Shown in pieces: positions 1-64,000 of a stretch of DNA of 64,000 nucleotides (the stretch's first letter is position 1; every line of letters starts with the position of its first letter). The stretch comes from Amia ocellicauda (taxonomy: Eukaryota; Chordata; Actinopteri; Amiiformes; Amiidae). The stretch lies in contig NC_089850.1 in NCBI RefSeq assembly GCF_036373705.1, positions 29,700,733 to 29,764,732 of the forward strand, in the 5' to 3' direction. A model generated the notes under the pieces. The model saw nothing but the letters and a program-made list of their open reading frames with translations, was not told where the DNA came from and searched no databases. Made by a program: the position numbers and the translations under genes.

Positions 1-36
1 ACTGCTTATGCTGCTCACTTTCTTTCTTACATCCAG

Positions 37-3000
37 GTTCCTGGATAAAATGTACATCCTTTCAAGCCAGGAAGCTTTACAGAAATTCATGCTGAACCCA
101 CGGCCATACCTCCTCCCCCCAATGCCCAGACCCCCCTGCAAAGTAGCACTGATCGGACCCCCATCATCAGGAAAAACAACTCTCTGCAGATTGCTTGCAG
201 AAAAGTACAACGCAAAGGTATGGTTTAACATCAGACTTTTCAAATAATTTCTCCTGATCTTATAATTGTTGCTGCCTTTTTAGTTAAGTAATACAATTGA
301 ATTATTTTCAGTGAAGAACGGTTTCATAGGGCATACATGAATGCACTTATAGTGTGTGCCTTTGTCAATAAATTGTACATTTGTTTATATTTGCTATTAA
401 TTACTGCTGGTATATAATGGAGAGATGCTATAATGACAAAGACCAATCATGACAGAGACAATGTCTTCCAGTAACAGAGAAATTGCCGTTGGCTTTTGTC
501 ATTGCTGTACCTTCAAGGTGGTGGACATGGAGGTAGCTATCCAGCCTGTGATTGCTGAAGAGCGACAGAGTCTGCTGCATAAAGCACGGGAAGAGGCCCT
601 GGCGTCTGCGATAACCGAAGTTCAGATGAAGCTACAACAAGAACACCTTAAAAAAGCAGCTGCAAGTGGTGAGATAAACCAAATAAGCATTCTCTGTTCC
701 AAGAAAAATAAGAAAGGTAACCTGCAATACCTATTTAGACTGCACCTGCAGAACCTGAAGTCTATGTCTCTGCTGTGCAGCCAATAAACTGTTTTGTCCA
801 GTACTGCATGACCACACTACCCACTACAGGAGATCTGATCTTGACACTATTCATTCAGCTTTTGATTATTCCACTTGCCTGCTTCTTCAGCCCATGTTAT
901 ATTGTAATCCTTCATCCACTTCAGATGTATCTGGTACTGCACTGTGCTTCACTGTGTCATTAAGTGTGTTATACTTAATGCTTATGTTGCTTCTGGAAAG
1001 TTTCTGGACAGGGCGCAAGAAGAAATCCATATATTTGGACAGTTAGATGGCTAAGACTTCAGCAGAGTAGGGAAGCTGTAGGAGCTGCAGCATGTGACAA
1101 TGCCTCTGTTTGTGCAATGCGATAGAAAGCTGTGCTAAGGCAGCCTTGGACAAGGAGCAGGAGTCTGAGTCTGAGCACGACCTGGCAGCGTCCCCTACAG
1201 ACGAGAGCCAGGAACCAGGTAAGATTATTAAAGAGGTGGCAGCAAACTAAATACTTGTATGCTGATATGTTATTCTTGCTGCTTAAACATTTATGGGAAT
1301 TGTATTTTTTAAACCACTGTCATAACACTCCATATTCTTGTGCTAAAGGCTTGTCAATATATATTTAGCAGGACTGCTAATTCTTATTGCAATGAAGAAA
1401 ACCCCTGCAGGTTTTTCTAACTGAAATCATAACATTCTGGAGTGAGTTGACACAGAAATGAATGATACTAGATACAAAGTTTGCTGTATTTTACTCTTAA
1501 GGAAACACATCCAACAGTGATACGATTGTCAACAATCAATTGCTCTATGTCCAGCTGATAATCAGTGGCATATGTAGACATTACTTTAACATTAATCTGT
1601 CAACTCCATTTAAATAAATCATATTGCTGTGTTAGGCCTATATTCTATACAAAAAAAATACCGGTCTAAAAATAATCTTTACCCTGGCTTGACTATTGCT
1701 TCCAAGTAGATATCTCTCTATTTGTGAAGTGTTGAGAGACCACAAAGAGAGAAATGGGCTTATTTGTTTCTGTTATTGAAGTCTCGTTTGGGTGAGTTTT
1801 CAGCATGGATTTCCCTAATACAAAGTCTTGTCTTCTGTGTTTTCCTGCAGCCAAGATAGACAGTGTATCATTTCCAGATGAAGAAGTGGAAGAGTCTGCT
1901 GATCACAAGTCTGAGGAACAGGCAGAAACAGCTGCATCTTCTTTGAGCGAAAAGAGTACAGATGAAGGTGAGCTTCCACTTTAATTGAGCACAGTTTAAT
2001 TGTAAACCAGAGCCACAGAATTAGTTAGGAAAGTTAGAGGACTTTAGTTTAACCTTAGTTTCATGATTATACTAACCTCAGTGAATTTCAGTGCACTGAA
2101 GTTACCATTACTGTTTTCTGATAGGACTTTTGACCTTTTCAGTTATGCAAGTGTGTAATTTGTATGCCTTGAGACCCGTGCTGCATTAGATTTCCTTGTT
2201 AATTTCGTTGAGTCACACGAATGTGTCCAGGGATTCAATCAGCTGATTTAAAAACTTTCAACTTTCAAAAAAGTTTAAAGGAAAGGTATTAACGACAGTC
2301 TGCAAATGCTAAAGTGTGAAGCAAGACTTTATGCTTAATTTGGCATTAGAATAAATCTGACGGTCAGCTTTTAATACAGCTAAGTTGTAGCTGAAATGAA
2401 ATTCTGATTGAGAAAACTACAGCTTATGTTACCTGGAAAATGTTGAAGTATGATTCTACAAGGAGGAGGTGTGGAGAAATACAAATCAATGTATTAGTAT
2501 AAGGTGAAGCTTACGGTTCCGTACACAAAGATTGGGGCCTTCCTGTCATTGCAGTGCCGGAAGTGACAGCTGACCACCCCGAGGTCCAAGCTCTCCTTTT
2601 GGAGGCTGTTAAGAAAGCAGAGCAGCTCCCCATCACACTCTCCCCAGATGTGTATGCCGATACACTGGAGAAGCATATCAGTCAGGTAAGATCAATGAAG
2701 GAAGCAGTGCCTCATATTTTTAAACAACAATATCTTATTGGCACCAGCTTAAACAATGGCAGATGCTGTTTCTCAACGATTAAAGAACATGTTGTAATTA
2801 GAGATAAACAAGACTACCTTGCAAAATGTCCTTTGTTATGTATATCTTGAAAGTAAAATGCATAAAGGCAACAGTGCTTAAGGTGGTTTTCTTGATATAC
2901 ATGCTGTAATACAGTAGCCTAATCTCCTGGGCTGCTCAGCACTCTTGCTATCATGCACTTTATTTAACTATGCTTCCTTATGCTCCAATGCTTGCTTATG

Positions 3001-4305
3001 TATTGTTAGCACTTCTATTGTTTTACTGCAACTTCTCCTTTGACCCCCCACTCCCTTTAGCACATACCTAGGACTTAACTGTATTATTTCCACTCGTTAC
3101 CTAATTGAACTAGGATGTACGCTTATTAAATTACTTGGGTAAGGGTAAGCATCTGCTAAGAAATGAATAATACTAGTAAGTTCATAGAGCAAGTTTAATC
3201 ACTGACACTAATTTTAAAGTGTTAATGAAAGAGACCATGAGCAGCTCTTAATTCCATATATGAGCTTTCCAGACACAACCAGTGCATTTTTCCTTGCAGA
3301 TAGGTACCGATACAGAGGATCTAGCTGGAAAGGGGTGGGTGCTGGATAACTTCCCAAGAAACAGAGATCAGCTGACATCCATGCAGGAAAGGGAAATCAT
3401 GCCAGATACATTCATCTGCTTGAGAGACAATGAAGAGGATGGTAGGCAATATCACAACCTCGTAGATCTCACAGACAGGGAGATAAGAGTCTGAGTGTCT
3501 GAATGTATGCCTGGGGTGTTTGAGCCTTTAAACTGGTTTGGAAAGCAGTGACAAGTGCATACGTGTTATTATGTTGGAAACTATAAAGAAAACTGATTAT
3601 ATTTGAAAAAATGCTTCACTGCTCATATCACAGCATTGGAGAGTAAGGTCCATTAACATGTCATTTAAACACATAAAGAGCTTAAGGAAATATCACTTGT
3701 ATACTGTAACACTGAAATGACAAACCAAGATAATGTCAATTTGAGTGCTATATATGGTAATCTGGTTCTTGTACTTTAAATAATGGCATATAATGTGCAT
3801 TTTAAATTAAAACCATAAATCAAAATCCTTATTTTGTCTTTAACTCGAGCATAAAATCTAAAAGGATTGACAGTTTCCTTTGTCTAACTGTATGTACTGT
3901 GTGTTAGAAAACACCATCTTTAAGCTGTCTACTTCAGCTTCCCTATATAAATAACCTTGTTTTGTACCCGTGATCTTAATTTCATGATTATGATCATGTT
4001 TTGTTTCATGGGTCAAACAACTTTCCTTCAGTGTAATTCTAATTTTATTACAACTGGTATCATAGGCTTATTTCAAAAGTCCACTAGTGATTATAAGACA
4101 TTTGTTATTTCAATAAAAGCTCAGTGTTATTAAAGTATTTAATATATATTGAATTAAAGCCTTTTGATCCCATTATCTCTTTCCAGGAAAATACCTCTTG
4201 ACTAGAATTTATGAACTCCACAAAGATGAAATTAACTCTGCCATAATGGAAAGACTGGAAGAAGAGGAACGACTTAAAGCCCTTGAAGCACAGGAGGCAT
4301 TGTGC
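37..4305 (+). other. ak9: AK9 internal kinase domain A (ADK2-like)
   Basis: The first exon encodes a module ending in LNPRPYL, followed directly by the P-loop GPPSSGKTT (about 155-181). The exon at 3300-3441 encodes [13 protein letters not shown], matching the GFxLDGFPR motif that holds the NMP. Its arginine is kept. Between them are acidic, low-complexity exons (518-1967) that are much less conserved than the kinase core. By order this should be the second of the four kinase units of human AK9. Confidence 0.75.
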
Positions 4306-7300
4306 GTGTAATGGTCTAACCCACATTCTGGATATTGAGAAATAAATAACACATACTAAAAACCATTAAGCTTGTCTGAAAACTGCAATATATATTGATA
4401 AATGTGTGTAATGCGGTTTTTATTTATTAATATTTGTTGATATGGTCAGTATGATATGGTCCTTACGGTGACATAATCCCTGTCTTAGTAAAAGAGTGTA
4501 CAGATCCCCCGTGGCAGGGTCTTTTGGCGTAGCGTTTTTTGCTCTCCTGGGGTGGCTGTGTAAAGAGGGACACTCAGTGCCGCGTCTGAGAAATGGTGGT
4601 TCAGATCCGAGCAGGGGCTCTGACCACACACGCTACACTGGTCTCCTGTGCTGTCTGGCTCTGTACTGACGTGATGGTGGGTGTGGTGTCCCTGGCAGGA
4701 CACAGATGCAGGAGTTGGAGTTGGAGCCCGAGCCCGAGCCCGAGCAGGAGGACAGTCAGCCCAAACTGGAGGCCGTGCAGGAGGAGCCTGAAGGTAGGCT
4801 ACACACAGGGATTCCTAACACTCGCTGAACACGACTCCAAGTCAAGACCAAAAAGACAGTTTAAGCTTCTGTTATCTACACTGTTATACTTGTACAGAAA
4901 ACCCAATGGTTACTCAAACTGTGCCTGCCACTGTAAACTAGATTAAGATGGCCAATAACATTTTACCTGTACTGACTTTCTATCTTTTGGTTTTAAATGA
5001 GACCCTTTGCGTTTGTTTGAAGTATATTAATGGGAAGAGAAACAATGTATACTTGCCTACCAAAATGTTGTTCTTATTATATGTATAAGCATTGTAACAC
5101 CGTGAGGAGTTGCGATGGTGCAAGTCTGTTTGAATCGGCAGGATCTTAGGGAAACAGACACACTCAGGTGGGGATATAGTGCAAAGGAAGTTAATTTGTT
5201 ATATACAGTGCCAAATGGAAGATGAATCAAGACAAAAGTCTAGCTCCTCTGGACCCGACCTTCACTTCTTTCAGGGCCCCTCTCTATAAACACAAACCCT
5301 AGACAGACAAAATACTAAACACAAAAAGCCAATACACAAATAAACTCACCACTCCAGCCGGCTCCTGCTCGCCCCACAACCAGAAAGCTGCTGCTTCCTT
5401 TCTAACCCAGCTATCTCTTTTCACAGCAACAGAGACATCAGACAAGTCCCACCCTGGAACACTGCCCGACACAGTAGACCAACAGCCACATGCAGATAAA
5501 GATGCCATTCAGACAGACCCTGAACATAAGCCAAAGACCATCCCTGAAGTAAAAGGTGAGACCCAACCAAGGAATCCCCCATACTTCCCCATAATTAAAA
5601 CTAAGAAACTCGGTCATAGATTGAATTATTTGAAGACTTGGGGTGAACATTATGAGCCTTTGAATGCTCTACATGACTAGGTTTAACTGTTGTTTAGGTC
5701 AGCTAATGTATGACTATTGAACAGCTATTGTGTTTTGCTTGTGGTGTATTTAGACATAGCATTACCTCCGGTTTGGGAGAATGGATTCCCAGAGGGTCCT
5801 GAGATGGAGCCCTTCAGACAGCAGGTGAAAGTCTTTGTGCAGGATTGGGAGGCCATGGAAGCCTCCATCCCAGGAGCTTCTCTCTGTCTTGTGGAGATGA
5901 ATGGGAAAACCCCCGAGAGCCTGCTGAGCGAGGCTGTGTCCCACATGGAGAGTAAGTAGCCTTTTGTGGAGTGCAGGAGGCAGGTTCAGTCAGGCATTTA
6001 TATCCTGCTACTTTGGCGTGAAATTAACTGGCACTGTGAAATCACGCTTACTTTGATAGGACCTTTCAAGTACGCAGCCTGGGAGCTGTCTGGGGTGGAC
6101 CTCGATGAGGAGGAGGAGGATGCTCACGCACTGGCAGACATGGAGCAGGCAGAGGAGGAGGGAGAAGAGGAGGAAGAGGAGGAGGCAGAGGTGAGCCCAG
6201 AGAGTTATGATCAGCATAACGTTTTGAAGATCTGCTAGGTAACATGATATGGCTGTAACTCCATTGTTTACATTTGTATAATTTAATTATTGTGCTTTAA
6301 GTTTTAAGTATCATTCTCCTACTTGAAGGAAGAAGGCGGCACTCGTAAAAGGCAGCTTGGAGATACTGCTCACTTCTGCCCGGTCACTCTCAAGGAAAAA
6401 AATGTACTGTTTCCCTGCGCTGATGAGTATGCAGCTAAATACCGTGAAAAAGTCTACTACTTCTCCAGTCCAGAAGCCCGGGAGAAATTTTTGCAATGCC
6501 CAGAGGTGTATGTGTCCCATACCAAGCTGCTGAAAGTAAGATTTTTAAAAATATGATGCCTATTTAGAGTCACAAATACACTCAAACTAGTTAAACTACA
6601 TATATCTGGTCAGAATGTTTCCTTCTTCTTACCTCCTTCATTCTCTCAGGCTCCCCCACTGAGAGTGTTTCTGCTGGGGGCTCGTGGCTCTGGCAAAACC
6701 ACCCATGGCAGATCTCTGGCCAACAAACTGGGCATCTTCCACATCCAATTCAGAGAGCGACTGCAGGAGATGATCATCCGCAAAACCAAGGGCAAAATCC
6801 CATTCGCTGACGAAGCAGAGCCAGAGGAGGAGGCCCCTGAGGACCTGGAGGCTCTGCTGGCCTCTGAGGCCCCCGAGGAGCCGACAGACGCCAAGGCTGC
6901 GGCCACTGCTGTGGATGGCCCCGAGCACCCAGATGCAGAGGTAGGGAGTTCTCGGCCTGGCTCTCATTTCCTGCTGTAGCATTCACCCATGTGTCCAGCA
7001 CTGTAACTGTAAAGTGTGCTGCATTGTGATGGCATTGTAAAACTTTCCCAGAGGCGTAAGAGCTACAGGTTGCAAAAATGAAAAGTAATGACGGTAATTC
7101 AGAGGGGCAGCAACACTGGAAGACCAGATTCAGTGTCCATTTATATCAATTAAATGTACAGTTCAAGCTATTGCATTTTCTGTTATGGTGAACAATTATG
7201 ATAACTCACAATGGGGAATATAAAGAAACATACTTAATAGCTCTGACCTTTAAAGGATTTTCATGAAAACTTGTTTCTACATTGTCTCTGAATTGATGCA

Positions 7301-10300
7301 GAAAGCATTTGCATAACTTAGACAAAAGCTTAGATTTATTTTAATTGTACAAATAAGAATAAGAAATCATGTCCAAAGACAAAGAACCCCACATAACTTT
7401 CTCAAAGAAGAGAGTAACATGACTGAACCTGTCTTGGCTGTTTTCTGTGTTGCCTGTGTGGGGGAACCTTTAAAAGCAGCTGGCCCTCACAGATGAAGAG
7501 GAAGCAATCAAAGCCTACCTGTCTGATGGAGAACCCTTACCCACAGAGATCCTGGACATGGTCTTGCCACAGTGGTGGGACGAGGAGCCATTCAGGTATG
7601 TTTAGAAATGTCCCTGCAGATAAAACTAATCCTCTTATCTAAGGAGCTTGTGGTCTATTTTACAGTCTTATAGATGCAATTGTAATATGATCAAACCAAT
7701 GATCGTTTCCCTGCAGGTCCACAGGTTTTATACTGGAAGGCTTCCCACAGAACTCGGAGGAAGTTCAGTACCTGGCCGAGCAGAGCCTGTTCCCTGACAT
7801 CGCTGTGATCATGTCTCTGGAGGCCACTGATGTGGTGGAACGGCTTCTGCCCCCTCGCTTAGCCCGGTGGAGGGAGAGGCGAGACAGGAAGATGGAGCTG
7901 CAGAGGAGAGTCAGAGAAATCAAGAACAGAATCAGGGTGAGGGTGCAACTACTTTGCTAAGCATCACAATGCATTTGATAGGGCCTTTTGTTTAGAAAAC
8001 ATTTATACTGTCTGCTTTTAGCATGTTTATTTCTATTTCCAAACTAGAACCAGTTGCTAGGGTAAGTGTCATAACTGAGAGGTTACTAGATTTTTTTTTT
8101 TTTTTTAATGCTCCCTTGTGTACAATTTAGGAGGACAAAATTGCTAAAAGAAGAGCTGAACTTTTAGCAGAACAAGCAGAAAAACTGGCAGCTGGAAAGG
8201 TAAAAAGGACATTGATTTATCTATTGGGTTTTATGCTCTTAAAATGTTATAGCTCTTGAAATACATTTGTAGCATAACCACCTGAAACACTTTTAGCTGC
8301 GTTTGTCAAGTACTAATTCATGTACTCAATTAGATTATAGTTTTGACATTTACTGTACTCTAATATATAAAGCTTTGTCAGTTTTTCTTCAAAAGGCATA
8401 AGTCCTAAAATAGCTTTCAATTCATATATATTATTATTTTAATAGAAAATATTATTTGTGGCTTTTAGAGTGTTTGAGAATCAAAAGTAAATAAAGCAAG
8501 GCCATTTATAATGTAGGAGCCACATCAAATACTACACTTACAGCGAGGGAAAAAAGTATTTGATCCCCTGCTGATTTTGTACATTTGCCCACTGACAAAG
8601 AAATGATCAGTCTATAATTTGAATGGTAGGTGTATTTTAACAGTGAGAGACAGAATAACAACAACAAAATCCTGAAAAACGCATTTCAAAAAAGTTATAC
8701 ATTGATTTGCATGTTAATGAGGGAAATAAGTATTTGACCCCTTCGACTTAGTACTTGGTGGCAAAACCCTTGTTGGCAATCACAGAGGTCAGACGTTTCT
8801 TGTAGTTGGCCACCAGGTTTGCACACATCTCAGGAGGGATTTTGTCCCACTCCTCTTTGCAGATCCTCTCCAAGTCATTAAGGTTTCGAGGCTGACGTTT
8901 GGCAACTCGAACCTTCAGCTCCCTCCACAGATTTTCTATGGGATTAAGGTCTGGAGACTGGCTAGGCCACTCCAGGACCTTAATGTGCTTCTTCTTGAGC
9001 CACTCCTTTGTTGCCTTGGCTGTGTGTTTTGGGTCATTGTCATGCTGGAATACCCATCCACGACCCATTTTCAATGCCCTGGCTGAAGGAAGGAGGTTCT
9101 CACCCAAGATTTGACGGTACATGGCCCCATCAATCGTCCCTTTGATGCGGTGCAGTTGTCCTGTCCCCTTAGCAGAAAAACACCCCCAAAGCATAATGTT
9201 TCCACCTCCATGTTTGACGGTGGGGATGGTGTTCTTGGGGTCATTCCTCCTCCTCCAAACACGGCGAGTTGAGTTGATGCCAAAGAACTCGATTTTGGTC
9301 TCATCTGACCACAACACTTTCACCCAGTTCTCCTCTGAATCATTCAGATGTTCATTGGCAAACTTCAGACGGGCCTGTACATGTGCTTTCTTGAGCAGGG
9401 GGGCCTTGCGGGCGCTGCAGGATTTCAGTCCTTCACAGCGTAGTGTTACCAATTGTTTTCCTGGTGACTATGGTCCCAGCTGCCTTGAGATCATTAACAA
9501 GATCCTCCCGTGTAGTTCTGGGCTGATTCCTCACCGTTCTCATGATCATTGAAACTCCACAAGGTGAGATCTTGCATGGAGCCTCAGACCGAGGGAGACT
9601 GACATGGTCTTGTAGCCCATTCCAGCCTTGTGTAGGTCTACAATCTTGTCCCTGACATCCTTGGACAGCTCTTTGGTCTTGGCCATGGTGGAGAGTTTGG
9701 AATCTGATTGATTAATTGCTTCTGTGGACAGGTGTCTTTTATACAGGTAACGAGCTGAGATTAGGAGCACTCCCTTTAAGAGAGTGCTCCTAATCTCAGC
9801 TCGTTACCTGTATAAAAGACACCTGGGAGCCAGAAATCTTGCTGATTGATAGGGGATCAAATACTTATTTCACTCATTAACATGCAAATCAATTTATAAC
9901 TTTTTTGAAATGCGTTTTTCTGGATTTTTTTTGCTGTTATTCTGTCTCTCACAGTTAAAATACACCTACCATTAAAATGATAGACTGATCATTTCTTTGT
10001 CAGTGGGCAAACGTACAAAATCAGCAGGTGATCAAATACTTTTTTCCCTCACTGTAAGTTGTATGGTCTTAATAAAATAGTATAGAGCACGATTGCTACA
10101 AAATGGCATTTGCTGTACACCAGTGGAAATAATGCATACAATACAGACAGTCAAATGCCATTGGTGCTTTGCTGAATGCGCAGGCGAAAGAGGATGAAGT
10201 GGAGGGCAGTGATGAAGAGCAGGAGGAGGAGATGGAGGAGGAGATTGAGGCCTTGATTCTGGAGGAGTTCCCTCCAGACGAAGAGGGAGAGGGAGAGGAG

Positions 10301-13300
10301 GAAGAACAGGAGGTCAATGCCACAGAACGATTGGAAATGGAAATAGGAGACAGGTTTGAAACCGATATCACCAACCTTCAAATCTTGCAGGTACGTCAGA
10401 TACAGAATACTAAGAACGTGAACACATTCACCTTCTCGTTGAGCCTTTTTCAAACATCTAAAACCGCAACAAACTGAACAAAATGCATAACTAAGAAAAT
10501 TATGAAACAGTATTTTGTTTTTATGTTTTAGGATGCCTTAGCTGATCTACACATACCCCAGATATCCATCAGTGCTGGGCGCAAGTCTCATATTGTAAGG
10601 TTCCAGCTCTGTGAGAGACTGAAGTCCCTGGTGGAGAACAGGGAAGCAGTCTTTGAGAAGTGCTACCCACTGAGCATCGGCCTTGCTCGCAAATTGCTGC
10701 GCCATTCATTTAAATACTACAGTGCTTTTGGGTGCTGGGACCCTGTCAGGGTAAGATCTGTGTATCCTTTAATAAATGAGTCAGTAGCATTTGTGCTACC
10801 CTTAAATTAAAACAGTAGCCATTTGGAAGGTCATATTTCAGTCTTCACAATTCTTACCGCTTTTATGATTCAGACAAATTCAATTTGGATAATGCAGTGA
10901 TTCATCATAGTCGGCTGTTTGCCTTCTTTGTTGGTTATTGATCTCTTTATTTGACAGCTCAGTGAAGGGGATGTGATTCAGCCCATTCAAGGTCCCAAGA
11001 ACCCTACTTATCCTGTGCTCTACCGCCAGTTCATTTATTTTTTTGCATCCAAAGACACCCGCAGCAGATTCATCGTGAACCCCATTAAATATCTTCAGCA
11101 AGACAAGCCTAAACCTTCGTTGCCAATCAAAATCGCTGTTGTTGGCCCACCCAAATCTGGAAAAAGCACTGGTAGGATAACATTTTTTTAACTAGAGGTG
11201 TACCTAGAAGTGTATGGACAGAGTATTACCACACATTTATTGAGATTTATTTTGATCAACCTGGGATAGTGTTGTCATCTGAATTTTAGTGTCCAATTAT
11301 TTTGTGATGAATGAGCTACAGTATTTTCTAGGACACATACTTAAGCTTCTGACTGTATATATATAAGCCTTTCTGTTATTTTTATTTCAAAATCATTATT
11401 AGAAAGTATGAGCAAATTTTATTTATAATCTTAATTGTTTTTAATAATTAAAAAAAAAGAGGGTTCATTAATATTTTGACGCACTGTGGAAGTTGAATAT
11501 AGATTGAGTTATAACAAGTATATTTTTAAAGGAATTAAAACAAACTTTTAAAATCTTTCACTTCCTGCTTCGTTACAAATGTCAGTTGCGAGGATGTTTG
11601 CCGGGGAGTATGGCCTGCAGCGGCTGTCCATAGGGGAGGCTATGCGGCTGGTGTTGTCCAATCAGAAACAAACAGAACTGGCCTGTCAGATGAGCAAGCA
11701 TCTCACCAAAGGCTTGACTGTTCCTGATGAACTTGCTATTCAGTGTCTGGAAGCAGCACTAATGGACCTTGTGTGCAGTACCAGAGGGTATGCCTTTGTG
11801 GTTGTATTTTGTAAAACGTATACATCTCTTCCCTCTGCCATTGACTCTAGTGTTCGCTGGTCTAGTAGTGTATGTTGCTGGCAGATGTTCCTCTCTCTTC
11901 CACCCTTGATGTGGCCACACACTTCAATAAATGATTAAGGTTACTTAAGGGCACCGTCTAAAGTACTGTTGCAGCCTTTTTATTGTCTAACTGACCGTCA
12001 CTCATAAATATTGATAGCTTAGTCAATTGAACATAAAACTGATTACTTAAATACATTAACTCATACTTGGGTAGGTCAAACCACAAATTAATATTGTGTT
12101 TTCTCCTTAGAGTAGTGATTCTTTAAATGCAACCATCATGCCCACATAACCTAAACAGGATGTTTTTCTGAAACCACAGCCCTCCTGTGTGACCCCTCTA
12201 ATAATACATATTTTCATGATACGACGCAAGATCAGCCCCCAGGGTGGAATCAATGGTATTCAACCTTGAAATCCTTAAAATACCAGTAAAGCTGCTTGAC
12301 AGTCAACAGCCTTAACCCTGTCTTTGTGTGACGTGTGTCTGCCTGTGTTGGCAGGTTTGTTCTTGATGGGTACCCTATGACAAAGAGGCAGGTTGACCTC
12401 ATGGCAGCCCGAAGTATTATCCCCATCAGGGTGCTGGAACTGCAGGTGGACACTAAGGAGGTTTTAAAGAGAGGCTTAATGGATAAAATGAATGCTGTCA
12501 GGTAAACTCTTCACCTTCCTCTCACCCTGAATGAACACAGGAAAGGTTCCTCCACTGTGTAGGCTGTCAAGCAGTCTACTCCTTTTCATACCATGAGCCA
12601 CCCATTTAAAGTGATTCAATAATATGGGAATTGAGTTCAATGGAATAGTCATTCAGGCCAGTCAGATTTTCCTTCATGGGGAAACCCAATTGAATGAATT
12701 TTCTATAAACATTTCCCCATTAATATCCAAGCCTTTTTTTTTCTCGCCCATTACTTCATGATTAATATGTTTTGTAATAATCTACATATGTATACAAGGT
12801 AGTTACCCACAAAAATAATTCAGGCCAAATAGTAAGCAATATTCATTGATAGGGAATGCAAGTATATACCTAACAACAAAAAGACTGTGCGTCTTCCTCC
12901 ACTGTTGTCTACCTCGCTTATGAAAGGCTGGAATATATATAGTGTCCTACCATGAAAGATTATCCCTCAGAATGGGTCAGGGATCACAAACATGAACAAA
13001 ATGATCAGCTACAGGAGGGAATTAATAATACATAAGAGCATTTACAATAAGACACACCATTTCCCATTGAGTCAGTCAATGCCTCGCTACTGTGTGCACT
13101 TAACAAAGAAGGCCTAATAAGGATCATTAGAGACTGCTTCTGTTACACAGTGAGTCAAACACAAACCTTAAAAATGACACTGAAGCACATATTGACTTAT
13201 ATAAGTAATTTGTATTCCCTTTCAGATCCTATCCAGTTCATGACAGTCCCCAAATTCTCACTATCCGCAATGCCTGCTACAAGCGTGATGTTGAGGCTGT

Positions 13301-16300
13301 GAGAGAGTACTATCAACAGCATTTCCAGAACTGGGTGGTAATCGATGGTCACCGGAGCAAGTGGTGGGTGTGGAATAAGGTGCTTGAAGAGTCCAGGATA
13401 AGTGTGAAACATATCCAGAGCTACCTGGAGAGGATTAGACAAGGTACAGTATGAAAACATTCAGAGGAACACACTCAATCCTAAATTGTGTCACAATGTG
13501 GTCTTTTTTATTTGGGTCTTCCAGTGTGCTGTAATCTCTCCTATTTGTTTTTAATCATGCCTTTTTGTTCACAACAAGTACTTGGGGGCTGGGGAAGTTG
13601 AAGGCTTGCCCTTGATTTTGTTCATAATGAACGTATTAGGAGTTTAATTTATGAACCAAAGATTGAATATAGCAAAGAGCACAACCTGTTTACACTTTAT
13701 TAATGAGTCTCTAAAGATTATTGTAGTATAGACAAATACATTTTTGGTGTTTTTTACTTTAAAGCCTTTAAGTGTTGTATTGTGTTGAATGAACACACAA
13801 AACAATATACAGCTCTGGAAAAAATTAAGAGACCACTCCAAGTTCAGAAATCAATGTTAAGTGGTCTCTTAATTTTGTATAGGCCTCTATTGTTTCTCCA
13901 AAACTACATTAAATCGCAACTGCTTAACAAGGGTTTCACTATGTGTGAATTGTATCTGCTCTGTTGTTTAAAAAGCTATTTGGCCAACATGACTGCAACA
14001 CACAAACAGAACAAATGTGCTACATTATAAATGAGCTCACTAAGCATGCTGACTTGAATGACAAAGCAACCATCACAGTAGTTCCCAGCCAGCGTAGCTT
14101 TATTGGTTCTTAGGTGTTAAACACGTCACCTACAGGTGCCACTGAATATTATTGTAGTTTGGTTACATGTTATGCACTCTGACCTATATCCACTTCTCTG
14201 TTGTGCGAGTAGGGAGAGCAGCCTGCATTGATCGGCTGTGCATCACGCCCCAGGAACTGAAGTCTCGGCTCGGTGAATTCGGCCAGTACTGCCCCGTGAG
14301 CCTGGCGCTGCACCGGGAGCTGCAGGACTGCGCTGTCTCCGCTTCCTTGGAATTCGCAGCAGAGTTCCGTGGACATTATTACAAAATGGCTTCCAAGGAG
14401 AATTTGGAGGTATATACTATGCAGTATTAAAGAAAAGCAGTCAGATAGGATACATAGCACTTGTATCAGACAGACTTGATGAGAGAATTTAATTAGTCAA
14501 GTTTAGGTACTGCTTATTCTCCCAAATCTAACACATTTGGTTCTGTGTTCTTCACTTAAGAGATTCCTTGAAACACCAGAGCAGTTTGTTATCCCGTTGG
14601 CCCCACATCCTCTTCCTCCGACTCACATGTTGCCAAAGAGGCTGACAGCTGCAGAGGTAAAGGCTAAGTTCCCTAAACAGGTGGAAATGCAGGGATACTG
14701 CCCAGTGACTTACATGGATGGAAAGCAAAGGTAAAAATGTAGCCATCAATATCCTTCATTTATACTCCCGACTTCATATCTTAATTTTAATACTTCATAT
14801 TTTTATTTCATTTATTTTTATAGGTTTTGTTACATTAGTGCATTATTACTATATCATCCTTTTAGCATCTGTTGGTTCTATAATTCTGCCCAGAACCTTT
14901 GCCTGGAGTTACTTCTTTTTAAATTAGGCATGAATTGCATTAATTATTTTAACTGGTTCTGTTTAAGTGTGGGGATGCGCTGTCAAGTGTTTTAAATGTT
15001 GCTATTGTTCTTGCAGGTATGAAGCTCTTGTGTCTGGAAACATTGAGCACGCTGTTGAGTACAGGGAGAAAATCTTTACTTTTGATGATGAGCAGAAGCT
15101 ACAGAAGTTCATGAGGTAACAATCTGCTTCCTCTCTGGGTTTCAGTCGGCATACAGTTTCAGGACCACTTTAACATCCCCTCTGCACATATATTTCTAGG
15201 TTACCTGAAACCTACTGGAACCAAAAGCTTCCACACAAACTTCCCCCAAAAAAGGAACCTGTGTTGCTCACATCTCTTCCAATGCTTGGCTACCTTGAAC
15301 AAGTAAGATAATTTAATTAATTTAAGAAAACTCTCCAATTGAGCCCTTTAGACTGAGGTGGTGAAACTCAATGTTCGTTTGAACTGTTTGGATCCTTTAA
15401 GGTTCTTAGATTAAATCAATAATATGAATGTCATTTTCAAGTTTTGATTCAGTCCAACACTAAGTAATTTATTATGTAGCCATTATGTAGCCATTGTATT
15501 CTAAAGAATATTCTGGTAGCTATTATATGAATAACTTTATAAGAAGACTGATGTTTTCTCTCTGACACAAACATAACATTTTTCAAAACCTGTTTTCTGT
15601 AATCTGTTCGGTGCCAATAAAGTTCACACAAATAAAGATTGTCATCTACTTTATGTAACAAAAGTATGAGATGTTTAATTTGAACCTAAAGAATAAATAC
15701 TACTTGTACATTATAATTTACATGTTTGTTATATCAGTTTGTTATATATATGGACTTAAATTGTGCATATTTGTTCATGAACTGGAAAATAAAATTAGAA
15801 CGTGTTTGTTGGTCTAATGCTTTTCTTGTTATACTGAGGACAATTTTGTTGAACTGTTTGGTTCTTGTAAACTATCTTAGATATTTATGGGACAATAGTA
15901 AGATGGATAATAGTGTGCAAAGAATGGTAAAGATGAATTATAATTTAAATACAAACTGTTCTGTGATTTTATCAGGGCACAGCAACAGCAGTAACAAAAG
16001 CTCTTACAGCTGTTGGATGCTTGAAGCCAAAATATCCATTCCTCAGTGTGAAGAAATCTGCCCTTCTGTATGTTGCATATCATCTGAAAGGTTTGTATAC
16101 TACTGTCCAGGAGACAGATAAACCAGTAGGCATTGGTGCTATTCATTGAATTACTTCAGTGCAACTACATTTGACAAAGATGTAACAATGTAATTACTTT
16201 AGATTTTAATTGTAAGTAGATGGTGTGCATATTAACATGCCATTTCTTAGAAAACAAAGTAGATGTGTATTTCTGTGTGTCTTTATCTTGTATTTGTTTA

Positions 16301-16847
16301 GAGAGAATGCGAGACCAGAGTTGTATAAACAGATAACTGGTTCACTAATGTAAGGTTCGCATTGTATTCAAACACCTGCGACACCTGAACCACAGCTGCT
16401 TGTTGATTCAAGCATGTGAGAAAAAGTACCCAAAAGCCCTGAGTAAATGTTGTGTCACTGGTGAAGTGGTGAAGGGCTAACTTCCTCTTTACAATGCTGA
16501 ACCAGTAACAAAAAGCCTCTAAATGGTTAGAAATCTTAGAAATACTGATTTTATTTCATAGTTAACAGTGGATGCTAATTAGTTTTGAAAATAATAATGT
16601 GTAAACTGGTGCTAATTTTTTATTTTTTTATTTAGCTTACAATTCCAGAAATTCAGAATACATTCGCAAGAAATACAAGAAGAAGATGGAGAGATTTGAG
16701 GAAAGCTGTGAGCTCATCTCATACCTGGGATCAAAAATGACTCAAAAATACAAAGAACCTCGGGAGCGTCCCATTGACTTTGATCACAAACTTCAAACCT
16801 TCCTGGCCCTTAAAGGCACTGAGCCTACTTCCACCTGGGTAGTTTGA
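37..16847 (+). CDS. ak9: Adenylate kinase 9, 3' part (28 exons, 5' end outside the window)
   Basis: A multi-domain nucleoside mono-/diphosphate kinase that moves phosphate from NTP to NMP. Seen: three P-loops, each followed by a (D/E)xFP-type motif, and repeated CPV...Y...F-NP modules. Exons: 37-217, 518-668, 1126-1218, 1851-1967, 2555-2685, 3300-3441, 4187-4305, 4706-4793, 5427-5555, 5754-5951, 6060-6190, 6329-6535, 6650-6940, 7480-7595, 7717-7936, 8131-8199, 10184-10390, 10532-10750, 10958-11171, 11586-11787, 12355-12501, 13226-13443, 14213-14409, 14561-14730, 15017-15115, 15200-15302, 15976-16090, 16636-16847 (TGA). All phases agree, giving about 1,494 residues against about 1,900 for human AK9, so the first kinase domain lies upstream. 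Linkers are very acidic. The join of the seventh and eighth exons is uncertain (4301/4699 also keeps frame), and the exon start at 1126 is weak. Confident in identity; a few boundaries are approximate. Confidence 0.93.
2980..3175 (+). repeat. Degenerate L2-type LINE tail
   Basis: The stretch from GCACTTTATTTAACTATGC to GGTAAGCATCTGCTAAGAAATG has the layout of a fish L2 3' end (…TTGGATAAAAGCGTCTGCTAAATGA), strongly decayed, in an ak9 intron. Confidence 0.4.
4699..4793 (+). repeat. Hexanucleotide-like repeat in an AK9 linker exon
   Basis: A GAGCCC-type repeat encodes alternating Glu/Pro ([13 protein letters not shown]) in the acidic linker between kinase domains. The splice acceptor may be at 4699 or 4706. 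Both keep the frame if paired with donors at 4302 or 4306 respectively. Confidence 0.6.
6060..7936 (+). other. ak9: AK9 internal kinase domain B (ADK3-like) with preceding module
   Basis: Exon 6060-6190 encodes a long Asp/Glu run. Exon 6329-6535 encodes a module beginning HFCPVTL and ending FLQCPEVYV. Exon 6650-6940 has the P-loop [11 protein letters not shown]. Exon 7717-7936 has [13 protein letters not shown], the NMP-binding motif with Gln in place of the usual Arg, followed by a basic helical stretch. The domain therefore binds a nucleotide triphosphate by motif, but its catalytic competence is uncertain. Confidence 0.75.
8541..10054 (-). mobile_element. Tc1-like DNA transposon, long inverted ends, broken transposase
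   Basis: The element lies in an ak9 intron and is flanked by a TA on both sides. Terminal inverted repeats of about 200 bp (8541-8743 and 9852-10054) are roughly 95% alike and begin CAG(C/T)GAGGGAAAAAAG. The minus strand carries a transposase in pieces: an N-terminal helix-turn-helix part starting [10 protein letters not shown] (9546-9692) and a 234-codon catalytic part (8748-9452). The catalytic part keeps [13 protein letters not shown] and NPIENLW, the DD34E triad. The segment joining them is deleted and frameshifted, so the copy is not expected to be active. An internal palindrome lies at about 9729-9826. Confidence 0.93.
8748..9692 (-). pseudogene. Tc1-like transposase remnant
   Basis: Read on the minus strand, the N-terminal DNA-binding segment (to about 9546) runs out of frame before the catalytic domain, which resumes at 9452 and ends ...ANKGFATKY. 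The DDE residues are present, but the protein is interrupted by at least one frameshift or deletion. This is a cut-and-paste transposase of the Tc1/mariner superfamily, unrelated in function to the host gene ak9. Confidence 0.9.
10958..13443 (+). other. ak9: AK9 internal kinase domain C (ADK4-like)
   Basis: Exon 10958-11171 encodes a module ([12 protein letters not shown]...FIVNPIKYL) followed by the P-loop GPPKSGKST (about 11144-11170). Exon 11586-11787 supplies the NMP-binding helices. Exon 12355-12501 has [16 protein letters not shown], where Met replaces the usual Arg of DGFPR. Exon 13226-13443 follows. This is the last kinase unit; the protein continues with modules lacking a P-loop. Confidence 0.75.
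13809..13878. mobile_element. Short MITE-like remnant of a Tc1 family
   Basis: Short inverted arms (AAAATTAAGAGACCACT and AGTGGTCTCTTAATTTT) enclose about 23 bp. The left arm begins CAGCTCTGG, a common fish Tc1-type terminus. The matching right tip is missing. It lies in an ak9 intron. Confidence 0.65.
14213..15302 (+). other. ak9: AK9 C-terminal CPV-modules without a kinase
   Basis: Two tandem copies of the module that precedes each AK9 kinase domain: GQYCPVSL...[21 protein letters not shown] and GYCPVTY...[23 protein letters not shown]. The Cys-Pro-Val start and the F/Y-x-S...KF(L/M)..P pattern resemble YHS/TRASH-type treble-clef modules. That assignment is an inference from the pattern only. 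No P-loop follows; the protein ends in a lysine-rich helix. Confidence 0.6.
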
Positions 16848-17202
16848 AACAGATCTTCCTTTGCACAGGTTTCTTTTATCAGCAGCAGCTTTTTTTAATG
16901 TACACTATTCAAATGTAAATTTGCGTTATAAAGCCCAAGCAAATCACAGTTCATCCACTATTTCACAACTAAAAAGACACATCTTTATGATTGTCTGGTA
17001 CAAAATGAAAATGTGTTCAACATAACAATGATTTTATATGGCTTGGTTTATTGATTTAATTGAATGTATTTCTCATACATGTCATACCAGAATGAATGTT
17101 CATACTTATATTATACCTTTATATCTATTTAAATGATTTAGTTAGATTACTTTGTTACTTTACACTGATTTATTTCAATGTTTAAATCTACTGTTCAATA
17201 AA
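16848..17202 (+). promoter_or_regulatory. ak9 3' UTR and poly(A) signal
   Basis: AT-rich sequence after the ak9 stop codon. AATAAA at 17197-17202 is the best polyadenylation signal. No ORF or structure is seen. Confidence 0.7.
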
Positions 17203-17296
17203 TATCTTCCTTCAATATTTTATGTTGCTTTCAATCATGATGAAATCATAGTAACTTAAAACATCTGCAATTGGAATAGGAAAATAGGAAAATATA

Positions 17297-17734
17297 CCAC
17301 CAGGGGTCCATTCTTCGTACGTGTATAAGCAAGTTATGCGGCTACATTTCAGGATAACCTGGAATAAACTCTGGATTTTCCGTTCTCCGAAGCGAGTTTG
17401 AAGTTCAGCCAGCTCTGGTACCAGGGCAACATGTCCAGCATCTCACCTGCTCCCTGGCAGGTTCACTTGAGGTCAGCTGGATAACAGTCTGAATGGGTTT
17501 AATTCTGCCCAATGACATGACAGCTGACCCCAACGATGACACGTCTTTCTAGCAGACAGATGTGGAGCAATGTTAATAAGGCAAGCTCTTCATCAAGAAA
17601 CAATTCTTACAGATTAAAGATGCTTTAAATCATACAGATGATTATTTTTTTTAGCGTTGCAGGTTTGGTCATCAAGGGATGATAATTCTTGTTTTAATTA
17701 AGACCGAAAATCACTAATGCCAGCCTTGTCACAC
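17297..17734. repeat. Probable degenerate DNA-transposon remnant
   Basis: Starts with AGGGGTCCATTCTTCGTACG, which looks like termini I associate with ISL2EU/Harbinger-type elements of fish. No partner terminus or transposase is visible. Assignment is tentative. Confidence 0.3.
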
Positions 17735-18503
17735 TTATTGAGCTCCCCCTCCTCTTTTATTCACAAAATTGAGTTGAATTATATCCCCTTTGAGTTTTTG
17801 ATGATAAGTGTTGTGGGAATGGGGGGTCATTTTGGAGTGTTTTTGTTACAACATTGCCAGGGGGATTTTTTCCTTTCAAATATAAGTTTAATGCATCAGG
17901 AATCAGCCTGTGAATAGAAATAAATAATCAGATCCAGTTTAAAACTTTATGCTTGAAACCTTGATATTCATAGACATGACAACTAAATATCCCAGATGTG
18001 CCCAGATGGTTTGCTTGATGTGGTCAAATGTAGTAACACATGTGAAAGGGCTGATATAGGGGTAGGCCTACATCAGATTTGACCACGCTGGTCGTGGAAA
18101 AGTGCTTTTTGAGCTGCGCTTGTTACACGTACCAATTGACTGGATATGTGTTTTTAATATTGTTATAAACAAAAATATTCTTCGTAGGGTCTTTAGGTTG
18201 TTTTGTTCAAGTCGCCTTCCGCTGGGCGGCCACTGAGGACATCAGCAGACACTGGAGCGGTTCTGTGCGCACTGACCACTGCACACTTCCGCTGCTCATT
18301 TACTTCCAGTCTCTCCACATCAGTGATAGATATTGGAAATAGTGAAATTGTTTACTAGCACTGTTAGGTTTAAGACAGATGTTCGATTTTAATAGATAAC
18401 GTATTTATATTATTTATCTTTCAAATGACCCTAATTCCATTATCTACCACGGGAGGGCAGTAGTAAGGCTGAACACGCCTGTGTCCGGTTTGTGAGCCTT
18501 CCT

Positions 18504-18720
18504 TTAGTTCAGGGGTGTCACAGCCCTGGAGGGGCGCAGTGTCTGCTGAGTTTTGTTCCAGCCCAGCTCTCTGCTGCTTAATTGGCCTAATTAATCAATT
18601 AACTGGATTAATTGAATCCTTCTCTCCAGACTCTGGAATGTTCTGTGGGTTCAGTGTTTTGAGTCAACACATAATTATTTTTATTTCTTGGCAGACGTCC
18701 TAATCCAGAGCGACTTACAA
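18504..18720. repeat. Dispersed repeat plus inverted L2-type tail
   Basis: 18515-18610 (CCTGGAGGGGCGCAGTGTCTGC onwards) resembles a common interspersed fish repeat. At 18690-18716 the sequence is the reverse complement of the GTCGCCCTGGATAAGGGCGTCTG tail of fish L2-like LINEs and their SINEs. Confidence 0.5.
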
Positions 18721-19064
18721 CATTGTCAGGTATTGGCTATAAAAATACAATATAATAGTTTTAGATAAGGCTTCCTGAGTAAATAATGACATTTATTAAG
18801 TAATTAGGAGTTCCTGTTGGAACAAAAACCAACAGACACTGCGGCCCCCCAGCACTGGTGTCTGACCAGCTTAATTCAACTCCCTGTTGAGCTTTCATAC
18901 TTTCCTTACCATGGAAGACACTTGCAAAAAGTGGATATGAAATATTGGGCGTGAGGAGTTCAACATAACCCCTCATATAGTGTGGTGCCACCTAGTGGAT
19001 ATAGATAATTACACCACCCCTTTACATCAGTAGGAGAGGGGGGTCCTGCTTTCCAAGTCATATA

Positions 19065-19603
19065 TACACCGATCAGCCATAACATTATGACCACCTGCCT
19101 AATATTGTGTTGGTCCCCCTTTTGTCACCAAAACAGCCCTGACCTGTCGAGGCATGGACTCCACTAGACCTCTGAAGGTGTGCTGTGGTATCTGGCACCA
19201 AGACGTTAGCAGCAGATCCTTTAGTCCTGTAAGTTGCAAGGTGGGGCCTCCATGGATCGGACTTGTTTGTCCAGCACATCCCACAGACGCTCGATTGGAT
19301 TGAGATCTGGGGAATTTGGAGGCCAAGTCAACACCTTGAACTCGTGATTCATCAGACCAGGCCACCTTCTTCCATTGCTCCGTGGTCCAGTTCTGATGCT
19401 CACGTGCCCATTGTAGGCGTTTTTGGCAGTGGACAGGGATCAACATGGGCACCCTGACTGGTCTGCGGCTACGCAGCCCCATACGCAACAAACTGCGATG
19501 CACTGTGTTTTCTGACACCCACTGACAGGTGCCATGATAACGAGATTATCAGTGTTATTCACTTCACCTGTCAGTGGTCATAATGTTATGGCTGATCGGT
19601 GTA
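19065..19603 (-). mobile_element. Internally deleted Tc1/mariner element
   Basis: Perfect ends CACCGATCAGCCATAACATTATGACCAC and their complement (19576-19601), flanked by TA. The minus strand encodes transposase pieces: the N-terminal half with VAWSDESR, then a jump to [16 protein letters not shown] and a C-terminal tail in another frame. The block with the second catalytic Asp is missing, so it is non-autonomous. Confidence 0.88.
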
Positions 19604-19778
19604 AATCTCCCCACAAACAGAGTTCAATTGAAGTCTAGGAGAGGTACAGTTTAATTCCTTTATTTATCATTGGGAACTATCCCAGGCACAGTCAGTACAT
19701 ACAATATAATACAAATGCACACAATATCTATTTCTCCTCCCTTTCTCCATCCAAACAATATGGGGAAGCAATAAAAAA

Positions 19779-20127
19779 GGCAAACAGAGTGTTAGGGTAT
19801 ATTGTCAAAAGTGTAGAATTGAGAACAAGGGCAGTGATGTTAAGACTGTACAATGCACTAGTTAGAGCTCATCTGGATACTGTGGACAGTTCTGGGCTCG
19901 ACATTTCAAGAAAGATATTGCTGGTCTAGAGGCAGTTCAGAGGAGAGCAACCAGACTTATTCCAGGTCTGAAGGGAATGTCCTACTGAGAGACTGAGGGA
20001 CTGAACCTTTTCACCCTGGAACAGAGGAGACTACGTGGGGACTTGATCCAAGTCTTCAAAATCATGAAGGGCATCGACCACATCAAACCAGAGGAGCTTT
20101 TCCAGATCAGCAGGGACACACAGACCA
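19779..20127 (+). mobile_element. CR1-like LINE fragment
   Basis: Matches, in the opposite orientation, the 3' part of the LINE at 29781-31258 (KKANRVLGYIVKS..., then ...LVRAHLDT). Truncated at both ends, it lies in the spacer of the large inverted repeat. Confidence 0.8.
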
Positions 20128-20997
20128 GCTGCCACATTATCATAACGCAATTATAACGCAAACATACATAGAATAACCAGTGCAAAATGAAAGCAAGCAG
20201 GTCAGCATAAGAATAAAGCGGACATCAAAGTAGAACCTTTATAATTATAATCGTGCTCAAACTACACACAAACTCAAACCCTGTTAACACGCAACTTGAC
20301 CAGGGGCATTTTCTCTACCAGGTTCAATTGTATTTAGCCTGGCCAAATGTGATTTTCATTGGCAAAACAGCAGGTAAACATGCCACATATGCCAACCTAT
20401 CTATCCAAGTTAAACAATTTCTAGTTGTTTATTGTTGCTTGATGAAAATGATCCGTCCTTCTCTGTCGGAAGGGAAAGTATGAAAGCTGACCACGGCGTT
20501 GATGTACAGGAAGACTCACAAAGCGGCCACAGGCGTGTTCAGCCTTACTACTGCCCTCCCGTGGTAGATAATGTAATATTCTGGAATTAGGGTCATTTGA
20601 AAGATTAATAATATAAATACATTATCTATTACAACCCCAATTTCGAAAAAGTTGGGACAGTATGGAAAATGCTAATAAAAACAAAGAGGAGTGATTTATA
20701 AATGTACTTTGACTTGTATTTAAACAAAAAACGTATAAAGACAAGGTATTTGATGTTTTACCTAATCAACTGCATAGTTTTTTGAAGGTAAATGTTTATT
20801 TTGAAATTGATGCATGCAACACGTTCCCAAAAAGTTGGGACTGGGGCAATTTAGGACTAATAGCGATGTGACAAGTTGAAATAAGAAGGTGATGTGAAAC
20901 AGGTGAGGCAATCGTGCAATCATAGTATATAAGGAGCCTCCAAAAATGGCCTGGTCCTTCAACAGCAAGCATGGGTGAGGCTCACCAACCTGGCAAC

Positions 20998-22103
20998 AGA
21001 TGCGTCAGCGAATAATCCAACACTTTGAGAACAACATTCCCCAAAAACAAATCAGTAGGATTTTGGGCATTTCACCTTCTACAGTGCACAATATGACTAA
21101 AGATTCAAGGAATCCGGTCAAATCTCGGTGCGTAAAGGGCAAGGATGAAAACCACTTCTGAATGCACGTGATCTCCGATCCCTCAGACGTCACGGTCTTA
21201 AAAACCGGCATGAGTCTGTAATGGATATCCTGACATGGGCTCGGGAATACTTTGGTAAACCTTTGTCAGTCAACACCATTTGCCGCTGCATCCAGAGATG
21301 CAAGTTAAGGCTTTACTATGCAAAGCAGAAGCCATACATGAACACTGTCCAGAAGCACCACCGACTTCTCTGGGCTCGGTCTCATCTAAGATGGACAGTA
21401 GCACTGGAATCGTGTTTTGTGGTCCGACGAGTCAACATTTCAAACAGTTTTAGGACAAAACAGCTGTCGAGTTCTCTGGGCCAACGAGGAAAAGGATCAT
21501 CCAAGCTTAGTAGTTCATTTAGATTCCTCCAGTAAAGTACCCAGTTGTATAAATGGGTACAAATGTAAGTCGCCCTGGATAAGGGTGTCAGCTAAGTGAC
21601 GATTAATGTAATGTAATGTAATGTGATCAGCGTCAGGTCCAAAAGCCAGCATCTGTCATGGTATGGGGGTGTGTCAGTGCCCATGGCATGGGTAACTTTC
21701 ACATCTGTGAGGGCACCATTAATGCAGAAAGATTTGTACACATGTTGGAGCAACATATGCTGCCACCCAGACATCGTCTTTTCCAGGGACGTCCCTGCAT
21801 TTTCCAGCAGGACAACGCCAAACCACATTCTGCCTGGATTACAAGCGCACGGTTGCGTAAGCAGAGAGTGCGGGTGCTAGCGTGGCCTGCCTGCAGTCCT
21901 GACCTGTCTCCGATTGAGAATGTGTGGTGCATTATGAAGCGCAAAATAAGGCAATGAAGGTCATGTACAGTTGCGCAGCTGAAGAAATGCATCATGGATG
22001 AAAGGGGGAAAATTCCACTTGCTAAACTTAACCAACTGGTGTTTTCAGTGCCCAAACGCTTAATAAGTGTTATTAAAAGAAAAGGTGATGTTACACAGTG
22101 GTA
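20998..22103 (+). pseudogene. Mariner/Tc1-like transposase remnant
   Basis: Fragments in several frames, readable at 21221-21535, 21417-21500 and 21658-21957. The second Asp (QQDNAKPHS) and the last acidic residue (PIENVW) are preserved, but stop codons and a foreign insertion break the frame. It cannot give a functional enzyme. Confidence 0.85.
21504..21624 (+). mobile_element. L2/SINE-type tail nested in the transposon
   Basis: Contains GTAAGTCGCCCTGGATAAGG (the 3' end shared by fish L2 LINEs and several SINEs), followed by a (TAATG)n tail. It interrupts the transposase reading frame, so it arrived after the transposon. Confidence 0.75.
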
Positions 22104-23099
22104 AGCAGTCGACTGTCCCAACCTTTTTGGAGTGTGTTGCAGTCATCAGATTTGAAATGAGTGTATATTTTCAAAAATAAATTAAATTCACAAAGTAAAA
22201 CATCAAATAATGTGTTAATAATGTGTTTTCAATATATATTACAGGGTGAATTGAACTGTCAAATGACACTTTTTGTTTGTTTTTTTGCATTTTCCATACT
22301 GTCCCAACTTTTTCGGAACTGGGGTTGTAAAATCGAACATCTGTCTTAAACCTAACAGTGCTAGTAAACAATTTCACTATTTCCAATATCTATCACTGAT
22401 GTGGAGAGACTGGAAGTAAATGAGCAGCGGAAGTGTGCAGTGGTCAGTGCGCACAGAACCGCTCCAGTGTCTGCTGATGTCCTCAGTGGCCGCCCAGCGG
22501 AGGCAACTTGAACAAAACAACCTAAAGACCCTAAGAGGAATATTTTTGTTTATAACAATATTAAAAACACATATCCAGTCAATTGGTACGTGTAACAAGC
22601 GCAGCTCAAAAAGCACTTTTCCACGACCAGCGTGGTCAAATCTGATGTAGGCCTACCCCTATATCAGCCCTTTCACATGTGTTACTACATTTGACCACAT
22701 CAAGCAAACCATCTGGGCACATCTGGGATATTTAGTTGTCATGTCTATGAATATCAAGGTTTCAAGCATAAAGTTTTAAACTGGATCTGATTATTTATTT
22801 CTATTCACAGGCTGATTCCTGATGCATTAAACTTATATTTGAAAGGAAAATATCCCCCTGGCAATGTTGTAACAAAAACACTCCAAAATGACCCCCCATT
22901 CCCACAACACTTATCATCAAAAACTCAAAGGGGATATAATTCAACTCAATTTTGTGAATAAAAGAGGAGGGGGAGCTCAATAAATGTAATGAATGCAATT
23001 AATCAAACTAGTGTATTATATACACAGTACTTACAAATAATACAATATTAAAATTTGCAATCAGCAATGCACACTGCAGATTTACTGAAATTAAAGCAA

Positions 23100-23329
23100 C
23101 TGATGTAGCCTATATGTTGTCCAATCAGAATCATGCATTTTAATTAGAATATTTGTAAATCCCAAAACACATCAACAACTGGCAAAGCTAAATCACAGAC
23201 ACTACGCAGCTGTACAAGCCCGACTGCCAGCCCTGCGCAGAAGACAACAAACACGTGTGACGTCATGCGTCGCCTCCCTCTCAGAAGTCTCGCGATGTTT
23301 CCAGTGTATTATTTCCTTTTTTACTGAAG
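23100..23329 (+). promoter_or_regulatory. Likely zbtb24 promoter and non-coding first exon
   Basis: Within an AT-rich region, 23205-23300 is GC-richer. It holds an E-box CACGTG (23252-23257) almost touching a full CRE TGACGTCA (23258-23265), and TCTCGCGA (23288-23295), a motif of ubiquitously used vertebrate promoters. A CCAAT box lies near 23119. A good donor (AAG|GTAAGG) at 23329/23330 suggests a short untranslated exon spliced to the ATG exon at 24230. Confidence 0.6.
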
Positions 23330-24230
23330 GTAAGGTCCTGGCAGCTTTATATATTTTTGTTTGACATGACTGTTTTAAGGATTGTGACTTTACAGAGCTT
23401 GGATGATTTGAGAAAGTGATCAAAAATGTGGAATTTGAAATTCAATAGGTTATTACGAAACCGTTTAAAGCAATAATAAAAAAAAATGGACGACAACTAC
23501 ATGTTGCCAGACAAGATTGGCATGGCGCTCGGTTTGAACCAGCGCAGCAGCAGCAGCCTTGAGTGCCGGAGGCAGGTCTGCTGGCTGGGTTCATGTGGTG
23601 GTTTGCTAGTGGCAGTGCTGGCTGGACCGCTTATAATTAATGTTTTAACGCAAATACTCTACATAACAGAACCGTAGTTAACTTTTGTAAAATGTGCTTT
23701 GCGTTGTTTTTGACTTGGGTTCAAACATGCCACGGAATAACATGTCAGAAAAGGGTAGTGATATGTACTATAACCAAATAAATATACACTGACAATATCC
23801 CAGTAGGCTATATAAGTTACAAAGGCTATCTTACTGAGTGCTGTAAAAAGTGCAAGAGGGACAATAAAAATGTCATGTTTACAAGTAACCTTACAGTAAT
23901 GGCTAAGATCCTCGGAGAATAATATTGTACCACGCTAATGCAGGATTGGGAGTCTGATATGTTGCAGTTAATGGTGTTTTGATGTGTAAGATCTGGATAA
24001 CGCATTTCAGAAATGTTTAATTGTGATGCTAAAACGTCTGCCGCTTCTGCCATTTGCAATCCGGTAGAAATAAGCGCTGTGCTTCTCAGTATAGCCTAAG
24101 TGTACGTTATCTTCAGTACAGCTGGTAAGATGGGTTAGTCTAGGATGATTGTCCCATGTTCTTCAGCCCTTTAAATTGTATATCTTGTACTTGTTGGAAA
24201 ATAAGGAATCAACCATTTCTGCATTACAGG

Positions 24231-27200
24231 ATGGCACAATCTCCACAAACCCCAACAACCTCTCATTTCGCCCTTTATTCCAGTGCCCACAAGGACACAA
24301 TTTTAAGCAAATTTGAGGAACTTAGGAAAAAGGATTTGTTGTGTGACATCACTCTGATTGTTGAAGATGCCCAGTTTAAGGCCCACAAGGCCTTGCTGGC
24401 TGCCAGCAGTGAGTATTTCTCTGTGATGTTTACTGGTGAGGGACAAGTGTGCCAGTCTATCTACATGCTGGATGGGATGGCTGCAGACACTTTCAGAGCA
24501 GTGCTGGAGTTTATCTACACTGGGCATGTGTCTGTGGAGAGGAGCACCGCAGAGCAGCTCCTGGCGATGGCCCACTACCTGAAAGTCGTTGACCTTGTGA
24601 AGGCTTACACCGAGTTTCAGAGTATGCACAGGCCCAGTCAGGATGGGAAATCGGATTCACACCAGAGAGGAGAAAATAATGAGGAGGCTGTTAAACCCAA
24701 ACGCAAAAGAGGTCGGCCAAGGAAGGATGAGGTTTTGACAGGGGCATCAAATGCTGCAGCTCCTGGTTCAAGTAAAATAAAAGAAGCCCCAGGGATCAAT
24801 AATCTAGTGACTTGTGTTCAGGAGGCAACAGTGCAACCGGTTATAGAAGAACCTATAGAAGAGAACAGAGAGAGTGAAGACGTAGCAGATTCTGATGCCC
24901 ACATGGATCCTTCCAATGACAAAGATGTGGACTATGACCCCAAATTGGAGGGGAAGCTGTGTCCCCGTAGCCGCTACAGCAAGCGCAGGATAAAGCCCCC
25001 GGTGAAATTGATTGGCTTTCGGCTGGGAGAAGATGTTGCTGAGCAGGGAGAGCCTGGGAAAAGAGGGAGGAAGAGGAAATATCCCAAAACTGAGGCCCGC
25101 TGTGAGGATTGTGGGAAAGTCTTCAAAAACCATTTGTTTTTAACAATCCACCAAAGAACACATACTGGTGAGCTTTAGAGCAAAGACGTATTATTTTTCT
25201 CTCAAGTACTTCAAAATTGTACCAGCTGTTACAAATATTCTGTGTCTTAATTGGTTATTTCTAATGAAATTATTTTCTACTGTCTGTAAGCATTAAGATG
25301 CTACAGCCACACAGAAGTAAGGTAGTCTGATACTGAAAACTAAAATGAAAATTGCCCTGTACAGGAATAATAGGTCTATTTAATGAAAATACGACAGCTA
25401 AGAGAGAACTGTACAATGTTTGACCAGACTGCTTGCTAAATTATTTATTTATTGTTAGGAATTATGTAGCTGTTTCTGATATGTATTGAGTGATCACATA
25501 AACCAAGATTTAAATCAATTGATATAGTGAAAAAGGTATGGATTGTTTTAGAGAGCTGTCCTGTATGAAATAGGCTTGTTAACCCATGGTGTGACTTAGT
25601 AAATGAATCATTGATCAAAAACAACATGTCAAGGGCAGAATTACTTTCTTTCAAATATTAAATATGGGGATACTTGTATAGAATACAACCGGTTTCTTGT
25701 TATCCTTTTCCTGCAGGGGAAAAGCCTTACAAATGCTTTGAGTGTGGAAAAGGGTTTACTCAGAAGCATACCTTGCTGGTGCACCAGCGCATGCACACTG
25801 GAGAGAGGCCCTACATCTGCACCGTGTGCTCCAAGGCCTTGTCCACTAAGCACTCGCTGCTCGAACACATGAACCTGCACACAGGCACGATACTCCCTCT
25901 TATACTGACAATGTTTAGTTTGGACCTGCAAGTCATTAGCCAAGGAAACCAACAGACCTGGGTTAAATAGTTATGGTTTAGAATTAGAATTAACCATTCC
26001 TTGAAAATATAGAAATGCAGTCTGCAGAAAGTACCTGCTATTGGGATTACACTATGTCTGTTAACAGAAGGTACTTCAGTCAGACTTCATTCTCTTTAGA
26101 CCTGGGACTAATCAGCAGTCTGTTGATAAATAAATTAATGTTAATATTCAACAATCCCCAAAAGTATTATGCTTTGTCCCTGGTTGTTTATTAATCTAAA
26201 TTTCACCCCAGAATAATACTGAAATGTATTATGTGTAATGGTTTTGTTGTATATGACCATCTGTGCTTTTCAGATCAGAAATCTTTCAGCTGTGATCAGT
26301 GTGGGAAGACTTTCAGTCAGAGAAGGCAACTGAAGAGTCATTACCGAGTTCACACAGGTAAAACCGCCACAGCACTGTAGAATACCTGTAAACGATTAAT
26401 AAAAAGTCAGGTAGTGTCCAAGGAAGACTGCATCATTAAAGTATTATATGAAAAGGTTTTTATCAGATGAAAATCTACAAAGCCAAAAATACAATGAGGT
26501 TAGATGTGTAATCAATGTTATAATATGAAATGTATGATCAGAACATACATCTTTTTAAAAGTCTTACAAGCTTATTGCATTTCTTTACCTATATACAGGT
26601 AAGCCCTTACCAGAGTGTGCACAGTGCCATCGAAGGTTCATGGATGCTGCTCAGCTTAAGAAGCATCTGAGAACACATACAGGTGATGCCAATGTTTTCA
26701 TTTGTGTTTCAGAAAGACGTTCGATTCTGTAACCATTTTTTTCTCTCTAAGTTTGATTCTTTGTTAACCAATGTTTCCAACACTTAACACTGTTTCTCAT
26801 ACTGTCCTCAAGGTAATCAGCTGGTTACTGGGGAATTAATTGAACATTACTGGTGCAAAGTACAAATCGCTTCACTGTGCCTTCAGAGATGAAACTGATT
26901 GTTTTTCAGTGCTTGATTTGTATGTCGTCATGTATGATGATTATCATGGTTACATATGTATTTTGCCACAAGCATTCAATGAGTTATATTGGAATTTGGT
27001 GAATTAACAGTTTGTTATTATTAATTCATTGACAAGATATTATTTTGCAATGTTTCTAAGGTACGGTTTGTAACTCTTTGACACTGAGCTGTGCTTTTGT
27101 CTTCATATCAGGTGAGAAACCATTCACATGTGAGATCTGTGGGAAGTGTTTCACAGCTAAGAGCACACTGCAGACCCATATCAGAATCCACAGGTAAAAG

Positions 27201-27555
27201 AGCCTAAAGTGTGCCTCTCTCTCTCTCTCTCTCATATAAAATATATATATTTTATACATACACTGTGAATGTGTTTACTGTATATATCCACAGCAGCAGC
27301 CTATATCGATCCACTGCTGGATGAAGGCCTCTCCAAAATGTTAAGATGTTTCCACTTGTTTTGATCTACAGGTTCTCTTTTCCAATATCATAAAAGATAG
27401 CTAATGAATGCCTCCTCAACTTTCTTATACAAGTATATGAGGCAATGTAATTATTCAAAACACTTCTGAGTAGTGCAGAAAATTATATGATTTTTTACAC
27501 CACATGCTTTATTAAAATGCAAACATTAAAATTAAATAAAAGCGTTAATACAAAA

Positions 27556-27628
<73 letters not shown>

Positions 27629-27648
27629 GCGTGTGTGTGGATTTTGTA

Positions 27649-27697
<49 letters not shown>

Positions 27698-29220
27698 GCG
27701 AGTGTGAGCACCTTTTTCTTTTATTCATTTTTTTTTCTTTTGGGGCATTTTAATAAAGCATGTGAAATACAAAATCATATCAATTTCTGTTTTCTCAGTT
27801 GTGTTTTGAATAATTACATAGCCTCTCATCTTTATTGTATCACGTAGTTTAGGAGGCATTCATTAGCTATCTTTTATGATATTGCTGATGCTGTTCTGTT
27901 TTTTAATCTCTTCATTTAATACCTCATTCCCTTTGGCTTCGAGCAGCTGTTAAAGTCTGCATAAATCACTGTGTTATTGAATAAAAAGCTTCAGTTTTAT
28001 TATAGTGTGACATCCTTCTCTCACTGCAGTACATACCAAACTCTGAAGCCACAAGTCCATGGGTCATGGATCATTAATTTCTATATTCTCTATAATATAA
28101 CTCGGTTTTCTATATAGTGATCAAACTCCTCTACTTTAGCTTTTTAATTTTGTATGATTGGAGTTTTTGGACTGAGGTGAATTCTTGCCTGTATTCAATA
28201 GGGTTTGAAATAATAAATGTGAGGTATGTGATGCTGAAAGTGTTTTCATTCCTTTTTTTTACACTCCATTCTCAAGAATGTCCTGTTCACTACTGTGACT
28301 TATGTATTCCTCTTTTTTATATTTAATTCTTTAGAGGAGAGAAACCATACATTTGTAGCCTCTGCAACAAGTCTTTCTCAGACCCGAGCGCCAAGAGACG
28401 CCATGTTACTTCTCACACTGGGAAGAAGCCTTTCACCTGCTCCCTCTGCAGCCTGACCTTTGCCCGACTCGACAACCTCAAAGCTCACACCAAAACGCAC
28501 AACAAGGAGCGGCCCACAGAGGTCCCTCGAGAGGTGGCGACCGTTGAGGGAAATGCAGGGGTGGAGGAGGTGCGCAGCATTCTGCAGCTCCAGCAGTACC
28601 AGCTCCCCACCTCAGGGGAGCAGGAGATCCAGCTGGTGGTCACCGGCGAGGTGGACAACATTAACTTCGTGCCCGGAGAGGAGCAAGGCATAAGCATCAT
28701 CACCGCCCAGGCCTCGGAGAGTCTGACTCCAGAGCAAACGTCAGGGCTGACCTTGCTGACGCAGCCCTCTCAGCACGTGCAGAACCTGGCCCTGGTCACT
28801 CAGGGAGAGACGGCCGAGCAGATCCAGACCATCAGTGTCATGGAGGGTCAAGTGTCTACAGGGCAGCCTGAGCAGATGCATGTGATCACCCTGACGAAGG
28901 AGGCCATGGAGCACCTGCAGGCCCACCACGGGCCGCCCCAGCAGCTACAGATCAACCAGCGGGCCGGCCAGTCTCTCCACCTGATGCAGGAGTCCACCCA
29001 TCAGCTCCCCATCGCCCAGGCACCTCAGCCTCAGCAGCTGCAGATGGGCAGAGACCAGCAGGGCCAGGCCATACACATCAGTGGCCAGACTGCCCAGCCC
29101 ATCTCCATCAGCCAGACGACTCAGCAGATCCCCAGTCACCAGATTCAAGGGCAGACGTTCCAGATCCAAGCTGGCACTGTGTCCTATCTCTATACCACCA
29201 GCTTAGCCCCGCAGAACTGA
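24231..29220 (+). CDS. zbtb24: Zinc finger and BTB domain-containing protein 24
   Basis: A nuclear DNA-binding regulator. Human ZBTB24 mutations cause ICF syndrome type 2 (centromeric hypomethylation), in part through loss of CDCA7 activation. Coding exons: 24231-25167, 25717-25884, 26274-26357, 26599-26682, 27112-27193, 28335-29220, giving 746 residues (human 697). Seen: a BTB/POZ domain ([21 protein letters not shown] onwards, residues about 20-125), an AT-hook KRKRGRPRK (residues about 157-166), eight C2H2 fingers joined by HTG(E/K)KP-type linkers, and a Gln-rich tail. Junctions fall at the HTG linkers, as in a repeated-finger gene. The ATG chosen follows an acceptor (CAG|G) at 24229; the upstream in-frame ATG at 24156 is intronic. 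Intron 3 has a GC donor. Confidence 0.96.
24291..24620 (+). other. zbtb24: ZBTB24 BTB/POZ domain
   Basis: Encodes LLCDITLIV...[15 protein letters not shown]...[13 protein letters not shown], the standard BTB dimerisation core. It mediates homodimerisation and partner binding in this family. Confidence 0.93.
24700..24729 (+). other. zbtb24: ZBTB24 AT-hook
   Basis: Encodes [10 protein letters not shown] with the GRP core that inserts into the minor groove of AT-rich DNA. The AT-hook between BTB and fingers is a known feature of ZBTB24. Confidence 0.9.
27381..27888. repeat. Foldback/MITE-like repeat with TA-repeat loop
   Basis: Arms 27381-27462 and 27804-27888 are imperfect reverse complements; the outer 34 bp (CAATATCATAAAAGATAGCT...) match exactly. 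The loop holds two TA microsatellites (27563-27624 and 27649-27695). It lies in the last intron of zbtb24. Confidence 0.8.
27563..27695. repeat. (TA)n microsatellite pair
   Basis: About 62 bp and 47 bp of TA separated by GCGTGTGTGTGG and a short spacer. Likely length-variable and hard to assemble. Confidence 0.95.
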
Positions 29221-29780
29221 ACTGGGGTGGGATGTGTCTTTGATACTGCTTACAAAAGTGGACTTGTCAGTTCATCATTCTGCAGTTTTAGTACTGGATT
29301 GTCTTGTAAGCAATGTCTGATTTCTATTAAAAACTCGCAGCTCTGATTTTTCTTTTCCTTTTAATTGAAGTGATCTTGAAAATGTTTTTATGAACTGTAA
29401 TATCATAATGAACTTCCATTACTACATATCTCTTCCCTGAATCTTTTTTGAAAAAGGCCAACAGTACTGAGTTACACATGGAGAATATGAAAGAATGAGG
29501 ATTTCTTTTCTCAGATAACCTATTTCATAAAACATTTTCTTCCAAACCATAACTGTAGTATTTGTATTGATCAAAATATCATAAAATGTATATCTAATGG
29601 GAAAATGGCATACGCTTACATAGCATTAGGTGGGTCTTTCAGTGCAGGCTGCATGCTCAGAGCCACACTGCCGTTCACCAAGTGCTGTCCAGTACCTGCC
29701 TAGAATTGGACTGGATGAGATGTTGTCATGGTTGTAGTGTTGCAGTGTAAAGAAAATGTTATTGTGTACCTATCTTTAGA
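29221..29780 (+). promoter_or_regulatory. zbtb24 3' UTR
   Basis: AT-rich tail after the stop codon. The first candidate polyadenylation signal is ATTAAA at 29326-29331; no strong AATAAA is seen. Nothing else recognised before the LINE. Confidence 0.55.
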
Positions 29781-31258
29781 TCTTAAGAACATAACAAAGT
29801 TTACAAACGAGAGGAGGCCATTCGACCCATCGTGCTCGTTTGGTGTCCATTAATAACTAAGTGATCCAAGGATCCTATCCAGTCTATTTTTAAATGTTCC
29901 ACATCGCTGGGGAGTTTGTTCCAGATTGTGATGACTCTGTGTGAAGAAGTGTCTCCTGTTTTCTGTCTTGAATGCCTTGAAGCCCAATTTCCATTTGTGT
30001 CCCCGGGTGCGTGTGTCCCTGCTGATCTGGAAAAGCTCCTCTGGTTTGATGTGGTCGATGCCTTTCATGATTTTGAAGACTTGGATCAAGTCCCCACGTA
30101 GTCTCCTCTGTTCCAGGGTGAAAAGGTTCAGTTCCTCAGTCTCTCAGTAGGACATTCCCTTCAGACCTGGAATAAGTCTGGTTGCTCTCCTCTGAACTGC
30201 CTCTAGAGCAGCGATATCTTTCTTGAAGTGTGGAGCCCAGAACTGTACACAGTATCCAGATGAGCTCTAACTAGTGCATTGTACAGTCTGAACATTACTG
30301 CCCTTGTTCTCAATTCTACACTTTTGACAATATACCCTAACATCCTGTTTGCATTTTTTAGTCCACATAGACTCCTAGGTCTTTCTCATGCGTTACTTTA
30401 TCTAGTTCTATTCCTCCCATAGTGTAATTATAGTGGACATTTTTGTTACCTGCATGTAATACCTTGCACTCGTCCACATTGAATTTCATCTGCCAGGTGT
30501 CGGCCCACAACTGAATATTATCTAAGTCCCTTTGAATAGCCTGTGTTGTCGAGATTGTATCTGCTGAGCCACCTATTTTAGTATCATCTGCAAATTTGAC
30601 AAGTTTGCTAACTATACCAGAGTCCAGATCATTAATATAGATTAGCAAAAGCACAGGCCCTAGTACTGATCCCTGTGGAACTCCACTAACACCCTCACTC
30701 CAGTTAGAAGCGACTCCTCTAATCGACACCCTCTGTTTCCTATACATCAACCAGTTCATAATCCATCTACTTACAATACCCTGAATGCTACAGCTTCCAA
30801 TCTGAGGATCAGTCTTTGGTGTGGAACCTTATCAAAAGCTTATTGTAAATCTAAGTATATCATATCATATGCTTTCACGTGATCTACAGCTGCAGTTGCA
30901 TGTTCAAAAAATTCTAATAAATTAGTAAGACATGATCTGCCTCGTCTAAACCCATGTTGACTATCTCCAAGAATATGGTTTTCATTAAGATGCTCCTCTA
31001 TTTTCTGTCTAATAATTTTTTCCAACATTTTACACGTGATGCAGGTGAGACTGATTGGCCTGTAATTTCCTGGCTCAGTTTTGTCCCCTTTCTTGTGGAT
31101 TGGATGACATTTGCTGTCTTCCAGTCAGTGGGCACATCCCCTGTTCTAAGTGTCATTTGTAATATTTGAGTTAGCGGCCTATAAATAATGTGCCTCATTT
31201 CTTTAAGTACTGTTGGAAAGTTTTTCATATGTAGTTGTGTACTTTTAGAGGACATTGT
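29781..31258 (-). mobile_element. 5'-truncated CR1-like LINE
   Basis: On the minus strand, reverse transcriptase fragments read KGTKLS..., GDSQHGFRRGRSCLTNL, GVPQGSVLGPVLL and KFADDTKIGG, the last holding the FADD catalytic motif. These lie in different frames with deletions, followed by the C-terminal thumb region and a 3' end GGTCGAATGGCCTCCTCTCG just before 29781. The 5' half including the endonuclease is missing. CR1/L2-type assignment rests on these motifs. It fills nearly all of the zbtb24-ppil6 gap. Confidence 0.88.
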
Positions 31259-31322
31259 TCATTGCGGGTTTGACTGGGTGCTTCGGCATCAGGAGAGACT
31301 GGCGGCCAGGCCAAGCCGCGCT

Positions 31323-31332
31323 GTTGCCATAG
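31323..31332 (+). promoter_or_regulatory. Possible RFX half X-box before ppil6
   Basis: GTTGCCATAG matches the 5' half of the X-box bound by RFX factors (GTTGCCATGGYAAC); the second half (CCGCC) does not fit. It sits 25 bp before the ATG, in a GC-rich stretch of about 100 bp. RFX sites fit a gene expressed in ciliated cells. Confidence 0.4.
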
Positions 31333-31356
31333 CCGCCGCGCTTTGTGTACACAGAG

Positions 31357-34205
31357 ATGGACGCGGCGCTGCGGCTGGAGGTCGTCGGGCTCATGAAAAA
31401 GCCCAACTTTCACATCGCAAAATGCACAGCAGAGGTAACCGACCTGAATATAATGATGCTCTATGAAACTGGTGCGCCATGTTTAACAATGAAGAATCCA
31501 GTAAAGCGACATTCACCGGCACACTGCAAGTGCGCTGTGCGTGGATGAAGGGGGTATTGAAACGTATTTTTTTAGTTCAATAAAACATATGTACCTGAGT
31601 AACGCATCTCGCAACTGCATGAGTTCTCAAAAAGCAGTAAAATAATAATGTACTTGGCGTACGTCAGATCCTTGAAGGACTGTGCTCAGTAATGCAATGG
31701 CTCCCTTGTGAACAGGCCCTGAAGCAGAGGTTTCCCGCATCGTTCTCCGAGCCCGCGGTGTGCGCGCTGCTGGAGTGCGCCTGGCACCACTATTTAAACA
31801 GGCAGAAAAGGGTGAGTTTTCCTTTCACTTCCCTACAATATCAGGGATACACTGATGATGCATGGCCAGTACACGCTTAAGACACAGGGAATGCACCTCC
31901 ACACACTGTATGTGTTGTTATCATGATGATGTAGGCTAAATCTCTGCTTTTATGAACGAGCAGCAGCTGAAGGGAGAGGTGTGGCAGTACTCATCCAGTG
32001 TCATGTGTTTTCTGAACGGAGAGCTTCTGGGGAATGAGAAGGATCTGAAGATCTGGGCTGAAAACCAGTGGAAGTTTTCTTTCTTCAGACCGCAGGCTCT
32101 GTACCTGGCTCTGGCTGAAGATTTCTACTGCAAACACCTGCAGAGCACCAAAGCAAGTGTCTTCTTATTTTGGGACTGAATTTAGTGTTTTGGAATGAGA
32201 ATTACAATTAGTTTAAATGTAGAGCACCAACAATATAGGTAGTACCTTCCCAAGTATAAAAGCATTGAAGGTGCACTTCTGTTTTGATGGCTAATTGTTT
32301 GGTTTGTGTGGCTTCATTTGCAGCACACATTTGTATACATGGATGTAACAATTGGTGAGAAAACAGCTGGGAGATTATTATTTGAGGTAAGGGAATTCAA
32401 ATTGTACAGAAACAAATGCATGGTTTGGAAAATTACAACAGCTGCTGACAGTTATCGTCTTTAGCTTTTTACAGATCTCTGTCCAAAGACGAGCACGAAT
32501 TTCCAGACTCTCTGTACAGGGGAGGCGGGCGAATCTCTGGGGAATCTCCATTTGAGCTACAAGGGGTCCATATTTCATCGCATTGTTTCAAACGGCTGGA
32601 TTCAGGGCGGAGGTGGGCTTGTAAAGGTCTCAACTCCATGAAGTGTATCCTTCCTTATTAGAAAATCTTTGGCATATTCTAATACAATTTAAGAAAACTG
32701 ACTTAAGCAGTTTTAAGATAAGTTTTATTAACCACTAAACCTAAGGAGGATAGAAGACACTAGACTATACAGTATTGCAGTACTGTATTGACAGAAATCA
32801 GGTCTTTGGGGATTTTCTAACTTGATTTGTTTATTTATTTGTTTGTTTTTCCATTCTAACAATTATTATATATTTTTTATATTAGTATTACAGTGATTAA
32901 ATATTATACATTCACAAGTAACTTTAAACATTGATATTTGCACATATTGTTAATTAATACTGACCCATGTAATAATAATTAAAATAAATATGGCTCTCAT
33001 TTCAAGACTTATATTTATATTAGATTTAGGCTTAGATCAAATCAAAAGACAAACCCCACATGGACATGGGGAGACCATGCTAACTCACAAGCTGAAATCA
33101 AACCTGGGTCCCAGGAGCTGAGGCTGCAATGCTATCCACTGCACCACTAGCTAGAAAGAATTGAATGTTTCCACCAAATTCTGCTTTAGTATATTGTCCC
33201 CTACTGAAAGATTTGTAACCTGTACAACCTTGATCTGTTATAGATATTTCACCAGGAGGGAAGGGAAATGGAGGAGAGTCAATTTACGGGCCGACATTTG
33301 AAGGTAAAAGAGATCTGTCAATATTGAGTTCTTACCAACAGAGGGTGCCATGCTATTTACATTGTTTTCAATGGGATGTTTCCTTTTCCACCTATGCTTC
33401 TGATAATGGACAGGCAATTTAGTCAATGCTGAAGCAAATAACCCAAAACCAGCTCCCCTCAGAAAACAACGAAACGTCTCCTTAGTTTTACCTTCATTTA
33501 TTGCGAAAGAACAACAATCAGCAGGGTTACATGGTCGTATTTTGTAATCCACATGTTTTTCATACAGTTTTCCCATCACTTTGCTTCTTCTAGAACTGGC
33601 AACAGACAATTTTCTAGTTACTAGCTTGATCGTCATGCTTTCATGCAAAATGTAAATGTAATCGATTTCATTTTATAAAACGTAATGTATTGTTTTCTAT
33701 TTAAATTATAAAACCTAGTATCTAATCCACACTACTTTTTCATGATTTACTTTACATTTAGTACAGTCTTTAACAAATTTAAGTATTGCATAAATTAATA
33801 TCTCTAGGTTAGCCTGAATCAAATATGTCTGCTGTTCTCTGTATTCAAAGATGAAAGCTTCGCAGTCTCTCACAATAAAAGAGGGATACTTGGGATGGCC
33901 AACAAAGGACCACACACCAACGGATCCCAGTTTTATATCACACTGCAGCCAGCTGCCTGGATGGACAGAAAATACGTAGCTTTTGGGTGTGTATATTATA
34001 GTATTTACTTCCTACAAAAAACTATTAAAATGTTTATGATTACATTAGGCCAGAAGTAGCTCTAAAACATTACACCTGTTCTTCTTTTTTAAGCCAGGTG
34101 ATCGAGGGCACAGAGGTCCTGGAGAAACTAGAAGCTGTCCCCACGTACAATGAGAGACCAAAGCAAGAGTGTAAAGTTATCGACTGTGGAGTATTTGTGC
34201 CTTGA
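31357..34205 (+). CDS. ppil6: Peptidyl-prolyl isomerase-like 6 (divergent cyclophilin)
   Basis: A cyclophilin-like protein with an extra N-terminal domain. Exons: 31357-31434, 31716-31811, 31964-32152, 32324-32386, 32465-32612, 33244-33303, 33851-33986, 34094-34205 (TGA), all in frame: 293 residues (human about 311). Seen: N-terminal [14 protein letters not shown] and the [14 protein letters not shown] region typical of PPIL6, then a cyclophilin fold with [24 protein letters not shown] (catalytic-type Arg kept), [20 protein letters not shown] and [10 protein letters not shown]. Intron 3 has a GC donor (AAA|GCAAGT). The start ATG is the only in-frame Met near the GC-rich promoter. The first exon begins about 100 bp after the LINE. 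Whether it is an active isomerase is unknown. Confidence 0.95.
32720..33165. repeat. Repeat-like stretch in a ppil6 intron
   Basis: 33055-33150 (ACATGGGGAGACCATGC ... GCTATCCACTGCACCACTAGC) resembles a widespread vertebrate interspersed repeat ending in an ACCACTG-type tail. No further structure is visible. Confidence 0.35.
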
Positions 34206-34378
34206 TCCCTATCTCGGTATGTCTTATAAAAACAATTTGAACATGATCAATATCTTGCCATGTTTATTAAATGTCCTAACTATGTTTTTCTTGTTTAATT
34301 TTTTTCATGGTGTTTCCCAGAGTTGTTACATAAATCTGTCTTTGTCTGAAAAACATGCCTGTGCAACCCTTTAATAAA
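34206..34378 (+). promoter_or_regulatory. ppil6 3' UTR and poly(A) signal
   Basis: Short 3' UTR; AATAAA at 34373-34378 follows the stop codon by about 170 bp. Confidence 0.75.
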
Positions 34379-36359
34379 GATGCTCAATCAGTTGCTCATA
34401 TTCATAAAAAAGATAATGTCATGTTAAGTTTACCACCCCTTTTTTAATGGTATAATGGTACAAAACAAGCCTCTTAGATAAGCACCCTACAAGATATATG
34501 TGACACTTCCTGTTCTTTGTGTGTGTTTTTTCTCTCATTTGGCAAAACAAATGTTAACGTAGCATTACAGCAATCGTTTTGTTTGTCTTACACTAAAACA
34601 GGCTCTCATGTTGGTTATTGGGCTGATGGCTGTAGTTTTACCTAAACAGTTTACTGAAGTATAAGTTTACATGGTTATTAAGCAGAGAGAGTACTCAACC
34701 CATATACATAGGGGTTTCTCTGTAATAGGGTTAAAAGCTTCCTAACTCATTTACCTTTACAGAAAACACTGGAATGCAATATCAAATCAATTAGCCAACA
34801 AGTCCAACTGTCCATAATCAGACACTTCAGATGCACTTTTTTTTATAATCCTGCCTTTCAAATGCCAGGAAAAATACAAGCGTTTTTTATTCATGTTTTT
34901 CATCTCAATGCTGTAAGATAGTGATTTAAATAAGTTTGTTTGCAGAAACAGCACTAACTTAAAGGTTCAGATTTGTTGACACAAAGCACATATTGTGGGA
35001 GCTGAAGACGATTATGTTAATACTGAACAATTTATGTTATGAATGTGGGATAAAGGTTATGAGACTCCTGCTACTGGCTTACATCAGCAAAGTACCTGCA
35101 ATGTAGCTGAATAGGTTCATGGTCCTCATTAATGAATAATCTCTTGAAATCCATTGATATGTTGTTGTTCTCTTAGACATCTAATATTCACACCATATTC
35201 AACTACAGTGGTTCTGCTGTTCGGTGTACAGTTCATAGAATATCAGATTCAGAAACGGGCGTAGACAGTATGTTTGTGAGAAACACTTCATGGTTTTGGC
35301 TGAGTTAACAAGTTGAATTATTCAGCAACATCTGTTACAGCTACAGTCTATATAACACAATAGCTTAAATTCAGCTGGGAGAATCAATAGCTTTTTTGTT
35401 TCATTGGGTGCTTATTATACCCACCAGACCTTTAAAGCTGACACAATAACTAGGGTTTTTCTAGTAGTAGATTCGTGTAAAGGTGATTTCTTTGATATTT
35501 TGTAGAGACATGGAATTCTTCAGTCATTCAAGATCGTCCGTGTCAGGAATCCTCTCCACTGCAGGTTAAATCAATGCCTGTGTGGTAGACTTGATACCAC
35601 AAGCAGTTGGTGGCTGAGACATTAAAATGTGTTGTTGTGAATCATTGTGTATCTTTAGGTTGCTCTACTCTGACACATTACAAAAGCTTTTCACCTTTCT
35701 TCATAGATAACTTTGCTGTTGCGTGGTTGTCACAGTAAGAGTGACCAGATGTGTAATAAAAAAGTTTCAAACACCAAAAGCTAAAGACTTGCTAATACAA
35801 TGATCTTGGAAGTGGAGGTTTGTTTTTGTTTGTTTCTGCTAATTAGTATTTTAGTGCCTGTTGACTTAAAGAGCAGAGACTATTGAGAAATAAAGACCCA
35901 CGGCCATCTGTTTTAATACAATTTGTTACATTTTGCAGTACAAATGTATATGTATTGGAGCTTTCAGCTAACCAAACCAGGAAACATTAATTTTCTTTGT
36001 ATTTTAAACAATAGGGAAAGCATCTGTTATCAACAAGAATTGCAGAATCACTATTTGTTGCATTTGCTGAGCAGACAATGCTTTGAAACTGGTAAGTGGA
36101 AAGTTGGGGGATGGGAGCTTTTTTCTTATCAACAAACAAATGTGTGCAGGAAAGAAACCAGGAAACATCACCTTGAACTGTAGAACAAATGTCTGGAAAG
36201 GCTTATGCCACTTCTGGCTAACAGTTTTTAGATCCTAACATCACCTCAACACTGTTCTTCATTCTAATGACATGTATTGCAGCAATGTATGTTTATTGGA
36301 GACAACCATTTTCAACTCAACAGTAAAATCATATTGTCTAAATCTTTCTAATACTTCTC
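34379..36359. other. Intergenic, nothing recognised
   Basis: About 2 kb of AT-rich DNA between ppil6 and the rearranged LINE. Open frames are short and have no recognisable protein. No RNA gene seen. Confidence 0.6.
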
Positions 36360-37105
36360 AGATGACTTGAAGATGATCCATTGAGTTATTTCCACTTCTG
36401 AATCCTGCTTGTTGTCTTGTGTGGGTGAAGTCTAGGGTGTCTTGAAGGAGGTGTGTTTTTACCTTTTCAATACCTTGTGTACTTTGGGAAGTAGACTAAT
36501 TGGCCTATAGTTCTTCGGGTCCTCTTTCTCTCCCTTCTTGTGAAGGAGAATGACAGTTGAGTTGTTCCATTTATCTGGAATGTGTTTACTTCAATTTCAA
36601 TTTAAGTCAATTTCAATATTTTGCAAGACTTTTCTCAATTTCTTCTCCAGCTTTTCTCAGGATCTCCATTGTGATTCCATAATATCCTTTATGGCATACG
36701 ATACTTCTGGAATCACATCTGGTATTTCCCATGTATTAATTGACACTTCTTCTAGATGTTCACTGTGTCATTACTACTATATAGGTTATTTAAAATATAT
36801 ATTTAATCAGTGCATCCTATCAGTGCTTACTTATGGTTCTGAAACCTGGTCACTAAACCAGAAGTGATACAGAAACGAAACAATGAATCATAGAAAGGTG
36901 TATGCTTGGAATTACAGGGAGAGACTGAAAAACAAATAAATGGACCAGAGAACAAACAAAAGTATGTGACATAATTGAAAGACTATATTTTAAAATGGCA
37001 ATGGGCTGAGCATATTGAAAGAAGAACAGACCAATGGTGGACAAAAGAAGCTATAGAATGGATCCCAAGAGATGAAAACAGCCCTAGAAGACACCCACAC
37101 GAGAG
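36360..37105. mobile_element. Rearranged non-LTR retrotransposon fragment
   Basis: On the minus strand, 36360-36770 encodes pieces of a reverse transcriptase N-terminus (EEIEKSL, then NNSTVILLHKKGEKEDPKNY, then RPISLL-like). On the plus strand, 36775-37105 encodes the C-terminal part (CILSVLTYGSETWSL, then LKWQWAEHIERRTDQWW). The two parts of one ORF lie head to head in opposite orientation. The motifs are of the RTE/jockey-like type; exact family not resolved. Confidence 0.7.
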
Positions 37106-37919
37106 AGGGAGGGAAAGAGATAGAAAGAGAGATTTCCCTTTGTTTTCATTCAAATTCTGTTTTTGCTTTTTATATACTTTGTCTTGGTGAAGGAAAGGGT
37201 CACAAGCAGACACACAAGGCATCACAAACTCCACAGCATCCTGAATAACACAGCTGCAAAAACAATAGCTAGTTTTATTTAGCCGTTTCCAGCAGTCCTC
37301 ATCAGGTTGCTGCACGTACGTTAGCGCAGTTCCCAACACAAACATCTAAAACTGGACAGCCAGTGCACATCAGATCCTGTTTAATTAATTGAAGTGTAAC
37401 AATATACAAAGGGAAATGACCAACCAATTCATCAATTCAAAAAAGAGAAAAGAAAAATCCTGTTGTTCCAGTTCTTGGGTTACAGTTCCCTTTAACAGTT
37501 CTCCGATATCTTCCACGACCTCCATATCAGACAGTCTATGATGTGTTAATACATATCCTAATCTGTAGTATCTACTTTCACATATGAAGCGTCTAGGAGG
37601 TGTATTCTAGTCATCCAGACACCTTTCTGTGAACCAGAAATAAAACACTTTAATTTCAAAGCACAGGACAGGGAGATGAAAGCCCACTATGAATAAGCAT
37701 GATATTTGTTTCATGTATGTATCAGATTGAGTGATGTAGATCAGACCACATACACAGCTCTTTCTGGCACCTCTGTAAAAGATGATGGGGAGCACGTTTT
37801 CTCACCTCTTCCTCAATAAAGAGCTACCTTTCAGAGCTTTTTAGAAAGAGTCACATTTCTGAAAACCGTATTTGTCACATTGCTCAATGTGTGTGACTGA
37901 TTTCTCAATTTCTCCCTGA
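37106..37919. other. Intergenic, nothing recognised
   Basis: Low-complexity GAGA stretch at 37104-37134, then unique-looking sequence up to the palindrome near cd164. No gene is supported. Confidence 0.5.
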
Positions 37920-38091
37920 AGGGAGGAGAGATGCTGAGTTGCCTAGCCTGCACTATTTAGCCTATTGCATGCCTGAGATAGCTGTCTGTCGGGGGGTTGT
38001 GACGCGTTATCTCAGGCATGCAATAGGTTAAATAGTGCAGGCAGGCCTGCAGGCAGGCAGGCAGGCAACTCCGGCACCTATCTCTCCTCCC
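37920..38091. repeat. Palindrome just upstream of cd164
   Basis: Left arm 37920-37981 and right arm 38009-38091 are reverse complements over GCACTATTTARCCTATTGCATGC and flanking GGGAGGAGAGAT. The right arm is longer because of a GGCA repeat (38038-38068). The loop is about 27 bp. It could form a cruciform and lies about 180 bp before the cd164 ATG; an AP-1-like TGAGTCA follows at 38099-38105. Confidence 0.9.
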
Positions 38092-38272
38092 TCTGCAATG
38101 AGTCAGGGAAGTGCCACATGACCTGTATAGCAGGAAGTACAGCCACAGAAAACCCGTATACAGCACAGGCAGATTGTAGCTGCTTTCTCTCTCACGCACA
38201 CTCTTCTTTCCCACCACTATATCGTTCAATTCAAGTATTTGTGTTTGTCGGGTAAGTTTAAGACATTGCAGA

Positions 38273-52252
<13,980 letters not shown>

Positions 52253-55200
52253 GATTATCCTCCCTAGACAATAGAACAGCGGTCACTCCAGGCCATGGGC
52301 TGACATTGCCCTTCCCAGAGACCCCAGTCCTTTCAAACAGTGTTTCCAGGCAGTGTCTGTGTTTTCCAGCTCAGCACGAGCAGCCTGTGAGTCCTGCATT
52401 ACCTCTGAAGTAGCTCATAATGCAACCATGTTGACACCATTGATTACTAGCTAGCACTGTTCTTAGTGAGGCTTTTAGACATCTGTACCAACAAAGGTAA
52501 TGCTAGAGTTATGGTGTTACAGGCTGCTTACTTTTCTGTTGCTTTAGGAACACTGTTTGAAACTGGATTTTTTTTTTTATTATTCTTTTATTAATAATGA
52601 TTAAGCCCCCCTTTAAAAGTATGGAAGATACAGCATTGCTTTTCAGGCTTCTGCTACAGTAAAGAAAATTAATATGCAACTTTTGGGGGGGAGCTAACTG
52701 ACAAATTTGAAATTCGAAGGTGAAAAGCAATACTTTACTTTCACTCTCGCTAAAAGAGAGAACTATTCCAATTAAAAGCAACATCATTACAAGATGAATA
52801 GGCCTTTATGTATGCTAACTGAAAAAGACCAGACAAAGACAGTTGAGGTCATCTCTTGCGGTCTTGGAAGTGGATGCATTCCAACGTAAGTAAAGTAAAT
52901 CTAAGGTGTGCAGGGCTGAGTTTTTTTGGGGTGTGTTTGCGCATGCTGTTTATCTGCCAGAGAAGGAGATATTGTGGTAATGGTGAAGAACAATCCATGG
53001 AAAAACTCAGTTTTGCAATGAAGCATGGCTGCATTTTTTTTTTTCTCATTTGTTTTATCGTAGAATGGTACTGGCCTGCAATCGTGATCTCTGTGCCGCA
53101 CCGTGAAGATCGATCCGCTTTACAGTACAAATTAAGTAACTGAATTCTCAAATGCACGGATTAATTGTTGGTAGTTGTTAATTATCTTTTTGAGGAGAAT
53201 ATTTGGGGGTTTTCTGTGAATGTGTGCCGAGAACTAAATTTTAGCTTTAGAGGAGTATGTCTGAAACAATTAAAAAAGAAAAAGTCATACACCTTTTCAA
53301 CATTGATGGCAGTGGAGTGGAGAAAAGTGCCTTATGAATGTGCCAATCAGGCGAGTAATACATGGAAGACCCCCTGACCCCTGATTTAAACTGTATCCCT
53401 GTGATTCTGTGTTTAGGGGTGGGAGGGCAGGTTATCATTGTCAATACTATTCTTATTATTCTTATCAAATGCAGTGGTGCTGCCAGCTTGACTTTTTTTT
53501 TTTTTAAACATACAATAACATATTTATTTCAGTAGTGCCCAAGTACTCTGCACAGAAAGGGGATTTTACCCAGACGTATTAATATCCCCTCCCCAATTAA
53601 TAATAATCTGCAACTTTTCTTTTGTAAGTTCCTTGTTTGAAAAATGAAGCGTCACTAATGGAGTGTCTATATTTGATATTCCAGCTTTTCCCCATCATGT
53701 TGACAGTTATTCTTCAGTTATACAACTGAACATGGTTCCTATGTTGACAAATACAGAAAGCAGCCTTTTTCTTCCTCAAAACGTTCTTGATTTTTATGTA
53801 ACCTTTAAAATTGGACTTCTAGAAATGAATGTAGGGGGATCCCTTTTTAATTTGAAGAATCACTTGCTGAAATGAATGTTAGGTACGCAGCACATACATT
53901 TAGAATAGTGGTTTGAAGCCTGAGTTTTGTTAAGTCGAATGCTTTCTGTTCACTAGATATTGCTGATTTTCGATCCTTTTTTATGTTGTGTTTCAAACCG
54001 TCTCAGAATGGAAATTTGACAAATTTAATCGTTAATTAGATAAATTTAGGATATGTTGAATAGGTTGTCAATAGTTTGCACCTATGCACTCCTTATAGTA
54101 TTGAGACAATCTGCTCAGGTTTTCTGCAAATGAGCACGTTAATGTTTTTGAATTGTAATTATGTGAGTATTCAGTTGCAGATGTTCTCTGGACTCCTACC
54201 TATACATTTAGTAAACCAGTTTGTTTTACAAAAAATTATGATGTACATTAAAATACAAAAAAAATAAACTGGTTATGGCTAAGCATGAGATTTGATGCAT
54301 TGAACTGACCAAGCTTTGCTTTTTTCTCCCAAAAATGTATTATGTAGGCCTTTTTTTTTTTTTTTTTTAATCGCTTTACTTGTAATGCAGATTTATTTGC
54401 CAGATAATAAAAATGTTAAAAATGTTTTAAAAATTATGAAAACTGAATGCATGGCCCGTGTCTGCCAATATTGACCAAATGTTTGTTCATTGTAGACCCT
54501 TGTCTAAAGACCTTTAAAATGACTCGAGCAATATGAGAGCAGCATTAGGCTAAGTCCAAAGAGTTTGAATCTTCATGGCAAGATACTATAGCACAAAACG
54601 TGATCTAGGAAAATGCTGGCTTAGCTGCTCCCGTGTGTGTCTGTTGCCCTCTGTGTTTTGTAGATTCCTGTTGAGAATGGTTTGGCTCATGGTTGTAGAA
54701 GTAGTTCCATCATAGATATTGCAGATGCTTCACAAGTGTGTCAAAATGCTCTTGTAATTATGCCAAGTACATACCAGATATTGCCTTGTTTCCATTTGTC
54801 CTTGATAAGGTTTTAGAAACGCCAGCTCTGGAGAAAGTGTATCTTGTGATTTCTGAGTAATCAGGACCAGTCTTGTCCACCAACATTACACAATTATCGG
54901 TGTAGCCCTAGTACCATTTTCTTTGGAGGAATCCTGCAAGTTTTGTAATCGGTGTGGAAAATGTATTTGCCTTCACTGGCGGGCACTCCAGAACATATGT
55001 GCCCCATGGCTGTTATTAGTTAAGACTTCCATAGTAGCAGGCCAAAAGAAAGTATTAATTTCTGCAGAATTCATGTACTGGGTGGTGCCAATGTATTCTC
55101 TATACCTGTAAGCTTAAGGTAGAATGTCACACTGCATGGAACAAAGCCCTTATTGTAAAGTGCCTTAATTAGCTCTGCTTTTAGTGGCTAAAAAAAGACA

Positions 55201-55604
55201 TCCATCTTTTTTTTTTAAATCAATAATCTCAAGTTTGTATAAAATGTTTGGCTTGCAATGCACTGCACCTGTTCTTTCAGTGTCTGAAGGAGCCCAGCAA
55301 GCATGGTAGTTGGATGGGTTATTCCCATAGGTCAAAGTGTTGAAACTTAATTTCTAAAATTGTTGTGCGTGTGTTTCTTGCCTTTTTTTTTTTTTTTTTT
55401 GGTGGTCATATCAAGCTAAAGGGTATTCATTGGTTGAATTGCCTGCTGTGCCCTGAACCCCACACTTGTCCAGATGTAGACACTTGCTGTTGCATATGTA
55501 GCCACAAAGCCTGCCTTAATAAAGTTTGATGCTTTTTAAGTATACTTTTTTTAGGTGTCTTGTTTTTCTCACGTGCAAAGTTTAAGTTGTGAAAAATTAA
55601 TAAA
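52253..55604 (+). promoter_or_regulatory. cd164 3' UTR with poly(A) signals
   Basis: About 3.3 kb of AT-rich sequence without a supported ORF; human CD164 also has a 3' UTR of several kb. AATAAA at 55518-55523 and 55599-55604 are the likely distal signals. T-runs occur at 54350-54368 and 55383-55400. Confidence 0.6.
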
Positions 55605-55814
55605 ATTTGGGAATTTGAACAAAATCAGTGAGGTCTGCATTTTATGTAAGGGCAACATGAACAATCTGTGATATCGATCTTGCGACAACCACAGCCTGGC
55701 CATAGCTTCAGTACATGCACTCGACATATTCCTTAATGTTGTTCACCGATAAAATTTCTACTGCGTTGTAATGGCATAAGAATAAACAAAACCCTTCACA
55801 CAAGAGAAATTTGT

Positions 55815-55820
55815 TTTAAT
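55815..55820 (-). promoter_or_regulatory. Candidate ccdc162 poly(A) signal
   Basis: ATTAAA on the minus strand, about 390 bp after the ccdc162 stop codon. cd164 and ccdc162 are convergent, with their 3' ends about 200 bp apart. Confidence 0.4.
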
Positions 55821-56209
55821 AGGATAATGTTTGAAGAGGTACAACACTCAGATTTTTTTAGCTTAAAAAATTTCACACACAAAAACACACAGCACAATTG
55901 GGATCCTGCACCAAACTGAAAATGACAAATGCAGTTGACGACTCTAAACATTCCCCAGCCAAAGTGCAATCTCCCAGAGCTTATCTTAACATTTGATCAG
56001 ATGTAGGACCGCTCCAATCTCTGGCATCCACATGACTGCAGCAGCTGTAGCCTTGTACTCGGACTTCAGCATCTTGGCCTCTTCACTCATGTAGTCAGTC
56101 CCCCCAAACTCGCAGAGAAGGGCTCACAGGAGGAATGACTGAATCATGTCCAGAGGGAGTAGGGCTCTAGTGCTCTACAACAGTGCGTCACACAGACCGC
56201 TCTTTGAGA

Positions 56210-58588
56210 TTATTTCTGGCCCAGCCGGAGCTCCTGCAGCTTTGTGAGCAGGCTGTGAGGGCCCCCTTCTTCAAGATCAGGTAACAGAGCGTCTACAGCC
56301 TGGCTCCTCAGCCGACTGGGGCCCTGCAGTGGAGAGAGAGCACAGCAGCACTTAATGAACTGAAAGCTTTCCTGCTTTTTGTTTTCCTTTTTGTCACAAA
56401 TGCATTCATGTTATAAGCAAAAATGTAGCCGTGTGATGTAACCTGTTGCACGGGTTTTCATCACACACCCCTTCTCAAAGAATACGTTCGTTGGCTTTGC
56501 ATGGGACCATGAATGTGAAGCCGCAAACGTAGTTACATATGATCACCTTTGTTTTCCCACTTAAAAACTTAGTTATGGAAAATGAGCCGGAGAAGTGGAG
56601 CACAACTGTCAGTCCTGTGACACTGAACTCCCAATCCTGCGTAGGTGTCATTTCCCTCAGAGAAACTGTCGGCAGTACTGGACCTGTATGGATCGTAATG
56701 CAGAGCAGCAACACTCAATCGCCATATCCAGTACCAGAGCATTTCCAAGATCAATGAATGAGACTCACAGTTTTGGGCCTCTGCAGACGGGGGTCAGGGC
56801 TGTTGCCCTGGACTGTGGGGGATTCTTGAACAGGTTCCCTCGGCAGGGCAGAGGCCGAGTGAATCGCCAGCTTATTACACTTCGCAGAGCCTGACAGTCA
56901 TGGAAATACTAATATTAATCATATTGTACCAAGTCTTTCTTTTCTGTCACCAAAATAATGGAACTTATTCCCTGAGATGCAAAAACCTGAACACTTCCAC
57001 TGTAATATTACTGCAAACAGTTGTCTTAGCACAGTCTTTCAGTTAAATAGGAGAGCCCCCCCCCCCCAATAAAAGCATTACAAATCAAAACATACACCAT
57101 TTTAGATTCCAGTCTCTGTACTTTACAGTTGACTGAAAGTATTTAAAGCATTACAACTTTAAACAGTTTTACAATTTTTCACTGGACATAAATCGGTTTG
57201 GAAGTATGAATGCCCCATTGCATTTCTGCTTGGCTGAGCATTTGTAATCAAAACATTCTGACCGAAAATCCTGTAAAACCTGTGAAAATAGGCCAAGTAT
57301 TCATAGTCCAATTGAATGTCTGTAATATGCCACACATGCAATTCATTTGAAATGCTGTAGTATTTATTTTTAGAAGTCTGATGTTATCATCTTCACAAAA
57401 TTGATGCAATTACCGCTTCAGCAGAAGTATAACAGTGTTTTATTAAGCCCTGCTGTTCTGTTTGCCAAAGAAGCCGATTGGGCAAAATTTCACATCTCAA
57501 GAACACTCCAAACACTTAGAGAAAATTCAAACGATGCTTTTAGCTTTGAACCAGTTTCATGTAAGATAAGAAAAAAACACACCAATGCAATTCACTTCTT
57601 GAGAATATTGACAGTTCAATTGAATCTGAAGTCTTTGACTAAATGTGTAAACTACTGTATATAGTGATTACAACAGTTATTTGGATGTATAGCATCATCT
57701 ATTTAGATATATAAATAAATAGTTCTAGGGCCTAAGGAAATGTACAATGAATTCCACACCTCAGTCCTAATGTAAATGTATGTTCTCTTGGGCATACTGT
57801 TGTATTTATTGCTTCAGGTGTAAAAGGATTTCCTTAGCGCTTAATGGGTTTTTCTACAGTGTACAGTAAACAGATTTTTCTTTTCTTATTTTTGAGTCAT
57901 TTTGTGAATTGCTTTTCCTTAAATAAAGCAGTGATCAACTCCTTTACATATGGAGCACCTACTGATCAGCGTTGAACTTTTATAGAAGAAATTAAAAGTG
58001 AATTGTTGTTTCACAAATTGAATAAATATGCTGCTAACTGGATGCAGATGTTCCAATTACATACTGTAATTAGGTAATACTTAGGCTTTGACTGATTTTA
58101 CTGCTGTGACCTGTTTGTCTGGTTTGACATCTAACTGTCGCATGGATTACAGACATGGTGTACAGTTCTACAGTGTCTTTATATACACGCAGACACCTGT
58201 GCAAGTCTGGGTGTGTACTAAAGCATGACAACACCTAGATGTTATAAAAGGTCTTTCCTCTTCACAAATACCATAAAACAAGCTTGAGCTTTTTACATTT
58301 GCTGTTAAAACATATTTTTCCCTGCAGGACTGGAGAACATTACAACGGCCAGATATATTTTACAGTATATTAAAACAAATGTTATATTTATTGCTAACGA
58401 AATGCCTTTTTGTCTATGAATTGCAATAACCTTCAATTTCCTTGGACAAACAAACATGTATAGCATACCTGGCACTGTACTCTTTATGCTGCTTGTGCTG
58501 CGGGACAAAAGAGAAGTGGACTTCTTGTTCTGGCCTGTGGGAGGGGGAAAAACATGAAAGTATCCTCTGACCATTATGTGTGTGTGTG

Positions 58589-58651
<63 letters not shown>

Positions 58652-61600
58652 TAATCAAAGGGCCAAGATACAAACCTATAACCTCCTTAAGGACGGCTTC
58701 TGACCTTGCTTAATTGTAGAAAGTAGACAAAGCTATCAAACCCTGAAGATGTTTGATAATGATACTTCAGCCATAATGAGGTGTTTCTGGTTTAAGAAAC
58801 TGCTTTCATGACAGCAGAGTCATCTCGCATCGTAGTTATGGGGGCGTTAAGTAACCAAGTGTCTCTGAATTAGACTGCTCAGGAAGCACACCAAGCTCAA
58901 TTTAAGTGACTGAACGCTCTGCTACATTCGAGAATTAAGCAACTGTAAAAACGGGGCTGAATAATGCTTTGCTTTTTGATATTTCAGGGCTTTTAGTTGA
59001 TGAAATGTTCTCAGATAAGGATTTCATGATTACTGAATCCCTTAAATGAGGAATGGAAACCATAGACAATATTTTCACTCAGCAGCCCTTACCAGGTGTG
59101 TTGTACCAGCAACACGCAGTGCTGAACAAACAACTGTCCATCTGGGTCCACTCACGCTGATCACTGATAAAAAAAGGCTTAGCAGTGCTCTGAGTGGCTC
59201 ATGAAGAGTGGAAGTGAGCAGACTGTTCACTGGGCCTCTGAGACACATCATTGTATCACATGACACTGCAGAGCGAGGGGGCGAGACTGTGCCCTGGCTC
59301 ACAAGGTGACCGCTGTCCTCCGCGGGGGGCAGGGCTCAGTACCTGTGGGGGAACTCCGCTGGGACAGGCTGGCTTCAGTGTCATACACCAGGCTCTGCAG
59401 CTCATCGACGCGCTGGAAGGCGTCAAGTTTCAGGCTGCGTTCTTGGGAAAGCTGGCTTCTCACCTTACAGCAGCAGACACAGCACAGCACTTACAGTTCA
59501 TCGCACCAACTGTATTACTGCAAATAACTAACTGGATATAGTGTTGTATCATAAAGTCTACAGTGGGGGAAAAAAGTATTTGATCCCTTGCTGATTTTGT
59601 ACGTTTGCCCACTGACAAAGAAATGATCAGTCTATAATTTTAATGGTAGGTGTATTTTAACAGTGAGTCAAAAAATGATTGTTGTTGCTATCCAATAGAA
59701 GGGGACCACCAAAGATGACCTTACAACTACATGTTTATGTCCTGTACAGACAGGATCGAATTTAGCAGATGTGTGTCTTCAAAATACAATATGGATGCAA
59801 CTCCAGAACTAGAGAGAGTGTGTTTAGAGATCACCTGCAAACTAGGTCACAGGTATTCCATGTCTGAATCAATAGAGCAATACCCCAGAGCAAAGTAGAT
59901 TTGGAGGCATCAAACTTTTGCCATCTTTATATCCAATCACAGTATGTGTCAGTCCTCTGTGATGTCTGTTTGATCTGCTGTGTCTATGGTGCAGACTGCA
60001 GAGACATGCCAGAAATAAAGTAATAGTGTGTAGTAGCTCTTCAGATAGAAAGCAGAGCACCTCATATGGTGGCTACAGTACAATGTGTTGACTGTTACTT
60101 ATAATATACCCCATTTTTGTATATGTGTTTATTTAATTTTGTACCAAACCAAGCACAATTAATTTAAAGCATTATGTGAATTAGGTTGATTTTATCCCTT
60201 CATATTTAAATACAAGTGCAACAAATTCTAAAAGTCCCAGTCAAAAAGTCTTATGACTGTGGTGGGAGACAGGGATTTCAGCAGCACTAGCAGGGGGATT
60301 TTCCATCCTGAACTGTGCATCAATCTTTAATGGACCTTTCATCTACACCCCTGCAGCTCCCCTCCCCTGACTGGGAACCAGATAAACAATCGCTTTTCTT
60401 TTGCATAACACCGCCATGAAAAATGAGCATTACTCCGTCTAATCGTTCAGTGGAAAATCCCAGCAAAACATGATGCAGCTGCAGACCATTTTAACTGTTA
60501 GTCGACCCACAGCAGACCAGAGTTATTGAAATAGCGAATTATTTTTATTATTTGGTTATAGTGCTTCAAGGTGTTGTTTGTTTACCATCAAAAGCACCTC
60601 AGTAATATCTGGATTTTTGTTCCCAGTGGTTTTACGTAGGAGAACAGAGCTCAGCTTGATTGATCCAAGTCTGACATCACCACCTATTCGATAAGGGATC
60701 CATCTGAAAGAGAGCTCAGTCCAGATCATTCTCTGCCGGTATATGTTTGGGAACGTTGAGGCCAGTATTGCACAACGCCAGGTTGCACAACTGCACAACT
60801 TACAGCATAACCTATGGTTCCAAGTTGTACTTTCACTATACGCATGCATTGATTGTGTTCTTGCATAGTAAGCAAAGTGCACCTTCAATCTTAGCCCTAA
60901 AAAGACCTCAATGACAGCATTTTCTTCGCAAAGCTGAAGGAAGATATCGTGTATGTAGAGCTGAAGATCATACTCATACTATATGCAGAGCAACAGCACA
61001 GTGTGAAGGAGGCGGGGAAATATAGAAAGACATCTGTCCACCTGTCTTATCTCCTTGTCGGTCCGGAGGTGCTGGAGCTGGCTGACCCTGGCGCTCCTCT
61101 CCAATTGGTCGGTGAGTGAGCGCAACTGCAGCTCCCTGTGCTCTGCGTCCATCTGCAGCTGCTCCAGGCTGGCGGACCTCATGCTGTCCAGGTGCTGCCG
61201 GCTGCGTGCCTCCTGGGCCGAGCGATGCTCCACCTCCTTCAATAGCTGCCTCTGTGCAAACACAGTCGCCATGGCCACACATCAGTCAAGGCAGCCATAC
61301 AACGCCCAGGGACACGTGAGGTGCACAGACTCTGTTTGCTGGGCCGGTGCCGAGTGGGGAGGTACCTGTTTCTCTAGCTGTCTCTTGGTGTTCTTGTACT
61401 CAGCCTGGCACTGGGACAGGGCCGTCCTCGCGGCCTCCAGTTGCTGCCGGAGCAGAACGCCCTCCTCCTCGGCCACCATCCTCTGCACCAGACTCTCCTT
61501 CTGTTGCCTCTCCGCAGCCTGGGGGCACACAGAGCGTCAACACAGGGACCGGGAGAGGAGCAAGAGATATCCAGCAAACACCCCCCACCCACACACAGCT

Positions 61601-63878
61601 GCAGTCAAAACCTTTCAAAAGATCTGCCACCTGTCTTTAAAGGTTCTCAGAGGAGGAGGCAGCTATTCAGCTCACCCATTGTGGCTCACATTCAGCAAAA
61701 TAACAAAATATGCACTTGTGACTGAACTGGTTTGTCTCTCCTTTAATGAAAGCTCATACAAAGATAAAAAGGGTTTGTGATTTTCAGATTTTACTAGATT
61801 TAACCTCATTTTGCTCCCCTGTTTTCCTTGGCCTGCTCTGACCCCAGGTCTCCCAGCCTGCTGAGCCATACCTGCTTCTGGGAGCGAAGCTGATGGCCCA
61901 GCTTGCCCTGGGTCACACTGTGTTTCCAGAAGCCCAGGGCCTTCAGCTTACAAAGCAGGGCATCCAGCTGGTTGTTCTCCCATCGCAGCTCCTGCAGTTT
62001 TTCTTGCTGGTAAAAGAGCATCATCACACCTATGTCAAATGCCCGATGGCAAGCAAACTCTTACCAACTTCTATAAATGTATTTATGTCAGGGGGTCCAT
62101 CTCACCGCTGACAGTGTTGCCAGTAGCGCCTCATCATCTTTGGTGGAGCCAAATTTCTTCTTCAACTTCATCATGTTCTCCACACCCTCGCTCCTCACCT
62201 GGCTGACAAGCTGGCTCACATCCTGCTCCATTCTCACACGGTATTCGTCCAGCTTGGCCTGGGTTTCCAGCAGGTAAGAAAGACATGTAACTTCTATGCA
62301 CAGGAGCTGCGCGTAACACTACCAAATAATGCTTAAGAGGGTGTAGTAACAGTATATAACTGTGAAATGTACAATATTTTTCAGTTTTTGGTAACCTAAA
62401 CTTTTTTTAACCTCTGGCAGTTTCCTGCTTACCTTTGTACCATTTCAGGTAATTCACTGGACTTGAACTGCTTACATTTCAATATAAACTAGAAAAAAGG
62501 GGGTGTTCTAAAACTTTTGACCAGTAGTGTATTTTACAGGCTCATGTTTGATTAAGTGCTGTTTACTAAGCTGCCAAACCTTTGAGCTGAAACAGGCGTT
62601 GAAGAGGCTGCGGACCAGGGCCTCGTACTCCTGCTGCAGCCGAGCGCAGACCTGCTCCTGCACACCGCCTCTCTCCTCCTCCAGCTGGGCCAGGTGGCTT
62701 CGCAGGGCTGTGATTTCCACTATGATCTCCTGGCTGAGATCTGCCACCTGTCAGACACACTCATTAAACTGGAATTCACATTTAATTCAATGTTACTAAC
62801 ACTGTTATCCACTATGGGTCAGATTTGCAGGACATTTTTTTATTTTATCCGGAAAGATACAAAAGAGATCTGGTCAGTGAAAACAGAACAAACATTGATT
62901 TGTGATTTGTTACTCATTGGTGTAGACCTTCTTTAAATATTAAATAAGAGCAGCCTGGCTATGCTTCTGTCAGGTGTGTGAGTTAGCTTGAAGGTTAAAT
63001 CATGTGACATTGTCTAGAATCCTGCCACCTGTACTACTGGCTCCTAAATCAGGCAGCCAATTAGATCAGTTCAGAATAGATGAAGACTGGAGTTTGACTG
63101 GAGAATGTTCAGGGTTTGTATAACCATAGACACAGGTTTAGAGGAAGACTGGTCCCCCCACTATTTAGAGACCGTCAGTTTGTCCCCCTTAATCCCCCTC
63201 AGCATTATTTACTTGAAATGTGTCAAGTCATCCTCCATACCCCACCACAACAACTCAGCAGCATTCCCACCCCAACCATCACAATGAATACCCCATCACA
63301 CTTCTGAAACGACAGTTATGCCACTGTGTGTAACTATGTTAATTTACATGCAGGAGAGATATCCTGTTGGTACTAATGAGAAAGTAAATGATGCACAGAG
63401 CAGTTTCAATGTTTACATCACAGAGTTATTTTCAAGCGCAAATATATACCTGGGCATCCGGCCCATCTCTCTGTGTTCGGGATTCCTCCAGGGCCTTAAG
63501 ATCCTAAAAAAAAAACAGCCTCATCTCAATATGACCTGTCCCCTAGCAGGTCAAACACAACAACATTTATCATTCTGACAAGCGAAAGGCAACATAGATA
63601 ATACAAATCACAATGATTCTTTGTTAAAATTGAGAATCATACTGCAGTTTAGTTCAAGGATAAAGGCTATATGCAGTCACTGTCACAAGTAACAGACAGG
63701 ACTTTGAGGTGAACTGAGACATTGGTACCTGCTCTCTCTGATAGAGCAGCTGTGTCTCCTGCTGCAGGATGTTCTCATAGAACATGGAGTAGGTGTCAAA
63801 ATTACTGCGCTCCCTCTGCATCACTGCACACGCCAGAGCAGTCACACAGGAGTGCAGGTGGGCTTTGGAGAACGTCAC
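56210..63878 (-). CDS. ccdc162: Coiled-coil protein CCDC162, C-terminal part (11 exons, 5' end outside)
   Basis: A long coiled-coil protein of unknown function; its human counterpart beside CD164 is annotated as pseudogene CCDC162P. Exons in transcript order (plus coordinates): 63729-63878, 63450-63503, 62580-62747, 62106-62258, 61872-62006, 61366-61518, 61042-61251, 59343-59463, 58469-58534, 56769-56890, 56210-56323 (TAA). All splice phases join: 481 residues. Seen: HLHSCVTALACAVMQRER, then heptad-rich helices (QEKLQELRWENNQLDALL, EGVLLRQQLEAARTAL), LKLDAFQRVDELQSLVYD, and a Ser-rich tail ending RLGQK. Most exons are whole codons long, as in long coiled-coil genes. Identity rests on the coiled-coil character and synteny; boundaries are good except the third-last and second-last exons. 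Confidence 0.82.
58577..58649. repeat. (TG)n(TA)n microsatellite
   Basis: TG repeat followed by about 58 bp of TA, immediately upstream (in transcript sense) of a short ccdc162 exon (58469-58534). Confidence 0.95.
59561..59669. mobile_element. Solo terminal repeat of the 8541-10054 Tc1 family
   Basis: CAGTGGGGGAAAAAAGTATT and the next 90 bp match the terminal repeat of the element in ak9, up to AACAGTGAG. Only this end is present, preceded by TA, in a ccdc162 intron. Confidence 0.88.
59670..61041. other. ccdc162 intron, nothing further recognised
   Basis: About 1.4 kb between the solo terminal repeat and the next exon on the minus strand. No coding or RNA feature is supported. Confidence 0.5.
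62395..62531. mobile_element. End fragment of another Tc1-like element
   Basis: GGTGTTCTAAAACTTTTGAC followed by CAGTAGTGTA is the inverted form of a known fish Tc1 terminus. The other end and the transposase are absent. It lies in a ccdc162 intron. Confidence 0.6.
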
Positions 63879-63932
63879 CTGAAAACAAACGATCGGCAGC
63901 AGACAATGTTTAGACACACTTTAAAAAACCCA

Positions 63933-63934
<2 letters not shown>

Positions 63935-63984
<50 letters not shown>

Positions 63985-63985
63985 G
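63935..63985. repeat. (GT)n microsatellite
   Basis: About 25 GT units near the right edge, in a ccdc162 intron. Confidence 0.95.
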
Positions 63986-64000
63986 CAAGAGCTTTGTGTT

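Follow-up and report, generated by a model that had tools for sequence, protein, structure and literature searches.

The inverted repeat and its insertions

The DNA analysed here, a 64-kb window from Amia, carries a large inverted repeat located between an AK9-like and a ZBTB24-like gene, which share a strand. The name ZBTB24 is one that we have assumed from synteny with the AK9-like neighbour; a PDB search with the next zinc-finger exon returned ZBTB24 among the matches, not as the best one. The features of the locus are collected in Table 1.

Table 1. Features of the inverted-repeat locus (positions within the 64-kb window)
Feature	Positions	Strand	Evidence
Repeat X (old, dispersed): outward context of the proposed donor; ~106 bp missing at 17725/17731	17300..17995	+	dispersed matches; L015
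Left arm, proposed donor: X remnant 17731-17995, then Y from ~18019	17731..18483	+	99.1% to right arm over 17731-18391
Old dispersed repeat Y, MITE-interrupted, extending inward past left arm end to at least 18983	18019..18983	+	L036; fetched Y copies
Uninterrupted TA matching the Tc1 insertion site	18390..18391	+	arm alignment
MITE in left arm, old; another repeat fragment inside at ~18671-18756	18510..18866		genome matches
Spacer between arms	18909..20467		window self-comparison, domain and genome searches
Repeat V at inner edge of right arm; ~46 bp similar to inverted Y (proposed priming site)	20418..20527	-	L012
Y part of the right-arm copy on the inner side of Tc1	20528..20631	-	pairwise and multiple alignment with left arm
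Tc1-family element, defective, occupying a TA of the right arm	20632..22327	+	DDE_3; HTH_Tnp_Tc3_2; TA both sides
Outer part of the right-arm copy (Y followed by X)	22328..23092	-	99.1% to left arm over 22328-22987
BTB + C2H2 exon of ZBTB24-like gene, downstream of right arm	24156..25178	+	BTB PF00651, 3.6e-29

In a self-comparison of the window, the strongest inverted match paired 17731-18391 with 22987-22328 at 99.1% identity (661 columns, 5 mismatches and one 1-bp gap), in agreement with a preliminary description of two nearly identical arms. Position 17731 is not the full left edge, and homology also runs inward past Tc1, from 18391-18508 paired with 20631-20500 to 18876-18910 paired with 20502-20468. 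This inward extension carries a 10-bp indel, and identity falls from 99% to only about 80% at a change-point placed at 18484 (range 18476-18484; LR 42.9, equalled in 0 of 5000 permutations). Mismatches between the arms are tiered: 5/657 in the outer part, and 8/120 and 6/29 in the inner blocks. The segment inward of Tc1, 20528-20631, shows 2 mismatches to the left arm by pairwise alignment and 90/94 identical positions in a multiple alignment, where the 10-bp indel is placed differently. Because Y copies have bases at the indel, we ascribe it to a loss from the left arm. On the outer side, the right arm goes on as repeat X to ~23092, and the X sequence at 22988-23092 is absent from the left arm, which lacks ~106 bp at 17725/17731. 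All or part of 22985-23092 was matched in 11 of 24 fetched loci, with 8 of those 11 matches ending at 23091-23092. The right arm is out of repeat context at both of its ends, ~23092 and 20528.

As previously described, the right arm is split by a Tc1/mariner element at a TA. The element is bounded by TA at 20630-20631 and 22328-22329, its inverted terminal repeats are 92% identical over 51 nt, and in Pfam searches DDE_3 scored over cut-off and HTH_Tnp_Tc3_2 slightly under it. The empty TA reported for the left arm is indeed uninterrupted, but it lies about 27 bp from the position assigned to it (18361-18364). Tc1 is in the right arm only, and the left TA is empty. The earlier statement that insertion followed duplication is supported, and counts of private substitutions (10/1304 for Tc1 versus 7 in ~750 between the arms) do not conflict with it, although the two clocks overlap (Fisher p 0.34). 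A genome search with Tc1 gave 3052 first-look candidates, the nearest listed copy being C1:30364619-30365978 (97-98%). Query positions 875-988 were covered by no copy among the matches listed, and an insert is nested within the element at ~21508-21621, which we take to be SINE/LINE-tail-like.

The MITE, presumably hAT-like, is private to the left arm and has inverted, imperfect ends. Its genome search gave 937 first-look candidates, of which the best 40 were scored; many matches end at query positions 6 and 362, and 50 of 318 positions differ from the copy at locus L048. The spacer holds an internally deleted Tc1-like element at 19062-19606 (HTH match), a fragment at 19772-20136 that is 95-97% identical to 29996-30360, a stretch adjoining a reverse-transcriptase frame, as well as a portion of a further dispersed repeat (~20300-20420). 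Apart from the arms, inverted matching in the spacer is limited to short terminal stretches of individual elements and does not link its two sides; the spacer is non-duplicated.

The near-identity of the arms is by itself what might be expected if one of them were a misplaced or duplicated haplotig. Such an assembly artefact seems to us scarcely credible, as each side has private indels (the left has the MITE and losses of 10 bp and ~106 bp, the right has Tc1), the flanks of the arms differ, and the locus lies on a 64-Mb contig. No match at gathering scores was obtained in an Rfam search of the window, nor any match in a Pfam search of one arm frame (17702-17914), and exact-pattern searches of viral_contigs with a stretch of the Tc1 end and one of the arm gave 0 and 0 matches.

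Repeats X, Y and V in the source genome

We searched the source genome (988 Mb) with the arm and scored the best 40 of 152 candidates, which yielded 50 matches. The arms proved to be mosaics in which two repeats, X and Y, both old and dispersed, are joined; the other copies of these repeats are fragments of roughly 62-92% identity. Among the 50 scored matches, only the two arms reach 99% and span 17996-18014, the X-Y junction; the other 48 are 72-92% identical, and 0 of them span it. The presence of this junction, near 17995, in these two arms alone among the scored matches, together with their 99.1% identity, bears out the earlier suggestion of an inverted segmental duplication.

Locus L015 aligns contiguously to 17300-17995 (71%) and has 106 extra bases, and X copies extend ~690 bp past 17995 and ~860 bp before it. 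For Y, locus L036 matches 18983-18875 (88% over 109 bp) and then 18511-18295, without the MITE. Among 11 fetched Y copies, which include the near-duplicates L038 and L039 and are not all independent, 8 agreed with the left inner flank in 28-30 of its 34 bases and 3 in 11-21; with the right inner flank, all 11 agreed in only 12-18 of 34. Both arms are without bases near 18437 that most of the fetched Y copies carry. At loci L009, L011 and L025, pieces of X and Y are oriented differently with respect to each other, for which the origin proposed below offers no account.

At the inner end of the right arm we observed similarity to a different repeat, V. Locus L012 matches 20418-20513 at 81%, crossing that end, and shares 30 of 43 positions with the right inner flank, as against 12 of 34 with the left one. 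When the left flanks were joined across the MITE, the similarity of V to the left inner arm scored 56, as compared with 26 or less in 4923 random segments of the window; the inverted homology across 18484 is not a chance resemblance. It should be noted that V is defined by 46 + 43 bp and essentially one other locus (L012, which L035 overlaps), that over the 46-bp block the right arm agrees with V (40/46) by just a small margin over the best Y copies (37/46), and that three Y copies are also without the left-type inner flank. Since each side is like a different repeat in its inner flank, and less distinctly in its inner block, an old duplication is not required to account for the inner homology.

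Foldback and long-TIR transposons also consist of inverted arms around a middle, and the preliminary description had entertained a foldback-type family. Two long arms do flank a spacer here, and the arm is mostly repeat-derived. Nevertheless, none of the 20 loci that were fetched (L009-L028; 7.5-9 kb per locus; matches to E 1e-8, at most 6 listed for each) had X or Y as inverted arms, and a single 99% pair was seen among the 50 matches. The edges of the arms lie inside X and at the Y/V boundary. In a weak test for an outer target-site duplication, which starts at 4 bp and cannot see a 2-bp TA, 80% of 300 randomly chosen position pairs did as well as the best candidate or better, and the two real Tc1 TA sites scored no better. 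We consider it most improbable that the locus is a transposon with long inverted repeats of either type. That X or Y is the terminal repeat of one transposon was rejected for lack of paired copies in the 20 loci, and the lengths to which X copies run on both sides of 17995 also count against it.

Proposed origin of the right arm

The reading that we favour, at odds of roughly two in three, is a recent, local, templated inverted copy made by fold-back at V, with Tc1 arriving later. The left arm looks like the donor, because on this side both repeats extend beyond the copied tract, X to 17300 at the outer end and Y to 18983 or further at the inner end; V is proposed as the acceptor at the right inner edge. 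We infer a break, a fold-back and an end-joining step, and from context the direction of copying. A break at V would have exposed a 3' end, which would fold back and anneal to the inverted, ~80% similar Y sequence at 18484-18508. Synthesis would then have run outward along the left arm through Y, the X-Y junction and X, copying ~0.87 kb, and the new end would have been ligated to the other side of the break, at ~23092, upstream of the ZBTB24-like gene. The loop between fold-back and template would be the present spacer. Later, Tc1 would have landed in the copy, and the left donor would have lost 10 bp and ~106 bp. Two hallmarks of fold-back are found at the locus, namely inverted homology at the joint of spacer and copy and a non-duplicated spacer. 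The outer joint has no donor counterpart, as that stretch is lost from the left arm.

The preliminary description had left a choice between recent origin and gene conversion. We favour the recent copy and retain conversion as its main rival, albeit an unlikely one: an old inverted X-Y duplication would have had its outer 750 bp recently homogenised from arm to arm, with the inner 50 bp unconverted. The tiered identity and the restriction of the old MITE to the left arm are consistent with such a history, and a case has been made in other systems for conversion as what keeps inverted repeats alike (PMC1803023). On the other hand, the right arm lacks family context past either end, and the inner block, for all its ~80% identity, possibly pairs V with Y. 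We prefer the recent copy because the inner homology, old as it looks, seems to be one between two distinct repeats, as is the case for the flanks and, less clearly, the block. The absence of the MITE on the right is weakened as proof of an old duplication, the right inner sequence resembling V rather than a Y copy. We rejected Tc1 as the boundary of a conversion tract, the change-point lying ~95 bp further in (LR 42.9 at 18484 versus 28.4 at the Tc1 site).

A rather doubtful alternative is that another replication error, of MMBIR type or by multi-step template switching, produced the inverted duplication without V-primed fold-back. The outer joint, which shows no evident long homology, would suit this origin, and such events are documented (PMC2621351; PMC7954356); alone, however, it does not predict ~80% inverted homology exactly at the inner joint.

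Comparison with known systems

In human fold-back inverted duplications (PMC3907307), as at the Amia locus, a single-copy spacer separates donor from inverted copy, with spacers of 766-70,466 bp, and inverted homology is found at the joint of spacer and copy, sometimes as oppositely oriented dispersed repeats; 3 of 21 sequenced junctions lay at homologous LINE or SINE repeats. The human cases are large, found in patients, often with terminal deletion, and involve dicentric intermediates, whereas the Amia copy is <1 kb, interstitial and rejoined within the same chromosome. Inverted duplication induced by double-strand breaks near natural inverted repeats in yeast (PMC10622511) is similar in that inverted repeats annealed near the break prime synthesis; that system concerns mutants and dicentric products, whereas the Amia locus is known from its sequence scar alone. 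Template switching between inverted repeats (PMC8604942, PMC7954356) likewise copies a nearby inverted template, in short events detected as mutation clusters, as against ~0.87 kb here. Nematode and human Y inverted repeats with arm-to-arm conversion (PMC1803023; PMC3723533) share the near-identical arms and the spacer, but there the argument is for ancient arms whose likeness is maintained, whereas in Amia one recent copy suffices.

By these comparisons, the locus seems to be a clear-cut instance of a rearrangement of known type and not a new transposon; it differs from Foldback and long-TIR elements in the absence of a paired-copy family among the 20 loci. A long inverted repeat built of transposon debris can be mistaken for a transposon. 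In the studies compared, fold-back inverted duplications come from patients and yeast mutants (PMC3907307; PMC10622511). If our reading is true, the Amia locus would provide a small, interstitial counterpart from a reference genome, with donor, probable priming homology, loop and later events legible at one locus. We regard as very unlikely the broader idea that diverged inverted transposon remnants act as germ-line fold-back primers making kilobase inverted repeats by promoters, and that this repeat is a putative transcribed hairpin affecting ZBTB24. The location upstream of the ZBTB24-like gene makes putative effects on expression of interest.

Structure of the inverted repeat and its component sequences

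Self-alignment returned the two arms as the top inverted self-match within the window. Segments 17731-18391 and 22987-22328 are 99.1% identical over 661 columns (5 mismatches, one 1-bp gap), as expected from the nearly identical large inverted repeat of the preliminary description. The right arm is indeed split at a TA by a Tc1 element (20632-22327, TA dinucleotides on both sides), and the left arm retains the matching TA uninterrupted, but at 18390-18391, ~27 bp from the position first proposed (18361-18364). That description included neither a 10-bp indel and declining arm identity inward of the Tc1, nor a MITE in the left arm (~18510-18866). We conclude that the locus is a real, well-preserved inverted copy composed of transposon debris.

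The genome searched has 385 contigs totalling 988 Mb, and the window corresponds to C1:29700733-29764732. With 17735-18400 of the left arm as query and the best 40 of 152 candidates scored, we obtained 50 matches. Apart from the query's own position and the right arm (99%), these were 48 sequences of 72-92% identity, the majority inside 17735-17995 and the remainder inside 18015-18400, with none of the 48 crossing 17996-18014. From 20 stretches fetched around left-arm matches we defined 2 dispersed repeats, X and Y, whose copies show local identities of ~62 to 92%. Because X copies elsewhere span about -860 to +690 relative to 17995, X is truncated at that position in both arms. None of the 20 loci (7.5-9 kb each; wider pairs would escape) held X or Y as inverted arms, and on the evidence seen the inverted repeat is not the foldback transposon that had been suggested as a possibility.

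Coordinates of repeats and a neighbouring exon in the window
Feature	Position	Basis or remark
X	17300-17995 left; 22723-23092 right	fetched copies
Y	from ~18019 inward	fetched copies
V	20418 to ~20513-20527	replaces Y at right arm's inner end
BTB plus C2H2 exon	24156-25178	

At 2 distant loci, L009 4051-4718 (C1:29328000-29337000) and L011 3876-4152 (C8:6386000-6394500), one fragment each of Y and X are adjacent and face each other, and both X fragments start near window position 17930; these may represent a separate composite repeat. Another locus, L025, carries parts of X in opposite orientations. At C7:7307414-7326106 and C18:26992162-27006716, MITE-containing segments recur at a regular spacing of ~4.6 kb and Y-containing segments at ~7 kb, which suggests tandem arrays.

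Repeat context of the two arms

On the left side, X is unbroken outward as far as 17300, with a contiguous alignment at 71% to L015, which holds 106 bases more than the window across it; Y is unbroken inward beyond the arm end, L036 matching 18983-18875 at 88% and then 18511-18295, with the MITE absent. A query with 20400-20580, for which 19/19 candidates were scored, gave 19 matches. Fourteen were additional copies of Y, and 11 of these 14 (L036-L046, including the near-duplicates L038 and L039) were compared at the inner flanks. The left flank was matched at 28-30/34 bases by 8 of the 11 and at 11-21/34 by the other three, and the right flank at only 12-18/34 by all 11. The locus L012 was opposite to the Y copies (right 30/43, left 12/34). 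At the right arm's outer end, X stops at ~23092: segment 22985-23092 was matched, whole or in part, in 11 of 24 loci, and 8 of those 11 end at 23091-23092. Since X runs on outward and Y inward on the left only, we take the left arm to be the donor; the right arm is out of repeat context at both ends, X stopping and Y yielding to V. The left outer edge, 17731, looks like a deletion scar, because 22988-23092 exists on the right only.

The inner joint and a proposed origin

Mismatch density between the arms shifts at 18484 (LR 42.9, range 18476-18484), a value reached by 0 of 5000 permutations; the Tc1 site, tried as the point of change, gave an LR of 28.4 and was rejected. Mismatches number 5/657 in the outer block, 8/120 in the next and 6/29 in the last. 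Inter-arm homology inward of 18484 is not due to chance (score 56; none of 4923 segments taken at random from the window scored above 26). There the left sequence is Y-type and the right appears, by a small margin, nearer V (40/46) than Y copies (31-37/46).

The reading we favour, with a probability of roughly two in three, is a recent local inverted copy made by fold-back priming, which is the simplest account. In this scenario, whose break and synthesis we infer, an end broken at V would have annealed to inverted Y at 18484-18508, immediately outside the MITE, synthesis would then have run outward ~0.87 kb into X, and the new end would have been rejoined at ~23092. This reading is slightly weakened by near-duplication among the Y copies and by the lack of the left-type flank in three of them. 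Human fold-back inverted duplications are alike in anatomy, having a single-copy spacer (766-70,466 bp) and inverted homology at the spacer edge; of 21 junctions sequenced, 3 fell at LINE or SINE repeats homologous to each other (PMC3907307). In yeast, inverted repeats at a break prime synthesis (PMC10622511). Its chief competitor is an inverted duplication of older date with arm-to-arm conversion, a process argued for nematode inverted repeats (PMC1803023).

Arm differences, the Tc1 and other elements

Arm differences were polarised by comparison with repeat copies. The left arm seems to have changed at 17734, 17867 and 18181, gained 1 bp by insertion near 18217 and lost 10 bp by deletion; 18415 leans the same way, and 18400 is, by this comparison, a right-arm change. 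The copies assign 18184 and 18213 to neither arm. The MITE differs from L048 at 50/318 positions and is therefore old.

The Tc1 has a DDE_3 match above the Pfam cut-off and HTH_Tnp_Tc3_2 slightly below it. Its nearest relative among the copies listed shows 28 differences in 1360 and lies at a distance of ~640 kb. Polarised against three further copies, 10/1304 substitutions belong to the window copy alone and 14 to the relative alone, 2 being ambiguous; the arms differ by 7 substitutions in ~750 columns, and per-lineage rates of Tc1 and arms were not distinguishable (Fisher p 0.34). We place the insertion after the duplication, one of the two possibilities originally raised, because the presumed donor is without the Tc1, not because of a substitution clock.

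Within the spacer, a Tc1-like element from a second family occupies 19062-19606; it is internally deleted, its 33-bp ends are near-perfect, and both L016 and L023 contain stretches that are 91-98% identical to it. L023 also holds a palindromic element of ~420 bp (545-969) with 83% identity between its strands. Segment 20300-20420 is a portion of another dispersed repeat (matches 75-94% identical) that forms close clusters at several loci. Inverted fragments at 19772-20136 and 29996-30360, 10 kb apart, are 95-97% identical, and the second adjoins a frame with an RVT_1 match. The plus-strand frames 6557-6976 and 11552-11935 gave AAA and ADK matches under Pfam cut-offs; on grounds of synteny, we take these and the BTB plus C2H2 exon to be AK9-like and ZBTB24-like neighbours. 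A PDB search with the next zinc-finger exon returned ZBTB24 among many zinc-finger proteins, not as top match. A further Tc1-like element (8536-10059) has inverted ends of ~207 bp (94%), and its 239-codon frame matches DDE_3 and HTH; part of these ends recurs at 95% identity in a 109-bp stretch at 59559-59667.
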